A DNA stretch of 64,000 nt, from the NCBI RefSeq assembly GCF_900113065.1, contig NZ_FOOA01000021.1, forward strand, positions 1-64,000, written 5' to 3'. Under the pieces are notes generated by a model. The model saw only the letters and a list, made by a program, of their open reading frames with translations. It was not told the DNA's origin and did not search any database. Source of the stretch: Aureimonas phyllosphaerae. GTDB taxonomy: Bacteria; Pseudomonadota; Alphaproteobacteria; Rhizobiales; Rhizobiaceae. Positions 1-64,000 of the stretch are shown piece after piece (position 1 is the first letter of the stretch; every line of letters begins with the position of its first letter). The position numbers and the translations under genes are program-made.

Positions 1-311
1 AAGCCGTCCTCGACCAACACCGCCGTCCACGTCTCTCTTTCTTCCGTTCTCTCTTCAATTCTCAAAGAACCCGGCAAACCACAAAAGTCCGCCGCTCGGG
101 TGACCAACCTGGCCAGCCACCCTTCAAGCATGCCAGAAGCAAACTCGAAAAAACTCGTCCGACACTCACAAGAGGCGCAAAACCGAGCCAGCCAGCCATC
201 CCCTCCCAGATATCCCGGAAGAACACAACCGCTAACCCAACTTCCCGGCAAACCAACCAGACCGCCTCAGCCGTCCAACCCGTCCGCCCCGGCGCCACCG
301 CCGTCGTCGAT
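1..311 (-). other. Leader of an rRNA operon; 16S gene lies left of the window
   Basis: Read on the minus strand, this stretch has the character of the rhizobial pre-16S leader: a GTTCTTTGA-type boxA antitermination element, then a purine-rich GAAGAAAGAGAGACGTGG block and a GGCGG stretch just before the edge. It follows a strong minus-strand promoter (318-347). The 16S gene itself should begin beyond position 1. No plausible protein is encoded here. The leader assignment rests on recalled resemblance to rhizobial rrn operons; the 16S sequence is not visible. Confidence 0.72.
59..72 (-). promoter_or_regulatory. boxA-like antitermination element of the rrn leader
   Basis: The minus strand reads GGTTCTTTGAGAAT-like sequence. 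This matches the rhizobial form of boxA (GTTCTTTGA), bound as RNA by NusB/NusE during rRNA antitermination. It lies about 240 bases downstream of the predicted rrn start point and about 60 bases before the window edge, as expected for a pre-16S leader. Confidence 0.6.
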
Positions 312-317
312 GAGCGG

Positions 318-347
318 CTTATAGGGGGAGATACGCAGGAAGGTCAA
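318..347 (-). promoter_or_regulatory. Strong sigma-70 promoter of the rRNA operon
   Basis: On the minus strand, TTGACC (342-347) and TATAAG (318-323) are separated by exactly 18 bases. Both hexamers are near consensus, which is rare in GC-rich alphaproteobacteria and typical of rRNA promoters. Upstream (350-400) is a comparatively AT-rich run that could act as an UP element. The predicted start is near position 311. The M23 gene is transcribed divergently. Confidence 0.75.
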
Positions 348-824
348 CAGGGAAATGCGGGAAATCGCGAAGAAAATGCAGATCGCCAGCAATTGCAGCA
401 GCTTGCCACCGCGCAAAACCGTCAGACCAGTGTCACGACAACGATATGCAAACGGTACCGCGAGGCGCGGGTCCAAGCGCTCGAAGCGATTGGGTGCTCG
501 ATAGACCTATCCGGAAGCGACACTCTGAATGGAGGCGCGACCAGGATGTCGAAGGCGCGGCTTCTGGTTTCCGGCAGCCGCGGCCTCGGGAGGCTTTCAG
601 TCTGTGTATTCGGCCGGAGGCGAAGTGTCCGTCCCCAGCTTCCCCAGGAGCTGAACTGGCCAATTGGTTGACATCTCCTGATCGCCGCCTCTCTATCTCC
701 GGCAACGATCGTCCCTGTGGCCGCCCCGCAACAGAGGACGGTCCGGGGATGCCCCTTGCGCGTCGCCTTCGCTTTTCGGCCGCTTTGTTGAGGCCAGGGG
801 AAGGCGGACCAGCATGAGACCGGA
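348..824. other. Intergenic region between rrn promoter and M23 gene; no gene seen
   Basis: Reading frames here have no recognisable protein, no good ribosome binding site and arginine/serine-rich out-of-frame composition. The only signal noted is a plus-strand TTGACA at 668-673 followed after 17 bases by a poor -10 (CTCTAT, 691-696), which could serve the M23 gene at 825. The segment nearest 348-400 probably holds upstream elements of the rRNA promoter. Confidence 0.5.
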
Positions 825-2756
825 ATGAATCACGAGCGATACGCCAAGCCGAACTTCGGGAACCAGCCTGCGCTCGTCGCCGACGTCCGTCGCAAGCCGG
901 ACCGCCGCCAGGTCTCGGCCCGCTGGCTCGCCGGCACCCTTCTGACCGGCCTGACGTCGAGCGCGATGATGGGCATCGCGCTCTCGGCCGCCCACGATGG
1001 TCGCCGCATGCTGGTCTACCCGGCGGTCGTCGGCGAGATCGCCGCGCCTCAGACCGATATCGTCGAGCGCGGTGAACGGGTGTTCGCGACCCCGATCCCG
1101 ATCGACCGCAACCGCTCGACCATCGAGGTGCCGACATTGATGCGCGAGGGCGATCGCGAGGTCATCCGCTCCCTCCCCTTCGCCTACGCCTCGATGCTTT
1201 TGGGCGCGCGCCATCCGACCACTGTCTCCTATCCCGCCTTCGATGCCATGAACGTCATCGGCAGCGACGACGACGAGCCGGAACCCGCGCAGGCCCCCGA
1301 GACCGGACAGATTTACGATGCCAAGGTCGAGGGCGACGTCGATCTCGCCGTCGAGCCGTTCGAGTTCGACGGCGCGACCTATGACGACGCGCCCGATATC
1401 GGGACGCGCGAGGCTGAGCTTCTCGTGCGCGAGGCCGTGCCGCGGCTCGCCTCCGCGCCGGTCCAGGTCGCCGCCTATCAGGCCTTCGACACCTCCCGCT
1501 TCGGCGGTTCGCTTACGGACGCGTCGGAATATGTGCCCGGCTCGGCCGCGCGCGTGACGGCCGAGAACGTATCGATGTCGCCCGCCGAGGAGCGACAGGA
1601 ACGGGTCTCCCGATATTTCGAGGAGATCGTGCCGTTCCGCGAAACGCTCGAGATTTCCGGCGCTCTCGCCGAGAACGGGCACGAGGACGGCGAGGCCGCC
1701 GCTTCGCGCCTTTCGGCGCTTCTCGGGCGCAGCGCGCTCGACGCCGGCGAGGTGCTGCGTCTGGGTCTCGAGCCGTCCGGCGAGGGATCGCGGATCGTGC
1801 GCCTGTCGGCCTATCGGGGCGAACAGCATCTGGCGACCGTGGCGCTCGCCGACGACGGCTCGTTCGAGGAAGGACCGGAGCCCGCGCTCAGCCGCTCCGT
1901 CGCCCAAGCCTTCGACGAGAACGCTACAGAGGCGCCGCTGCGCCAGAACATGCCGACCGTCTACGACGGCATCTACCAGGCGGCCCTCGCCTACGGGCTC
2001 GACGACCGCCTCTGCCGCAAGCTATTGAAAATCCTCTCGTCGGACGTCGACTTTCAGGCGCGGCTCGATCCGACCGATCGGCTCACACTTCTCTATTCTT
2101 TGAAGGAAGGCGAGGAGGAGGCGAGCGCCGACTCGCAGATCCTCTTCGTCGAAGCGAAGTTCGGCGACACCACCAAGCGCTACTACCGCTTCTTCACCTC
2201 CGACGACGACCAGACCGACTACTACGACGACGACGGGCGCAGCGCGAAGCAGTTCCTCCTGCGCAACCCGGTGCCCAAGGGCCGGTTCACCTCGCCCTTC
2301 GGCTCGCGCCGCCATCCCGTTCTCGGCTACGCCCGCATGCACTGGGGCGTCGACTGGGCGGCGCCGCGCGGCACCCCCATCCTCGCGTCCGGCTCCGGCA
2401 TCGTGGAGCAGGCGGGCTGGTCGACGGGCTTCGGCCAGCAGACCATCATCCGCCATGCCAACGGCTACGAGACGTCCTATTCGCACCAGAGCAAGATCGC
2501 CGGCGGCGTCGTGAAGGGCGCGCGCGTCCGCCAGGGGCAGATCATCGGCTATATCGGCTCGACGGGCCTGTCGACCGGCAACCACCTGCATTACGAGGTC
2601 ACCGTCAACGGCACGCGCGTCGACCCGATGCGCATCCGTCTCCCGTCGGGCCGGCAGCTTTCCGGCGATCAGCTCGTCGCCTTCCAGCGCGAGCGCGAGC
2701 GGATCGACAACCTCTTGAAGGACAGCGTCGACGAGATGCGCGTCGCCGCGCACTAG
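825..2756 (+). CDS. M23 family metallopeptidase (LytM/DipM-like), membrane anchored
   Basis: The 643-residue protein has a cytoplasmic N-terminus, one hydrophobic segment near residues 33-55, a long acidic linker of about 400 residues without a recognised domain, and a C-terminal M23 (LytM) domain at about 487-600. The zinc motif HWGVD and the later HLH triad (GNHLHYE) are intact, so it should be an active Zn endopeptidase that cuts peptidoglycan cross-links in the periplasm. The tail after the catalytic domain is rich in Arg/Glu and probably helical. The start at 825 follows a GGGGAAGGCGG stretch. It stands alone, divergent from the rRNA operon. The exact role (division or morphogenesis) is inferred from family. 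Confidence 0.9.
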   Translation: MNHERYAKPNFGNQPALVADVRRKPDRRQVSARWLAGTLLTGLTSSAMMGIALSAAHDGRRMLVYPAVVGEIAAPQTDIVERGERVFATPIPIDRNRSTIEVPTLMREGDREVIRSLPFAYASMLLGARHPTTVSYPAFDAMNVIGSDDDEPEPAQAPETGQIYDAKVEGDVDLAVEPFEFDGATYDDAPDIGTREAELLVREAVPRLASAPVQVAAYQAFDTSRFGGSLTDASEYVPGSAARVTAENVSMSPAEERQERVSRYFEEIVPFRETLEISGALAENGHEDGEAAASRLSALLGRSALDAGEVLRLGLEPSGEGSRIVRLSAYRGEQHLATVALADDGSFEEGPEPALSRSVAQAFDENATEAPLRQNMPTVYDGIYQAALAYGLDDRLCRKLLKILSSDVDFQARLDPTDRLTLLYSLKEGEEEASADSQILFVEAKFGDTTKRYYRFFTSDDDQTDYYDDDGRSAKQFLLRNPVPKGRFTSPFGSRRHPVLGYARMHWGVDWAAPRGTPILASGSGIVEQAGWSTGFGQQTIIRHANGYETSYSHQSKIAGGVVKGARVRQGQIIGYIGSTGLSTGNHLHYEVTVNGTRVDPMRIRLPSGRQLSGDQLVAFQRERERIDNLLKDSVDEMRVAAH

Positions 2757-2766
2757 ATCCGAAGAA

Positions 2767-2789
2767 GGGCGAGCCGCTTCGGCCCGCCC
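2767..2789. terminator. Hairpin between convergent M23 and aldo/keto reductase genes
   Basis: GGGCG-A-GCCG pairs with CGGC-C-CGCCC around a 3-base loop, with one mismatch. It lies 11 bases after the M23 stop and 16 bases before the stop of the converging aldo/keto reductase gene. The flanks are pyrimidine-rich (TCCTCTCTTC on plus, TTCTTC on minus) rather than a pure T run, so it could work weakly in both directions. Confidence 0.45.
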
Positions 2790-2804
2790 TCCTCTCTTCG
2801 GGCG

Positions 2805-3845
<1,041 letters not shown>

Positions 3846-3885
3846 GAATCCTCCTCTCGGCCGCCGGAGCCGGCGGCGCGGGCGG

Positions 3886-3891
3886 ACTATA
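3886..3891 (-). promoter_or_regulatory. Possible -10 element of the aldo/keto reductase gene
   Basis: TATAGT on the minus strand lies about 40 bases upstream of the start codon. No convincing -35 is seen 16-18 bases before it, so this is a weak call. Confidence 0.25.
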
Positions 3892-3972
3892 GTCGCAAGC
3901 CCTGCGGAGGAAAGACGCGACGGGGGCTCGGCCGGCAAAACGTCCGAGGAATTGCGTGTCTGCCGAACGGGG

Positions 3973-4965
3973 TCAGCGGCAATAGGTGGCGTCGCCGTTG
4001 CGGGCCGCGATGTCGAGGTGAAGATGGGTGCCGTGATCGCTGTCGGTGCCGGGTCCGAGAACCGTGCGGAACGGCCCGCAGGCGGCCCGGCGCACCGCGG
4101 CCGCGAACCGGTCGGCCGGCGTTCCCGCCTCCTTCGCCTCCACCGGCTGCGTCGTGCCGTCGGAGAGCTCGAAGCCCGCGATGTCGATGGCGCTGCCGCG
4201 CGAATGCTCCGAGATCTTCTGTTCGCTCGCCCGTGCGCGGCAGACATAGGTGGAGGCCTGCGTCAGTGCCTTGACCTTCGCCCCCTTGAACTCGGCCTTG
4301 GCGGCGGGCGCCACCCCTTCCGACACCCAGACGTCGAGCGCCAGCGCCGTCCGGCACAACATCACCGTGCCGGGCTCGACGCTCGTGCCGTTGGAGAGCG
4401 TCTTCACCGACACCGGGCGCAGCACGCCGCAGTCGCCCTCGGCGATCGTCTCGCCCACGGTGAAATCGGCGCCGCGCGCCTTGAGTTCGCCCTCGCACTG
4501 GATGGCATCCTCGACGGCCGCCGCGGCCTCGACGGTTTCGGCCGGCGTCACGGCCATCGGCGGCACGTCCGGCGCGCCGGGCTCGGGCTCGGTGCGGGCC
4601 TTCTCGGGAGACACGTAGGCGGGCTGCGGCGCATCACGCGCGGGCGCTGGCGGCGCAGTGGGTGGGGCCTCGGGCTCGGCCGGCGCTGCGGGCGCGGCAT
4701 CGGCAGGTGCCGCCGCAGCGGCGGCCGGCGCCTCGGGCGGTGCCGGGCGCTCCTCCGGGACTGGCACGCTTGCGGGATCGGGGGTCGCGGCTTCGCTCGC
4801 CGGGTTCGACGGCGCGCCCGGCGCCACGTCGGCTGCGGCCGGCCGCTCGCCAGGTGCTTCGGTCGGCACGGGCACGGTCTGCGCCGCGGCGGGTGCGGCG
4901 GCAAGGAAGCCCAGCATCGCCAGCTGGAAGATCAACCGGTCTGCCATCCGCGGCCCCCGCTTCAT
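3973..4965 (-). CDS. Extensin-like C-terminal domain protein, secreted
   Basis: The 330-residue protein has a signal peptide (cut near AAPAAAQ, residue about 28), a Pro/Ala-rich low-complexity linker to about residue 150, and a C-terminal extensin-like domain (PF06904) with conserved SEHSRGSAIDI and SDHGTHLHLD motifs. The His/Asp pattern resembles the zinc site of M15/VanY-type peptidases, so peptidoglycan hydrolysis is plausible but unproven for this family. Four cysteines in the domain suggest disulfides and a periplasmic location. It sits 7 bases downstream of the L,D-transpeptidase gene on the same strand, so the two are very likely cotranscribed. Confidence 0.82.
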   Translation of the reverse strand: MKRGPRMADRLIFQLAMLGFLAAAPAAAQTVPVPTEAPGERPAAADVAPGAPSNPASEAATPDPASVPVPEERPAPPEAPAAAAAAPADAAPAAPAEPEAPPTAPPAPARDAPQPAYVSPEKARTEPEPGAPDVPPMAVTPAETVEAAAAVEDAIQCEGELKARGADFTVGETIAEGDCGVLRPVSVKTLSNGTSVEPGTVMLCRTALALDVWVSEGVAPAAKAEFKGAKVKALTQASTYVCRARASEQKISEHSRGSAIDIAGFELSDGTTQPVEAKEAGTPADRFAAAVRRAACGPFRTVLGPGTDSDHGTHLHLDIAARNGDATYCR

Positions 4966-4972
4966 GCCGTTG

Positions 4973-6352
4973 TCAGTCCACGAACTCGACGGTGACGCCC
5001 GGCTTCACCAGCTTGGCGAGTTCGGCTGCGTCCCAGTTGGTCAGTCGCACGCAGCCGTGGCTGTTGGTCTTGCCGATCTTCGAGGGCTCGGGCGTGCCGT
5101 GGATGCCGTAGGTCGGCTTCGACAGCGCGATCCAGATCGTGCCCACAGGCCCGTTGGGGCCGGGCGGGATGGTCAGCACCTTGTCGTTGGCGCCCTGCTT
5201 GAAGTTGATCTTCGGATTGTAGGTGTAGTTCGGATCGAAGGCGATACGGGCGACCTCCACCGTACCGGAGGGCGAGGGCGTCGAGGTCGAGCCGATCGAG
5301 GACGGGTAGGCGGCGACGAGCCGCCCGCTCGCATCGTAGGCGCGCACCTGCTCGCGCCCCTTGTCGGCGATGATCTTGGCGACCTCCTGACCGGTCACGT
5401 TCTCGCCGGTCGCCATGACCTTGATCTGCGTGCCCGGACGGGTGAAGTCGGCGCCGGGGTTGATCTCCTTGAGGTAGCCCTCGTCCATGTGGAAGCGCTC
5501 GGCGAGCATTTCGGTGACGCGCTCGTAGCTCATCGCCGGCAGCATCGCCTTGTGGGCGTAGTCCTCGGGGATCGCCGCGACATAGGGGCCGCCAACATCC
5601 TCGTTGGTGATCTCGTAGGTGACGACGGCGGGACCGCCGGTCGCCATCAGTTCTTCCATCAGCGACTGGGCGTTGGTCGCGTCGATCGAACGGCCGGTCA
5701 TCTCGGCATAAGCGGCGACCGCCTTGTCGACATTGCCGCCCATGCGCCCGTCGATCACGCCCGGCGAGGCGCCGGCGCGGTCGAGGAGCACCTGCAGCGC
5801 CGCGATCTCGATCTTGGCGTTCTTGCCGGTCGGCCCGGCGACCTTCGGCGCCGGGTTCGATTCGATCATGGTCTGGCCTTCGAGGCGGGGACCGGAATTC
5901 GGATAGGCGGCCGCGCCTTCACCCGGCGCGATCGAACCGGTGGTGCCCTGGTCGGGCAGTCCGGCCTGATCCCAGGCGCCCGGCGGTGGCAGCGGCTGAC
6001 TCTCGACCGGCGCATCGCCATAGGTGTCGTAGTCGTCGTAGGGGTTCTGCGGCGCGCCATAGCCATAGTCGGCCGGCGGCACTTCGCCGACCCGGCCTTC
6101 CAGCACCACCGGCCCGGAGGGCGCGTTGCCGCGCTGCCCCCGCCGCTGCCGCCGGTCGCCCGGCCGCTCCACCGCGATCACCCGGCCGTAGGAATCCACC
6201 GTGACAATGTTGCCGAACTCGTCGCGAAAGCTTTCCGTGCCGGGACCGTAGTCCTCGTAGGCCGGGTCGTAGCCTTGCGCGGCGGCCGGAAGGACGCCGG
6301 CCGACAGGCTGGCCAGAACGAGGGCCACCGCCCCCACCGCACCCTTTGCCAT
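4973..6352 (-). CDS. L,D-transpeptidase (YkuD) with peptidoglycan-binding domain
   Basis: The 459-residue protein has a signal peptide ending at LPAAAQ, a Gly/Pro/Tyr-rich segment, a PG_binding_1-like domain (about residues 165-205, with IDGRMGGNVDKAVAAY) and a C-terminal YkuD domain. The catalytic signature is present as HGTPEP and SHGCVRL, with the nucleophile Cys in the latter. Such enzymes form 3-3 peptidoglycan cross-links or attach proteins to the wall in the periplasm. The start at 6352 has GGAGG upstream. It leads a two-gene operon with the extensin-like protein, which supports a joint wall-remodelling job. Confidence 0.9.
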   Translation of the reverse strand: MAKGAVGAVALVLASLSAGVLPAAAQGYDPAYEDYGPGTESFRDEFGNIVTVDSYGRVIAVERPGDRRQRRGQRGNAPSGPVVLEGRVGEVPPADYGYGAPQNPYDDYDTYGDAPVESQPLPPPGAWDQAGLPDQGTTGSIAPGEGAAAYPNSGPRLEGQTMIESNPAPKVAGPTGKNAKIEIAALQVLLDRAGASPGVIDGRMGGNVDKAVAAYAEMTGRSIDATNAQSLMEELMATGGPAVVTYEITNEDVGGPYVAAIPEDYAHKAMLPAMSYERVTEMLAERFHMDEGYLKEINPGADFTRPGTQIKVMATGENVTGQEVAKIIADKGREQVRAYDASGRLVAAYPSSIGSTSTPSPSGTVEVARIAFDPNYTYNPKINFKQGANDKVLTIPPGPNGPVGTIWIALSKPTYGIHGTPEPSKIGKTNSHGCVRLTNWDAAELAKLVKPGVTVEFVD

Positions 6353-6508
6353 GTCCCCTGCCTCCTTCGCTCAAGCCTTGCGGGCGACGCCCGGACGGCG
6401 AACGCCTGACAGGCAAATAGGGCGCAATGCTGGTCCGAAGATGGTTAACGAAGCGCAAATGAACCGGGCGTTAACAACGTCGCAACCGTCCCGCACCCAG
6501 CCTTTTTC

Positions 6509-6533
6509 GGAACACGCCGCGGCGCTTGCCGTT
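6509..6533 (+). promoter_or_regulatory. EcfG-type promoter (GGAAC-N16-CGTT) of the PRC-barrel gene
   Basis: GGAAC at 6509-6513 and CGTT at 6530-6533 are separated by 16 bases. This is an exact match to the general stress sigma factor (EcfG) consensus of alphaproteobacteria. The -10 lies 36 bases before the start codon, giving a predicted leader of about 28 bases. PRC-barrel genes are common members of that regulon. Confidence 0.7.
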
Positions 6534-6568
6534 TCCCCGGTCACGAGCAACCGAAGGGAGAAGGTACG

Positions 6569-6955
6569 ATGTCCTCCACTCTGGGAACCGGCGCCACGTC
6601 CGAGATCGAGGTCGGGGCCGACGCCATCGAGGCGAGCCGCGTCAACGGCACGCGCGTCTACAACACCGACGGCGACAATCTCGGCCACATCTACGACATC
6701 GTGATCGGCAAGCGCGACGGGCGCGTCAAATACGCCATCATGTCGTTCGGCGGTTTCCTCGGCATCGGCGAGGAATACCACCCCCTGCCCTGGGAGGTGC
6801 TGAAATACGACGAGCGCCAGGGCGGCTACGTCGTCGGCATCACCATCGACCAGTTGAAGGACGCGCCCCGCTTCGGCGCGGCCGAGCGCCCGAACTGGGT
6901 CGATGCCGACTATGGCCGGCGCATCAACGACTATTACGGTGTCGCCTACTACTGA
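6569..6955 (+). CDS. PRC-barrel domain protein, probable general stress protein
   Basis: The 128-residue soluble protein has one PRC-barrel (about residues 20-95): it starts VNGTRVYNTDGDNLGHI and ends in the PLPWEVLKYD strand typical of the family. PRC barrels occur in RimM and the photosynthetic reaction centre H subunit; stand-alone ones are of unknown molecular role and often stress induced. The start has GAAGGGAGAAGG upstream. An exact EcfG-type promoter precedes it and a strong terminator follows, so it is probably a single-gene unit. The role in stress is inferred from the promoter. Confidence 0.85.
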   Translation: MSSTLGTGATSEIEVGADAIEASRVNGTRVYNTDGDNLGHIYDIVIGKRDGRVKYAIMSFGGFLGIGEEYHPLPWEVLKYDERQGGYVVGITIDQLKDAPRFGAAERPNWVDADYGRRINDYYGVAYY

Positions 6956-6971
6956 GCGGCGACCCGCAGGC

Positions 6972-7006
6972 AAAAAAGGGGGCGGCTCGGCGGGCCGCCC
7001 CCTTTC
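6972..7006. terminator. Bidirectional rho-independent terminator between PRC-barrel and clpB
   Basis: GGGGGCGGC (6978-6986) pairs perfectly with GCCGCCCCC (6994-7002) around a 7-base loop. On the minus strand the stem is followed by six T residues (the A run at 6972-6977), ideal for ending clpB. On the plus strand TTT follows, ending the PRC-barrel gene. Confidence 0.85.
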
Positions 7007-7027
7007 TCGTTTCCGATCGTCGGGCCG

Positions 7028-9643
<2,616 letters not shown>

Positions 9644-9736
9644 TCGTCGTCTCCTTGTCTCGCGCGTCACCCGGCAAACGGCATGCGCGCGAAAAAGCGT
9701 GGAGTCGGCCGCCCGAAGGCCGGCCGCTGCGAGGAG

Positions 9737-9767
9737 ATATGGGACGCTTCCGCCTGTGGCAAAAGGG
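9737..9767 (-). promoter_or_regulatory. Possible heat-shock (sigma-32) promoter of clpB
   Basis: On the minus strand CCCATAT (9737-9743) matches the sigma-32 -10 element well. A CTTTTGC-like element lies about 16 bases upstream and matches the CTTGAAA -35 only partly. Position, about 95 bases before the clpB start, and clpB being a classic heat-shock gene both support it; the weak -35 lowers confidence. Confidence 0.35.
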
Positions 9768-9894
9768 CATCAGGTGGGGGTGCCGAAATTTTTCGCGAGA
9801 CGCGCGGAGCCCCGGAGTGATGCCCGTTCACCGCACCCGCCGAACAAGTTTGCGTGACGGCTAAGGGCCACGATTGTCCGTTTATGGAAGGTCG

Positions 9895-9909
9895 TTAATG
9901 GTTTGTTAG
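9895..9909 (+). promoter_or_regulatory. Possible CtrA-type site (TTAA-N7-TTAG)
   Basis: TTAA and TTAG are separated by 7 bases, one mismatch from the CtrA consensus TTAA-N7-TTAA. It lies 13 bases before the start of the GNAT-like gene, where binding could block or define its promoter. One near-match in a GC-rich genome is suggestive only. Confidence 0.25.
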
Positions 9910-9922
9910 ACAAATCATTCGG

Positions 9923-10705
9923 ATGCTCCCTCACCCCATGCCCGAGTCATTCAGTATCCGACCCCGCAGCGAAAGCGCCGCCGTGGCCGAAGCCGCCTGC
10001 CGGCTCGAGGACGAGGTCTGGGGGCATCTCGGATATCTCAATTTCACCGATGCCCATCATCGGCACTACGACACGATCCTGACCCGTTTCGCCGATCTCC
10101 AGCTCTGCCTCGTCGACGACGCGACGGGCGAGATGGTGGCGCTCGCCAACTGCACGCCGATCGCCTGGGACGGCGCGGCGCTGCCGGCGAGGGGCTGGGA
10201 CTGGCTGGTCGAGGAAGGCGCGCGCGACGACGCGCCGGTGCCCAATACGCTCGGGGCGCTCGCGATCTCCGTGCCGCCGCGCCATCGCGGCGCGGGCCAC
10301 GCACAGCGCATGATCGGCGAGCTGAAGACGCTGTGCGAGCGCCAGGGCTTCTCCTCCCTGATCGCCCCGGTGCGGCCGTCCCGCAAGTTTGGCCACCCGA
10401 GCGTGCGCATGCAGGACTATGTCGGCTGGCAGGACCCGCAAGGCCGTTGCTTCGACCCTTGGCTGCGCAGCCATCTTCACCAGGGCGCGCGCCTCGTCGG
10501 CGTCTGCGACCGTTCGATGGTGGTAGAGCAGCCGGTGGCCTTCTGGGAGGCCTGGGCCGGCCGCCGCTTCGAGACCTCCGGCCCGTTCGAGATCGAGGGC
10601 GGGCTCGTGCCGCTCCAGATCGATCTGGTGCGCGGCGTCGGCCTCTACGAGGAGCCGAACGTCTGGGTGCGCTACGACGGCGTGTCGGGCACTCCGCTCA
10701 ACTAG
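9923..10705 (+). CDS. GNAT-like acyltransferase domain protein
   Basis: The 260-residue protein contains a segment at about residues 110-140 (LGALAISVPPRHRGAGHAQ) that fits the acetyl-CoA pyrophosphate loop R-x-x-G-x-G/A of GNAT folds. The remainder is not assignable to a specific substrate. The C-terminal third ends in a conserved-looking PNVWVRYDG strand. No signal peptide is seen. The start could be the Met at 9923 or at 9938. Its stop codon forms the palindrome CTAG with the stop of the convergent Fic-like gene, so the two overlap tail to tail by four bases. Confidence 0.7.
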   Translation: MLPHPMPESFSIRPRSESAAVAEAACRLEDEVWGHLGYLNFTDAHHRHYDTILTRFADLQLCLVDDATGEMVALANCTPIAWDGAALPARGWDWLVEEGARDDAPVPNTLGALAISVPPRHRGAGHAQRMIGELKTLCERQGFSSLIAPVRPSRKFGHPSVRMQDYVGWQDPQGRCFDPWLRSHLHQGARLVGVCDRSMVVEQPVAFWEAWAGRRFETSGPFEIEGGLVPLQIDLVRGVGLYEEPNVWVRYDGVSGTPLN

Positions 10706-11169
10706 TTTCGGCGCGCGCGAAGCGCGCTCGCGGCGCGGCGCCAGGATCGAGGCTCCCTCGCCCATTCCGGCGGCAGCCGTTCCACCTGCGGCAGGGCGCC
10801 CTCCGCGAGGCGGCGGCTCATCCAAAGGGCGCGCGCGCAGCGTCCGTTGGCGTGCATGAACGGGGCGAGGTCGCGGAACGCCGCATAGAGCTGCCAGGGC
10901 GACAGGTCGGCAGCGAGAAGTTCGTCGATGCCGCAAAGCGTCGAGGCGTCGGGACGCTCCTCGACCGCCGATCGCCCGTCCGGTCCGCTGAGGTGCGCCC
11001 GGAGGAGAACGACGTTGCCGGCCCCCACCCGCCGGCGTGCGAAGAAACCGCGATGGGCGGCGATCTCACTGGCTGTCGCAGCTCGCCCGATTCCCGACAG
11101 CCGGTTGCTGGCCGTCACGAAGTCGGCGACCCAGGGTTCGAATGCGCATGCCGCCAGATCCAGACCCAT
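10702..11169 (-). CDS. Fic-like protein with degenerate catalytic motif
   Basis: The 155-residue product starts MGLDLAACAFEPW and contains FVTASNRLSGIGRAATASEI, which resembles the N-terminal part of small rhizobial Fic proteins. The place of the Fic motif HPFxxGNGRxxR reads APFMHANGRCAR: the catalytic His is Ala and the GN pair is AN, while NGR and the following arginine remain. It should therefore not be an active AMP-transferase in the canonical way. The start at 11169 is chosen over one at 11322, which would run into the GGDEF-EAL gene. Identification as Fic rests on this motif context; an unrelated fold cannot be excluded. Confidence 0.55.
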   Translation of the reverse strand: MGLDLAACAFEPWVADFVTASNRLSGIGRAATASEIAAHRGFFARRRVGAGNVVLLRAHLSGPDGRSAVEERPDASTLCGIDELLAADLSPWQLYAAFRDLAPFMHANGRCARALWMSRRLAEGALPQVERLPPEWAREPRSWRRAASALRARRN

Positions 11170-11320
11170 GCCGCTTCCCCGACGAGGCGAACGACCGATC
11201 CGACGCTTCGTCTCGGCAAATTGCAACAGGAAAGGTGAAGTCTTTCGCAAGACACGCTTGATAGAGTCGTCGTTCAAGCGGCGTTTCTGCCGTGCCTTTG
11301 GCTCCGGAGCCGGGTCGGCC

Positions 11321-13603
11321 ATGCAAAACAGGATGGCTCTTCCTCAGTCCCATGCGCGATCGACGGCGATCGCGATCCGCATCCTGATCTTCGCGCTCGG
11401 CGTCGCCCTCGTCGGGCTGACGGCCTGGCTCGGCTGGTCGGCCAACCACAACGAGGTCGAGGCGGAGCGCCGGCGCATCGACAATGCGCTCGACCAGACC
11501 ATCGCCGGTGTCCTCGACCAGCAGCGCAGCGTCGCCTGGTGGGACGACGCGGTGCGCAAGGTCGCCATGGATTACGACGCGGAGTTCACCGCCTCCAACT
11601 TCGGTCTGTTCCTGACGGAGACCTACCAGCAGGACGAAGTCTACATCGTCGACGGCATGAACCGCCCGGTCTACACGCATCGGCGCGACGCTTCGGAGAC
11701 CGAAGCGCCGTCGCCGGCCGAGGTGTCCTCGCGCCTCGCCAGACTGAAGCCCGTCCTCGACGGCGTCCGGCGGGGCGAGCGATCCTTCTCCAGCCGACGC
11801 CCCGACCTCTTCCTCGATCGACAGGCCGCCTATCAGAAGCTCGGCGGCGTGCGCACCACGGCCAACTGGTTCAGTGCCGTGATGATGATCGACGACCAGC
11901 CCTCGATCGTCACAGCGATCACGATCGGCCCGAACGTCGACATGTCGCTCGTCATGGACCGGCCGTATCTTCTCGTCAGCATCGTCAGGATCACCCCGGA
12001 GGTGCTCGAGCAGGTCGGACGCTCGCTCCTGATCTCCGACCTGCGGCTGACCCCGGAGATCGGCGAAGGACCGCTCACCGCCTCCGAGCCTTTCGTCACG
12101 GACGAGGGCCACACCGCGGGATATCTGACATGGAAGACGGCGGCCCCCGGCCAGCCGATCCTCTCGGTCATCCTGCCACTCGCCGCGATCCTGTCGATCA
12201 TCGGCGGCGTCATGGCTGGCCGCATGCTGACGCGCATCGAGGTCGCGACCGACGCGCTGGCCGTGCGCGAGGAAAAGGCCCGTCACGACGCCCGCCACGA
12301 CGACCTCTCGTCCCTGCCCAACCGGTCGGCCTTCCACGACGAGGCCGGTCACAGGGTGGAGGACGCGCTCGCCTCGTCCGGTCGCCTTCGCATCGGCTAT
12401 ATCGACATCGACCGCTTCAAGGACATCAACGACACGCTCGGCCACCACAAGGGCGACATCCTGATCCGCGAGTTCGGCGCGCGGCTGCGGCGGACCCTGC
12501 CGCAGGACATCTTTCTCGCGCGCATCGGCGGCGACGAATTCGCGATGGTAGAAAGCGGCCATGCGGTGGAGCGCAACGACATCGGCGCCCTGATCGCCGA
12601 GGCGCTCGCGACGCCGCTGCAGGTCGAGGACCTTGCGGTGACCATCACGTCCTCGGTCGGCATGGCGTCGCTGCCCCAGCACGGCACGACGCTCGACGAT
12701 CTGACACGCCACGCCGACATCGCGCTCTACGAGGCCAAGCGCCAGGGTCGCAACCGCGCCGTGACGTTCGACGGCTCGATGGCGAAGGATCTGTCCGAGC
12801 GCCACCGCATCGAGACCAGCTTGCGCGAGGCGATCCGCACCGAGAGCCTCGAACTCTACTACCAGCCGCTGGTCGACGCGCGGACCGGCCGAATCGAGGA
12901 GGCGGAGGCGCTCCTGCGCTGGCATCATCCCGAGCTCGGAACAGTGCCCCCCTCGGTGTTCGTGCCGATCGCCGAAGAGGGTGGCCTGATGCCGGAGCTC
13001 GGCGATTTCGTCCTGCGCCGCGCCGTGCGGCAGGCGCGCGACTGGCCCGACCTGTCGATCGCGATCAACCTGTCGCCGCTGCAGTTCCGCCATCGCAACC
13101 TGACCGACACGCTCCTGACCCTCACCGATGCCGACGGCGTCGATCCGCGCCGCATCATCCTCGAGGTGACGGAAAGCCTGCTGCTCAACGTCAACACGCA
13201 GACCGCCGACACGCTGAAGCGCCTGCGCCGCGCCGGCTTTCGCATCGCGCTCGACGATTTCGGCACGGGCTATTCCAGCCTGCGCTACCTCCTCGACCTG
13301 TCCTTCGACCTCATCAAGATCGACCGCTCCTTCGTCAGCGGTACGTCGCAGCAGATGGCCGCCCACACGATCGTCGCCGCGATCGTCGAGATGGGCCACG
13401 CGCTCGGCAGCCGCATCGTGGCGGAGGGCGTCGAGACCGAGGAGGAACGCCGGACCATGGCGGCGCTCGGCTGCGACCTCCTGCAGGGCTACCTCTTCGC
13501 CAAGCCGCTGCCGGCGCCGGGCCTTGCCGGCTTCGTCGCCTCGTTCAACGCCGACGTCCAGCGGCGTCTAGACGACGGACCGGAGGCGGCGCGGGTGGTC
13601 TGA
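11321..13603 (+). CDS. CHASE4-GGDEF-EAL cyclic-di-GMP signalling protein
   Basis: The 760-residue membrane protein has a first transmembrane helix (about 17-38), a periplasmic CHASE4-type sensor (about 40-260, with VAWWDDAV), a second helix (about 280-300), a GGDEF domain with intact GGDEF at about 403-407 and an EAL domain from about 500. EAL residues are complete: EALLRW, ILEVTES, DDFGTGYSS, KIDRSF and VAEGVETEE. It may both make and break cyclic-di-GMP. No RxxD inhibitory site precedes GGDEF. A possible alternative start is Met at 11333. The ligand of the sensor is unknown. Confidence 0.92.
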   Translation: MQNRMALPQSHARSTAIAIRILIFALGVALVGLTAWLGWSANHNEVEAERRRIDNALDQTIAGVLDQQRSVAWWDDAVRKVAMDYDAEFTASNFGLFLTETYQQDEVYIVDGMNRPVYTHRRDASETEAPSPAEVSSRLARLKPVLDGVRRGERSFSSRRPDLFLDRQAAYQKLGGVRTTANWFSAVMMIDDQPSIVTAITIGPNVDMSLVMDRPYLLVSIVRITPEVLEQVGRSLLISDLRLTPEIGEGPLTASEPFVTDEGHTAGYLTWKTAAPGQPILSVILPLAAILSIIGGVMAGRMLTRIEVATDALAVREEKARHDARHDDLSSLPNRSAFHDEAGHRVEDALASSGRLRIGYIDIDRFKDINDTLGHHKGDILIREFGARLRRTLPQDIFLARIGGDEFAMVESGHAVERNDIGALIAEALATPLQVEDLAVTITSSVGMASLPQHGTTLDDLTRHADIALYEAKRQGRNRAVTFDGSMAKDLSERHRIETSLREAIRTESLELYYQPLVDARTGRIEEAEALLRWHHPELGTVPPSVFVPIAEEGGLMPELGDFVLRRAVRQARDWPDLSIAINLSPLQFRHRNLTDTLLTLTDADGVDPRRIILEVTESLLLNVNTQTADTLKRLRRAGFRIALDDFGTGYSSLRYLLDLSFDLIKIDRSFVSGTSQQMAAHTIVAAIVEMGHALGSRIVAEGVETEEERRTMAALGCDLLQGYLFAKPLPAPGLAGFVASFNADVQRRLDDGPEAARVV

Positions 13604-13696
13604 ACCCGAAAGGCGTCGTTCGCTCGAGGGCCTCCGGCCTTTCGGTCGTCGGCCGTTCGTGGCAAGAGCGGGCTCAGCGTTTGGGGAACCGCGGCG

Positions 13697-14443
13697 ATGA
13701 CGAGAGCGAACGGCGCCTACAGCTGGGATCAGTTCGATTCCGAGAGCTACTTCCAGCACTATTACGGCGAGCCGCATGTCGACGACGAGGTGCTGGTCGG
13801 GCTGGTGAGCCGGGCCATCGCCCGTGCCGAGCCGGCGGGCCGGGCGCTCGAGACGATCGACATCGGCACCGGTCCGAACCTCTTTCCGCTGCTGTGCGCC
13901 CTGCCGCGCGCGAGCCGCCTGACGGCCTGGGAATTCTCGGCAAGCAACGTCGCGTGGCTCGAGGCCGAACTGCGCGCATCGCAGCTTCGGCCCCAGTGGA
14001 GCCACTTCTGGCGCGTGGTGGAAGCCTCCGTCGGGGGCGACGTCGCGCTTCCCGCCGATCCGCTCCGTAAGCTCGAGGCGCGCACCACGATCCGCCAGGG
14101 CTCGGTCTACGACCTGCCGGAAGCAGGGTGGGATCTCGCCACCATGTTCTTCTGCGCCGAATCGATCACCGGCGACGAGGCCGAGTTCGACCGCGCCTGC
14201 GCGCGCTTTGCCGGCTGCGTGCGTCCCGGCGGCACGGTGGTCGGCGCCTTCCTCGTCGGCTCCTCGGACTACGAGGTGGCCGGGCGCCCGTTCCCGATCC
14301 TCGACGTGTCGCCCGAGCGCGTGCGCGCCGTGCTGGAGCCAGCGGTGCGCGACCTCCAGTGCGAGACGATCGGGCTCGTCGATCGCGAGATCCGCAGCGG
14401 CTATTCCGGCATGCTGTTCGTCTCGGGGGTCCGCCGCGACTGA
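13697..14443 (+). CDS. SAM-dependent methyltransferase, NNMT/PNMT-like (SCO2525 type)
   Basis: The 248-residue protein opens with YSWDQFDSESYFQHYY, resembling the start of the nicotinamide N-methyltransferase/PNMT/TEMT family, followed by SAM motif I (IDIGTGPNLFPLL) and the EFSASNVAWLEAEL segment, then WSHFW. Post-motif II is present as GSVYDLPEAGWDLATMFFCAESI. The family methylates small amines in animals; bacterial SCO2525-type members have no settled substrate that I know of. No signal peptide is seen. It is 93 bases downstream of the GGDEF-EAL gene, same strand, possibly cotranscribed. Confidence 0.75.
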   Translation: MTRANGAYSWDQFDSESYFQHYYGEPHVDDEVLVGLVSRAIARAEPAGRALETIDIGTGPNLFPLLCALPRASRLTAWEFSASNVAWLEAELRASQLRPQWSHFWRVVEASVGGDVALPADPLRKLEARTTIRQGSVYDLPEAGWDLATMFFCAESITGDEAEFDRACARFAGCVRPGGTVVGAFLVGSSDYEVAGRPFPILDVSPERVRAVLEPAVRDLQCETIGLVDREIRSGYSGMLFVSGVRRD

Positions 14444-14470
14444 AGCGCCTGACAGCGCTCGAAATCCTGC

Positions 14471-15307
14471 CTAGCCGGCCGCCGAAAGGGCGCCCGCACC
14501 CTCGATCCGGCCGGGATGGGTGAACACCTCGAACTCCTCACCGCGCACCACGGCAACGAGCGTGACGCCGGCCCGTTCGGCCTCGCCGACCGCCAGCAGC
14601 GTCGGCACCGATACGGCAGCGAGCAGGCCGCAGCCCATCATCGCCGCCTTCTGGATCAGTTCCACCGAGACCCGGCTGGTGAGCACCAGGAACCCACCCG
14701 CGGGGTCGATGCCCGCGGAGGCGAGGTGCCCCGCGACCTTGTCGAGCGCGTTGTGCCGGCCGACGTCCTCGCGCACCACGACGAGTTCGCCGTTCGCGGT
14801 GGCGAAGGCTGCAGCATGAGCCGCCCGCGTGCGCCGGCCAAGGCGCTGCTCGTCCCCCATGGCGTCCATCGCCGCGACTATCACCTCCGGCCCGATCGCC
14901 AGTCGCCCGGCCACCGTCGGCAGGGCGCGGGCCGCGAGTTCCAGGCTTTCGACGCCGCAAAGGCCGCAGCCCACCGGCCCGGTCATCTGACGCTTGCGGG
15001 CAACATAGCCGGCCGCGCGCTCCGGGGTGAGCCACAACCGGCAGTCGATCCCGACCTCGGTTGCCTCGACGTCGAGCCGCTCGATTTCGGCCGGGTTCGC
15101 CGCGATGCCCTCGTTCAGGGCAAGGCCGAGCGCGAGATCGGGAAGGTCGGCGGGCGTCGCCATCATCACGGCATGGGTCGAGCCGTTGACGGAGACTGCG
15201 ACCGCGACCTCCGCCGGCAGGTCGCGCATGGCCGCCTCGAACCGACCGGCCCGAAACCGTACCGTCGCGGCCGGCCAGGCCTGGCTGTGCGCCGACGTTT
15301 CCGGCAT
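14471..15307 (-). CDS. fdhD: Formate dehydrogenase accessory sulfurtransferase FdhD
   Basis: The 278-residue protein carries the FdhD hallmarks: the CGLCG redox motif (GPVGCGLCGVESL) and the REDVGRHNALDKVAG block, then LTSRVSVELIQKAA. FdhD takes sulfur from IscS and delivers it to the bis-MGD molybdenum cofactor of formate dehydrogenases in the cytosol. The start at 15307 follows GGAGGAG. It lies 29 bases after the anti-sigma factor gene on the same strand, so sigma, anti-sigma and fdhD may form one unit. No formate dehydrogenase gene is in this window. Confidence 0.92.
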   Translation of the reverse strand: MPETSAHSQAWPAATVRFRAGRFEAAMRDLPAEVAVAVSVNGSTHAVMMATPADLPDLALGLALNEGIAANPAEIERLDVEATEVGIDCRLWLTPERAAGYVARKRQMTGPVGCGLCGVESLELAARALPTVAGRLAIGPEVIVAAMDAMGDEQRLGRRTRAAHAAAFATANGELVVVREDVGRHNALDKVAGHLASAGIDPAGGFLVLTSRVSVELIQKAAMMGCGLLAAVSVPTLLAVGEAERAGVTLVAVVRGEEFEVFTHPGRIEGAGALSAAG

Positions 15308-15336
15308 TCTCGGCTCCTCCGGCCGCATCCCGCGCC

Positions 15337-16101
15337 TCAGACGGCGCGCAGCATGCCGTGCCCCACCACGGGCCCGGTGGGCTGGCCGGTGGGCGAGCCG
15401 CCCTCCGGCTCCATCGACACGGCGAGCGCCGCGCCCGGCGTGCGCATCATTCCCATGCCGACGCCGGTGCGCGCGCGCAGGTCGACCCGCAGCGGCGCCG
15501 AGGGATCGACGAGGCCGAGCGAGATCGGGGTGCCGCCGGCCGGCACCAGCCAGAGTTCCGGCACCCGCCCCTCCTGCGCCTGCAGCGAGACGGGCATCAG
15601 CGTGGCGTGGCCGCCGTCCGGATCCACCACGGCCACGAAGAGCGGCGCCCCGCCGTTGGCGGCGATCGACGCCATCATCGGGGCGGCGGCGGGACGGAGG
15701 TCGAGCGCAAGTCCGGCAAGGCTCGCGGCGGCGAGCGCCATGGAGCCGATCGCCAGCCACTGCCAGACGGCCGACACGCGACGCCCGCCGGAGCGGGGCG
15801 ACCTAAGGGCCTGAGCGGACGGCGCGCGACCGGGCGACGCATCCCGAACGTCGCGCCTCGTCGCCGCAGGCCCGAGTTCGGCTTCGATCGCCTGCCAGAG
15901 ACGCGCGGGCGGCGACACCGCCGGTGTCTCGCCGAGAAGCGGCTGGAGCCGCTCCTCCCAGAGCCCGGTCTCGCGCGAGAGCGCCGGGTCGATGCGCAGC
16001 CGCCGCTCGAAGGCGCGGCGCTCGGCCGGCGCCAGGAGGCCGAGCGCATACTCGCCGGCCAGGGCCTCGTCGCCGCCATCCCGTTCGTTGCCCGCGCTCA
16101 T
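15337..16101 (-). CDS. Anti-sigma factor, RskA-like, membrane bound
   Basis: The 254-residue protein has an N-terminal anti-sigma region (EYALGLLAPAERRAFERRL, the usual zinc-free ASD start), a basic linker, a single transmembrane helix near residue 110-130 (WLAIGSMALAAASLAGLAL) and a periplasmic RskA C-terminal domain (about 140-250, with ELWLVPAGGTPISLG). It should hold the ECF sigma factor inactive at the membrane. Its ATG overlaps the sigma gene stop as ATGA, which fits translational coupling of the pair. The signal it senses is unknown. Confidence 0.88.
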   Translation of the reverse strand: MSAGNERDGGDEALAGEYALGLLAPAERRAFERRLRIDPALSRETGLWEERLQPLLGETPAVSPPARLWQAIEAELGPAATRRDVRDASPGRAPSAQALRSPRSGGRRVSAVWQWLAIGSMALAAASLAGLALDLRPAAAPMMASIAANGGAPLFVAVVDPDGGHATLMPVSLQAQEGRVPELWLVPAGGTPISLGLVDPSAPLRVDLRARTGVGMGMMRTPGAALAVSMEPEGGSPTGQPTGPVVGHGMLRAV

Positions 16102-16667
16102 TCTTCCAGGCATCCCTTCAACCGGATCAGGCCCCGCCGGATCACGCTCTTCATCGTTCCGAGCGGTACGCCCGCTCCCTGCGCCAGGTCCTCGTAGGTC
16201 CGCCCCCCGAAGAAGGCGGCCCGGATCGCCTGCGCCGCGCGCGGCTCCAGCCCATCGAGGCAGCCGGCTAGGCGCCGCGCCTCGCCGTCGGCTTCGAGCT
16301 GCGACAAGGCGTCGGGCGCCTCGTCCGCCACCTCGTCGGCGGCCTCGAGATCGGTTCCCGCGCGATGGTGCCGGAGCGCCCGCAGGCGGTCGATCGCCCG
16401 GTTGCGTGCCAGCGTGCACAGCCAGGTGATCGGGCTGGCGCGCGCGGGGTCGAAGCCGGAGGCCCGGTTCCAGACGGTGACGAAGACGTCCTGGAGGACG
16501 TCCTCGGCTTCCGCCTCGTCGTTCAAGATACGCAGCGTGACGCCGAATAGCTTCGCGCTCGTGAGATCGTAGACGGTGCGCAGCGCGTCGCGTTCGCCGT
16601 CCGCCACGCGGCCGAGGGCCAGGACAAGGCGCTGGCGCGCGTCTTCGGTCGAGGGGCCGTGCAGCAT
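16098..16667 (-). CDS. ECF sigma factor (SigK-like)
   Basis: The 189-residue protein has region 2 (RTVYDLTSAKLFGVTLRILNDE and EDVLQDVFVTVW) and region 4 (IRAAFFGGRTYEDLAQ and LGTMKSVIRRGLIRLKGCL), the layout of a group IV sigma factor. Pairing with an RskA-type anti-sigma places it near the SigK/ECF19-like sigma factors. The ATG at 16667 is 87 bases from the divergent DUF427 gene. The regulon is unknown; DUF427 and fdhD are candidates by position only. Confidence 0.92.
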   Translation of the reverse strand: MLHGPSTEDARQRLVLALGRVADGERDALRTVYDLTSAKLFGVTLRILNDEAEAEDVLQDVFVTVWNRASGFDPARASPITWLCTLARNRAIDRLRALRHHRAGTDLEAADEVADEAPDALSQLEADGEARRLAGCLDGLEPRAAQAIRAAFFGGRTYEDLAQGAGVPLGTMKSVIRRGLIRLKGCLEE

Positions 16668-16689
16668 ACGTCTCCGGGGCGTCGAACAG

Positions 16690-16725
16690 GGAACCGGACG
16701 GCAGGCCGCCGGATTGCTCGGAACC
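16690..16725 (+). promoter_or_regulatory. Two GGAACC hexamers, candidate ECF -35 elements
   Basis: GGAACC occurs exactly at 16690-16695 and again at 16720-16725 on the plus strand, between the divergent sigma and DUF427 genes. GGAAC is a common -35 of ECF sigma factors. The first would put its -10 near 16712 (GATT), a poor match, and give DUF427 a short leader. The second lies too close to the start codon. Confidence 0.3.
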
Positions 16726-16754
16726 AGTCATACCGGCCCTCGAGGAGGAAAGCC

Positions 16755-17117
16755 ATGTCCGCCGTCTCCCAGCCCACCCTGCGCGTCGAGCGCGAGCCGC
16801 AGCCCGTGAACGTCACCTTCCACGACACCGTCATCGCCTCGACCACCGAGGCGGTGCGGCTCTACGAGGGCAACCGCGAGCCTGTTCTCTACATCCCGCG
16901 CGAGCATGTCGAGATGGCCTATTTCGACGATTCCGACAAACGCACGACCTGCCCGCACAAGGGCGAGGCGCGCTACTGGTCGATCTCGGCGGGCGGCTAC
17001 GGCGAGACCGACGCCGTCTGGTCTTACGAGGATCCCAAGCCCGCGGCGCGCGAGATCGCCGGCTATCTCGCCTTCTATCCCGACAAGGTGCGGATCATCG
17101 TCGGCGAGGGCAAATAG
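16755..17117 (+). CDS. DUF427 family protein
   Basis: The 120-residue soluble protein matches DUF427 (NTP_transf_9): the family block YIPREHVEMAYF, then a CPHKGEARYW motif and FYPDKVRIIV near the end. The fold is a beta-tent; the molecular function is not established. GAGGAGG lies 7 bases before the ATG. It is divergent from the ECF sigma gene, whose product might control it. Confidence 0.85.
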   Translation: MSAVSQPTLRVEREPQPVNVTFHDTVIASTTEAVRLYEGNREPVLYIPREHVEMAYFDDSDKRTTCPHKGEARYWSISAGGYGETDAVWSYEDPKPAAREIAGYLAFYPDKVRIIVGEGK

Positions 17118-17132
17118 GCGTCGGTGCGGGAT

Positions 17133-17157
17133 GGAACGGATGGACGCCCAGGTTGTT
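17133..17157 (+). promoter_or_regulatory. Near-consensus EcfG-type promoter of the DUF1236 gene
   Basis: GGAAC at 17133-17137 and TGTT at 17154-17157 are 16 bases apart, one mismatch from GGAAC-N16-CGTT. The -10 ends 39 bases before the DUF1236 start codon, a usual distance. Confidence 0.45.
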
Positions 17158-17196
17158 AAGGCGGCCACAGGGACGTTCTTTCAAGGACACACAACC

Positions 17197-17631
17197 ATGC
17201 GTCGTTTCATTCTCGCTACCGCTGCCCTTGGCCTGCTGGCCGGTCCGGTCCTCGCCCAGACCACCGTCGTGACCACCACCGAGCCGAAGAGCGAAGGCGA
17301 GCAGGCGGCCGGCACGCTGGCCGGCGCCGGCACCGGCGCGGTGGCCGGTGCGCTCGTCGGCGGCCCGGTGGGCGCTGCGATCGGCGGCGTCGCGGGTCTT
17401 GCGATCGGCGGTGCGGCCTCCGCGCCGGACGAAGTGCGCCAGTACGTCGTCGCCAACCCGACCCAGCCGGTCGTGGTCGAGGGCGAGATCACGCAAGGGT
17501 CGGTCATCCCCGGCTCCGTGACGCTCGTGCCGGTGCCGTCGAACCCGGACTACGAGTATTTCTACACCTCGAACAACCAGCCGGTGATCGTCTCCAAGGC
17601 CGACCGCAAGGTCATCTACTACGCCAACTGA
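17197..17631 (+). CDS. DUF1236 protein, secreted, glycine-zipper segment
   Basis: The 144-residue protein has a signal peptide (cleaved after GPVLAQ, about residue 21), a Gly/Ala-rich stretch at about 40-75 with GxxxG repeats that looks like a glycine zipper, and a C-terminal DUF1236 domain (about 80-144, with PGSVTLVPVP and YYTSN-like strand, ending VIYYAN). DUF1236 proteins are small envelope proteins found mainly in Hyphomicrobiales; function is unknown. AAGGA precedes the ATG. A near-consensus EcfG-type promoter lies just upstream. Confidence 0.82.
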   Translation: MRRFILATAALGLLAGPVLAQTTVVTTTEPKSEGEQAAGTLAGAGTGAVAGALVGGPVGAAIGGVAGLAIGGAASAPDEVRQYVVANPTQPVVVEGEITQGSVIPGSVTLVPVPSNPDYEYFYTSNNQPVIVSKADRKVIYYAN

Positions 17632-17653
17632 GCATCGCTCGGCTGATCGAGAA

Positions 17654-17690
17654 GGGCCGCCGCGCGTCTCCCGCGCGGTGGCCCTTTTTT
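17654..17690 (+). terminator. Rho-independent terminator after the DUF1236 gene
   Basis: A 13-base stem (GGGCCGCCGCGCG with CGCGCGGTGGCCC, one G-T pair), a 5-base loop and six T residues at 17685-17690 form a textbook terminator 22 bases after the stop codon. Confidence 0.92.
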
Positions 17691-17694
17691 CGTG

Positions 17695-17979
17695 TCAGCG
17701 GTCGCTGTGCCCGAGGCTGCGCTCCGGGTCGAGTCGGTCGCGCACGCGCTGCTTCAGCACCTTGGCTTCGGGAAAGCCGCCGTCGGCCTTGCGCTCCCAG
17801 ATCGTCTCGCCGTCGTAGGCGATCTCGAACGCCCCGCCGGTGCCGGGCAGGAGGGCCACTTCGCCGAGATCCGGCCCGAAGGTCTGCAGGAGTTCCTGCG
17901 CGAGCCAGGCGGAGCGCAGGAGCCACTGGCACTGCGTGCAGTAGCGGATGGTGATGCGGGGGGCCGGGTTCGGTTCCAT
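17695..17979 (-). CDS. SelT/SelW/SelH family thioredoxin-like protein (Cys form)
   Basis: The 94-residue protein has the Rdx/SelW fold signature: a first strand ending in CTQC (CxxC near residue 14-17), then WLLRSAWLAQELLQTF, a GGAFEI strand and IWERKADGGFPEAKVLKQ. It lacks selenocysteine; both active-site positions are Cys with no in-frame TGA. Probable thiol redox role in the cytosol; partner unknown. It starts 36 bases after the dnaE2 stop on the same strand and could be read with the mutagenesis operon. Confidence 0.85.
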   Translation of the reverse strand: MEPNPAPRITIRYCTQCQWLLRSAWLAQELLQTFGPDLGEVALLPGTGGAFEIAYDGETIWERKADGGFPEAKVLKQRVRDRLDPERSLGHSDR

Positions 17980-18015
17980 CGGCGTCCTTCCAGCGGCTGT
18001 GCCTCGCTCCAGCCT

Positions 18016-21000
18016 CTAGTGAAAATTGCGCCCCTTGGGCAAGACGGCGCGCATGCCTTTCACCGTCTCCTCGTCGACGTCGCGCGTCGAGGGCAGGACG
18101 ACACGGGCCGGGCGGCGCACCTCGTCGGCCGAGGCCAGCACCGCGCCGAGCGCTGCGGCAGCCTCGGTCAGGTCGTCGTCCGGCATGGCGGCCGCGTGCC
18201 GCGGCTCCGGATGGCGGCGGAGCGGGCTCTTCACGTGGTCGGTCGGCTGCAGGATGCGGGCGCCCTCCAGCCCGCGGTCGGCAAGCCGCGACAGGAGCGG
18301 CGTCAGGTCCTCAATCGTCTCGGCGACGAGATGGATCACGCCGCGGTCGGCCTGGACCCGGCCCGAGACGCGCACCAGCCGCGCGCCGAGCACCACCGGG
18401 CGGAAGCGTTCGAAGACCTTGGTCCAGACCACGATGTTAGCGACGCCCGTCTCGTCCTCCACCGTCATGAAGATGACGCCCTTGGCCGAACCCGGCCGCT
18501 GGCGCACCAGGACGAGCCCGGCCACGCTGGCGCGCCGGCCGGAGCGCACGGTGTCGAGCGTCTGCGCCGGGGCGATGCCGCGCGCCCGAAGGTCCTCGCG
18601 CAGGAAGGACACGGGATGCGCCTTCAGGGACAGGGACAGGAAGCGGTAGTCGTTGACCACGGCCTCGCCGAGCGGCATCGCGGGAAGCGTGACCTCGGGC
18701 TCGGCCGTCACCTCGCCAAGGCCTTCGAAGAGGGGCAGGCGCTCGGCCGCCGCGCCCTCGCTCAAGGCCCGCGCCGCCCAGAGCGCGTCGCGCCGCGCCA
18801 GACCGAGACCCGCAAAGGCGTCGGCGTCGGCCAGCCGCTCCACCGCCTGCCGCGACAGGCCGGTACGCAGCCAAAGTTCGCGCACCGAATCGAACGGACC
18901 CGACGTGTCGCGCACCCAGACGAGGCGCCGGATCTCGGTCTCCGACAGGCCCTTCACCTGCCGGAAGCCGAGCCGCACCGCATGGCGCGTGCGGATCGCG
19001 GCCGCCGCCTCGCGGTGGCGCGGAAAGACGGCGGCGGGATCGAAGGCGCAGGGCTCCAGCGCCGAGTCCCAAGACGAGGCGTTGACGCAGACGGGGCGCA
19101 CCTCCACCCCGTGCTCGCGCGCGTCGCGCACCAACTGGGCCGGCGCGTAGAAGCCCATCGGCTGCGCGTTCAGGATCGCGGCGCAGAAGACATCGGGATA
19201 GTGGCACTTGATGAAGGCCGAGGCGTAGACGAGGAGCGCGAAGGACGCCGCATGGCTTTCGGGAAAGCCGTATTCGCCAAAGCCCTCGATCTGGCTGAAG
19301 CAGCGCTCGGCGAACTCATGCGTGTAACCGTTCCGCAGCATGCCGGAGACCATGCGCTCGCGAAAATCCTTCACCTGCCCCGTACGCCGGAACGTCGCCA
19401 TGGCGCGGCGTAGCTTGTCGGCCTCCGCCCCGGTGAAGCCGCCCGCCACCATGGCGATGCGCATCGCCTGCTCCTGGAAGAGCGGCACGCCGCAGGTGCG
19501 CTCCAGGATCTCGCGCAATTCCTCCTTCGGATAGTCGACGGGCTCGAGCCCCATGCGCCGGCGCAGGTAGGGGTGCACCATGTCGCCCTGGATCGGGCCG
19601 GGCCGCACGATCGCGACCTGGATCACGAGGTCGTAGAAGACGTTGGGCTTCAGCTTCGGCAGCATCGTCATCTGCGCTCTGGATTCGATCTGGAACGTGC
19701 CGAGCGTGTCGGCGCGATGGGTCATCCGCCAGACCGGCTGGCCCGGCGCCTCCATCGGCAGCGTGTCGAGCGAGGCGGGGCGCCCGTCCAGCGTCGCCTC
19801 GCCGGGGTAGAGCGTGTTCAGCATGTCGAAGGCGCGGCGCAGGGCGCTCAGCATGCCGAGCGCCAGGATGTCGATCTTGAGGATCTTCAGCTCGTCGAGA
19901 TCGTCCTTGTCCCATTCCACGATGATCCGGCCCTTGGAGCCTGTATTGTGGATCGGCACCGTCTCGTCGACGCGCCCGCGCGTCAGCACGAAGCCGCCGA
20001 CATGCTGCGAGAGATGGCGGGGAAACTCGTTCAGCGCCCGCGCATAGGCGAGGACATTCTGCGTCGTCGGGTCCTCCGCCGACAGGCCGGCGGCATCGGT
20101 CTCGCGCGTGCCCATGTCGGCGGGGCCGTAGCCCCAGACCGAGCCCGACAGGGCCGAGACGGCATCCTCCGACAGGCCGAAGGCCTTGCCGACCTCGCGC
20201 AATGACGAGCGCGCGCGATAGGAGATGACGGTCGCCGCGATCGCCGCCGAATCGCGCCCGTAGGCGTCGTAGATCCAGTTAATTACCTCGTCGCGGCGCT
20301 CGTGCTCGAAGTCGACGTCGATGTCGGGCGGCTCGTCGCGCTCGTCCGACAGGAAGCGGTCGAAGAGGAGGCCGGCCTTTTCCGGGTCCACCTCGGTGAT
20401 GCCGATGCAGTAGCAGACCGTGGAATTGGCCGCCGACCCGCGCCCCTGGCACAGGATGCCCATCCCGCGCGCGGCCTGGACGATGCGATGGACGGTGAGG
20501 AAGTAGGGCTCGTATTTCTTGCGCGCGATGAGCGCGAGCTCGCGCTCGATTTGCGGAAAGATCCGCGCCGGCACGCCGCCGGGATAGCGCCAGTGCGCGC
20601 CCTTATAGGCTAGGCGCCGCAGTTCCTCCAGCGGCGAGACGCCGAGGCGCAGCGCCTCGTCGGGATAGTCGTACTGGAGGGTCGCGAGGTCGAAGCGAAG
20701 CTCCTCGAAGAAGCGGCGCGCCTCGACGATCGCCGGCTCGAAGCCGCGAAACAGGCGCAGCATCTCGCCCTCGTGCTTCAGCCGCCGCTCGCCATGGGCC
20801 GAGAGGATCGCTCGGCCGGCTCCCGCCAGCGGCACGTGCTCGCGGATCGCCGCCACGACGTCGGCGAGCGGGCGCCGCTCGGCCCCGTGGAACAGGGCGT
20901 CGTTGGTGGCGAGAAGCGGCGTGCCCCACGTCCTGGCGAGCGCCGCCGCCCGGCCGAGGCGGCGCGCGTCGCCCCCGTCGTGGCGCGGGGCGACAGCGAG

Positions 21001-21516
21001 GCGGACGGTGCGGGGAAAGGCCGCGCGCAAGGGGCCGAGCGCCGCCTCGAGCCGCTCGGTGGCGCCCGTCCCCGTCGGTCCGTCGCGCCCGAGCCCGTCG
21101 GGGGCGAGGACGGCGAGGTTGATCCCCTCGCCCCGTTCCAGAAGATCGGAAAGGTGAAGGATGCAGTCGCCCTTGCGGGCGCGCAGGTTGCCGGTGGTCA
21201 GGAGGCGGCAGAGCTGCGCCCAGCCGGCGCGGTCGCGCGGATAGGCGAAGACGTCGGGCGTCGCGTCGGCAAAGACCAGCCGCGCGCCAGGACGGAAAGG
21301 GAACCGCTGCACTCGCGCCTGCCCATGCGCGCGCACCACGCCGGCCACCGTGTTGCGGTCGGCAAGGCCGAGCCCGCCGAGCCGCAGCGCCTCGGCCGCG
21401 ACCACCATCTCGCCGGGCTTGGAGGCGCCGCGCAGGAAGGAGAAGTTCGAGGCCGCCCCGATCTCGCAGAAGCCGGGACCGGGCGCGAGCGGCTCGACCG
21501 GCGGCTCGCCGTTCAT
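18016..21516 (-). CDS. dnaE2: Error-prone DNA polymerase DnaE2
   Basis: The 1166-residue protein is a C-family polymerase that copies past DNA lesions together with ImuA and ImuB. The PHP domain begins [13 protein letters not shown]. The palm shows [12 protein letters not shown] and the catalytic aspartates in [15 protein letters not shown]-terminal OB-fold ([14 protein letters not shown]) follows a helix-hairpin-helix region. The ATG at 21516 overlaps the imuB stop as ATGA, so translation is coupled. Last gene of the LexA-controlled imuA-imuB-dnaE2 cassette. Confidence 0.95.
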
Positions 21517-23273
21517 GCGAAGAGACCGTGCAGGAACCAGCCGGACGGTGCGCCCTCGCCCGCGCCTTGGCGAAACAGCCAGTAGCGCCGACCGGCCTCG
21601 TCCTCGACGCGGAAGTAGTCGCGGCTCGCGCCCACATCCCCGAGCCACCATTCCGGCGCGATCCGCTCGGGACCCTCGATCCGGCCGACACGGTAAAAGG
21701 CGCGGCGCCAGCGGAACTGGCGGATCGGCCCGTCCGGCACCTCGGCCGTCGCCTCCACCGCTTCCGGCCGGGCGAAGAGGCGCAAGGGGCGCGGCGCGAG
21801 ATCGGCCTCCACGCCGGAACCGCCCGTCCCGATCGGGGCGACGCGCCGCTGCGCGGCCTCCGGCCGGTGCCGGTCCTCGGGCGCGAAGGCGAACACCGCC
21901 GACTCGCCGAGCCGCGTCCCTAGGCGATCGATCAGCGCGCCGAGTTCCTCGGCGGGCCGCGCGCCCGCGTCCTCGAGGTCCTCCTGCCGGTCCGCCATCG
22001 CATCCGCCGCCAGAACCGACAGGCGCAGGAGGTCGAAGCCGAAGCCGGCGTCGATCTCGTCCCCGCAGGCCTTCAGCCGCTCGGCGAAGAGACGCGCGAT
22101 CCGGGCGGGATCGCGCAACGGGGCCCCCGAGCGCACCAGGAGGCGCTCGACATGCCCGTCGACGCGAAACAGCGCGAGCTCCGCCTCGCGCAGGCCCTCG
22201 CCGCGCTCGGCCAAGGTCTCGCACAGCCGGGCGGCCAGGTGGGTCGCGATGCGCAGGATGTCTTCGGGCAAGCTCACCGGCTCGAACAGGCGGCGCTCGC
22301 GGATGAGGAGCGCGACCGCCCGGCGCGGCTCGATCGGACGGCGGGCGGCGCCCGTCGCCTCGTCCAGCCGGCGGGCGATGTCGGGGCCGAAGCGGCGGTG
22401 GAGGGCGGCGCGCGGCAGCGCAAGGAGATCGCGCACCCGGCGAAGGCCGAGCCGGTGGAGCCGTGCGGCGGTCTCCGTGTCGAGCCGCAGGCCGCTTCCC
22501 ACGGGTAGGCCCTCCACCGCGGCACGCTCGTCTCCGCTCGCCACGAGGCGCGCCGCCCCGGCCACGCCGACGCAGGCGCGCGCCGTGCCGGGATGGGCGG
22601 CGACCGCTGCCTCGACCGCAAAGCCCTGGCGCTCCAGCCGAGAGACGAGATCGTCTCGGAGAGCGCCCGCTCCGCCGAAAAGGTGGGACGCGCCCGTCAG
22701 ATCGAGAACGAGGCCGTCGGCGCCGTCGAGGGCGACGAGCGGCGTGTAGCGGTCGCACCAGTCGGCCACCGCGTCGAGGAGACGCCGGTCGGCCGCCGCG
22801 TCGGCCGGCCGGTAGTCCACGTGGGGAAAGCGGGCGCGCGCTTCCGCAAGGCCGAGGCCGGGCACGAGGCCGAGCGCCTCGGCGCGCTCGCACGAGGATA
22901 CGATCCGCTCGGCCCGGTCCTCGCGGGTGAAGAGCGCGAGCGGCGGGATGTCGGCCTCCGGCATGTCCGCCGCCTGCCCCACGTCAGACGGCTTGTACCC
23001 CCTGCCCACGTCCGGCGGGGTGTGTCCCCTGCCCGCGTCCGGCGGGCGATGCCCGTTGCCAGCGCCGAGCGGCACCGGCAGGAGGTCAGGCCGCGCCGAA
23101 GCGTCGGTGCGCGGCATCCTCCCCCGCCGCGCCACCGCGAAGGGACCGCAGCGCCACGAGCGCCCCAGTTCCTCGCGCCGGATCCGGTCGCAGGGCAGCC
23201 GCGTCAGCCGGAGCGCCAGGAATTCGCCCGGCCGCGCGCCGGAGGGGGTCGTGGTCGAGGAAGCGTCGGTCAT
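21513..23273 (-). CDS. imuB: ImuB, Y-family polymerase-like mutagenesis protein
   Basis: The 586-residue protein has Y-polymerase palm and finger regions ([23 protein letters not shown]) and a little-finger and C-terminal region ending GWFLHGLFA. The N-terminus [15 protein letters not shown] lacks the catalytic DxD of active Y-family enzymes, as known for ImuB, which acts as a clamp-binding adaptor for DnaE2. An insertion near residues 70-110 contains three 9-residue repeats (GRGHTPPDV type) encoded by a 27-base tandem repeat. The start at 23273 lies 187 bases inside imuA, so the genes overlap strongly. Confidence 0.93.
22981..23061. repeat. 27-bp tandem repeat (about 3 copies) inside imuB
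   Basis: Units at 22981-23007, 23008-23034 and 23035-23061 share the core CGTCCGGCGG; the third is degenerate at its end. Being 27 bases long they keep the imuB frame and add nine residues each (G-x-G-x-x-P-x-D-x). Confidence 0.75.
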
Positions 23274-24138
23274 GGGGATCCCACTCCAGGCAGAGCGTTC
23301 GGGGCGACAGTCCCCGCGCCTTTTCAAGCGACAGGGAAAAACGGGGGCAGCCGATCAAGGGCAGCGATTCCAGCCCCGGCACGGGGGCGGCGCGCACCGG
23401 CTCGACCAGCACGCGGACGGGGGCGGCGGTGGCTTCCGGCTCGCCGCCCTGGCGCAGGAGCATCACCGCGCCGCCCGCCTCCCGGGCGCGGGTGTGGAGG
23501 CGCCGCGTGCCCTCCAGCCCGAGAAGCGTCGGATTGCCGCGCAATTCGACCACGACCAGCGCGGCGGCGCCCGAACGCGCGGCTTCCTCGCCCGCCCAGG
23601 CCGCGTCCACGATGCGGCGTGCGCGCACCACGACCAGAGCGTCGGGGTCGAGGCCGAAATGGGCGAGCCCCTCGCGATAGGGCATGCCGCCTTCGGCGAG
23701 CGCATCGGCCGCCGCGATCCAGATCAGCGGACGGCGCGCCGAGGCGCCGAGGCGGATGCCGAGCGCCAGCGCGAAGCCGACGCCCGCGCCGCCGTCGCGC
23801 ATGGCGAGCGTGCGCGCTTCCACCAGCCCCGCGCGCGGCAGCCCGCCTCCGAGCGCGGCGTCGAAGGCCGGCGCGCCCAGCGCCAGACGATCGTCGTCAT
23901 TGGGTTTTTCGTCCTCCCCATCCGGCACGCCGCGCGCGAACGGCGCCCCTTCGATCCGCCCAATCGCCTGGCGCAGCGCCGAAAGCGTCGCGGCGCGTGC
24001 GCGGTCGGGCTCACCGCCCGGCCCCACCCCAGCGTCCTCTGTCGCGTCGGTTGCGGGACGCCTTTCATCCGGGGTATCTACGGGCTCCAGGCCCGGTCGT
24101 CGTCGCGGTCCAGTGGTCCAGGTCATGCCGGTCTCCAT
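23086..24138 (-). CDS. imuA: ImuA, RecA-like mutagenesis accessory protein
   Basis: The 350-residue protein is a RecA-fold relative (SALRQAIGRIEG at the start of the domain, LGGGLPRAGLVEA, LIWIAAADALAEGG, ALVVVELRG). The P-loop is degenerate (MRDGGAGVGFAL in place of GPESSGKT), as is usual for ImuA of this group. It works with ImuB and DnaE2 in SOS mutagenesis. The start at 24138 follows the LexA box by 28 bases. Its 3' end overlaps imuB by 188 bases in another frame, a long overlap that ties the two genes. Confidence 0.88.
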   Translation of the reverse strand: METGMTWTTGPRRRPGLEPVDTPDERRPATDATEDAGVGPGGEPDRARAATLSALRQAIGRIEGAPFARGVPDGEDEKPNDDDRLALGAPAFDAALGGGLPRAGLVEARTLAMRDGGAGVGFALALGIRLGASARRPLIWIAAADALAEGGMPYREGLAHFGLDPDALVVVRARRIVDAAWAGEEAARSGAAALVVVELRGNPTLLGLEGTRRLHTRAREAGGAVMLLRQGGEPEATAAPVRVLVEPVRAAPVPGLESLPLIGCPRFSLSLEKARGLSPRTLCLEWDPHDRRFLDHDPLRRAAGRIPGAPADAAALRPDPARGTGALVALRSLRGGAAGEDAAHRRFGAA

Positions 24139-24166
24139 CGGCGGATGGGTTCATGGCCGCCTTCGT

Positions 24167-24181
24167 GTTCCTCATATGTTC
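24167..24181 (-). promoter_or_regulatory. LexA (SOS) box controlling imuA-imuB-dnaE2
   Basis: GTTC-N7-GTTC (GTTCCTCATATGTTC on plus; GAAC-N7-GAAC on minus) is an exact match to the alphaproteobacterial LexA operator. It sits 29-43 bases upstream of the imuA start and would cover the promoter. Confidence 0.88.
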
Positions 24182-24404
24182 TAGGAAATTTCCGAGTCGC
24201 CCCCCGGAGTCAAGGAGACGGCGGCCAAGATTATTTTCCTGTTGATAGGGAACGAATTCCGGTGGACGACGGCGGCCGCCTCTTGGGCCCGGCGTCACAC
24301 TGTCACGATCGCGTCAGGACCAGCGATGCGGCGTTGCGGTGTGGCGTGACCGACAGGCAGGAGGAGCTCTCCACCCGTTGTCACCAATCCGAAGACGCCC
24401 GCCC

Positions 24405-25073
24405 ATGCCCCTGACCCGTCGATCCCTCCTTGCCGGCGCGCCGCTGTTTCTGGCCGGCTGCGTGTCAGGACGCCTCGGCGACGTGGCGCCCGCTGCGCCC
24501 AGACGTGTCGTCGATCCCTACTATCTTGCCATGTACGCGCCGGTGACAGGCGAGCCCTTCCCGGTTCCCGCTCCCGACCTGACGAAGATCGACCCGCGCT
24601 TCTACCGGCAGGAGGTCGCCTACCGGAGCGGCGAAATCCCCGGGACGCTGATCGTCGATACGCCCGCGCGCTTCCTCTACCTTCAGATGGAGGGCGACCG
24701 GGCGCTGCGTTACGGGATTGGCGTCGGCAAGGCGGGTCTTGCCTTCGAGGGCGAGGCGCGGGTCCAGTACAAGCGCGCCTGGCCGCGCTGGCGCCCGACC
24801 GACGCGATGATGGCGCGCGAGCCCGCCCGCTACGGCCACCTCGGCGCGGGCATGGAGCCGGGGCCTACCAACCCGCTCGGCGCGCGGGCGCTCTACCTCT
24901 TCCGGGGCGGCGAGGACACGCTCTACCGCATCCACGGCACCAACGAGGACTGGTCGATCGGCCAGTCCGTCTCGTCGGGCTGCATACGGCTTCTCAACCA
25001 GGATGTGATCGACCTCCATCGCCGCGTCCTCGACGGCACCAAGGTCGTGGTGCTCCAGGGCGCGATGGCTTAA
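24405..25073 (+). CDS. L,D-transpeptidase (YkuD) lipoprotein
   Basis: The 222-residue protein starts with a twin-arginine-like MPLTRRSLLAG run and a lipobox LAGC (Cys at about residue 19), so it is likely an outer- or inner-membrane lipoprotein facing the periplasm. The YkuD domain covers about 85-220, with the catalytic HGTNEDWSIGQSVSSGCIRL signature intact. Typical for the single-domain ErfK/YbiS-type L,D-transpeptidases that make 3-3 cross-links. Divergent from imuA. A poor SD precedes the ATG; an earlier frame to 24339 is arginine-rich and was rejected. Confidence 0.9.
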   Translation: MPLTRRSLLAGAPLFLAGCVSGRLGDVAPAAPRRVVDPYYLAMYAPVTGEPFPVPAPDLTKIDPRFYRQEVAYRSGEIPGTLIVDTPARFLYLQMEGDRALRYGIGVGKAGLAFEGEARVQYKRAWPRWRPTDAMMAREPARYGHLGAGMEPGPTNPLGARALYLFRGGEDTLYRIHGTNEDWSIGQSVSSGCIRLLNQDVIDLHRRVLDGTKVVVLQGAMA

Positions 25074-25117
25074 GACGCGGGGGGCTACGGATGGGAACCG
25101 CCAGGGAGGAGAGCCGC

Positions 25118-25540
25118 ATGGGCCAAAGGGACCAGACCGGCGACTGGGCGCGAAGGCTGTCGCCGAGCCTCGAGGAGATCGAGGCGCTGGCGATCGAGGC
25201 CTATGCCGCACTGCCGTCGGAATTCCGCGCCCTGTCGGGCGAGATCCGCTTCCACGTCGCCGACTTTCCCGAGGACGAGGTGGTGGAGGAGATGGGCCTC
25301 GAAAGCCCCTTCGACATTCTCGGCCTCTTCGAGGGCCGCGCCGTCGGCGCGCTCGGCACGCCCCAGACCGGCGAGATGCCCAACCGCATCCTCCTGTACC
25401 GCCGCCCAATCCTCGACTATTGGGCGGAGCATGAGGAAAGCCTCGGCACGCTGGTCGCCCATGTTCTGATCCACGAGATCGGGCACCATTTCGGCCTGTC
25501 GGACGACGACATGGAAGCACTGGAAGCGGCGACCGACTAG
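25118..25540 (+). CDS. Zincin-like metallopeptidase (PF06262)
   Basis: The 140-residue protein has HEIGHHFG, a HExxH-like zinc motif (H-E-I-G-H), near residue 121, with LYRRPILDYW and LIHEIGHHFGLSDDDM typical of the minimal zincin family PF06262. Cellular substrate is unknown; no signal peptide. The start at 25118 has GGAGGAG upstream; a Met at 25091 is also possible. It is 44 bases after the L,D-transpeptidase gene and 30 before the MOSC gene, suggesting one transcript. Confidence 0.85.
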   Translation: MGQRDQTGDWARRLSPSLEEIEALAIEAYAALPSEFRALSGEIRFHVADFPEDEVVEEMGLESPFDILGLFEGRAVGALGTPQTGEMPNRILLYRRPILDYWAEHEESLGTLVAHVLIHEIGHHFGLSDDDMEALEAATD

Positions 25541-25570
25541 GAGCGGCTTCCGGAAGAGGAGGAACGACCG

Positions 25571-26431
25571 ATGCAGGTCTCGACGCTCGCCATCCATCCG
25601 GTCAAGGGCGGGCGCGCCCGCCATCCCGCCAGCGTGCGGCTCGAGCCGATGGGGCTCCGGGGCGACCGGCGCTGGATGCTGGTCGATGCCACGGGGCGCT
25701 TCCTGTCGCAGCGCGAGAATCCACCGCTCGCGCTCCTCGACGCCGAGCCCGACGCGGACGGGCTGCACCTGTCGTTTCCCGGCATCAAGGGGTCGGACGG
25801 TGGCGAGCGCTTCGTGGCGACGCCGGACGGCGAGGAGCGCATGGCGGTCACCGTCTGGAGCGACACGGTGGACGCCGCCGCCGCCGGCGCGGACACGGAT
25901 GCCGCTCTGTCGCGCTGGCTTGGCCTCCCCGTGCGGCTCGCGCATTTCGACGCGCGCTCGCAGCGCACCGTCTCGCGCGACTGGACCGCCGAGGATCATC
26001 CGGTCGGCTTTGCCGACGGCTTCCCGCTGCTGGTCGCCACCACGGCCTCGCTGCGCGATCTCAACCGGCGGATCGTCTCCACCGGCGGCGAGGCCGTACC
26101 GATGAGCCGCTTCCGGCCCAACATCGTGATCGACGGCACGGATCCCTTCGCCGAAGACGGCTGGGCCCGGATCGCGGTCGGCGACATGGTGATCGACCTC
26201 GTGAAGCCCTGCGCGCGCTGCGCGGTGACGACCGTCGATCAGGACGAGGGCCGGCGCACGGGCAAGGAGCCGCTCGCCGCGCTCGGGCGCTTCCGTCGCT
26301 CCGGCGTCCAGCGGGCGCCCGGCGTCCTGTTCGGCTGGAACGCCGTGGCACAGGGCGTCGGCACGGTTCGCGTCGGCGACCCGGTGCGCATCCTGGAGAC
26401 ACGCGAGGGCGGCTGGCCCCTCGCGCTCTGA
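25571..26431 (+). CDS. MOSC domain protein (YcbX/mARC-like)
   Basis: The 286-residue protein has an N-terminal beta-barrel (MOSC_N, 1-120; IHPVKGGRA and GLRGDRRWMLVD) and a MOSC domain (about 130-285). The conserved Cys lies in PCARCAVTTVDQ, the position that coordinates molybdenum in mARC/YcbX enzymes, which reduce N-hydroxylated compounds. It lacks the C-terminal ferredoxin domain of E. coli YcbX, so it would need a separate electron donor. GAGGAGGAACG precedes the start. Confidence 0.88.
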   Translation: MQVSTLAIHPVKGGRARHPASVRLEPMGLRGDRRWMLVDATGRFLSQRENPPLALLDAEPDADGLHLSFPGIKGSDGGERFVATPDGEERMAVTVWSDTVDAAAAGADTDAALSRWLGLPVRLAHFDARSQRTVSRDWTAEDHPVGFADGFPLLVATTASLRDLNRRIVSTGGEAVPMSRFRPNIVIDGTDPFAEDGWARIAVGDMVIDLVKPCARCAVTTVDQDEGRRTGKEPLAALGRFRRSGVQRAPGVLFGWNAVAQGVGTVRVGDPVRILETREGGWPLAL

Positions 26432-26448
26432 CCGCCGCGAAACGACAA

Positions 26449-26478
26449 GGCCCGGAACCGGCTGTCCGGTCCCGGGCC
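26449..26478. terminator. Hairpin between convergent MOSC and sugar dehydrogenase genes
   Basis: A 13-base stem (GGCCCGGAACCGG / CCGGTCCCGGGCC) with a 4-base loop. On plus it has one A-C mismatch; on minus that pair is G-T, so it is better for the minus-strand sugar dehydrogenase, followed by TTGTCGTTTC. Confidence 0.5.
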
Positions 26479-26504
26479 ATCGTCTCATCTCTCCCTTGTG
26501 GAGA

Positions 26505-27827
26505 TCAGGCCTTCGTCAGCCGCACGATCGTCGAGCCGCCGCCGCCCCGCGTCTCGGTCACCGCATAGACCGCCCCGTCCGGACCGACTTTGACGTCGCG
26601 GATGCGCGCCTCGAGCGGCACGCGCGCCTCGGTCGCCACCCGACCTTCGCCGTTCATGGACAGCACCACGAGGCCCTGCGTCACCAGACCGCCGACCAGG
26701 AAAGCGTTCTCCCACTCGGGGAACTCGGAGCCCTGATAGAGCGCCATGCCGGACGGGCCGATGACCGGATCCCAGTAGTAGGCCGGCTGTTCCATGCCGT
26801 CCTTGGCAGTGATGCCCTCGTTCACCTCGGCGCCGCCGTACTCGATGCCGTAGGTGATCACCGGCCAGCCGTAGTTCTTGCCGGCTTCCGGCGCGTTCAG
26901 CTCGTCGCCGCCGCGCGGCCCGTGCTCGATCGTCCAGAGACGGCCGTCGGCGTCGAGCGCAGCGGACTGGATGTTGCGGTGACCGTAGCTCCAGATCGCG
27001 TCCTGCGCATTGTCCTGGTTGACGAACGGGTTGTCGGCCGGGATCGAACCGTCGGCATTGATCCGGAAGACCTTACCGAGACCCGAATTCAGGTCCTGCG
27101 CCTGATCCCGGATCGGGTCGTCGGACCGCTCGCCGACGCCGAGGAAGATCTTGCCCTCGCCATCGAAGACGATGCGCGAGCCGAAGTGCTTGTTGCCCTC
27201 GTAGCTCGGCATCTGCTGGAAGATGACCTTGACGTCGTCGAGCTTGGCCGAGCCGTCCGCCGTCGTCAGCTTCGCGCTGGCGAGCGCGGTGCCGTTGCCC
27301 TCCGCTCCGCGCGGCTCGGAGAAGGTGAAGTAGATCATGCCGTCCGAGGCGAAGTTTGGCCCGAGCGCCACGTCGAGGAGGCCGCCCTGCTCGCGCGAAT
27401 CGACTTCGGGCACGCCGGACACCTCGATCGGCTCGCCCTCCTGCCCCATCGCGGGCAGGATCATCAGCTTGCCTTCCTTGGCGGTGACGAGCATGCGCCC
27501 GTCCGGCATGAACTCCAGCGCCCAGAGGTTGGGCAGGCCTTCGGCCACCGTCTCGGTGGTCACCTCGGGCTGTTCGGTCGGCTGGGGCGCGCGGGTCTGG
27601 CCGGCAAAGGCCGGCTGCTGATCGGGAGCGTTGGCCGCTTCCGTCTCGATCGGCTGGCCGGCGGCCGCCCCTTGCGTCGAGGAGGCGGTGCCGGTGGCCG
27701 GCGCGTTGCCGTCCACGTGCGGCAGGCGTTCGCCCTGGCTGTTGGTGTCCTGCGCCAGGGCGCCGGTGGCAAGCAGGGTGCCGGCCAGAAGAAGGCCGAG
27801 GCCACCGGATCGAAGGGTCAGTCGCAT
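26505..27827 (-). CDS. PQQ-dependent sugar dehydrogenase (soluble aldose dehydrogenase type)
   Basis: The 440-residue protein has a signal peptide (cut near ATGALAQ), a low-complexity Gln/Ala/Pro stretch to about residue 85, then a six-bladed beta-propeller of the GSDH/YliI family: LPNLWALEFMPDG, GGLLDVALGP, SYEGNKHFGSRI, YGHRNIQ, EHGPRGGDELN and WDPVIGPSGM. The conserved His and Arg for substrate and PQQ are in these motifs. Enzymes of this type oxidise aldoses in the periplasm with PQQ. PQQ synthesis genes are not in this window. The start at 27827 is set by the signal peptide; a longer frame reaches 27914. Confidence 0.9.
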   Translation of the reverse strand: MRLTLRSGGLGLLLAGTLLATGALAQDTNSQGERLPHVDGNAPATGTASSTQGAAAGQPIETEAANAPDQQPAFAGQTRAPQPTEQPEVTTETVAEGLPNLWALEFMPDGRMLVTAKEGKLMILPAMGQEGEPIEVSGVPEVDSREQGGLLDVALGPNFASDGMIYFTFSEPRGAEGNGTALASAKLTTADGSAKLDDVKVIFQQMPSYEGNKHFGSRIVFDGEGKIFLGVGERSDDPIRDQAQDLNSGLGKVFRINADGSIPADNPFVNQDNAQDAIWSYGHRNIQSAALDADGRLWTIEHGPRGGDELNAPEAGKNYGWPVITYGIEYGGAEVNEGITAKDGMEQPAYYWDPVIGPSGMALYQGSEFPEWENAFLVGGLVTQGLVVLSMNGEGRVATEARVPLEARIRDVKVGPDGAVYAVTETRGGGGSTIVRLTKA

Positions 27828-27974
27828 CGTCGCGTTCCTCGTCGTCGGATGAGATCGAAGACCGGGTCGGTCTTCCCATGGACGGCGAACTAATCGGGTG
27901 CGACGAGCGGACAACGCCGCTCCCGTTTAGTTGACGAAACGTGAGCGGCGTTGCAAGGGCGGGTCTCGGCGTTC

Positions 27975-29402
27975 CTACGCCTGCGGCCACTTGTGGTGGA
28001 AGGTCCCCTCGCGATTGAGGCGATGGAAGGTGTGGGCGCCGAAGAGGTCGCGCTGGCCCTGCGTGAGGTTCGTGGTGCCGCGCGCCCGGCGGTAGTCGTC
28101 GAAATAGGCGAGGGCTGCCGAGAGCGCCGGCACCGGGATGCCGGCGAGCGAGGCCTTGGCGACGACGCGCCGCAGCGCCTCTTGGGCCCCCTCGATGCGG
28201 CTCGTGAAGCTCGGCGCGAGCAGGAGGTTGACGACGTCGCCCGCCTCGTAGGCCCGCGTGATGTCGTCGAGAAAGCGCGAGCGGATGATGCAGCCGGCGC
28301 GCCAGATGCGCGCGATCTCGCCAAGCGGCAGGTTCCAGCCGAACTCCTTCGAGGCCTCAGTGAGCGTCGCATAGCCCTGCGCATAGGCGATGATCTTGGC
28401 GGCGACGAGCGCGGCCTCGAGTTCCGCCAGCCCCTCGTGATCGGCGTGGAACTCGGCGCGTGCGGTCTTCACGCCGCCGAAGATGCGCGCGGCCTCCGCC
28501 CGCTCGGCGCGGCGGGACGAGATGCCGCGTGCCGAGACCGCCGCTTCCAGCGTCGTCGCGCCGACGCCGAGCTTCTGCGCCTCGATCACCGACCAGCGCC
28601 CGGTGCCCTTCTGGCCCGCCTCGTCGACGATCTGGTCGACGAGGGCCCCGCCGGTCTCGGGGTCGCGCTCGGCCAGCACCAGCGACGAGATCTCGATGAG
28701 GTAGGACTGGAGATCGCGCGTGTTCCAGTCGGCGAAGATGTCGGCCATCTCCTGCGGCCGGAGCCCGACCGCATCGCGCAGGATGCCGTAGACTTCGGCG
28801 ATCATCTGCATGTCGGCATATTCGATGCCGTTGTGGATCGTCTTGACGAAATGGCCGGCGCCGTCGGGGCCGAGCCAGTCGACGCAGGGCGAGCCGTCGA
28901 ACTTGGCGGCGATCGGCTCGAGAAGCGGCTTCAGACGCTGCCACACCGCCTGGTCGCCGCCGACCATGATCGAGGGGCCGTTGCGCGCGCCGACCTCGCC
29001 GCCCGACACGCCCATGCCGACGAAATGGACGCCGGTCGGCTTGACCGCCTTCTCGCGGCGCACCGTGTCGTTGAAGTCGGCGTTGCCGGCGTCGATCAGG
29101 ATGTCGCCGGGAGCGAGATGCGGCAGGACGAGCGCCATCTGGTCGTCCACCGGCTTGCCGGCATTGACCATCAGCACCACGACGCGCGGGCTTTTGAGCG
29201 TCGAGACGAAGTGCTCGATCGAATCGGTCGGAACGAGTCGCTCGGCCAGCTCGGGGTTGTCGTCGCGCACTCCGTAGGTTTTCTCGGTCGTCCGGTTGCC
29301 GAGGGCGACGGTGAAGCCGCCATTGTCGGCGAAGTTGAGCGCCAAGCTCGCGCCCATCGTGCCCATGCCCAAGACGCCGAGATCCGCCTGATTGCCGCTC
29401 AT
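27975..29402 (-). CDS. gnd: 6-phosphogluconate dehydrogenase, decarboxylating
   Basis: The 475-residue protein is full length for Gnd of the pentose phosphate pathway, which turns 6-phosphogluconate into ribulose 5-phosphate. N-terminal NADP-binding GLGMGTMGASLALN-type loop; GVSGGEVGARNGPSIM; active-site NGIEYADMQ with the Lys before it (FVKTIHNGIEY); C-terminal GQRDLFGAHTFHR and FHHKW. Start at 29402 with GGAGGG upstream. It follows fghA by 93 bases, same strand. The NADPH produced could support glutathione turnover, but the link with the formaldehyde genes is positional only. Confidence 0.95.
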   Translation of the reverse strand: MSGNQADLGVLGMGTMGASLALNFADNGGFTVALGNRTTEKTYGVRDDNPELAERLVPTDSIEHFVSTLKSPRVVVLMVNAGKPVDDQMALVLPHLAPGDILIDAGNADFNDTVRREKAVKPTGVHFVGMGVSGGEVGARNGPSIMVGGDQAVWQRLKPLLEPIAAKFDGSPCVDWLGPDGAGHFVKTIHNGIEYADMQMIAEVYGILRDAVGLRPQEMADIFADWNTRDLQSYLIEISSLVLAERDPETGGALVDQIVDEAGQKGTGRWSVIEAQKLGVGATTLEAAVSARGISSRRAERAEAARIFGGVKTARAEFHADHEGLAELEAALVAAKIIAYAQGYATLTEASKEFGWNLPLGEIARIWRAGCIIRSRFLDDITRAYEAGDVVNLLLAPSFTSRIEGAQEALRRVVAKASLAGIPVPALSAALAYFDDYRRARGTTNLTQGQRDLFGAHTFHRLNREGTFHHKWPQA

Positions 29403-29495
29403 CCGATTCGCCCTCCACGTGCCTGTTCGTGCCACGGGTTTAACGGATGACGGGCGGGCGTTCCATCGAAACGGTTGAAACGCCCGCCAACGCGC

Positions 29496-30338
29496 TTAGC
29501 GCTTCAGGCGTTCGGCGTGCCAGGCGATGTGGTCGTCCATGAAGGTCGAGATGAAGTTGTAGGAGTGGTCGTAGCCCTCGCGCATGTTGAGCGTGAGGCG
29601 GATGCCCGCCTTGTCGCAGGCCTCCTTCAGGAGCTGCGGGCGGAGGCCGTCGTCGAGATACGGGTCCACTGTCCCCTGATCGACCAGGAACTCCGGGAAG
29701 CGATGCCCGTCCTCGATCAGGAGCGTCGCATCGTAGGGCCGCCACGTCGCGCGGTCGCGGCCGAGATACTTCTCGAAGGCCGGGCGCGACCAGTCGGCCG
29801 TCGACGGCTGGACGATCGGCGCAAAGGCGGAGGCGCTCTTGTAGGCGTCCGGGTTGCGCAGCGCGGCAATGAGCGCCCCGTGCCCGCCCATGGAATGGCC
29901 GAAGATGCCCTGCCGGTTCATGTCCGCCGGAAAATGCGTCGCGACGTAACCCGGCAGCTCGTCGGTGACATAGGAATACATCCGGTAGTTGGCGGCATAG
30001 GGGGCCTGCGTCGCGTCGACATAGAAGCCGGCGCCCGAGCCGAACTGCCAGTTGTCCGCCTCGTCCGGCACGCCGGGCCCGCGCGGGCTGGTGTCGGAGA
30101 GGACGATCATCACGCCGTGCTCGGCTGCCGCGCGGCGGAATTCGCCCTTGTCCATCGCGTTCTGGTGCGTGCAGGTCAGACCCGACAGGTACCAGAGGAC
30201 CGGCACCTTGCCGTCCCGCGCCTGCGGCGGGGTGAACACGGCGAAGGTCATCGGCGTGTCGGTGGTGCGGGACTGGTGGCGGTACACCCCTTGCGTGCCA
30301 CCATGGGCCTTCGCTTCCGAGATCACGTCGAGGGGCAT
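29496..30338 (-). CDS. fghA: S-formylglutathione hydrolase
   Basis: The 280-residue alpha/beta hydrolase has the esterase D signature: LSGLTCTHQNAMDKGEF, the nucleophile Ser in GHSMGGHGA, the Asp in QGTVDPYLDD and the His in GYDHSYNFI. It splits S-formylglutathione to formate and glutathione, the second step of glutathione-dependent formaldehyde oxidation in the cytosol. AAAGGA precedes the ATG. It follows adhC with only the ElaA-type gene between, so it is in the same operon. Confidence 0.96.
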   Translation of the reverse strand: MPLDVISEAKAHGGTQGVYRHQSRTTDTPMTFAVFTPPQARDGKVPVLWYLSGLTCTHQNAMDKGEFRRAAAEHGVMIVLSDTSPRGPGVPDEADNWQFGSGAGFYVDATQAPYAANYRMYSYVTDELPGYVATHFPADMNRQGIFGHSMGGHGALIAALRNPDAYKSASAFAPIVQPSTADWSRPAFEKYLGRDRATWRPYDATLLIEDGHRFPEFLVDQGTVDPYLDDGLRPQLLKEACDKAGIRLTLNMREGYDHSYNFISTFMDDHIAWHAERLKR

Positions 30339-30359
30339 GAGCAGTCCTTTCGGTTGGTC

Positions 30360-30818
30360 TTACGCCGCCGGCGCGCGACGCATGTCGAGATGGGGGATGC
30401 CGTCTTCCAGATAGGCATCCGAGATGGTGACGAACCCATGACGCGCATAGAAGGTTTCCAGATGCGCCTGCGCCGACAGGTCGATCGCGGCCTCCGGCCA
30501 GCGCTCCGCGCAGAGCCGGAGCGCTTCAACCATCATCCTGTGGCCGAGGCCGCTGCCGCGGAAGCCGGCTGCGGTCGCGATTCGCCCGATCCGGGCCCGT
30601 CCCTCACCGTCCGGCGCGAAGACGCGCAGGACACCGGCGAGGTCGTCGCCCGACAGCGCCCGCAGGTGCAGCGCCTCGCCGTCGCAGCCGTCGATCTCGG
30701 CGAAGGCGCAGGCCTGCTCCACCACGAAGACGTCCTGCCGCAGCTTCAGGAGATCGTGGACCTGTACGCCCGTAAGATCGCGGAGCTCCGACCAGTGCCA
30801 GCGCGTCTCTGCGATCAC
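30360..30818 (-). CDS. GNAT N-acetyltransferase, ElaA family
   Basis: The 152-residue protein is the size of ElaA. It has LRQDVFVVEQACAFAEIDGCD near the start, the acetyl-CoA loop GRIATAAGFRGSGLG and QAHLETFYARHGF near the end, all ElaA-like. The start is a GTG at 30818, two bases after the adhC stop, with no clear SD, so it probably depends on re-initiation after adhC. Its substrate is unknown. Its place between two formaldehyde pathway genes is unexplained. Confidence 0.88.
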   Translation of the reverse strand: MIAETRWHWSELRDLTGVQVHDLLKLRQDVFVVEQACAFAEIDGCDGEALHLRALSGDDLAGVLRVFAPDGEGRARIGRIATAAGFRGSGLGHRMMVEALRLCAERWPEAAIDLSAQAHLETFYARHGFVTISDAYLEDGIPHLDMRRAPAA

Positions 30819-30820
30819 GC

Positions 30821-31933
<1,113 letters not shown>

Positions 31934-31974
31934 CGGGTCCAGTCCTTGCTGTCGGGCGATTCGGATCGGGCCTG

Positions 31975-31980
31975 ACTATA
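31975..31980 (-). promoter_or_regulatory. Possible -10 element of the adhC operon
   Basis: TATAGT on the minus strand, about 42 bases before the adhC start. The -35 region is GC-rich and unconvincing. Confidence 0.3.
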
Positions 31981-32010
31981 GGCCGAGGGGGGAGCGGCGC
32001 CAGTCTTCGT

Positions 32011-32895
32011 TCAGCGATCCCCGGCGCCGGGCGGCTCGAGGCCGGCGAGGATCAGCGCGCCGTCGAGCGGATCGCCGAGCGGCTCGTCCAGCGTCTCGGC
32101 AAGGCCCTCGGGCAGATAGGGGATCAGTGGAGCCCCGAGCCCGCCGGTCAGCGCCACGCGCTCGCAGCCGGCATCGCGCAGCGTGTCAGCGAGATCGCCG
32201 ATCGCCTGGGCGGCCGCGCGCAGGATCACGTCGGCCGCGCGGTCGCCGTTTGCTGCCGCCTCGACGACGAGCGGGGCCAGCGCCGCGTAGTCGCTCGCCG
32301 AGGCGCCGTCGCACCAGCGCGTCAGCGCGTGCGCCTCGCCGCCGAAGCGCTGCAGAAGGGCGTCGGCGAGGTCGGAGCCCGACAGGCGACCGTCGACCGC
32401 CCGGAACGCCGCTTCCACCGCCGCCAGCCCGATGCGGGCGCCCGAGCCCTCGTCGGAGCCGGGAAAGCCGTAGCCGCCGAACCGCAGGAGGCGCCCTTCG
32501 AGAAGGCCGAAGCCGATCGACCCGGTGCCCGCCACGACGATGCCGCCGTCCTCGCCGCCGTGGGCCCCGAGGCAGGCGATCGCGCCGTCACCGGAAAAAA
32601 CGAGGCTGGCGAAGGGATGCGGCCGCGCGGCGAAGGTGTCGGCGACGCCGATCCGTTCGATCCCGGCGACGCCGGCCCCGACATGGAGGCGGGCGAAGTC
32701 GAAGGGCCCGAGACCGGCCGCGCGCCACGCCTCGCGGGCCGCGGTCAGCATCGCCTCGAAGCTCGCCTCGACGCCGAGCCGCGCCTGCCCCGGTCCGGCA
32801 TGCCCCTCGCCGAAGACGAGGCCGGACGCATCCACCAGCCGCGCGCGGCAGGCGGTGCCGCCGGCGTCGAGGCCGAGGAACAGGGGACCCGTCAC
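32011..32895 (-). CDS. BadF/BadG/BcrA/BcrD-type ATPase, probable N-acetylglucosamine kinase
   Basis: The 294-residue protein is an ASKHA-fold kinase: phosphate 1 motif LGLDAGGTACRARLVD, GGIVVAGTGSIGFG, GSDEGSGARIGL and adenosine motif VALTGGLGAP. This pattern is that of N-acetylglucosamine or glucosamine kinases (NagK-like) of the BadF family. No Fe-S cysteine pair is seen, which argues against the activators of dehydratases. It lies 109 bases downstream of the cytochrome oxidase operon with a weak hairpin between. Substrate is inferred. Confidence 0.8.
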   Translation of the reverse strand: MTGPLFLGLDAGGTACRARLVDASGLVFGEGHAGPGQARLGVEASFEAMLTAAREAWRAAGLGPFDFARLHVGAGVAGIERIGVADTFAARPHPFASLVFSGDGAIACLGAHGGEDGGIVVAGTGSIGFGLLEGRLLRFGGYGFPGSDEGSGARIGLAAVEAAFRAVDGRLSGSDLADALLQRFGGEAHALTRWCDGASASDYAALAPLVVEAAANGDRAADVILRAAAQAIGDLADTLRDAGCERVALTGGLGAPLIPYLPEGLAETLDEPLGDPLDGALILAGLEPPGAGDR

Positions 32896-32971
32896 GTGGC
32901 GGCGTCCGTCGGGCGGTCGTCCATCGGGTCCCGGTCCTTCTCCCGCGAATCGGTCGGACCTTCTTCATGCC

Positions 32972-32998
32972 GGAAAGGGCGCGCCTTCGGAAGCGCCC
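32972..32998 (-). terminator. Possible terminator of the cytochrome oxidase operon
   Basis: On the minus strand GGGCGC pairs with GCGCCC around about 10 bases with further imperfect pairing, followed by TTTCC. Weak but well placed after the triheme cytochrome stop. Confidence 0.3.
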
Positions 32999-33004
32999 GC
33001 CCCG

Positions 33005-34270
33005 TCAGTCGCCGCGCCGCGAGTACCAGAGCGCCAGTGCGTCGATCTGCTCCTCGGTGAGGTTGATCGCGATCGTCTCCATGATGTGGGCGAGCGGCGT
33101 GCCGCCGCGATGGCGGTCCTTCCACATCTGGAGATGGGTCGCGGTGTACCATTCCGGCAGGCCGTCGAGGCGCGGATAGAGCGGGTTGGTGGCAGCCGCA
33201 TGGGCGCCGTGGCAGGTCTGGCAGGCGGCGAGCTTCTGGCGCGGCAGGCCCTCTTCGGCGATCCGGCGGCCAAGCTCCATCAGGCCGCTCGTCGAGACGG
33301 GGTAGCCGTGGGCGGCTGACGGATCGACCGCCGCCTCCGGGCCCGTCGGCACCGGCTCGTCCGCGGGCGCGTCCGGCCCGATCGAGCCGCGCGGCAGGCG
33401 CACGGCGCCCTCGTAGCCGATCGCGACGCCCGCCGGGGGCCCGAGCGGCCCCGCCGGTGCCGGGATCGGCGCCTGCGCGGCATAGTGGGCAGCCAGGCGT
33501 CGCAGCGTCGCCTCGTCGTGGATACCGGCGGCGGGCGTCATGATGCCGCTCTGGCGCGTGCCGGACGAGAAGGCCTGGAGCGTGCGGAAGAGATACTCCT
33601 CCGACTGGCCGCCGATCGGCGGGAAGCTGCCCGCGGGACCGACGCCACGCCCGTCCTCGCCATGGCAGCGGGCGCAGTCGGCGAGCGCCGTGTCGTCCGC
33701 CTGCCCCAGCGCCTGGAGGCCGGGGCGACCCGGCTCGGCGCTCGGCCGTCCATAGGCGAACTCGCGGTAGCGCTCAGGCGTCATGTCGGGCAGCGCGCGC
33801 AGGAAGGCGACCAGCGCCCAGACCTCGTCGGGGCGGTCCTGCGTCGACCAGGACGGCATGCCGGAATACTTGATGCCGTGCCGGCCGATCCAGAACAGTT
33901 CGCGGTCGCGCCATTCGCCGACCTGGTTCTCAAGACGTGGCACGGGCGGCATCATCGCGCGCGCGACCGGTGTCTGGAGTTCGCCCGGCGCACCGTGGCA
34001 AGGCGCGCAGCCGCTGGCGAAGTGGCCGGCGACGCGCTGCACGAGGAGCGGGTCCTCGAGCGACACGTCGTCGGGCTTGGAGATCGGCAGCGACTGTGTG
34101 TCGACGGCGCGCTGCAGCGTCCAGTGCAGGAACCACTCGACGGGCGCGAAATGGCCGGTATTGGCGGCGACCGACACGAGGCCCGAGCCGCCGACGAGAA
34201 GGGCGGCCCCGACCGCCGCAAAGGGCGCGGCCACGAGGTGCCAGGGGCGGATCGTCAGCGTCCACTTCAT
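33005..34270 (-). CDS. Membrane-anchored c-type cytochrome with three heme motifs
   Basis: The 421-residue protein has an uncleaved N-terminal helix (about 11-33) and three CxxCH motifs: CAPCH, CARCH and CQTCH. The first two lie about 110 residues apart in regular cytochrome c modules; the third follows a proline-rich linker of about 130 residues. It faces the periplasm and probably passes electrons into the adjacent caa3-type oxidase or from a quinol or alcohol donor. Its ATG overlaps the ctaG stop as ATGA. Last gene of the oxidase operon. The donor is unknown. Confidence 0.85.
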   Translation of the reverse strand: MKWTLTIRPWHLVAAPFAAVGAALLVGGSGLVSVAANTGHFAPVEWFLHWTLQRAVDTQSLPISKPDDVSLEDPLLVQRVAGHFASGCAPCHGAPGELQTPVARAMMPPVPRLENQVGEWRDRELFWIGRHGIKYSGMPSWSTQDRPDEVWALVAFLRALPDMTPERYREFAYGRPSAEPGRPGLQALGQADDTALADCARCHGEDGRGVGPAGSFPPIGGQSEEYLFRTLQAFSSGTRQSGIMTPAAGIHDEATLRRLAAHYAAQAPIPAPAGPLGPPAGVAIGYEGAVRLPRGSIGPDAPADEPVPTGPEAAVDPSAAHGYPVSTSGLMELGRRIAEEGLPRQKLAACQTCHGAHAAATNPLYPRLDGLPEWYTATHLQMWKDRHRGGTPLAHIMETIAINLTEEQIDALALWYSRRGD

Positions 34271-34914
34271 GCCGGCACCTGCGCGTCGCGCTTTTCGTTG
34301 AGGAGACGGGCGAGCAGCGACAGGCCGCCCACGAGATAGGCCGAGCCGCCGACGATCAGCATCAGGACGCCGCCGAGCTGCTGGTCCTCGAGCGGCGTCA
34401 GGATGCTGAGCGGCGAGCAGAGATCGCCGCAGGCATAGAGCGGGCGGGGCGCGAAGAGGAGAAGAGCGCCGAGAAGGGTCATGTGCATCGAGGTCATCAG
34501 GAGGGCGGCGACTCCGGCCGCCCGGGCCCCGCGCGCGCCCTCGGCCGTGCCGAAGGCGGCAGTCCAGACGAGGAGGCCCGCCGTCAGGAATGAGGCCTGC
34601 TCGATCACGAGCACCCATGTCTCGCGGCGCGCCGCGTCGTGCAGTGCCGGGGCGTGCCAGGACCAGACCAGCACGAACTCGGCGAGGGCGGCGAGGATCG
34701 CAAAGCGCGGCGAGATGCGCGCGCCGAGCGCCGGCACCGAGCGCGTCAGCCCGAAGGCGAGGATGGGGGCCGCGACGGCGACGAGGCCCATGTGGAGGAT
34801 CATGTGCGCGGCGAACGAGGTCTCGGCACGCCCGACCAACGGTCCCGCCCAAAGGAACAGGAGAAGCGCGAGGCCGGCCGCGAGCGGCCCGTGGCGGCTG
34901 AGGGCGGGGCTCAC
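34267..34914 (-). CDS. ctaG: Caa3-type cytochrome oxidase assembly protein (CtaG, PF09678)
   Basis: The 215-residue protein has six predicted transmembrane helices and the PF09678 pattern: HMILHMGLVAVAAP with paired His, VWSWHAP and LLMTSMHMTLLGALL. The family helps build the copper site of caa3-type oxidases in the inner membrane. The start is a GTG at 34914 overlapping the upstream stop as GTGA. It is unrelated to the Cox11-type CtaG. Confidence 0.85.
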   Translation of the reverse strand: MSPALSRHGPLAAGLALLLFLWAGPLVGRAETSFAAHMILHMGLVAVAAPILAFGLTRSVPALGARISPRFAILAALAEFVLVWSWHAPALHDAARRETWVLVIEQASFLTAGLLVWTAAFGTAEGARGARAAGVAALLMTSMHMTLLGALLLFAPRPLYACGDLCSPLSILTPLEDQQLGGVLMLIVGGSAYLVGGLSLLARLLNEKRDAQVPA

Positions 34915-35291
34915 CGGCAGTCCGCCACGAGCAGCGCCGGCAGCGCGGTGAAGATGATGGCGAGGAACGACAGGCCCGAGAGGAGCACGGAGGCCAGTTC
35001 CATCTGCCGTTCGCGGTCGTCGTCGGTCGGCTTGTCGTGCGGCGGCTTGCCGCCCGCCTGCTTCCACTCGCGCCAGGCCCGGATCCCGGCGAACCAGCAG
35101 AAGACGAGGCTGGCGAAGGTCGCCACCGCGATCGCCGCGCGCACGCCGCCGATCGGCTCGAAGATATTGGTGTTGGGCGCGCAGACCACCGCGGCCGCGA
35201 TGTAGCAGAACAGGAAATGCAGCGCCCACACCGTGGGCGTCGCGATCATGGTGATGAGACTGTCGCGCGTGCCGCGTCGCAGACCGAGCAT
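34911..35291 (-). CDS. Small membrane protein of the cytochrome oxidase operon
   Basis: The 126-residue protein has three likely transmembrane segments (about 13-38, 48-68, 98-120), with WALHFLFCYIAAAVVC and LSGLSFLAIIFTALPALL. I do not recognise a named family. Its ATG overlaps the stop of the oxidase subunit I/III gene as TGATG, and its end overlaps ctaG as GTGA. This packing makes it a likely small subunit or assembly factor. Confidence 0.8.
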   Translation of the reverse strand: MLGLRRGTRDSLITMIATPTVWALHFLFCYIAAAVVCAPNTNIFEPIGGVRAAIAVATFASLVFCWFAGIRAWREWKQAGGKPPHDKPTDDDRERQMELASVLLSGLSFLAIIFTALPALLVADCR

Positions 35292-37858
35292 CAGACGCCT
35301 CCACCGGCGACAAGCGGGAAGTAGGCGATGGTGGCCACCGTCACGAGGCCGGTCGCCATGGCGAAGTGCCAGTAGAGCGTCACGTTTGACAGGTCGATGT
35401 CGTAGCGCGGCGTGAGGAAGCCCCGGAACGAGCGGGCGAGGCAGTAGCCGACCATCAGCGTTCCGACGAAGGCGTGGATCGCGGTCCAGATGGCGAGGAT
35501 CCAGACGGTCGCGGGATAGACGTGGGCGGTCGGCTGGAGCCCTGTCGCATGCGGCCCCCAGAGAAGCGCTGCACCCGCGCCGAGCGAGGCGAGGAACGAG
35601 AGCCCGAGGAGCGCGCGGGCGCCCATGACGCCGCCGCCCTTCAGGACGCGGTGCGAGACGAGGCAGGCGCCCCAGGCGAGCGCGAAGAGCGCCAGCGAGA
35701 CGGTCGGCCACAGGACGCCGGGGCCTTGCGTCCCGGCCGGCGGGAAGTCGGCATGGACGGTGAAGAAGAAATAGTAGCCGAAGCACAGCGACAGGAAGGC
35801 CGTCGCGTCGCCCAGCATGGTGATGAACATCGCCCACCACGACACCGAATGCGGCCCCGACACGTAGATCGGGAGTTCCAGTCCGAGGCCGACGTATTTC
35901 GTCTCCTTCTCCGGGACGACGGCCGTCGCCTTCCAGAGCCAGAACAGGATCACCGCGATCGCGATGACGAGCGCCGCGATCGTCACCGTCCAGAGGTGGA
36001 AGGTCGCGGCGATGAAGCAGGAGCCGAGGAAGATCGCCGCCCACATCGGCACGAACGAGGGTCCCGGCACGCGCAGGCACTGGATCGGCTCGGCATCGAG
36101 GACGCTGGTCACCAGCGTCTCGCGCTTTCCCTCCTCGGCGTCCGGCAGGTAGAAGCGCCCCTTGTCCATGTCGTCGACGAAGCCCGGCTGATCCCAGAGG
36201 GGATAGCGCGACTTGACGATCGGCACCGAGCGCACGCCCCAGGGCTGGTCCGGGATCTCGCCCGACCACTCGATGGTGCCGGCGTTCCAGGGGTTGCGGT
36301 CGGCGTAGGGGTCCTTGCGTGGCCGCAGCATGTCGGCGACGACGACGAGGAAGCCGGCGGCGAAGACGAAGGCGCCGACGGTGGAGATGAGGTTCGGGAT
36401 CTCGAGCCCCAGCGCCGCGGGGTAGGTGTAGACCCGTCGCGGCATGCCGATCATGCCGGAATAGTGCATCGGGAAGAACGCGACGTTGAAGCCGATGAAC
36501 ATCAGCCAGAACGCGATCTTGCCCGCCTTGTCGTGGAGCTTCCGCGAGGAGACGATCGGCCAGTAATAGTAGATGCCGGCGACGATCGGAAAGAGGACAC
36601 CTCCGAGGATCACGTAGTGGAGGTGGGCCACCACGAAGTAGGTGTCGTGCACCTGCCAGTCGAAAGGCGCCAGCGCCACCATGACGCCGGTGAGGCCGCC
36701 GAGCACGAAGATGCCGAGCGCGCCCGACACGAAGAGCATCGGCACGGAATAGATGACGTTGCCGGCAAGGCAGGTGGCGAGGAACACGAAGATCTGGACG
36801 CCCGTGGGGATCGCGACGGCCTCGGACGCCGCCGAGAAGAAACCGAGCGAGATCGCCGGAAGGCCCGTCGTGAACATGTGGTGGACCCAGAGCCCGAAGC
36901 TCAGGAAGCCGGTGCCGACCGCCGCCAGCACGATCCAGGAATAGCCGAGCAGCGGGCGCCGCGCGAAGGTCGGGATGATCATCGCCAGCAGCGCGATCGC
37001 CGGCAGGAAGATGATGTAGACCTCCGGATGGCCGAAGATCCAGAACAGATGCTGCCACAGCATCGGGTCGCCGCCGCGCGTCGGGTCGAAGAAGGGCCAG
37101 TCGAACAGGCGCTCCATTTCGAACAGGATGTCGCCGGCGATCAGCGGCGGGAAGGCGAAGAGGATCATCGCCGCGACGACCAGGACGTACCAGGCGTAGA
37201 GCGGCATGAGGTTGAGGCGCATGCCCGGCGGGCGGCACTTCAGCGCGCCGACGATGAGCTCCACCGCTGCCGCGATCGAGGCGACCTCGATGAAGGACAG
37301 GCCGAGCAGCCAGATGTCGGCGCCGTAGCCCGGCGTGAAACGCGCCTGCGTGGTCAGCGGCGGATACATGAACCAGCCGGAATTGGGCGCCTGTCCGAAG
37401 AAGATCGAGCCGCACACGAAGATGCCGCCGATCAGGAAGCACCAGTAGCCGAAGGCTGACAGGCGCGGGAACGGCAGGTCGCGCGCGCCCAGCATCTGCG
37501 GCAGGAGGATCACCGCCACCGCCTCGAAGATCGGGACGGCGAAGAGGAACATCATCACCGTGCCGTGCAGCGTGTACACCTGGTTGTACATCGTCGCCGA
37601 CAGGAAGTCGTTTTCGGGCACCGCCAGCTGCACGCGGATCATCAGGCCGAGGACGCCCGCGAACAGCATGAAGGCGAAGGAGGTGACCGTGTACCAGACG
37701 CCGACCGTCGTGTTGTTGACGTCGGACCAGTAGCGCCAGCCGGGCGGGGTGTCCCAGACCTTGATCAGGCGCTCCTGCTGCCCCTTGCGGACGGCCTCGT
37801 CCTCCTGATCCGGGTCTCCCGGACGACGCATGGCGTTGAGTTCGACGGCCGCGCTCAT
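35291..37858 (-). CDS. ctaD: Fused cytochrome c oxidase subunits I and III (caa3 type)
   Basis: The 855-residue protein joins a subunit I domain (about 1-560) to a subunit III domain (about 620-855). Subunit I keeps all metal ligands: heme a His in YTLHGTVMM, GHPEVYIIF (Cu-B His and cross-linked Tyr, with the proton-pathway Glu), LWVHHMFTTG (Cu-B), and VAHLHYVI for the hemes. Subunit III shows WWAMFITMLGDATAFLSL and YWHFAMATGL. It reduces oxygen with electrons from the CoxB CuA site and pumps protons. The ATG overlaps the coxB stop as ATGA. Confidence 0.95.
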   Translation of the reverse strand: MSAAVELNAMRRPGDPDQEDEAVRKGQQERLIKVWDTPPGWRYWSDVNNTTVGVWYTVTSFAFMLFAGVLGLMIRVQLAVPENDFLSATMYNQVYTLHGTVMMFLFAVPIFEAVAVILLPQMLGARDLPFPRLSAFGYWCFLIGGIFVCGSIFFGQAPNSGWFMYPPLTTQARFTPGYGADIWLLGLSFIEVASIAAAVELIVGALKCRPPGMRLNLMPLYAWYVLVVAAMILFAFPPLIAGDILFEMERLFDWPFFDPTRGGDPMLWQHLFWIFGHPEVYIIFLPAIALLAMIIPTFARRPLLGYSWIVLAAVGTGFLSFGLWVHHMFTTGLPAISLGFFSAASEAVAIPTGVQIFVFLATCLAGNVIYSVPMLFVSGALGIFVLGGLTGVMVALAPFDWQVHDTYFVVAHLHYVILGGVLFPIVAGIYYYWPIVSSRKLHDKAGKIAFWLMFIGFNVAFFPMHYSGMIGMPRRVYTYPAALGLEIPNLISTVGAFVFAAGFLVVVADMLRPRKDPYADRNPWNAGTIEWSGEIPDQPWGVRSVPIVKSRYPLWDQPGFVDDMDKGRFYLPDAEEGKRETLVTSVLDAEPIQCLRVPGPSFVPMWAAIFLGSCFIAATFHLWTVTIAALVIAIAVILFWLWKATAVVPEKETKYVGLGLELPIYVSGPHSVSWWAMFITMLGDATAFLSLCFGYYFFFTVHADFPPAGTQGPGVLWPTVSLALFALAWGACLVSHRVLKGGGVMGARALLGLSFLASLGAGAALLWGPHATGLQPTAHVYPATVWILAIWTAIHAFVGTLMVGYCLARSFRGFLTPRYDIDLSNVTLYWHFAMATGLVTVATIAYFPLVAGGGV

Positions 37859-38886
37859 TTCAGAGTCTCCAGCCATTCGGCCATGGAACGGGTCTCGGCC
37901 TGCGGCAGCGTCGCGAACGACGGCATCTGGACGCCCGGCTTCTCGTGTTCGGTGAGCGCGATGAAGCGCTGGATGTTGTCGACGCTCATCGGCAGGATGC
38001 CGGCGCCCAGTGTTTCACGTGAAGCCAGATGCGTGAGGTCGGGGCCGACGAGGCCCACCGAGCCCGTGCCGCGCACCTGATGGCAGGCGCCGCAGCCGTT
38101 CGCCTCGAAGGCGGTGCGGCCGGGATGATCGAGGACGGCGGCGGGCGCCCGCTCGGCCTCGACGCGCGCGGCGAAGTCGGCCTCCGAGACGACCTTCACC
38201 ACGAAGCGCATCTGCGCGTGCGCGTCGCCGCAGAACTCGGCGCAGATGCCGTGGAACGTACCGGTGCGGGTCGGATCGAGGACGATGCGCGTGATGCGGC
38301 CGGGGATCGTGTCGACCTTGCCGGCGATGTTGGGCACCCAGAAGGAATGGATGACGTCGGGGCTCGACAGCAGGATCTCGGTGCGCTTGCCGACCGGGAT
38401 CCAGAGTTCGTTGGCCGAAGGCACGCCCTTGCCCGACAGGAACTTGGCGACGCCCGGCGTGTCGGGCGCCTCGTAGTGCACCCGCCACCAGAAGCGCTCG
38501 CCCGAGACCGCGATGCGCGGCCCATCAGCGGGCGCGCGAAAGCCCGGCATCATCTGGAGGCCGAAGACGAGAAGCGCGGTGAGGACGACCACGGGAAAGG
38601 CGACGCCGCCCCAAAGGATCAACTTGGTGCCGGTCCGCTCGCTATGCGCCTTGGGATGCGCTTTCGTCGCATAGACCGACAGGCCCATGACGAAGAGCCA
38701 GATCAGGACGGCGCCGCCCAGCATCCACCAGAAGAGGTGAAGGACCTCGGCGGATTCGGTGCCCGCCGGATCGAAGGTCGACTGCGGGCCGCGACAGGCG
38801 GCAAGCACGAGGGCGGCCCCTGCAAAGGCAACCGATCGGGCGATCCACGCAGATTGGGTGTGCAAGCGTTTCAGGTCGGCCCCCAT
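37855..38886 (-). CDS. ctaC: Cytochrome c oxidase subunit II with C-terminal cytochrome c (caa3 type)
   Basis: The 343-residue protein has a lipobox-like LVLAAC (about residue 31), two transmembrane helices (about 48-70, 88-112), a cupredoxin domain with CuA ligands in DVIHSFWVP and CAEFCGDAHAQM, and a fused cytochrome c domain with CGACH and a Met ligand in MPSF. This marks a caa3 oxidase that takes electrons from its own heme c. It is the first gene of a five-gene operon with 1-4 base overlaps throughout. Confidence 0.95.
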   Translation of the reverse strand: MGADLKRLHTQSAWIARSVAFAGAALVLAACRGPQSTFDPAGTESAEVLHLFWWMLGGAVLIWLFVMGLSVYATKAHPKAHSERTGTKLILWGGVAFPVVVLTALLVFGLQMMPGFRAPADGPRIAVSGERFWWRVHYEAPDTPGVAKFLSGKGVPSANELWIPVGKRTEILLSSPDVIHSFWVPNIAGKVDTIPGRITRIVLDPTRTGTFHGICAEFCGDAHAQMRFVVKVVSEADFAARVEAERAPAAVLDHPGRTAFEANGCGACHQVRGTGSVGLVGPDLTHLASRETLGAGILPMSVDNIQRFIALTEHEKPGVQMPSFATLPQAETRSMAEWLETLK

Positions 38887-39092
38887 GCTCGGACCGACGA
38901 GGCGCCCCCGCGCCGCGATCCCCCTCGACGGTCGACATGCTCAAGGAGCCGTCGCCCGTCTCTTCGGAACCTATGGCGCGCGACACATCCGGCCAGTGCA
39001 CAGCTGGCGGCTTCAGGCAGAATGCCGCAAGGCCGACGGATCGCTCCGCCAGCCTCACGAGGACGTGATGAGATAAGGGGTCGTGCGAGCCG

Positions 39093-39278
39093 TCAGTGGC
39101 GCGTTTCGCCCTCGTGACCGGCGTCGTGGGAATGGTCCGCCGGGCGTGCGTTCAGCCCCTGCGACCAACCCTCCATCCATTCGTTGCGCAGTGTCGAGCC
39201 GGCCGGATATTCGCAGGCCGACTTCGGCACGTTGTTCTGGAAGGCAAGCTTGCCCTGCTGAAATGCATCGGTTGCCAT
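39093..39278 (-). CDS. Rmf/CrpP-like small protein
   Basis: The 61-residue protein shows the Rmf/CrpP-like pattern: AFQQGKLAFQNN, a Cys-containing ACEYP-type segment and RNEWMEGWSQGL. Rmf dimerises 70S ribosomes in stationary phase in gamma-proteobacteria; alphaproteobacterial relatives are not well studied. The C-terminus is His-rich (HSHDAGHEGETRH). An exact EcfG-type promoter lies 35-59 bases upstream, which fits a stress or hibernation role. Confidence 0.75.
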   Translation of the reverse strand: MATDAFQQGKLAFQNNVPKSACEYPAGSTLRNEWMEGWSQGLNARPADHSHDAGHEGETRH

Positions 39279-39312
39279 GGGAAACGGCTCCTCTCCGGTT
39301 GCAGTGAAGCAA

Positions 39313-39337
39313 AACGGACAGAACGCCGCAGCGTTCC
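39313..39337 (-). promoter_or_regulatory. EcfG-type promoter (GGAAC-N16-CGTT) of the Rmf-like gene
   Basis: On the minus strand GGAAC (39333-39337) and CGTT (39313-39316) are 16 bases apart, an exact match to the general stress promoter consensus. It leaves a leader of roughly 27 bases before the start at 39278. Confidence 0.7.
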
Positions 39338-39356
39338 CGAGCCGTGCGACAGATCG

Positions 39357-39626
39357 TCAGATCCGGAGGCCGGTGCCAAGCCCCATCGAGGCGAGGATCA
39401 GCGCCGCATCGGGCTCCGCCTCGCCGACCGGAATGCCCAGCCCGTCGCGCACCGCCATCACCGCGATCTCGGCGTCCACCGTGTCGGGCACGTCGAAGAT
39501 GCGGATGCCGACCTCGCCGAGGTCGTCCTCCTGACGGCAGCGGCGGGCATGGGCGCGCGCGTCCACCACCGAGCGGAAGGCCTGAAACTTGCGGACGTCC
39601 TCGTAGTCCATGCGCACAACGAACAT
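39357..39626 (-). CDS. Conserved hypothetical protein, 89 residues
   Basis: The small soluble protein opens MFVVRMDYEDVRKF and has a VGIRIFDVPDTVDAEIAVMAVRDG central stretch with alternating hydrophobics (probable alpha/beta fold). I do not recognise the family. GGAGG lies 8 bases before the ATG. It is 78 bases upstream of the Rmf-like gene on the same strand; the EcfG-type promoter lies between them. Confidence 0.65.
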   Translation of the reverse strand: MFVVRMDYEDVRKFQAFRSVVDARAHARRCRQEDDLGEVGIRIFDVPDTVDAEIAVMAVRDGLGIPVGEAEPDAALILASMGLGTGLRI

Positions 39627-39811
39627 TTCTTGGGCCTCCGTTGCTGTTGAGGAAAAGTTAAGCATGGGTTGCGCCGATCGCCAAGCGAAACTCTCATGAC
39701 ACCTATGGGCATCCCCGCGCATGGTGTACGGGGCGCTTGAGAAGCGGCTTGCAACGCCGGGCGGCCGGCCCCACAACCGAAGTGGATCGCCTGGGAGGAC
39801 TGGCCGAGGAC

Positions 39812-40633
39812 ATGACCGCGCAGACCCATCCGACGCCGGGGCGCCTGCCCGCCGGCCAAGCGCCGCGCGTCGCGCTCTTCGTGACCTGCCTCGTCAACGT
39901 GATGCGCCCGGCCGTCGCCGAGGCGACGCGCGAGCTGCTGCTCGCGGCCGGCGCCCGCGTCGAGGTGCCCCTCGACCAGACCTGCTGCGGCCAGCCCGCC
40001 TTCAACTCCGGCGACGAGGCGGATGGCCAGGCAATGGCCCGCCGCCAGATCGAGGCGCTGGACGGCTACGACTACGTCGTCGCCCCGTCCGGCTCCTGCA
40101 TCGGCACGATCCGCCACACCTATCCCGAGACCTTCGCGGGCGATGCAGTCTGGGGCCCGCGCGCCGAGCGGCTGGCTGCGCGCGCCTTCGAGATCACGAG
40201 CTTCCTCGTCGACGTCCTCGGCTTCCATCCCGAGCCGACCCGTCCGGCCGACGCGCGCGCGACCTATCACGACACCTGCTCGGGCCTGCGCGAACTCGGC
40301 GTCCACGACCAGCCGCGCCGGCTCTTGGGAAGCGTTCCGGGACTGGAAATGGTGCCGCTGCCCGATGCCAACGTGTGCTGCGGCTTCGGCGGCACGTTCT
40401 GCGTGAAATATCCGGCGATCTCCAACGCCGTGGTCGACGAGAAGGCGCGCGCGATCGAGGGCACCGGGGCCGACATCCTCCTCGGCGGCGATCTCGGCTG
40501 CCTCATGAACATGGCCGGGCGCCTCGGCCGGCGTGGCTCGAGCGTCCGGGCCTTCCACACGGTGGAGGCGCTGACCGGACGGCTCGCGACGCCGGCGATC
40601 GGCGAGGCGCCCGGCCGGGAGACGAAACGATGA
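39812..40633 (+). CDS. lutA: L-lactate utilisation protein LutA (Fe-S oxidoreductase)
   Basis: The 273-residue protein has two CCG domains: TCCGQPAFNSGD and NVCCGFGGTFCVKYP, with matching FVTCLVN, YHDTCSGLRELG and GGDLGCLMN. These cysteine motifs bind Fe-S clusters in the LutABC complex, which oxidises L-lactate to pyruvate in the cytosol. The start at 39812 follows GAGGA. Overlaps lutB as ATGA. Confidence 0.92.
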   Translation: MTAQTHPTPGRLPAGQAPRVALFVTCLVNVMRPAVAEATRELLLAAGARVEVPLDQTCCGQPAFNSGDEADGQAMARRQIEALDGYDYVVAPSGSCIGTIRHTYPETFAGDAVWGPRAERLAARAFEITSFLVDVLGFHPEPTRPADARATYHDTCSGLRELGVHDQPRRLLGSVPGLEMVPLPDANVCCGFGGTFCVKYPAISNAVVDEKARAIEGTGADILLGGDLGCLMNMAGRLGRRGSSVRAFHTVEALTGRLATPAIGEAPGRETKR

Positions 40634-42075
40634 GCGCCACCAGCCAGCGGGCCGAGCTCGATTTTCACGCCCGCACCCGCGAGGCGCTCGCCGACGACTG
40701 GCTGAAGGTCGCGATCGACCGCACCACGGGCACCGCCCGCACCAAGCGCGCGGCGATCGTCGGCCAGTGGCCGGACTTCGCGGTGGCGCGCGAGCGCGGT
40801 CGCCAGATCAAGGACCACGTCGTCGCCAACCTCGGCCACTACCTCGCCGAGTTCGAGCGGAACGCGACCGCGAACGGGGCGGTCGTCCACTACGCGGCAA
40901 CCTCGGACGAGGCCTGCCGCATCGTCGTCGATCTCTGCCGCAAGGCGGGGGCGAAAAGTGCGACGCGTTCCAAATCCATGCTCGGCGAGGAGATCGGCCT
41001 GCCGCACGCGCTGGAGGCGGCCGGCATCAGCCGGGTCGAGACGGATCTCGCCGAGCATATCGTCCAGCTCGCGGGCGAGCGGCCGAGCCACATCATCTGG
41101 CCGGCCATGCACAAGACGCGCGAGCAAATCTCCGAACTCTTCAAGGCGTCCCACGCCGAGCCGCACCGCGAGGAAACGCCGGAAGCCATGGCCGCCTCCG
41201 CCAGGCGGCACCTGCGCCGGCGCTTCCTCGCCGCCGAGGTCGGCATCTCCGGCGCCAATTTCCTCGTCGCCGACACGGGCTCGGTCTGCACCGTGACCAA
41301 CGAGGGCAACGCGGAGATGACGACGACGCCGCCACGCGTCCACATCGTGACGGCCGGCATCGAGAAGCTGGTGCCCTCGATGGGTCATGCGGCGATGATG
41401 CTGCGGCTGCTCGTACGCTCGGCGACGGGGGCGGCGCTCACGCAGTACACGACCTTCCACACCGGGCCGAAGCGGGCGGGCGATCTCGACGGGCCGGAGG
41501 AGATGCACATCGTCCTCGTCGACAACGGGCGCACGAGGATGCTCGCCGACCACGCGCTGCGCGACATGCTCCGCTGCATCCGCTGCGGCGCCTGCATGAA
41601 CCATTGCCCGGTCTTCAACCAGATCGGCGGCCACGCCTATGGCGGCACCTATCCCGGCCCGATGGGCGCGGTGCTCACCCCGGTCTTCGACGGGCTGACG
41701 GAGAAGACCCGCGATCTTGCCCACGCCTGCACCCTGAACGGACGCTGCCGCGAGGTCTGCCCGGTCGATATTCCGCTGCCGACGCTCATCAAGGGCTGGC
41801 GCGAGCGGAGCTGGCGCGAGGGACTGGAGCCGCGCTCGATGCGCTATGGATTGAGCCTCTTCACCCTCGCCGCCACCCGCCCGCGCCTCTATCGCCTCAG
41901 CACGGCGATGGCTGGCCGGGTGCTGCGCTTGATAGGCGGCCGGCGCGGCGCGATCGCGAAGCTTCCGGGTCTTGCCGGCGCCTGGACGCTCCACCGCGAC
42001 ATGCCGGCGCCCCCTCCGGGGCCGACCTTCCTAGAGCGGGAGGCCGCGCGGCAGAAGCGCGAGGGCGGACGGTGA
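40630..42075 (+). CDS. lutB: L-lactate utilisation protein LutB (ferredoxin-like)
   Basis: The 481-residue protein has a LUD domain (about 60-290; SKSMLGEEIGL, SGANFLVADTGSV) and two 4Fe-4S motifs: CIRCGACMNHCPVF and CTLNGRCREVCPVDIPL. It is the electron-carrying core of LutABC. The start overlaps lutA as ATGA and its stop overlaps lutC as GTGA, so the three are coupled. No lactate permease or regulator is adjacent. Confidence 0.95.
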   Translation: MSATSQRAELDFHARTREALADDWLKVAIDRTTGTARTKRAAIVGQWPDFAVARERGRQIKDHVVANLGHYLAEFERNATANGAVVHYAATSDEACRIVVDLCRKAGAKSATRSKSMLGEEIGLPHALEAAGISRVETDLAEHIVQLAGERPSHIIWPAMHKTREQISELFKASHAEPHREETPEAMAASARRHLRRRFLAAEVGISGANFLVADTGSVCTVTNEGNAEMTTTPPRVHIVTAGIEKLVPSMGHAAMMLRLLVRSATGAALTQYTTFHTGPKRAGDLDGPEEMHIVLVDNGRTRMLADHALRDMLRCIRCGACMNHCPVFNQIGGHAYGGTYPGPMGAVLTPVFDGLTEKTRDLAHACTLNGRCREVCPVDIPLPTLIKGWRERSWREGLEPRSMRYGLSLFTLAATRPRLYRLSTAMAGRVLRLIGGRRGAIAKLPGLAGAWTLHRDMPAPPPGPTFLEREAARQKREGGR

Positions 42076-42713
42076 GTGCGCGCGATGCGATCTTCAGCGC
42101 GATCGGGCGAGCCCTGGGCCAGCCGGCGGACCCCGCCGCCATCCGGGCCGAGGCCGACGCACTGCTGTCAGAGCCCGAGCGCGTGCGCCCGCGTCTGCCG
42201 GAAGGCGATCTCGTCACCCTGTTCGAGGCGGCCGTGAAGCGCCTGCCGCCGGGTGCATCCTCCGAGCGCCTCGCAAGCCTCGGCGACGTGCCGGCGGCCT
42301 GCGCGCGGCGCCTCGCCGCGCTTGGCATTGCGCCCACGCTGAAAATCCAGCCGCTGCCCGATCTCGAGCGCCTCGACTGGCCGGCGGCCGGCCTTGCCGC
42401 CTCCGTCGAGGTCGACGATCGCGTGTCCGTATCGTTGGTGGAGAGGGGAATCGCCGAGACGGCGAGCCTCGTCCTGCGCTCGGGGCCGGAAATGGCGATC
42501 CTCGATGCCTTCCTGCCGCTGCATCACATCGCGGTGCTGCGCGCGGGCGACATCGTCGCCTATCTCGAGGATGCGGTGGCCGGGGCGGATCTCGCCCGCT
42601 CGCGCAACCTCGTCGTCGTCACCGGCCCGAGCGGCACCACCGACATCGAGGGCAGCCTCGTGATCGGCGTCCACGGACCGGCCACGCTGCACATCCTTCT
42701 GGTCGAGGACTAA
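42072..42713 (+). CDS. lutC: L-lactate utilisation protein LutC
   Basis: The 213-residue LUD-domain protein ends TDIEGSLVIGVHGPATLHILLVED, the conserved LutC/YkgG C-terminus (TSDIE and GVHGP). It completes LutABC. The start is a GTG at 42072 overlapping lutB. A small hairpin follows the stop. Confidence 0.92.
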   Translation: MSARDAIFSAIGRALGQPADPAAIRAEADALLSEPERVRPRLPEGDLVTLFEAAVKRLPPGASSERLASLGDVPAACARRLAALGIAPTLKIQPLPDLERLDWPAAGLAASVEVDDRVSVSLVERGIAETASLVLRSGPEMAILDAFLPLHHIAVLRAGDIVAYLEDAVAGADLARSRNLVVVTGPSGTTDIEGSLVIGVHGPATLHILLVED

Positions 42714-42723
42714 GGATGCCCGG

Positions 42724-42742
42724 CGCGGCCACTCAGGCCGCG
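42724..42742. terminator. Small hairpin between convergent lutC and response regulator
   Basis: CGCGGCC pairs with GGCCGCG around ACTCA; no T run follows on either strand. The stop codon of the response regulator gene is in the loop. Confidence 0.3.
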
Positions 42743-43119
42743 AGGCTCCCGATCGCCTCGGCGAGGTCGCGGGCTGAATAGGGCTTGCGCAGGACCCCGG
42801 TGCGCGGCCCCTCGAGCGCCGCCGCCGACAGGTCGTCGACATTGCCGGTCGCAAACAGAAGCCCGAGATCGGGCTGCAGCGCGCGCAGCGCCTGCGCCAG
42901 ATCGTCGCCGCGCATGTCTGGCAGCGACAGGTCGAGCACCGCCACGTGGCAGGTCCCGTCGCGGCCAAGGGCACGCAAGGCCTCGCCACCGTTGGCAAAT
43001 TCCGAGACGGAGTAGCCGGCGTCTTCGATCCACTCGGCGGTGAGCGCGCGGATCATCGGATCGTCCTCGACCAGCATGACCTTGCCCTGCTCCGACAGAT
43101 TGTGTTCGAAAACGCTCAT
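42733..43119 (-). CDS. Single-domain response regulator (CheY-like)
   Basis: The 128-residue protein is a lone receiver domain: acidic pocket VEDDP (19-20), phospho-acceptor Asp63 in VLDLSLPDM, Thr in FATGN and Lys in RKPYS. No output domain. It is divergent from the LOV hybrid kinase, whose own C-terminal receiver is similar in its TTGY and NKPYS motifs. It may be the kinase's phosphorylation target or sink. Start at 43119; no strong SD. Confidence 0.88.
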   Translation of the reverse strand: MSVFEHNLSEQGKVMLVEDDPMIRALTAEWIEDAGYSVSEFANGGEALRALGRDGTCHVAVLDLSLPDMRGDDLAQALRALQPDLGLLFATGNVDDLSAAALEGPRTGVLRKPYSARDLAEAIGSLAA

Positions 43120-43132
43120 CACCGCCTTTCCC

Positions 43133-43149
43133 GTTCGCATCGCGCGAAC
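43133..43149. promoter_or_regulatory. Inverted repeat in the response regulator/LOV kinase promoter region
   Basis: GTTCGC-N5-GCGAAC is a perfect 6-base inverted repeat in the 98-base divergent intergenic region, a candidate operator. No binding protein is suggested by sequence. Confidence 0.35.
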
Positions 43150-43217
43150 ATGTCTTGCTCGCAAGCCATATCAGACCGGACGGCTCCCGTCCCCCGTCTC
43201 GTCGTCACAGGGCCGCC

Positions 43218-44846
43218 ATGACCAACCGTTTCGACAGCCCCCCGCCTTTCGACGGTCCTCGGCCGACGGTGCGCTCCAGCGCCGCGGGGCGGCTGGACAG
43301 CCATGACGACATCTTCTTTGCCGCCGTCGAGACGACGCGCATGCCGATGACGGTGACCGATCCCTACCAGCCCGACAACCCCATCGTCTTCGCAAACAAC
43401 GCCTTCATCCAGATGACGGGCTACTCGCGCGAGGAGATCGTCGGCAACAACTGCCGCTTCCTGCAGGGGCCGGACACCGATCGCGCGACGATCGCCGAGG
43501 TGCGGGCTGCGATCGAAAGCCGCAGCGAGATGGCGACGGAGATCCTGAACTACCGCAAGGACGGCTCGACCTTCTGGAACGCGCTCTTCATCTCGCCGGT
43601 CTACGATCCCGACGGAAAGCTCGTCTATTTCTTCGGCTCGCAGCTCGACGTGTCGCGCCGGCGCGACGCCGAGGAAGGGCTGCGGCAGGCGCAGAAGATG
43701 GAGGCGCTCGGGCAGCTCACGGGCGGCATCGCGCACGACTTCAACAACCTCCTGCAGATCGTCACCGGCTATGTCGAGGTGATCGCGGCCCAGCTCGACC
43801 GGCCGGAGATCGACCGGGCCCGTACGGTGCGCGCGGTGGAGAACGTGCGCTCGGCCTCGGCCCGCGCCGTCACGCTGACGCAGCAGCTCCTGGCGTTCGC
43901 CCGCAAGCAGCGGCTGGAGGGGCGGCTCGTCAACCTCAATGGCCTCGTCAAGGGCATGAGCGACATCGCCGCGCGCACGCTCGGCGACCAGATCACGGTC
44001 GAGACCGATCTCGCGCCCGATCTCGTCACCTGCCGCATCGACCCGACGCAGGCCGAGGTCGCTCTCCTCAACATCCTGATCAACGCGCGCGACGCCATGT
44101 CGGCGTCCGCCGGGGGCACGGTGCGCATCCGCACGCGCAACCGGCAGGTCTCGATCGAGGACGCCGTCCATCTCGACGGCGTGGTGCCGGGCGCCTTCGT
44201 CTCGGTCTGCGTCGAGGACACGGGATCGGGCATGCCGCGCGAGGTGCTGGCCCGCGTCCTCGACCCGTTCTTCACCACCAAGGAGGAGGGCAAGGGCACG
44301 GGCCTCGGCCTCTCGATGGTCTACGGCTTCGCCAAGCAGTCCGGCGGCACGGTGCACATCACCTCGCGCGAGGGCGAGGGCACCACGGTCGAGCTCCTGT
44401 TTCCCGCGGCGGTCGGCGACGAGACGGTCTCGCCCCAGCGCGTGCGCATCACCGAGCGGCAGGGCCACGAGCGCATCCTCGTGGTGGACGACCGGGCCGA
44501 GGTCGCCGAACTCGCGCGCGACATGCTGGAGGACCAGGGCTACACGGTCACGGTCGAAACGACGCCGCTCGCCGCGCTCCGGCGCCTCGAAGCGGGCGAG
44601 CCCTTCGACATGCTGTTCTCCGACCTCGTGATGCCGGGCGGGATGAACGGCGTCGTGCTGGCGCGCGAGGCGCGGCGGCTGCGCCCGCGCATCCGCATCC
44701 TCCTCACCACCGGCTACGCGCAGGCGTCGCTGGAGCGCTCGGACGCCGGCGGCACCGAGTTCGACATCATCAACAAGCCCTATTCGCGCCACGACCTCAC
44801 CCGCAAGGTGCGCGTCGTGCTCGACGGGCCGACCGGGGTCGGCTGA
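43218..44846 (+). CDS. LOV-domain hybrid histidine kinase with receiver
   Basis: The 542-residue soluble protein has a PAS/LOV domain (about 30-150) with the photoactive Cys79 in GNNCRFLQG and [11 protein letters not shown], a HisKA domain with His173 in [10 protein letters not shown], an HATPase_c domain (N box [28 protein letters not shown]) and a C-terminal receiver (about 420-540; VVDDR, Asp469 in [14 protein letters not shown]). It should bind FMN and switch kinase output on blue light. The target is unknown; the divergent single-domain regulator is the obvious candidate. Confidence 0.95.
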
Positions 44847-44898
44847 GGCCAACTTCGCCATACCGGTTTGCCGGGCGATGCTGTAGGAGCCTCGCTCC

Positions 44899-46293
44899 AT
44901 GTGGCAGCGGACGATCGACATCCCCTCTCCCGCCGAGGCGGCGGCGCGGCTGCGCGGGCTCGGCGGCCTCGCATGGCTGGATTCGGCCCGCCTGCATCCG
45001 AGAAACGGCCGCTGGTCGATCCTGGCCGCGGCACCCTTCGCGCGCTTCGACGCCGACCTTTCCGGCACCTGGCTCGACGGCGCCCTTCTCGGCCTACCGC
45101 CGTTCGAAGCGCTCGATGCGCTGCTCCGGCGCTACCGGAGCGAGCGGGAGGCCGACGCCCCGCCCTTCGCCGGAGGTCTCGTCGGCACGATCGACTTCGA
45201 GGCCGGCCATCTCCTCGAAGACCTCCATCGGCCGGCGGGCTTCGATTCGCGGCGCCCACTCCTCGGCTTCGGCCTCTACGACACCGCCCTCGTTTTCGAC
45301 CACGAGGATGGCACGGCCCGCCTCGTCTCCGCCGGCTTTTCACCGACGCTCGATGCGGCGGCCCCCTTTGCCGACCGGCAGCGGCGGGCCGGGGAACGGC
45401 TCGATCTCTTCGAGGCCGCGCTGGCCGCCCCCGCGCCCGCCCTCGGCGCCCTGCCCGCCACCGGGCCCCTCTGGCGTTCGAGCCGCGACGCTGCCGCCTA
45501 TGCCGCCGATGTCGAGCGCGTGAAGGCGCTGATCCTCGACGGCGAGGTCTACCAGGCCAATCTGTCGCGCCGGCTCCGGGCCGTACTGCCTGAAGGCTTC
45601 GATCCGTTCGCCCTGTATCTGCGGCTGCGCGCCGTGAACCCCGCGCCCTACGCCGCCTTCCTCGAGGAGCCGCACCGCACGGTCGCCTCCGCTTCGCCCG
45701 AGCTCTTCCTGCGCCTTCGCGATGGCCATGTGGAGACGCGCCCGATTAAGGGCACGATCCGGCGCTCAGGCGACGAAGCGGCCGACCGGGCCGCCGCCGA
45801 GGCTCTTCTCGCCTCGCCGAAGGACCGGGCCGAGAACGTCATGATCGTCGATCTCCTGCGCAACGACCTGTCGCGCGTGTGCGAGCCGGATTCGGTCGAC
45901 GTGCCCGAGCTTTGCGCGCTGGAGTCCTATGCCGGGCTGCACCACCTCGTGTCGGCCGTCACCGGGCGTCTCCGGCCGGGCCTCGGCGTCGGGGCGCTGA
46001 TCGCCGCGGCCTTTCCCGGCGGCTCGATCACCGGCGCGCCGAAGATCCGCGCGACCGATATCGTGGCCACGATCGAAGGCGCGCCGCGCGGGCTCTATTG
46101 CGGCTCGGTCGCCGCACTCTCGTTCTGCGGCGCGGCGGACCTGTCGATCTCGATTCGCACGCTGGAGTTCGAGCCGGGCACCGTCTCGTTCGGCACCGGC
46201 GGCGGCGTGACGATCCTGTCCGACGGGCCGGCGGAATGGGCGGAGACCGAGACCAAGGCCGCGCGCATCCTCGCCGCGTTCGAGGCCCCATGA
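44899..46293 (+). CDS. pabB: Aminodeoxychorismate synthase component I (PabB)
   Basis: The 464-residue protein has a chorismate-binding domain (about 190-460) with the PabB-specific PIKGTI motif, whose Lys distinguishes it from TrpE (PIAGT), plus YQANLSRR, LLRNDLSRV and GAPKIRA. With PabA it makes 4-amino-4-deoxychorismate for folate. The N-terminal part is less conserved. Its stop overlaps pabA as ATGA. Confidence 0.93.
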   Translation: MWQRTIDIPSPAEAAARLRGLGGLAWLDSARLHPRNGRWSILAAAPFARFDADLSGTWLDGALLGLPPFEALDALLRRYRSEREADAPPFAGGLVGTIDFEAGHLLEDLHRPAGFDSRRPLLGFGLYDTALVFDHEDGTARLVSAGFSPTLDAAAPFADRQRRAGERLDLFEAALAAPAPALGALPATGPLWRSSRDAAAYAADVERVKALILDGEVYQANLSRRLRAVLPEGFDPFALYLRLRAVNPAPYAAFLEEPHRTVASASPELFLRLRDGHVETRPIKGTIRRSGDEAADRAAAEALLASPKDRAENVMIVDLLRNDLSRVCEPDSVDVPELCALESYAGLHHLVSAVTGRLRPGLGVGALIAAAFPGGSITGAPKIRATDIVATIEGAPRGLYCGSVAALSFCGAADLSISIRTLEFEPGTVSFGTGGGVTILSDGPAEWAETETKAARILAAFEAP

Positions 46294-46889
46294 TCCTCGT
46301 TCTCGACAACTACGACAGCTTCACCCACAACCTCGCGCGCTATCTCGAGCGGCACGGCGCGGCGGTCTCGGTGGTGCGCAGCGACCGGGTCGATCTCGCC
46401 GGCATCCGTGCGCTCGCGCCGCGCGCGCTCGTCCTGTCGCCCGGCCCCTGCGGCCCCGCGGAGGCGGGCATCTGCCTGGAGGCCGTCGGCGCGCTGTCGG
46501 GCCGGATCCCGATCCTCGGCGTGTGCCTCGGGCATCAGGTGATCGGCCTGCGGTTCGGCGGTCGCGTCGAGCGCGCCGAGGAGCCCATGCACGGGCGCGC
46601 CTCGCTGCTCGAGCACGACGGCGAGGACCTGTTCGAGGGTCTCGCCCGGCCGCTCGAGGCCGGGCGCTACCACTCGCTGATCGTGCGCGAAACGGAGGAG
46701 ATGGCAGAGCACCTGAGGGTCACCGCCCGCTCGCCCGCCGGCGAGATCATGGCCCTGTCGCACCGTACCCATCCGACCTTCGGGATCCAGTTCCATCCCG
46801 AATCCGTGCTGACGCCGGACGGTGATCGGCTTCTCCGGCGGTTTCTCGATCGCTCCAGCGCCTGGTGGGACGATCAGGCCGGCAGCTGA
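46290..46889 (+). CDS. pabA: Aminodeoxychorismate synthase component II (PabA), glutamine amidotransferase
   Basis: The 199-residue class I amidotransferase opens LVLDNYDSFTHNL and has the nucleophile Cys in GVCLGHQ and the His-Glu pair in QFHPES. It supplies ammonia to PabB. It could in principle also serve anthranilate synthase, but the overlap with pabB favours folate. Its 3' end overlaps the convergent 79-residue gene by 16 bases. Confidence 0.93.
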   Translation: MILVLDNYDSFTHNLARYLERHGAAVSVVRSDRVDLAGIRALAPRALVLSPGPCGPAEAGICLEAVGALSGRIPILGVCLGHQVIGLRFGGRVERAEEPMHGRASLLEHDGEDLFEGLARPLEAGRYHSLIVRETEEMAEHLRVTARSPAGEIMALSHRTHPTFGIQFHPESVLTPDGDRLLRRFLDRSSAWWDDQAGS

Positions 46890-47113
46890 CGCCCGAGGCG
46901 ACGGCCCGATGCCGTGAGGCGGAACCAGCACGTATCGCGCCATCCGATCGCCACCGACACGAGACCCAGCGCATGAAGCTCGAGGCAGCGGCGCAGCTCG
47001 TCGGTGGCGAGGTCCCCGGTGTGGAGGCCGACGCTGTCGCGCGCCGGGCCGTCGTCGAGCCGTCGCAGCATCTCGCCCTGACCCTCGGTGATCTCGCTCA
47101 GGCGTATCCTCAT
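46874..47113 (-). CDS. Small conserved hypothetical protein, 79 residues
   Basis: It starts MRIRLSEITEGQGEML and ends in a basic TASGRRLGRQL, with a helix-rich pattern resembling a winged-helix fragment (DELRRCLELHALGLV followed by a WFRLTASG wing). Function unknown. GGAGG lies 7 bases before the ATG, supporting a real gene. Convergent with pabA, overlapping 16 bases. Confidence 0.55.
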   Translation of the reverse strand: MRIRLSEITEGQGEMLRRLDDGPARDSVGLHTGDLATDELRRCLELHALGLVSVAIGWRDTCWFRLTASGRRLGRQLPA

Positions 47114-47205
47114 GGCGGCCTCCTGCCGGCGGTTGGGTGGGTGCCGGCATGCCAGCGTTCCCCGCGAGCCTTGCGCGAACGTGTGGCTGCATTGCGAACG
47201 CGTCG

Positions 47206-47231
47206 GGAACCCCGACCGGCCCGCTGGCGTC
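47206..47231 (+). promoter_or_regulatory. Near-consensus EcfG-type promoter of the small acidic genes
   Basis: GGAAC (47206-47210), 17 bases, CGTC (47228-47231): one mismatch from GGAAC-N17-CGTT. The -10 ends 34 bases before the start of the 65-residue gene. Confidence 0.4.
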
Positions 47232-47265
47232 CTTCTCCCGAAGAGGTCAGCGGAGGACAGGCAGC

Positions 47266-47463
47266 ATGAGCGGAGTGACACACGGTGCGCCCCCCCATTC
47301 CGGTCGCGCCGAGCCCGACACCCGTCAGGATCCGAAGGACGAGGCCAAGACGCCCGGCGCCGGCCCCCACGCCAAGCCGGAACTCACCAACCCCGATGCC
47401 ACCCCCGGCGCGGGAAGCCTGCCGGACGATGGCGAGACCGGAGACGACGCCGGTGCCGGCTGA
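47266..47463 (+). CDS. Small disordered acidic protein, 65 residues
   Basis: The product is Pro, Gly and Asp rich with no hydrophobic core (PKDEAKTPGAG, DDGETGDDAGAG), so probably disordered. Family unknown. GGAGGACAGG lies before the ATG. It is followed 28 bases later by another small acidic gene, probably on one transcript, with a possible EcfG-type promoter upstream. Confidence 0.55.
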   Translation: MSGVTHGAPPHSGRAEPDTRQDPKDEAKTPGAGPHAKPELTNPDATPGAGSLPDDGETGDDAGAG

Positions 47464-47491
47464 CCGCGACAATCTCGAAGAAGGATGACCC

Positions 47492-47749
47492 ATGTCGATG
47501 CAAGAGAACGACGCCGACCGCCCCAACCCGATCCTGCCCGCGCCGATCGGCGAGGACGGGCTCGTCCAGACCGGCGACGGGGCGCGACCCGGTGACACGC
47601 CACCCTTGCCGCCGATCGCCGAGGACAAGCGCACGCCGGGCGATCAGGAACGGCCGATGACGGAGGAAGAGGAACTCGACGAGGCGCTCGACGACACGTT
47701 CCCGGCCTCCGACCCGATCGCCCCCAGCCGGATCGACGGGCCGCTCTGA
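47492..47749 (+). CDS. Small acidic protein with DDTFPASDP motif, 85 residues
   Basis: The product is disordered and acidic, ending in LDEALDDTFPASDPIAPS. The DDTFPASDP motif recurs at the end of many small alphaproteobacterial stress-associated proteins of unknown function. AAGGAT lies 7 bases before the ATG. Confidence 0.7.
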   Translation: MSMQENDADRPNPILPAPIGEDGLVQTGDGARPGDTPPLPPIAEDKRTPGDQERPMTEEEELDEALDDTFPASDPIAPSRIDGPL

Positions 47750-47757
47750 CCGAACGA

Positions 47758-47792
47758 TGACCGCCGGGCCCCATCGAGAGGCCCGGCGGTCA
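47758..47792. terminator. Perfect hairpin between convergent small-protein and endonuclease genes
   Basis: A 13-base perfect stem (TGACCGCCGGGCC / GGCCCGGCGGTCA) with a 9-base loop, without a T run. It includes the stop codon of the endonuclease gene at 47790-47792. Probably ends transcription in both directions, perhaps with Rho. Confidence 0.45.
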
Positions 47793-48596
47793 GTCCACCT
47801 GAAAGGCGCTCGGGCAGATGTCGGCGAGCGTGCAGCGGCCGCAGGCCGGGCGCCGGTGGTGGCAGACCTTCTGTCCGTGCAGCATCAACACCTCGTGGTT
47901 GTCGTAGAGGTCCTGCGCGCTCCAGTCGTCGGGCAGTTGCGCGCGCAGAACAGGGTGCGACGGGCCGACCGCGACCTCCGCGCCGATCAGTCCGAGCCGG
48001 ATCGCGACCCGGTGGTGATGGCTGTCCACCGGCAGGGCCGGCATGCGCAGCGTCGAGAAGGAGAGGACCGCGGCGCTGGTCTTCGGCCCGACGCCCGGCA
48101 GCGCCTCCAGCCACGCCCGCGCCGCCTCGGGCGCCATCTCGGCGAGAAAGCCGAGATCGAGATTGCCCGTCCGCTCTCGGACGCCGGCCAGGATCGCCTG
48201 GATGCGTGGCGCCTTGAGCTCGGGCCAGCGCACCCCGTGGATCAGCGCCTCCACCTCTCCGGTCGGCGCGGCGATCACGTCGGCCCAGTCGGGAAACCGC
48301 TGCCGCAGCGCCTTGAAGGCGCGCCCCGAGTCGGCGTTGCGCGTCCGGTGCGACAGGAGCGAGGACACGAGTTCGCTTAAAGGATCGAGGTCGTGGAAGT
48401 AGCCGATCGGGCAGCCGTAGACGGCGCAGAGCCGGTCGTGGACGAGGCGCGCCTTGGCGACAAGCTCGGTCGGGGCCTCCCCCGCCGGAGCGGAGGACGC
48501 ACGGCGGGGCGAGCGGCGCCTCTGCGGCGCGCCGCCGTCCGGGGTCGGGGTCGGGGTCGGGACGGTGGATTTCTGTTCCATTCGAAACGAATCCAC
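47790..48596 (-). CDS. Endonuclease III-like DNA glycosylase (HhH-GPD, 4Fe-4S)
   Basis: The 268-residue protein has a low-complexity start (STVPTPTPTPDGG), then an HhH-GPD fold with LPGVGPKT (catalytic Lys) and VDSHHHRV (catalytic Asp), and a C-terminal 4Fe-4S site C-x6-C-x2-C-x5-C (CHHRRPACGRCTLADIC). It should excise oxidised pyrimidines. The usual LSAQTTD of Nth is LLSHRTRNAD, so it is a divergent Nth-family enzyme and substrate range is uncertain. Alternative start Met at 48581. Confidence 0.85.
   Translation of the reverse strand: MDSFRMEQKSTVPTPTPTPDGGAPQRRRSPRRASSAPAGEAPTELVAKARLVHDRLCAVYGCPIGYFHDLDPLSELVSSLLSHRTRNADSGRAFKALRQRFPDWADVIAAPTGEVEALIHGVRWPELKAPRIQAILAGVRERTGNLDLGFLAEMAPEAARAWLEALPGVGPKTSAAVLSFSTLRMPALPVDSHHHRVAIRLGLIGAEVAVGPSHPVLRAQLPDDWSAQDLYDNHEVLMLHGQKVCHHRRPACGRCTLADICPSAFQVD
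48541..48563. repeat. Hexanucleotide repeat (GGGGTC)3 at the start of the endonuclease gene
   Basis: Three GGGGTC units plus a partial fourth at 48541-48563, encoding alternating Thr-Pro. In frame, so changes in copy number would only alter a disordered tail. Confidence 0.6.
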
Positions 48597-48647
48597 CGCG
48601 ATTCCGGGAGGTTCCCGGTTTTCGAGCCTGCGGCGATCGGCGCTTCG

Positions 48648-49529
48648 TTAGCCGGGCTGCGGCCGCTCGCCTTCGAGAAGGGGACGCTCGGCCGCGACCC
48701 GCTCGGCGAGGTAGTCCATCAGCGCGCGCACGCGCGGCACGTGGCGAAGGTCGGCATGGGTCAGGAGCCAGAGATCGGTCGCGAAGCGCTCGTCCGGGTC
48801 CCCGAGCCGCCGCAGCGAGGCGCGCGCGTCGCCGACGAAGCAGGGCAGGTAGCCGCGCCCGAGCCCCGCCTCGACCGCCTCGGCGAGCCCCAGCACCGTG
48901 TTGACGCGGTAGCCGATCCGCTCGGGCGGGATCGTCAACGCGACATGCCGCACCACGGCCATGCCGCCCATCGCGTCGCCGAGTGACACGAAATCCTCCG
49001 TCGTCCCCGTTCGCCCCTTGTAGAGTGCCCAGGCGATGCGGGCGCTCTTGCGGCCGACCAGCGTATCGGGCGGCCGGTCGGTCGCGCGGATCGCGACGTC
49101 CGCATCGCGCTTCGACAGGTTCAGCGCCGGATTGCCGAGCACGACGTCGAGCCGCACCGCCGGGCAATGGCGCCGGAAGCCGGCAAACAGCGGCGTCAGG
49201 AAATGGACGAGGAGCGAATCGTTGGTCGTCACCCGCACATCGCCGGACGGCAGCGGCTCGCGGCCCGCGAAGCGGAGCGCGGCAGCGTCCACCGCCTCCG
49301 CCACGGTGCGCGCGACCGCCGCGATTTCCTCGCCGGCGCTCGTCGGCACGAGCCGCGCGCCCCCGCGCTCGAACAGCGCGCAGCCCATCGCGGCCTCGAT
49401 CTGGCGCAGCCGCCGGAACACGGTGGAGTGAGCGACATGAAGCCGGTCGGCCGCCGCCGGCAACGTCCCCGTCTCGGCCACCGCGCCGACGAGCCGCAGG
49501 TCGTCCCACGCCAGTCGATCGAGATCCAT
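48648..49529 (-). CDS. LysR family transcriptional regulator
   Basis: The 293-residue protein has an N-terminal winged helix (MDLDRLAWDDLRLVGAVAE, HSTVFRRLRQIEAAMG) and a substrate-binding domain. The start at 49529 has GGAGG upstream. It is divergent from the ring-cleavage dioxygenase-like gene across 122 bases with an inverted repeat, so it very likely controls that pair. Confidence 0.93.
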   Translation of the reverse strand: MDLDRLAWDDLRLVGAVAETGTLPAAADRLHVAHSTVFRRLRQIEAAMGCALFERGGARLVPTSAGEEIAAVARTVAEAVDAAALRFAGREPLPSGDVRVTTNDSLLVHFLTPLFAGFRRHCPAVRLDVVLGNPALNLSKRDADVAIRATDRPPDTLVGRKSARIAWALYKGRTGTTEDFVSLGDAMGGMAVVRHVALTIPPERIGYRVNTVLGLAEAVEAGLGRGYLPCFVGDARASLRRLGDPDERFATDLWLLTHADLRHVPRVRALMDYLAERVAAERPLLEGERPQPG

Positions 49530-49562
49530 GCCTCCTGCCCTTCCCAAAGCTGCAAGCGCAGC

Positions 49563-49578
49563 ATTGCACGGATGCAAT
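49563..49578. promoter_or_regulatory. Candidate LysR operator (ATTGCA-N4-TGCAAT)
   Basis: A perfect 6-base inverted repeat with 4-base spacer (T-N-A form), about 54 bases upstream of the predicted start point of the dioxygenase gene. This is the usual position of a LysR recognition site. It also lies just before the LysR start, allowing autoregulation. Confidence 0.6.
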
Positions 49579-49588
49579 CATGCTGCAC

Positions 49589-49618
49589 CTGACGCGTGGC
49601 CGCCATTGCGATTATGTT
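49589..49618 (+). promoter_or_regulatory. Candidate promoter of the MhqO-like gene
   Basis: CTGACG (49589-49594) and TATGTT (49613-49618) are 18 bases apart, each four of six from consensus. The -35 starts 10 bases after the inverted repeat. Confidence 0.45.
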
Positions 49619-49651
49619 GGGTCCACGCAACGAGATCCATGGAGATCCGAC

Positions 49652-50593
49652 ATGAGCCACGGCATCCACCACGTCACCGCCATCGCCGGTCCCGCCGCGC
49701 GCAACGTGCGGTTCTACACCGACACGCTCGGGCTTCGCTTGGTGAAGCGGACCGTCAATTTCGACGATCCCGGCACCTGGCACCTCTACTACGGCGACGA
49801 GGCCGGTTCGCCAGGCACGATCCTGACCTTCTTCCCCTGGGAGCACGCGGCGCCCGGCCGGCTCGGCGTCGGCGAGACGCAGGAGACCGTATTCCGCGTG
49901 CCGGAGGGCTCGATCGGCTTCTGGACGCACCGCTTCATCGAGCGCGGCGTCGCCTTCGACCCGCCGGTCAAGCGCTTCGGCGAGACGGCGCTCGCCTTCC
50001 GCGACCCGGACGGCATGCACCTCGCGCTGGTCGCGGTGTCCGGCGCGGAGACCGAGCTTGGCTGGACCGCGGGCGGCATCTCGCCGGAGGTCGCGATCCG
50101 CGGCTTCCATTCGGTGAGCCTCCTCCTGGAGGAGAAGGCGCCGACCGGCGCGGTGCTGACCGACGTCCTCGGCTTCCGGGAACTCGGATCGGAGGGCTCG
50201 ACCACGCGCTTCCAGGTGGACAGTGTTTCGGTCGGCGGCATCGTCGACATCCGGGCCGTCGGCGGCTTCCTGAAGCCCCGGCCGGGGGCCGGCTCCGTCC
50301 ATCACGTCGCCTTCCGGGCGGCGGACGATGCGGCGGAGGCGGCGATGGCGAGGCGTCTCGTCGAGAACCACAGGATCGGGGTCACCGAGCAGCGCGACCG
50401 CAACTACTTCCGCTCGGTCTATTTCCGTGAGCCGGGCCATGTCCTGTTCGAGATCGCGACCGACGCGCCGGGCTTTGCCGTGGATGAGCCGGCGGCGACG
50501 CTCGGGCAGACCCTGAAGCTGCCGGCGGGGCTCGAGTCCCACCGCGCCCGCATCGAAAGCGTGCTGCCCGATCTCGGAACCGAGGCGGCCTGA
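49652..50593 (+). CDS. Ring-cleaving dioxygenase-like VOC protein (MhqO type)
   Basis: The 313-residue protein has two tandem glyoxalase/VOC modules: HHVTAIAGPAARNVRFYTDTLGLR with WHLYYGD, and VHHVAFRAAD with YFREPGHVLFEIATDAPGF. The His and Glu of the metal site are kept (HHV, HLYYGDE, FEIATD). MhqO-type proteins act in quinone or hydroquinone detoxification. GGAG precedes the ATG. Divergent from the LysR gene and followed by an MhqD-like hydrolase. Confidence 0.88.
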   Translation: MSHGIHHVTAIAGPAARNVRFYTDTLGLRLVKRTVNFDDPGTWHLYYGDEAGSPGTILTFFPWEHAAPGRLGVGETQETVFRVPEGSIGFWTHRFIERGVAFDPPVKRFGETALAFRDPDGMHLALVAVSGAETELGWTAGGISPEVAIRGFHSVSLLLEEKAPTGAVLTDVLGFRELGSEGSTTRFQVDSVSVGGIVDIRAVGGFLKPRPGAGSVHHVAFRAADDAAEAAMARRLVENHRIGVTEQRDRNYFRSVYFREPGHVLFEIATDAPGFAVDEPAATLGQTLKLPAGLESHRARIESVLPDLGTEAA

Positions 50594-50607
50594 CGAAACC
50601 CGAAGCG

Positions 50608-50626
50608 GGGCGGCCGAGAGCCGCCC
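50608..50626 (+). other. Intercistronic hairpin between MhqO- and MhqD-like genes
   Basis: GGGCGGC pairs with GCCGCCC around CGAGA, 15 bases after the stop of the dioxygenase gene. It could stabilise the first cistron or partly attenuate the second. Confidence 0.4.
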
Positions 50627-50650
50627 TGCCCCTTCCCGCTGGAGGACATC

Positions 50651-51274
50651 ATGAGCGAGACGACCCTGTCGCATATCCATCGCTTCGTACCCGCCGGCGA
50701 CGCGTCCAAGGCGCCGCTCCTGCTCCTGCACGGGACCGGCGGCGATGAGAGCGATCTTCTCGGCCTCGGCGCGGCGCTGAGCCCCGGCGCCGCGCTCCTG
50801 TCGCCGCGCGGCCGCGTGCTGGAAAACGGCATGCCGCGCTTCTTCCGGCGCCTGGCCGAGGGCGTCTTCGACGAGGCGGACGTCGTCACGCGCGCCCATG
50901 AGCTCGCCGACTTCATCGCCGAGGCGCGCGCGACCTATCGTCTCCCCGCTCCGATCGCGGTCGGCTTCTCCAACGGCGCCAACATCGCGGCCGCGCTCCT
51001 GATGCTGCAGCCCGATGCGCTGGCCGGCGCCGCGTTGATCCGCCCGATGGTGCCGCTGGCCCGGCCGCCCGCCTTCGCGCTTCCGGGGACGCCCGTCCTG
51101 ATGCTGTCCGGCGCGATGGACCCGATCGTGCCCGCCGCCAACGCCGAGCGCCTGGCCGCGATGCTGGGCGAGGGCGGGGCCAACGTGCGGCACGAGGTCC
51201 TTCCCGTCGGCCACGGCCTGTCGCAGATGGACCTCGCGCTTGCGCGGGACTGGCTGCGACAGGTCGACGCCTAA
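50651..51274 (+). CDS. Carboxylesterase/phospholipase-like alpha/beta hydrolase (MhqD type)
   Basis: The 207-residue protein has LLLLHGTGGDESDL, the nucleophile Ser in GFSNGANIAAAL, Asp in MLSGAMDPIVP and His in VGHGLSQMD, the pattern of MhqD-type esterases. In Bacillus MhqD and MhqO are quinone-stress genes. GGAGG precedes the ATG. Same unit as the dioxygenase-like gene. Confidence 0.9.
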   Translation: MSETTLSHIHRFVPAGDASKAPLLLLHGTGGDESDLLGLGAALSPGAALLSPRGRVLENGMPRFFRRLAEGVFDEADVVTRAHELADFIAEARATYRLPAPIAVGFSNGANIAAALLMLQPDALAGAALIRPMVPLARPPAFALPGTPVLMLSGAMDPIVPAANAERLAAMLGEGGANVRHEVLPVGHGLSQMDLALARDWLRQVDA

Positions 51275-51344
51275 CCACCCTGCGGCGTCCGGCGACAGGC
51301 CGCGTGGCTGGATCGCCGGGCGCCACGCCCCAGTTTCCGGCGCG

Positions 51345-52070
51345 ATGCCGAACGATCTCGCCCCGCTTCCGACCCGCGATACCGCGACCCATGCGACCGA
51401 CGCCCGCCTCGTCGTGCGCGGCCTCGCCAAGACCGTGCCGGGGGGGCGCGAGCTGTTTTCCGGGCTCGATCTCGCGGTCGCCGGCGGCGAGCTCGTCGCG
51501 ATCGTCGGTGAATCCGGCACCGGCAAGTCGACGCTCCTCAACATCCTCGCCGGCCTCGACGAGGCGGATCGGGGCGTCGTCGAGGTCGGCGGCACCGCGC
51601 TCGGGCCGCTCGACGAGACGGCGCGCACGACGCTTCGCCGCGAGCTCATCGGCTTCGTCTTCCAAGCCTTCCACATTCTGCCCTACCTGACGCTCGGCCA
51701 GAACGTCGCCCTGCCGCTGGCGCTCGTCTCGCCCGATGCGACGCGGGCGACGTCGGAAGCCGAGCGGCTTCTCCACGCCGTCGGTCTCGGCGGGCGGGCG
51801 GGCGACTATGCACGCGACCTGTCGGGCGGCGAGTTGCAGCGCGTCGCCATCGCGCGCGCGCTCGTCCACCGGCCGGCCCTCATCCTCGCCGACGAGCCGA
51901 CCGGCAATCTCGACCCCGACACCGCCGCGCGGGTCCTGGAGCTCTTCGCCTCGGCGGTGCGCGAAGGGGGCGCGGCGGCCGTGATCGTCACCCATTCGCC
52001 CGCCACCGCCGCGGTCGCCGACCGCGTCCTGACCCTGACCGCCACGGGCCTGAATGCCTCCGATGACTGA
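51345..52070 (+). CDS. ABC transporter ATP-binding protein (YbbA/LolD-like)
   Basis: The 241-residue protein has Walker A GESGTGKST, signature LSGGELQRVAIARAL and Walker B LILADEPTGNLD, then the H-loop in VIVTHSP. It is paired with an FtsX-like permease whose start lies inside its 3' end. This makes a MacB/Lol/Ybb-type transporter with no dedicated periplasmic protein. Substrate unknown; the lipocalin-like gene downstream suggests a hydrophobic or lipid cargo. Confidence 0.92.
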   Translation: MPNDLAPLPTRDTATHATDARLVVRGLAKTVPGGRELFSGLDLAVAGGELVAIVGESGTGKSTLLNILAGLDEADRGVVEVGGTALGPLDETARTTLRRELIGFVFQAFHILPYLTLGQNVALPLALVSPDATRATSEAERLLHAVGLGGRAGDYARDLSGGELQRVAIARALVHRPALILADEPTGNLDPDTAARVLELFASAVREGGAAAVIVTHSPATAAVADRVLTLTATGLNASDD

Positions 52071-54588
52071 CGCCGGCCTCGGCCAGGCCCGCCTCGCGCT
52101 GCGCTGGCTGATCGTCGGCGAGGGGCGCGCGCACCCCGCGCGCTTCCTCCTCACCGCGCTCGCGATCGCCGTCGGCGTCGCGCTCGGCTTCGCCGTCCAT
52201 CTCGTCAACGGCTCGGCGCTCGCCTCCTTCGAGGGCGCGGTGCGCTCGGTCAACGGGGCGGCCGATCTCCAGGTGCGGGCGGCAAGCCCCCTCGGCTTCG
52301 ACGAGGCGGCCTATGGGGCGATCGCGCTGGCCGGCGGCGTCGAGGATGCGAGCCCCGTGGTCGCGCTCGACGCGCGGGCGGGCGGCGCCGCGTTCACGCT
52401 TCTCGGCCTCGACGTCCTGCGCGCCGCCCGCGTCACGCCGAGCCTGATCGGACTGAACGCGCAAGGCGTCGACCAGAACCGCGCCGAGGTCTTCTCGCCC
52501 GACGCCCTCTTCCTGTCGCGCGCGGCGCTCGCCAGCACCGGCGCCGGGATCGGCGACACGATCGAGGTCTCGGCCAACGGGCGCACCGTGCCGCTGCGCA
52601 TCGCCGGCACGCTGGACGGGGCGGGCGACACGGAGCGGCTCGGAACGATCGACATCGCGGCCGCGCAATGGCGCTTCGACCGGCTGGGCCGCCTCGACCG
52701 CATCGACCTGTCGGTGAGCGACCGGGCAGCCGCCGAGGCCGCCCTCCCCACCGTCCTGCCGGCCAACGCCAGCCTCGGCACGGACGAGACGGAGGCGCGC
52801 CAGGGATCTGCCCTCAGCCGCGCCTATCGCGTCAATCTCGACATGCTGGCGCTCGTCGCGCTCCTGACCGGAGGCTTCCTGGTCTTCTCGGCGCAGGCGC
52901 TCTCGGTCGCCCGGCGCCTGCGCACCTTCGCGCTCCTGCGCACGCTCGGGCTGCCGCGCGGCGGCGTCGTCGCCGCGGTCACGCTGGAAGGTCTGGTGAT
53001 CGGCATCGTCGGCGCAGGTCTCGGCCTTCTCCTCGGCTACGGCCTTGCGACGCTCGCGCTGCGGCTCCTCGGCGGCGATCTCGGCGCCGGCTATTTCGAG
53101 GGCGGCGCGGCGCGCGTCGTGTTCCAGCCGGTCGCGGCCGGCGTGTTCTTCGCGCTCGGCCTCCTCGCCGCGCTTCTCGGCAGCGCCCTGCCGGCGCGGG
53201 CCGCCTCGCGGGCGGCGCCCGCCGCCAGCCTCAAGAACACCGGCGACCTCGTCGATCCACGCTCACGCGTGCCCATCATCCCCGCCGCGGCTCTCCTCGG
53301 CGCCGGCGTCCTCGCCAGCCTTGCGCCGCCGATCGCGAACCTGCCCATACTCGGCTTTGCCGGCATGGCGCTAATGCTGGCAGGGGGCGTGGCCGGCGTG
53401 CCGTGGCTCGCGCGCCAACTCCTGAAGCCGCTGGTGCACCGGCCGCCGCGCGCCGTCCCCGCGCAGCTGGCCGTGCGCCACGTTCAGGGCAGCCCCGGCG
53501 AGGCGGCGACGGCGCTCTGCGGCATCGTCGCCTCGACCGCGCTCGTGATCGCCATGGCGACCATGGTCACGAGCTTCCGCACCGCCGTCGACGACTGGCT
53601 CGGCGACGTGCTCTCGGCCGACCTCTATCTTCGCGCGGGCGCCGGCAGCGGCTTCGATTCGGCGACGCAGGCGCGCCTTCTCGAGGTGCCGGGCGTCGGC
53701 ACGATCCAGTTCAGCCGCCAGCTTCCGCTCTCGGTCGCGCCGGACCGTCCGCCCGTGGTGCTGATCGCCCGTGACATCCACGACGGCGAGACGGGCGGGC
53801 TCCTGCGCTCGGTGGAAACGACGCAGGCGCCGCCCCCCGTGGAGAGCCTGCCGGTCTATGTCTCCGAGCCCGCCGCGCGGCTCTACGGCTGGCGTCCGGG
53901 CGCCACCATCATGCTGCCGATCGGGCAGGACGCCCGCTTCTTCGTGGCCGGCATCTGGCGCGACTATGCGCGCCAGCAAGGCGCCGTGGCGATCGCGAGC
54001 GACGACTACACCCGGCTCACCGGTGATCCGACGCGCGACGAGGCGGCCGTGACGCTCGCGCCCGGCGCGGACGGCGATGCCGTCGGCCGTGCGCTTCTCG
54101 CCGCCCTGCCGCCGGGAAGCCCCGCCAACCTCGCGCGGCCGGCCGAGCTGCGCGCCTTCGCGCTCGACCTCTTCGACCGCTCCTTCACCGTCACCTACGT
54201 CCTTCAGGCGGTCGCGATGCTGGTCGGCCTGTCGGGCGTCGCGGCGACGATCTCGGCGCAGACGCTGGCGCGCACCCGCGAGTTCGGCATGCTGCGCCAT
54301 CTCGGCGTCTCGCGGCCGCAGATCCGCGCCATGCTGGGTCTGGAAGGGGCGCTCCTCGGGACCGTCGGCGCGGTCGCCGGCACCGTTCTCGGCCTCGCGC
54401 TGGCCCAGGTGCTCATCCACGTCATCAACCCGCAGAGCTTCAATTGGACCATGGGCACGCGCGTCCCATGGGGGACGCTGGCACTTGTCGCCGCCGTGCT
54501 GGTTGCCGCCGCCGCGCTGACCGCCGTGCTCGCGGGCCGCCGCGCGACGGCGCAAGGTGCGGTGCAGGCCGTTCGGGAGGATTGGTGA
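52054..54588 (+). CDS. FtsX-like ABC permease (YbbP-like), 10 transmembrane helices
   Basis: The 844-residue membrane protein has two FtsX modules, each with a periplasmic loop and three core helices (first VALGFAVHLV; cluster at about 245-370; last cluster about 720-830 with MLGLEGALLGTVGAVAG). No MacB-type heme or ATPase. It overlaps the ATP-binding gene by 17 bases; a Met at 52063 is an alternative start. The stop overlaps the next gene as TGATG. Confidence 0.9.
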   Translation: MPPMTDAGLGQARLALRWLIVGEGRAHPARFLLTALAIAVGVALGFAVHLVNGSALASFEGAVRSVNGAADLQVRAASPLGFDEAAYGAIALAGGVEDASPVVALDARAGGAAFTLLGLDVLRAARVTPSLIGLNAQGVDQNRAEVFSPDALFLSRAALASTGAGIGDTIEVSANGRTVPLRIAGTLDGAGDTERLGTIDIAAAQWRFDRLGRLDRIDLSVSDRAAAEAALPTVLPANASLGTDETEARQGSALSRAYRVNLDMLALVALLTGGFLVFSAQALSVARRLRTFALLRTLGLPRGGVVAAVTLEGLVIGIVGAGLGLLLGYGLATLALRLLGGDLGAGYFEGGAARVVFQPVAAGVFFALGLLAALLGSALPARAASRAAPAASLKNTGDLVDPRSRVPIIPAAALLGAGVLASLAPPIANLPILGFAGMALMLAGGVAGVPWLARQLLKPLVHRPPRAVPAQLAVRHVQGSPGEAATALCGIVASTALVIAMATMVTSFRTAVDDWLGDVLSADLYLRAGAGSGFDSATQARLLEVPGVGTIQFSRQLPLSVAPDRPPVVLIARDIHDGETGGLLRSVETTQAPPPVESLPVYVSEPAARLYGWRPGATIMLPIGQDARFFVAGIWRDYARQQGAVAIASDDYTRLTGDPTRDEAAVTLAPGADGDAVGRALLAALPPGSPANLARPAELRAFALDLFDRSFTVTYVLQAVAMLVGLSGVAATISAQTLARTREFGMLRHLGVSRPQIRAMLGLEGALLGTVGAVAGTVLGLALAQVLIHVINPQSFNWTMGTRVPWGTLALVAAVLVAAAALTAVLAGRRATAQGAVQAVREDW

Positions 54589-55652
54589 TGCGGGTGGCTC
54601 TGGCTTTTCTTCTGTCGCTCGCCGTCCTCGTCCTGCCGGCGCGGGCGCAGGAGTATCCGGTGGTGCGACCCGGCGTGTCGCTCTCCTTTCCCGCCGACCA
54701 CGGCGCTCATCCCGATTTCCGCACCGAATGGTGGTACGTCACCGGCTGGCTCCGGACGGGCACGGGCGAGGAGCTCGGCTTTCAGGTGACCTTCTTCCGC
54801 ACCCGGCCGAGCATCGACCCGGCCAATCCCAGCCGCTTCGCGCCGGCCCAGGTCCTCTTCGCCCACGCCGCGATTTCTGATCCCGCGGTCGGCAAGCTGC
54901 TGCACGGCGAGCGCTCCGCACGCGAGGGCTTCGGCCTTGCCGGCGCGGCGACCGGGAACGCCGATGTCTCGATCCGCGACTGGCACATCCGGCGCGAGGC
55001 GGACGGTCGCTGGACGACCACCGTGCGCACGCCCAACTTTTCCTACGACCTCGCCTTCCGGCCGACGCAAGCCGAGTTCCTCCAGGGCGACGACGGCTAC
55101 AGCCGCAAGGGCACCCGCGAGGGGGAGGCGAGCTACTACTACTCGCTGGCGCATCTGGAGGTTTCGGGAACGCTGGCGCGCGCCGGGGGCGTCGAGCAAG
55201 TCACTGGCGAAGCCTGGCTCGACCGCGAATGGTCGTCCCAGTACCTCGCGCCGGAAGCCAGCGGCTGGGACTGGACCGGCCTCAACTTCGACGACTGCTC
55301 GGCGCTCGTCGCCTTCCGCATGCGGGGCCGCGAGGTGGACACGGTCTATGCCGGCGGCTCGTGGCGCCGCCCGGACGGCACGATCGTGCGCCTCGGGCCG
55401 GGCGACGTCCGCTTCGAGCCGGTGCGCCGCTGGCGCTCCGAGCGGACGGGCGCGACCTATCCGGTGGAACAGGTGCTGGTGGTCCGCCTGCCCGAGGGCG
55501 AGCGACGCCTGCCCCTCCAGCCCCTCTTCGACGACCAGGAGCTCGACGGGCGCGCCGGGGGCCTGCCCGTCTACTGGGAGGGAGCGGTGCGGACGGAGGG
55601 CGGCCGGGGCTATCTGGAGCTCACCGGTTACACCTCGCCTCTGTCGCTCTGA
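54588..55652 (+). CDS. Lipocalin-like (AttH/CrtC type) secreted protein
   Basis: The 354-residue protein has a signal peptide (cut near LPARAQ) and two lipocalin-like halves of the AttH/CrtC type (PADHGAHPDFRTEWWYVTGWL; WLDREWSSQYL; WDWTGLNFDDCSAL). Carotenoid hydratase activity is unlikely to be meant here since no carotenoid genes are near; the conserved HPDFRTEWWYVTG is general to the family. It is coupled to the permease by TGATG, so it probably works with this ABC system on a hydrophobic compound. Confidence 0.85.
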   Translation: MRVALAFLLSLAVLVLPARAQEYPVVRPGVSLSFPADHGAHPDFRTEWWYVTGWLRTGTGEELGFQVTFFRTRPSIDPANPSRFAPAQVLFAHAAISDPAVGKLLHGERSAREGFGLAGAATGNADVSIRDWHIRREADGRWTTTVRTPNFSYDLAFRPTQAEFLQGDDGYSRKGTREGEASYYYSLAHLEVSGTLARAGGVEQVTGEAWLDREWSSQYLAPEASGWDWTGLNFDDCSALVAFRMRGREVDTVYAGGSWRRPDGTIVRLGPGDVRFEPVRRWRSERTGATYPVEQVLVVRLPEGERRLPLQPLFDDQELDGRAGGLPVYWEGAVRTEGGRGYLELTGYTSPLSL

Positions 55653-55746
55653 AAGCTCGTCGTGCTGCGAGCCGGAAGGCCAGCCGGAGGATTCTGTCCG
55701 GCCGGCGACCGCCAAGGCAGCCGATAGCCCCCTGTGCGCCGGGCCC

Positions 55747-56388
55747 CTACAGCCCGACCTCGAAACTCGCCGCGGTCTTCGCCCGGATCTCGTCGAGCGT
55801 CACGCCGTCGGCCAGCTCGATCAGCGTCAGGCGCTCCGGCCCCTTGCGCTCCACCGTGAAGACGCCGAGATCGGTGATCACGAGATCGGCAACACGCGCG
55901 CCCGTCAGCGGCAGGGTGCATTCGGGCAGGAGCTTCGATTCGCCCTTGGCCTCGTGCTCCATCACCACGACGACGCGCTTGACGCCGGCGACGAGGTCCA
56001 TCGCACCGCCCATGCCCTTCACCATCTTGCCGGGGATCATCCAGTTGGCGAGATCGCCGTTGGCCGCCACCTGCATGGCGCCAAGGATGGACAGGTCGAT
56101 GTGCCCGCCCCGGATCATCGCGAAACTGTCGGCCGAGGAGAAGAAGCTCGTCATCGGCAGTTCGGTGATGGTCTGCTTGCCGGCGTTGATGAGGTCGGCG
56201 TCCTCTTCGCCCTCATAGGGAAAGGGACCCATGCCGAGCATGCCGTTCTCGGACTGGAGCACCACCTCGATCCCCGCCGGGATATGGTTGGCCACCAGCG
56301 TCGGGATGCCGATGCCGAGGTTGACGTAGAACCCGTCCTCGAGTTCGCGGGCGGCGCGGGCCGCCATCTGGTCGCGCGTCCAGGCCAT
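55747..56388 (-). CDS. scoB: 3-oxoacid CoA-transferase subunit B
   Basis: The 213-residue protein has [15 protein letters not shown], the catalytic Glu in [12 protein letters not shown], and [15 protein letters not shown] and [13 protein letters not shown]. It transfers CoA between succinyl-CoA and acetoacetate or 3-oxoadipate. The start overlaps scoA as TGATG. Substrate (acetoacetate versus 3-oxoadipate) cannot be told from sequence. Confidence 0.93.
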
Positions 56389-57125
56389 CAGATTTCCTCC
56401 CCTGCGGCGGCCGGTGCGCCGGCGGTCTCGCGCTTTCGCACGGTGCGCTGCTCGATGTGCTTGTCCGGGTTCGGCACGTGGACGATCCGCTGCACGAAGA
56501 TGCCGGGCGTGTGGATGTGGTCGGCGTCGATCGAGCCCACCGGCACCATGTGCTCGACCTCGGCGACCGTCACCTTGGCCGCCGTCGCCATCATCGGATT
56601 GAAGTTGCGCGCGGTCTTTCGATAGATAAGGTTGCCCTGCGCGTCGCCCGTATGGGCGTGGACGATCGCGAGATCGGCAAAGAGCCCGCGCTCCATGACG
56701 TAGGTTTCGCCGTCGAACTCGCGCACCTCCTTGCCGTCCGCGATCAGGGTGCCGACACCGGTCTTGGTGAAGAAGGCCGGAATGCCAGCTCCCCCGGCCC
56801 GGATGCGCTCGGCGAGCGTGCCCTGCGGGTTGAACTCCAGCTCCAGTTCGCCCGACAGGTACTGTTGCGCGAAGAGTTTGTTCTCGCCGACATAGGACGA
56901 GATCATCTTGGCGATCTGGCGCGTGGCGAGCAGCCGCCCGAGGCCGATCCCGTCGACGCCCGCGTTGTTGGAGATGACCGTCAGGCCCTTGACGCCCGAC
57001 TCCTGCACCGCGTCGATCAGGGCCTCGGGAATGCCGCAGAGGCCGAAGCCGCCGGCCATAACCACCATATCGTCGCGCAGGAGGCCGGCCAGCGCCTCCG
57101 TCGCCGTGGAATGAACTTTTCGCAA
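56388..57125 (-). CDS. scoA: 3-oxoacid CoA-transferase subunit A
   Basis: The 245-residue protein has [27 protein letters not shown] and [11 protein letters not shown], and [12 protein letters not shown]. The best start is a TTG at 57125 (LRKVHSTAT), with GGGGAGG 9 bases upstream; family members begin M-R-K-V here. No ATG lies near this point. The divergent PAS-LuxR regulator probably controls the pair. Confidence 0.9.
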
Positions 57126-57173
57126 CGCTCCGTGCCTCCCCGTCGCCGGCCCCGCCGGACCTGTCTTGTGAGC

Positions 57174-57187
57174 CAAGCTAGGGCTTG
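57174..57187. promoter_or_regulatory. Inverted repeat between scoA and the LuxR gene
   Basis: CAAGC-N4-GCTTG, a perfect 5-base inverted repeat in the 95-base divergent region; a candidate operator for the regulator. Confidence 0.35.
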
Positions 57188-57220
57188 CCCGCCGGGGGCG
57201 GCGAGTCGTATTTCTACGGC

Positions 57221-57793
57221 ATGTCCGCACGCGCCCCGCCCGACGACGCCGCCCCGCGCTTCGCGCTCGCCGAACTGCCGGTGCCCCTCGTCTTCGCCAC
57301 CCACCGCATCATCCGCGACTGCAACGCCGAGTTCGCGGCGCTCTTCGGCTTCGAGCGGCGGGACCTGATCGACGCCAGCTTCTCGCGCCTCTACCCGGCT
57401 CTCGACGACTTCGTGCGCACCGGCGAGATGTGGCGCAGCCATCTGCCGGGCGGCCAAGTCTACCAGGACGAGCGTATCATGCGGGGGGCGATGGGCCGGC
57501 GCTTCTGGGCGCGCGTCAACGGGCGCTCGCGCCGCGCGGCCGATCCGTTCGCCGAGGCGATCTACGCGTTCCAGCCGTTGAACCGGCCGGTCACCGGCGC
57601 GACGCTGCAACTGACCGGCCGCCAGCGCCAGATCCTCGCGCTGGTCGCGCAAGGGCGCACCAATGGCGAGATCGCAGCGGCGATCGGCCTGTCGCCGCGC
57701 ACGATCGAGGCACATCGCCTGCGCCTGTCGCGGGCTGTCGGCGTGCGCAACGGCGCCGAGCTCGTCGCCTGGTTCCTGGCCGAAGGCGGCTGA
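57221..57793 (+). CDS. PAS-LuxR transcriptional regulator
   Basis: The 190-residue protein has a PAS domain (about 15-120; FATHRIIRDCNAEFAALFGFERRDLI) and a LuxR-type helix-turn-helix (about 130-190; LTGRQRQILALVAQGRTNGEIAAAIG). The DNA-binding helix is complete. No receiver domain. Divergent from scoAB, which it likely regulates; the PAS ligand is unknown. Confidence 0.88.
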   Translation: MSARAPPDDAAPRFALAELPVPLVFATHRIIRDCNAEFAALFGFERRDLIDASFSRLYPALDDFVRTGEMWRSHLPGGQVYQDERIMRGAMGRRFWARVNGRSRRAADPFAEAIYAFQPLNRPVTGATLQLTGRQRQILALVAQGRTNGEIAAAIGLSPRTIEAHRLRLSRAVGVRNGAELVAWFLAEGG

Positions 57794-57931
57794 CACGGGC
57801 CCGACGTGCGCGTTTTTGGGCCGCCGCCCGCAACGCGGGGTTTGGCCGGGGCGCGAAATCCGCTATGCCCCGCGCACGAAACGCATCCACCCGACATACG
57901 CCCCGCCCGAAGGGGCCTGGAGACCGCAGCC

Positions 57932-58558
57932 ATGACGATCCGCGTCCACAAGGGAGACCTTCCCGACCTCGCCCGCTACACCGGATCGGTCGCCATCGAC
58001 ACCGAGACGCTCGGCCTCGACACCCGGCGCGACCGTCTCTGCGTGGTGCAGCTGTCGCCGGGCGACGGCACCGCCGACATCGTGCAGATCGCAAAGGGCC
58101 AGCGCGAGGCGCCCAACCTCTGCGCGCTTCTGGCGGACACGACGAAGCGCAAGATCTTCCACTACGCCCGCTTCGACATCGCCGCGCTTTACCATGCGTT
58201 CGGCGTGATGACGCAGCCGGTCTTCTGCACCAAGATCGCCTCGCGACTGACGCGCACCTATACCGACCGGCACGGCCTCAAGGACCTGTCGAAGGAACTG
58301 ATCGGGGTCGACCTGTCGAAACAGCAGCAGTCCTCGGACTGGGCGGCCGAAACGCTCACCCCCGCCCAGCTCGACTACGCCGCCTCGGATGTCCTCTATC
58401 TCCATGACCTGATGGGCGTGCTCCTGAAGCGCCTCGAGCGCGAGGACCGTCTGGAAATCGCCGAAGCCGCCTTCGCCTTCCTGCCGACGCGCGCCAAGCT
58501 CGACCTCCTCGGCTGGGACGAGGAGGACATCTTCTCGCACTCGGTGGCGCGGTCCTGA
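57932..58558 (+). CDS. Ribonuclease D-like 3'-5' exonuclease (no HRDC domain)
   Basis: The 208-residue protein is a DEDD exonuclease domain: Asp-Glu in VAIDTETLGL, HYARFDIAAL, and the final DYAASDVLYLHDL. It lacks the HRDC domains of E. coli RNase D, as is usual for the short alphaproteobacterial form. Probably trims tRNA or other RNA 3' ends. CCTGGAG precedes the ATG. Confidence 0.9.
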   Translation: MTIRVHKGDLPDLARYTGSVAIDTETLGLDTRRDRLCVVQLSPGDGTADIVQIAKGQREAPNLCALLADTTKRKIFHYARFDIAALYHAFGVMTQPVFCTKIASRLTRTYTDRHGLKDLSKELIGVDLSKQQQSSDWAAETLTPAQLDYAASDVLYLHDLMGVLLKRLEREDRLEIAEAAFAFLPTRAKLDLLGWDEEDIFSHSVARS

Positions 58559-58762
58559 TCGCGGGAGCGTGATCGAATCCTCGCGAGATCGTAAGCGCAC
58601 AAGCCGGTTTCGCGGGGCCGCATTAACGGTTGGGCAACACTTTTCCCGGCCGTTCGATTCAATTGTCGTCTTGAGATTCGCGCTCCCTTGAGAGCCGTCG
58701 CCTAGCCTCGTCCCTGTCGCCCGAGATGCCGGCGACGGGGATCAACGAGGGGAAGCGGACTC

Positions 58763-59104
58763 ATGCAGGACATCGATCGTCTCCACGAACTGTCGGAAAC
58801 CCGCCACGCGCTGGCCGAGCGCCGGTCCTTCTGCGACCGCGCGCGCGCCGACCGGCTGGTCGGCCTGTGGGCCGCCGGCCATCTCGGCCTCTCGGAGGAC
58901 GACGCGGACGCCTATGCCGACGCGGTGGTGCGCGCAGGCGTCACGGCACCGGGCGGGCGCGGCGGGTTCGACCGCATCGCCGCCGACCTCGTCGCCACAC
59001 CGGTCCATATCGAGACCATCCGCTCGCACTATGCCATCGCCATGGCCGATCTCGACCGTCCTTTCGGCGCGGCGACGATCCACGCCTACGCGCTCGGCGC
59101 CTGA
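58763..59104 (+). CDS. DUF1476 protein, F1-ATPase zeta-like
   Basis: The 113-residue protein has the DUF1476 core ARADRLVGLWAAGHLGLSEDDADAYADAVV and FDRIAADLVA. DUF1476 includes the zeta subunit that inhibits the F1-ATPase in Paracoccus. Its N-terminal part (LHELSETRHALAERRSF), the segment that inhibits in zeta, is divergent from the usual DREKAFEAKF, so it may be a paralog with another target. No ATP synthase genes are nearby. Confidence 0.8.
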   Translation: MQDIDRLHELSETRHALAERRSFCDRARADRLVGLWAAGHLGLSEDDADAYADAVVRAGVTAPGGRGGFDRIAADLVATPVHIETIRSHYAIAMADLDRPFGAATIHAYALGA

Positions 59105-59126
59105 GGTCCCGGCAGGCGGACCGGCG

Positions 59127-60860
59127 TCAGGCCGGTCCCGCCTCGATCCGGGCGAGCGCCTCGCCCGCCTGGAGATAGGCGCCGGGCTCGGCGACGAGCG
59201 CGATGGTGCCGGCCGCATGGGCCGTCACCTGCGTTTCCATCTTCATCGCCTCCATCACGGCGACGACCTGCCCGGCTTCGACGCGAGCGCCGTCCTCGAC
59301 GCGCCAGCCCTGCAACGTCCCGGCGACGGGCGCCGCGAGACGCGCAGCGTCCGCCGGCGTCTCCTCTGCGGCGGCGACCGGCGCGCCGCCGGTCGTGCCG
59401 AGCCGGGCCAGAAAGGCCGCCGGCAATCCCAGCATGTGACGGCGCCCGTCGATCTCGACCGGCAGCCGCACGGTCGCCATCTCGTCGAGCGGCTCGGGGC
59501 GGGGGGCTGCGGCCAGTTCGCCGGCAAACTCCGTCTCGATCCAGCGGGTGTGGACGCGCAGCGCGTCGCCCGCGAAATCCGGCGCGTCCAGAACCGCCCG
59601 GTGGAACGGCAGAACGGTCGCGACGCCCTCGATACGGAACCCGGAGAGGGCGCGGCGCGCGCGCGCGATCGCCGCCGCGCGCGTCGGCCCGGTGACGACG
59701 AGTTTCGCCATCATCGAATCGAAGTATCCCGGCACGACCGAACCCGACACGACGCCGGCATCCACCCGAACGCCCGGCCCCGAGGGCGGGTCGAACAGGG
59801 TGACGGGACCCGGCGTCGGCAGGAAGCCGCGAGCGGGATCTTCGGCATTGATGCGGAATTCGATCGAGTGACCACGCGGCTCGGGCGTCGAGGTGATCCG
59901 CAGAGGCTCGCCGTCGGCGATCCGAAGCTGCTCCACCACGAGGTCGAGACCGGTCGTCTCCTCCGTCACGGGATGCTCGACCTGCAGCCGCGTGTTGACC
60001 TCGAGGAACGAGATGGTGCCGTCCTGCCCCAGGAGGAACTCCACCGTGCCGGCGCCGACATAGCCGGCTTCGGCACACACGGCGCGCGCGCCCTCGTGGA
60101 TCCGCTCGCGCTGTTCAAGGCTAAGGAAGGGCGCGGGCGCCTCCTCCACCAGCTTCTGGTTCCGGCGCTGCAGCGAGCAGTCGCGCGTGCCGACGACGAG
60201 CACCGTGCCGTGGCGGTCGGCGAGGATCTGCGCCTCGACATGGCGGGGCCGGTCGAGGAAGCGCTCGACGAAGCATTCGCCGCGCCCGAAGGCGGCTTCT
60301 GCCTCGCGCGTCGCGGAGGCGAAGAGCTCCTCCACCTCCTCCAGCCTCCAGGCGACCTTCATGCCGCGCCCGCCGCCGCCGAACGCCGCCTTGATCGCGA
60401 TCGGCAGCCCGTGCGCTTCGGCAAAGGCCAAAGCCTCGCCGGCGTCCTTCACCGGTCCGTCGGAGCCCGGCACCAGCGGTGCGCCGACGCGGGCCGCGAT
60501 CTCGCGCGCGCGCGTCTTGTCGCCGAGCGCCTCGATCACACGAGCGTCGGGTCCGATCCAGTTGATGCCGGCCTCCGTCACCGCGCGGGCGAATTCCGGC
60601 CGCTCGGACAGGAAGCCGTAGCCGGGATGGACGGCGTCGGCGCCCGCACGCCGCGCGACGTCGAGCAGTTTCTCGATGTGGAGATAGGTGTCGGCGGGCG
60701 CGTTGCCGCCGAGCGGATAGGCCTCGTCCGCAAAGCGCACGAATGGTGCGTCGGCGTCGACGTCGGCATAGACGGCGACGGAGGCGACGCCGTGGTCGCG
60801 GCAGGCCCGGGCGATGCGAAGCGCGATCTCGCCGCGATTGGCGATCAGGACTTTTCTCAT
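59127..60860 (-). CDS. Biotin carboxylase-BCCP fusion protein
   Basis: The 577-residue protein has a biotin carboxylase domain (1-445; [50 protein letters not shown]) and a C-terminal biotin carrier domain with the biotinyl Lys540 in EAMKMET. No carboxyltransferase domain is present on this chain. Its start overlaps the PxpB-PxpC gene as ATGA. The operon context suggests it carboxylates a lactam or amide rather than acetyl-CoA. It may be called acetyl-CoA carboxylase subunit by annotation, which I doubt here. Confidence 0.9.
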
Positions 60861-62479
60861 GGGCGACCTTCGCTGCGTTCGGGTTCGATCTCGGCAAAGG
60901 GCCGGATTACGTTGAAGCGGATGCGCGCGCCGACCGGGATCTGCCCGGCCCGGTCGAGATGGTGCTCGGCGAGCGTCGCGATGACGGGATAGCCGCCGGT
61001 CAGCGGATGATCGGCGAGGAAGAGGACGGGCTGGCCGTTGTGCGGCACCTGGATCGCGCCGTTGGCCGTGCCCTCGCTCGGCAGTTCGGCCTTGGGATCG
61101 CGCCGCTCGAGCGGCACCGCACCCTCGATGCGCAGGCCGACGCGGTTGGAGAGCGGCGTCACCGTCCACGTCTGCGCCGTCAGGGTTTGGATGCCGGCAT
61201 CGGTGAACCATTCGGTGCGCGGGCCCATGACGACGTCGAGCACCACGGTCTCGCCGGGCACTGGGAGATCGGCCGGGGGCACCTCCGGCGCGCCGACGGG
61301 GCGACGGGGCGGCCGGGCGTTCACCGCCAGCCGGTCGCCGACGCCGACGGCGGAAGGACCGAGGCGGGCGAGAGAATCCACCGACGCCGACCCCAGCACC
61401 GGCTCGACGGCAAAGCCGCCGCGGACCGCGAGATAGGTGCGAAGGCCGTGCGGGGGCGCCTGGAGCGTGACACGGTCACCGGGCTCGAGCGAGACCGGGC
61501 GATAGGCCTCGGCGATCTGCCGGCGGCCCGCCGCGTCGCGAATCTCGAGCGCCGCGTCCGTGCCAGCGATGGCGACGACGGCGGGTCCCTCCGCCGTGAC
61601 GGTGAAGCCCCCGCCGACGATCTCGAGCGCCGGCTCGCCCGGCTCGTTGCCGACGAGCCGGTTGGCAGCATGGAGCGCGGCGCGGTCGAGCGCGCCGGAG
61701 GCGGAGACCCCTTGCGCGGCCTGCCCCGGCCGGCCGTCGTCCTGGAACAGCGGCGGCATCGGCGCGGCGGTCACGAGCAAGCGCGTGCCGCCGGGGAGCG
61801 CGGGCGCGGCAACGGCCTGCGCGCGCGCCGCTTCCCGCGCGGCGATGGCATCGAACGCCGCCCGGTCGGCCAGCCGCGTGAAGCGCACGCGCGTGCCCGG
61901 CTGGAACAGGGTCGAGGGGTCGCGCGCGAGGTCGAACATCTTGAGCGGCGTCGTGCCGATCAGCTGCCAGCCGCCCGGCCCTTCCTGCGGGTAGACGCCG
62001 GCAAACGGGCCGGCCAGCGCCACGGTGCCGGCGGGAATGCGGGTGCGCGGGCTCGGGCGCCGCGCGACATGGAGCGCGGGATCGCCGCCGACGAGATAGC
62101 CGAAGCCCGGCGCAAAGCCGGTGAAGGCGACGGTGAACTCGGAGGCGGCGTGCCGGGCGATCACTGCCTCCGGCGCGAGGCCCGTCAGCCGCGCGACGTC
62201 GTCGAGGTCCTCGCCATCATAGAGCGTCGGGATCTCGACGAGGCGCTCGGAGGGCGCGGCCTTTGCCGAGATGTCGCGGGCGCGAAGGTCGGCGGCAAAG
62301 GCCGCCATATCGGGGAGCGTTCCCGGCCGGAAGCGCACGAGAAGCGTGCGCGCCGCCGGCACGATCTCCTCGACCGCGGCCAAGGGTTGCGCCTCCAGAG
62401 AGGCGAAGAGCGCCAGCGTCTCGTCGAGGTCGGCAAGCTCGACCAGCACGACCCGCAGGCTGACGGGAAGGATGCGCAT
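60857..62479 (-). CDS. Fused 5-oxoprolinase subunits PxpB-PxpC (KipI-KipA, allophanate hydrolase-type)
   Basis: The 540-residue protein joins a PxpB/KipI domain (about 1-215; [35 protein letters not shown]) to a PxpC/KipA domain (about 225-530; [39 protein letters not shown] and [18 protein letters not shown]). These are the AHS1 and AHS2 domains that form the carboxyltransferase part of urea carboxylase and the PxpBC part of 5-oxoprolinase. Overlaps the carboxylase gene as ATGA. Confidence 0.92.
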
Positions 62480-62488
62480 CCGGGATCC

Positions 62489-63292
62489 TCAGACGTGGTA
62501 GGCAGCGTCAGGCACGTCGGTGACGAACATGTGCCCCGGCGCGTGGGTGACGGCGAAGGGCACGCGCGAGGCCATCACCGCCGCCTGCGGCGTCACCCCG
62601 CAGGCCCAGAAGACCGGGATCTCGCCGGGCTCGATGCGCACGGCATCGCCGAAGTCGGGCCTGGCGAGGTCGGCGATGCCGAGGCTCTGGGGGTCGCCGA
62701 CATGGACCGGCGCACCGTGGACCGCGGGAAAGCGGCCCGAGATCAGGGCGGCGTCCGCCACGCGGGCCGCCGGGATCGGCCGCATGGACACGACCATCGG
62801 GCCGGACAGGCGCCCGGCCGGGCGGCAGGGGCGGTTGGTCAGGTACATCGGCACGTTGGTGCCGTCCGTGATGTGGCGCACCTCGATGCCGGCCTCCTGA
62901 AGCGGCGCCTCGAAGGTGAAGGAGCAGCCGATCAGGAAGGTGACGAGGTCGCCGGCCTCCTCGTAGGCGGCGGCGGCATCGGGTACCTCGTCCACCAGCC
63001 GCCCGTCGCGCCAGACGCGGTAGAGCGGGATGTCACGCGCGACATCCGCCCCATCGGCCAGCACCGTCTCGCGCGAACCCGCCTCCAGAACGTCGAGGAC
63101 GGGGCAGCTCTTCGGGTTGCGCTGGGCATAGAGCAGGAAGTCGAAGGCCCAGTCGCGCGGCAGGGCGATCATGTTGGCCTGCGTCAAGCCCGGCGCGACG
63201 CCGGCCGTCGACCGCACGAGGCCGGCGCGGTATTGCGCACGGGCCGCGCGGCCCGCCTCGCGCAGCGGGTCCAGCTTGTCGGAAGCGCTCAT
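62489..63292 (-). CDS. DUF1445 putative hydro-lyase (D-glutamate cyclase-like)
   Basis: The 267-residue protein is a complete PF07286 member: [40 protein letters not shown], with [18 protein letters not shown], and [12 protein letters not shown] near the end. The mammalian homolog DGLUCY interconverts D-glutamate and 5-oxo-D-proline, which fits this operon. The bacterial enzyme's substrate is not proven. The start overlaps the pxpA stop as ATGA. Confidence 0.88.
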
Positions 63293-64000
63293 GACATGTC
63301 TCCTCGGGCAGGCGCGAAGGGCGAGATCGTGATGCCGTCGGCCGTGAGGCGCTCGCGCACGGCGCGGGCGATCGAAACCGCGCCGGGGCTGTCGCCGTGG
63401 ACGCAGATCGACTGGGCGCGCAGGCGGATGATCGAGCCGTCCACCGCCTCGATCTCGCCGTCCGAGGCCAGCCGCGCCATGCGAGCCGCGACCACGGCCG
63501 GATCGTGGATCACCGCGCCCGGCTCACGGCGGGAGACCAGCGTGCCCTCCGGCGTATAGGCGCGGTCGGCGAAGGCTTCCGAGACGGTCTCGAGGCCCGC
63601 GGCCTCGGCGAGCCGCACCAGCGGCGCGTTGGCAAGACACATCAGGACCAGCGACCGGTCGACGGCGAGGATCGCCTCCACCACGTCGCGGCCCTGCCGG
63701 GGGTCGCTCGCGATCGTGTTGTAAAGAGCCCCGTGGGGCTTCACGTAGGTGACGCGGGTGCCGGCCACCTCGGCGAGGCTCTTCAGCGCGCCGATCTGGT
63801 AGATGACGTCGGCGACCAGGTCCTCGGACGCGACGTCCATGTTGCGGCGGCCGAAGCCGCCGCGGTCGGGATAGGAGACGTGGGCGCCGATCGCGACGCC
63901 CCGCGCGGCCGCGCTCTTCAGCGTGCGCAGGATGCCGGCCGGGTCGCCTGCGTGAAACCCGCAGGCGACATTGGCGGAGGAGACGAGGCCGAGCATGGTC
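63289..64000 (-). CDS. pxpA: 5-oxoprolinase subunit PxpA (LamB/YcsF family), start beyond window
   Basis: The visible part (about 236 residues) has [40 protein letters not shown] and [10 protein letters not shown], all PxpA/YcsF hallmarks. About 25 N-terminal residues, with the usual DLNCDLGE, lie right of position 64000, so the Met at 63996 is internal. PxpA opens 5-oxoproline with PxpB and PxpC using ATP. First visible gene of the operon. Confidence 0.92.

Follow-up and report, generated by a model that had tools for sequence, protein, structure and literature searches.

Why should a 5-oxoprolinase operon carry a gene for a biotin carboxylase (BC)? PxpABC (YbgJKL, KipI-KipA-YcsF) has been reported as a widespread response to an unavoidable metabolite-damage product, and its PxpB and PxpC subunits resemble a carboxyltransferase. 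The window, meaning the whole 64,000-nt stretch of DNA that was analysed (Aureimonas phyllosphaerae, GCF_900113065.1, NZ_FOOA01000021.1 positions 1-64,000), contains on its minus strand an operon (59127-64000) in which homologues of PxpA, PxpB and PxpC occur together with such a carboxylase. We consider it somewhat probable that this operon serves the use of 5-oxoproline and that its PxpB-PxpC fusion (PxpBC) is a biotin-dependent carboxyltransferase, which receives carboxybiotin from the operon's own BC-BCCP protein. This reading is the best one because the linkage to BC recurs across genomes, because of the places that the linked BCs occupy in the BC tree, and because of PDB entry 9yx5.

Gene content and family assignment

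The original prediction named PxpA, DUF1445, a PxpB-PxpC fusion and a BC-BCCP fusion, and this gene set is borne out by the open reading frames and by Pfam, whose cut-offs all four families pass. The gene pxpA (LamB/YcsF family, 5-oxoprolinase subunit A; PF03746, 335 bits) is truncated by the window edge (63289-64000); on the contig it encodes 259 aa (63289-64068, start at 64068). It also passes the subfamily model NF003814 with 377 bits (cut-off 226). The DUF1445 or D-glutamate cyclase family protein (D-Glu_cyclase, 267 aa, 62489-63292) matches PF07286 (228 bits) and NF003969 (402 bits). Overlaps of 4 bases had been predicted between the genes. By the coordinates of the reading frames these exist between pxpA and DUF1445 (63289-63292) and, as ATGA, between PxpBC and BC-BCCP (60857-60860), whereas DUF1445 and PxpBC are 9 bases apart. 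The identical PxpBC/BC-BCCP overlap is found in 24/69 measured loci, the window counted in.

PxpBC (540 aa, 60857-62479; PF02682 and PF02626) begins with the CT_C_D domain (AHS1, PxpB part; residues 1-191, 61907-62479), which is followed by CT_A_B (AHS2, PxpC part; residues 257-523, 60911-61711). The AccA3-like BC-BCCP protein (577 aa, 59127-60860) contains Biotin_carb_N, CPSase_L_D2 and Biotin_carb_C (residues 1-445, 59526-60860) and the Biotin_lipoyl or BCCP domain (residues 509-572, 59145-59336; PF00364, 54.9 bits). All four domain types of urea carboxylase (BC, CT_A_B, CT_C_D, BCCP) are thus split over two genes, and Lys540 (codon 59241-59243), the predicted biotinylation site, sits in the motif EAMKMET, both as proposed.

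Beyond the window, an Nramp-family gene on the same strand (contig 64085-65437) and a divergent GntR/FCD regulator gene (65686-66360) complete the surroundings. An Nramp-family neighbour, ycsG, also belongs to the B. subtilis pxp operon, whose DUF1445 counterpart is presumably ycsI. A GntR regulator and a transporter likewise accompany the 5-oxoproline operon of C. glutamicum, given as pxpR/pxpTABC in the accessible part of PMC13274462, the likeness being one of layout at the family level. Unlike known PxpABC, the window operon has PxpB and PxpC fused, both below their equivalog cut-offs (PxpB part, TIGR00370, 131.9 vs 145.55 bits; PxpC part, NF045499, 168.3 vs 500 bits), and a dedicated BC-BCCP. 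The broader model TIGR00724 is passed (232.5 vs 230.2 bits).

Carboxyltransferase fold and ancestry of the carboxylase

The AlphaFold2 model of PxpBC (pLDDT 93.5) has a urea-carboxylase-type carboxyltransferase fold, and its solved matches include 3mml_G (VIA Z 39.4), 3oep (39.0) and urea amidolyase 5i8i (33.5). The strong matches all come from the PxpBC family or from urea carboxylase, with no kinase among them. Several polar residues are common to PxpBC and urea carboxylase (PxpC R250, D265, E286, R446 and Q513; PxpB R145 and Q172), and several other carboxyltransferase residues of urea carboxylase differ in PxpC; the chains of 3mml and 9yx5 were compared by eye on alignments. Between BC-linked and BC-free loci, no PxpBC residue was found that cleanly tracks the presence of BC; PxpB Q172 comes nearest and fails in type V. 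A motif scan, which is weak evidence, found no Walker A motif in the window's PxpBC or PxpA (hits in 1/138 PxpB and 1/139 PxpC). No close PxpBC relative was confirmed in viral contigs.

The best solved relative of BC-BCCP is mycobacterial AccA3 (726 bits; best non-AccA3, 471 bits). The window BC keeps 14 of 15 positions that we take to be the active site of E. coli AccC, and 14 of the 15 are each kept in at least 68/70 loci. An AMK or SMK motif is present in 67/70 BC-BCCP loci; among the three exceptions, L127 is truncated by a contig end and L084 and L105 have short tails. The predicted structure of BC-BCCP was poor (pLDDT 70) and was left out of the structure comparison.

Trees (LG+G4, with no mixture model) place the window BC inside the AccA3 clade, with 66 rows and SH-aLRT 100 in an 89-row tree made by a quick method, and with 33 rows and 100/99 in a 59-row tree, both built from selected rows. 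BCs adjoining PxpBC occupy four or five places in the BC tree, none of them with the sampled urea carboxylases. The archaeal BC adjoins the AccA3 clade (94/87), so four sources instead of five are possible. By these trees, BC seems to have been taken up by pxp loci more than once, from different lineages.

PxpC was placed in a quick tree with 48 of the 80 nearest-relative loci and in a later one with fewer, with 17 frames of urea carboxylase length as the outgroup. On the PxpC tree the BC label has to change 12 times, in at least nine cases on starred branches; several deep forks are not starred, and the long rows L180, L190, L191 and L195 are placed unsurely. The sampled urea carboxylases form their own clade in both the PxpC (CT_A_B) and BC trees. 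Rooted on them, the first Pxp branch is a mostly BC-linked clade of type III and archaeal loci, in which one of the two archaea is without BC within 5 kb. The fork that sets the remaining Pxp apart has a support of 83/66.

Linkage of biotin carboxylase and pxp genes

The original prediction proposed a survey of genomes for co-occurrence, and the link between BC and PxpBC does recur. At least 592 relatives of PxpBC were confirmed and the best 80 were kept, so the counts describe the nearest relatives and not the family. Among these best 80, a BC lies directly downstream of the fused PxpBC in 63, in the same order and on the same strand (39/39 proteobacterial and 24/41 actinobacterial loci), and the BC-linked operon spans Alpha-, Beta- and Gammaproteobacteria and Actinomycetota. 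The PxpBC stretch contains a stop or frame change in eight of the 80, and L090, which stops 67 bases past PxpC, was scored as being without BC.

An even sample of Pseudomonadota gave 62 matches, from which 19 frames of urea carboxylase length were set apart (17 being those of the outgroup) and one locus truncated by a contig end (G042) was dropped, which reduced the loci other than urea carboxylase from 43 to 42. A BC lies within about 5 kb at 14 of these 42, or at 12/40 when the A. phyllosphaerae genome is left out. Compared with a rough, hand-set chance rate of 1.6% derived from that same genome, the binomial probabilities are 3.5e-15 and 1.4e-12. The adjacency of BC and PxpBC is not chance.

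Pxp loci without a nearby BC are also common, at 28/42 in the even sample and 26/26 further order-level loci examined with 1.5 kb flanks, several genomes being common to both sets. In a longer stretch one of the 26 (G105) has a BC 3.7 kb away, its PxpA, BC and BCCP lying some 2 to 5 kb off on the opposite strand. E. coli K-12 has no BC near pxpABC, and no BC is named in the B. subtilis pxp operon in the portion of its description consulted. Where actinobacteria have no BC at the locus, an AccA3-like BC-BCCP (58-64% identical) is encoded elsewhere in all 13 genomes searched, and the PxpC of these actinobacteria mostly retains the clade residues. None of 45 genomes examined has pxpABC and no BC anywhere, which says little because ACC needs BC; Thermococcales may be a candidate lineage.

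The gene set varies elsewhere. The type V locus L173 has no BCCP in the stretch examined, and a Lactiplantibacillus plasmid has the operon gene set in a changed order. In the haloarchaeon Haladaptatus, a gene of the size expected for BCCP lies with those for PxpA, BC, PxpB and PxpC; it is assigned as BCCP by its size, place and annotation as acetyl-CoA carboxylase. The A. phyllosphaerae genome itself holds two different BC-linked pxp loci, so their substrates may differ. One type III locus is flanked by LysR, GntR and ABC transporter genes, with no Nramp-family gene in the stretch examined.

Physical association is suggested by PDB 9yx5, which, by its title, chain names and aligned sequence, is a mycobacterial acyl-CoA carboxylase complex that includes AccA3 and a bound PxpBC homologue, MSMEG_0435-0436. 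MSMEG_0435 falls in the window's PxpC clade. The mycobacterial BC-BCCP is an acyl-CoA carboxylase subunit, whereas that of the window is dedicated to its operon. A literature search found no paper behind 9yx5 and, largely outside subscription papers and preprints, no stated link between BC and Pxp. For L. pentosus, the accessible text of PMC12427679 lists additional BCCP/BC genes as one trait and pxpB/pxpC as another. The original idea that BC-BCCP and PxpBC belong together gains support from the conservation of the operon from Alphaproteobacteria to Actinomycetota, the repeated acquisition of BC and the complex in 9yx5.

Mechanism and competing explanations

In the favoured carboxyltransferase reading, BC would use ATP and bicarbonate to carboxylate biotin on Lys540, and the BCCP arm would carry the carboxybiotin to the urea-carboxylase-like site of PxpBC. 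The lactam nitrogen (or lactim oxygen) would be carboxylated there, PxpA would hydrolyse the activated ring, and N-carboxyglutamate would give glutamate and CO2. The net reaction would be 5-oxoproline + ATP -> glutamate + ADP + Pi, with bicarbonate recycled. A lactam as the likely substrate, already suggested earlier, is supported; it is probably L-5-oxoproline and, via DUF1445, also the D form. N-carboxylated 5-oxoproline is a plausible intermediate; that a carboxyl group is transferred, what the substrate is and that PxpA acts second are our inferences.

It is possible, though we doubt it, that PxpABC as a whole is biotin-dependent. PxpBC would then be a lactam carboxyltransferase fed by a dedicated or housekeeping BC-BCCP (AccA3 in Actinomycetota, AccB-AccC in E. 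coli-like bacteria), with N-carboxy-5-oxoproline as the true intermediate and PxpA as its hydrolase. Since the first Pxp branch is mostly BC-linked, the ancestral enzyme could already have depended on biotin, and loci that have no BC would use one in trans. Niehaus is said to have found in 2017 that recombinant B. subtilis PxpA, PxpB and PxpC mixed alone were sufficient for activity, so the carboxylase route may be confined to a subclass of PxpABC, and not every member may need BC.

That reported reconstitution and the many BC-free loci speak for a different explanation, which we regard as unlikely: PxpABC would phosphorylate 5-oxoproline directly with ATP to open the ring, and BC-BCCP would bind PxpBC for a second substrate, bicarbonate regulation or storage. 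How PxpABC uses ATP is "assumed" in print to be such a direct route (PMC13274462, accessible part). The lack of a Walker A motif (weak evidence), the structure matches without a kinase and the acquisition of BC from different lineages argue against it.

Quite unlikely is the carboxylation by PxpBC and BC-BCCP of another nitrogen compound (another lactam, a hydantoin, an amide or a urea derivative), followed by hydrolysis by PxpA. The equivalog scores of PxpB and PxpC, the two BC-linked loci in one genome and the neighbours of the type III locus are consistent with it, but PxpA scores above the cut-off of its subfamily model, and the flanking Nramp-family and GntR genes agree in layout with the C. 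glutamicum operon. That the alpha subunit of an acyl-CoA carboxylase lies here by accident, to which the closeness to AccA3 would point, is very improbable given the order and strand kept in 63 of the best 80 of at least 592 relatives across four groups, the even-sample enrichment and 9yx5. A split but genuine urea carboxylase, with all four domain types present, was rejected and has a probability close to nil: TIGR02712 gives 504 and 127 bits (cut-off 1303.85), the PxpC and BC parts both fall outside the urea carboxylase clade, and PxpA is present with no allophanate hydrolase (amidase) among the identified operon genes. The window proteins have their domain types, carboxyltransferase fold and some polar residues in common with the urea carboxylase of K. 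lactis (3va7, 5i8i), but their BC groups with AccA3, apart from the sampled urea carboxylase BCs; the operon is therefore urea-carboxylase-like in parts, not by descent.

A comparable chemistry has been proposed for caprolactamase CapAB (HyuAB type), which opens a lactam with a requirement for ATP and bicarbonate, a carboxylated lactim being one mechanism once proposed (PMC8453981). CapAB belongs to other protein families, and the mechanisms proposed in the accessible part of that paper have no role for biotin.

The recurrent pairings of BC with pxp genes suggest that some bacterial 5-oxoprolinases carboxylate their substrate. The repeated uptake of BC offers a testable answer on the use of ATP, namely that it is spent on bicarbonate and that carboxylation activates the lactam. 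If this is true, lactams would join the substrates of biotin-dependent carboxylases, the mycobacterial complex 9yx5 would gain a meaning, and doubt would fall on how some "extra acetyl-CoA carboxylase" genes are annotated.

Operon structure and probable 5-oxoproline setting

The operon lies on the minus strand and is transcribed in the order pxpA, DUF1445, pxpB-pxpC fusion and biotin carboxylase-biotin carrier (BC-BCCP) fusion. Pfam matches over the cut-offs identified PxpA (LamB_YcsF; from 63289 to beyond the window edge, 259 aa in full on the contig), DUF1445 (D-Glu_cyclase; 62489-63292), the PxpB-PxpC fusion PxpBC (CT_C_D and CT_A_B; 60857-62479), and BC-BCCP (Biotin_carb_N, CPSase_L_D2, Biotin_carb_C and Biotin_lipoyl; 59127-60860). 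The gene set of the original prediction was upheld, and its 4-base overlaps were located at pxpA/DUF1445 and pxpBC/BC; DUF1445 and pxpBC are instead separated by 9 bases. Among the matches listed in the genome scan, the closest PxpBC relative was that of Aureimonas endophytica (74% identity), which makes an Aurantimonadaceae-like alphaproteobacterial host probable. Convergent with the operon, a plus-strand gene for the ATPase inhibitor subunit zeta (58763-59104) stops 22 bases before the BC-BCCP stop and is probably unrelated. ARAGORN called a permuted tmRNA at 58938-59644 (minus strand), overlapping the BC-BCCP gene; this call is probably false, as Rfam gave no match at gathering score over 57500-64000.

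The contig extends 3982 bases beyond the window, and this extension supplied the full PxpA, an Nramp-family protein (P0006; contig C55, 64085-65437, immediately beyond the window edge on the operon strand) and a divergent GntR/FCD regulator. A motif scan of P0006 found neither DPGN nor MPH. We take these motifs to mark the metal site of Nramp proteins, and the substrate therefore appears more likely to be organic. Corynebacterium glutamicum has a 5-oxoproline-binding GntR repressor, divergent from transporter-pxpABC genes that are required for growth on 5-oxoproline (PMC13274462). The window operon is built from matching kinds of parts, with its Nramp-family protein as the candidate counterpart of that transporter. 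YcsG, the B. subtilis homologue of the transporter, is in part of the literature also described as a manganese importer (PMC10448178), and whether YcsG/PxpT imports 5-oxoproline or manganese is disputed.

Linkage of biotin carboxylase to PxpBC

Among the best 80 of at least 592 confirmed PxpBC relatives, PxpA was present at 79 loci and BC lay directly downstream on the same strand at 63. BCCP was detected by tblastn at 60 of these 80, DUF1445 was found anywhere in the fetched stretch at 31 and between PxpA and PxpBC at 18, and relatives of the Nramp-family and GntR proteins occurred at 33 and 54, respectively. BC was found at all 39 proteobacterial loci of this set and at 24 of the 41 actinobacterial loci, the 17 others including one where the contig ends (L090). 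All 13 actinobacterial genomes without a local BC that were searched encode an AccA3-like BC-BCCP elsewhere (58-64% identity to the window protein; one stop codon within the matched stretch in three). In an order-level set, all five fused loci (the window genome, G023 twice, G034 and G116) had BC-BCCP; 26 further loci had no BC inside 1.5 kb, one of which (G105) has a BC 3.7 kb away.

Of 150 evenly drawn Pseudomonadota genomes, 45 had CT_A_B matches, 62 in total. Removal of 19 urea-carboxylase-length frames and one contig-cut locus left 42 loci; a BC lay no more than about 5 kb away at 14 of these and was absent from that range at 28. An expected rate of about 1.6% per locus, taken from the seven BC matches of the window's own genome, gives a binomial probability of 3.5e-15 for 14/42 and of 1.4e-12 for 12/40 when that genome is excluded. 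The observation behind the original prediction is confirmed, and it is much wider than one window. Three layouts make up the 14 linked loci: PxpA-[DUF1445]-PxpBC-BC~BCCP (seven), PxpA-BCCP-BC-PxpB-PxpC (type III; four), and an AccC-like BC paired with an E. coli-like PxpBC (type V; three, with BCCP detected in two).

One type III locus is the second in the own genome (contig C27, L044:3396-7765), with PxpA, a short BCCP frame, BC, and divergent PxpB and PxpC; its PxpC has some urea-carboxylase letters and its BC falls in a separate clade. The only two CT_A_B matches of this genome lie one in each BC-linked pxp locus. A third PxpA-family gene (contig C13, L045:411-1136) stands in a 6-kb stretch that gave no match to PxpB or PxpC. 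Contigs C34 and C38 carry a BC match of identical score and coordinates (2083-2406), which may reflect duplication in the assembly or a genuine near-copy.

The pairing also occurs on plasmids and in a haloarchaeon. A Lactiplantibacillus plasmid has the order pxpB-pxpC-BCCP-BC-DUF1445-pxpA-Nramp (L228). An L. pentosus genome paper lists an additional BCCP/BC copy and, as a distinct species-specific trait, pxpB/pxpC (PMC12427679); the two may belong to one such cluster. The IncFIB Klebsiella pneumoniae plasmid pINF344.2 (L232, 669-7829) carries the whole operon (GntR, Nramp, PxpA, DUF1445, PxpBC and an ATP-grasp BC protein); matches to PxpBC or its relatives occur in 100 plasmid records of Klebsiella, operon content being known from this one. 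In the haloarchaeon Haladaptatus, PxpA, BC, PxpB and PxpC cluster with a BCCP-sized 'acetyl-CoA carboxylase' gene. In Natribaculum, another haloarchaeon, a small gene of this kind accompanies PxpB and PxpC, and neither BC nor PxpA lies within 5 kb.

Recruitment of different biotin carboxylases

In the PxpC tree, the sampled urea carboxylases form a single clade and the M. smegmatis protein falls within the window's clade. The archaeal rows group with type III (100/98), and the remaining rows branch next to this clade (their fork, 83/66). The E. coli-like clade mixes BC-linked with BC-free loci, and Lactiplantibacillus stands apart. The BC label changes 12 times on this tree, at least nine of them on starred branches; shuffled labels need 29 changes on average. 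In the BC tree, window-type BC-BCCPs group with AccA3 (100/99), the archaeal BC adjoins the AccA3 clade (94/87), type III BCs are a clade to themselves, type V BCs group with E. coli AccC, and the Lactiplantibacillus BC is elsewhere; among the chosen rows, no Pxp-linked BC grouped with urea carboxylase. Because the Pxp-linked BCs are scattered over this tree, different PxpBC lineages have taken up different BCs, four or five in number.

Evidence for a proposed lactam carboxylase

The window BC conserves 14 of the 15 positions checked, which we take to be those of the AccC active site. Its BCCP contains EAMKM, and an AMK or SMK biotinyl motif is present at 67 of the 70 loci of window type. R250, D265, E286, R446 and Q513 are common to PxpC and urea carboxylase (at least 93% in each group of over ten rows). 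The two differ around 465-471 and 490-497, where type III retains some urea-carboxylase letters.

A physical link is suggested by PDB 9yx5, 'Structure of the long chain acyl-CoA carboxylase complex from Mycobacterium smegmatis with MSMEG_0435-MSMEG_0436 bound', as judged from titles and sequences; our literature search found no paper behind this entry. The entry contains AccA3, to which the window BC-BCCP is closer than to any other solved protein (726 bits; best non-AccA3, 471 bits), and some of its chains agree by eye with the M. smegmatis pair Msmeg0435-Msmeg0436 (3mml) over the aligned stretches. The structure model of the window PxpBC (pLDDT 93.5) matched 3mml_G (Z 39.4, 287 residues, rmsd 1.4), fused TTHA0988 (Z 39.0, 472 residues, rmsd 2.7), E. 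coli YbgK (Z 34.7, 279 residues, rmsd 2.1), and the carboxyltransferase part of K. lactis urea amidolyase (Z 33.5, 304 residues, rmsd 3.3).

E. coli has no BC near pxpABC, as at the 28 BC-free even-draw loci, which counts against a BC requirement. In 2017 Niehaus reportedly obtained activity by combining the recombinant PxpA, B and C proteins of B. subtilis. Either some BC was present in these preparations, or the BC-linked systems are a subclass; in the alignment comparison of loci, no residue cleanly tracked the presence of BC as opposed to ancestry. Independent lines of evidence support joint action of BC-BCCP and PxpBC.

The 5-oxoproline equilibrium is reported to lie toward the closed ring (Keq about 0.035; PMC13274462), and opening it therefore needs an energy input. 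ATP spent on bicarbonate, followed by transfer of the carboxyl to the lactam, would supply this. Caprolactamase, from a different family, requires bicarbonate, and a carboxylated lactim is one of three mechanisms proposed for it (PMC8453981). A 2011 family study pointed out split urea-carboxylase-type genes, and its section 8 does not mention a BC link (PMC3199775). The parts all come from families already described. Neither the BC-Pxp combination nor the implied reaction was found in the literature searched, which was mainly open access. The best current reading is that PxpBC and BC-BCCP may act as a lactam carboxylase.
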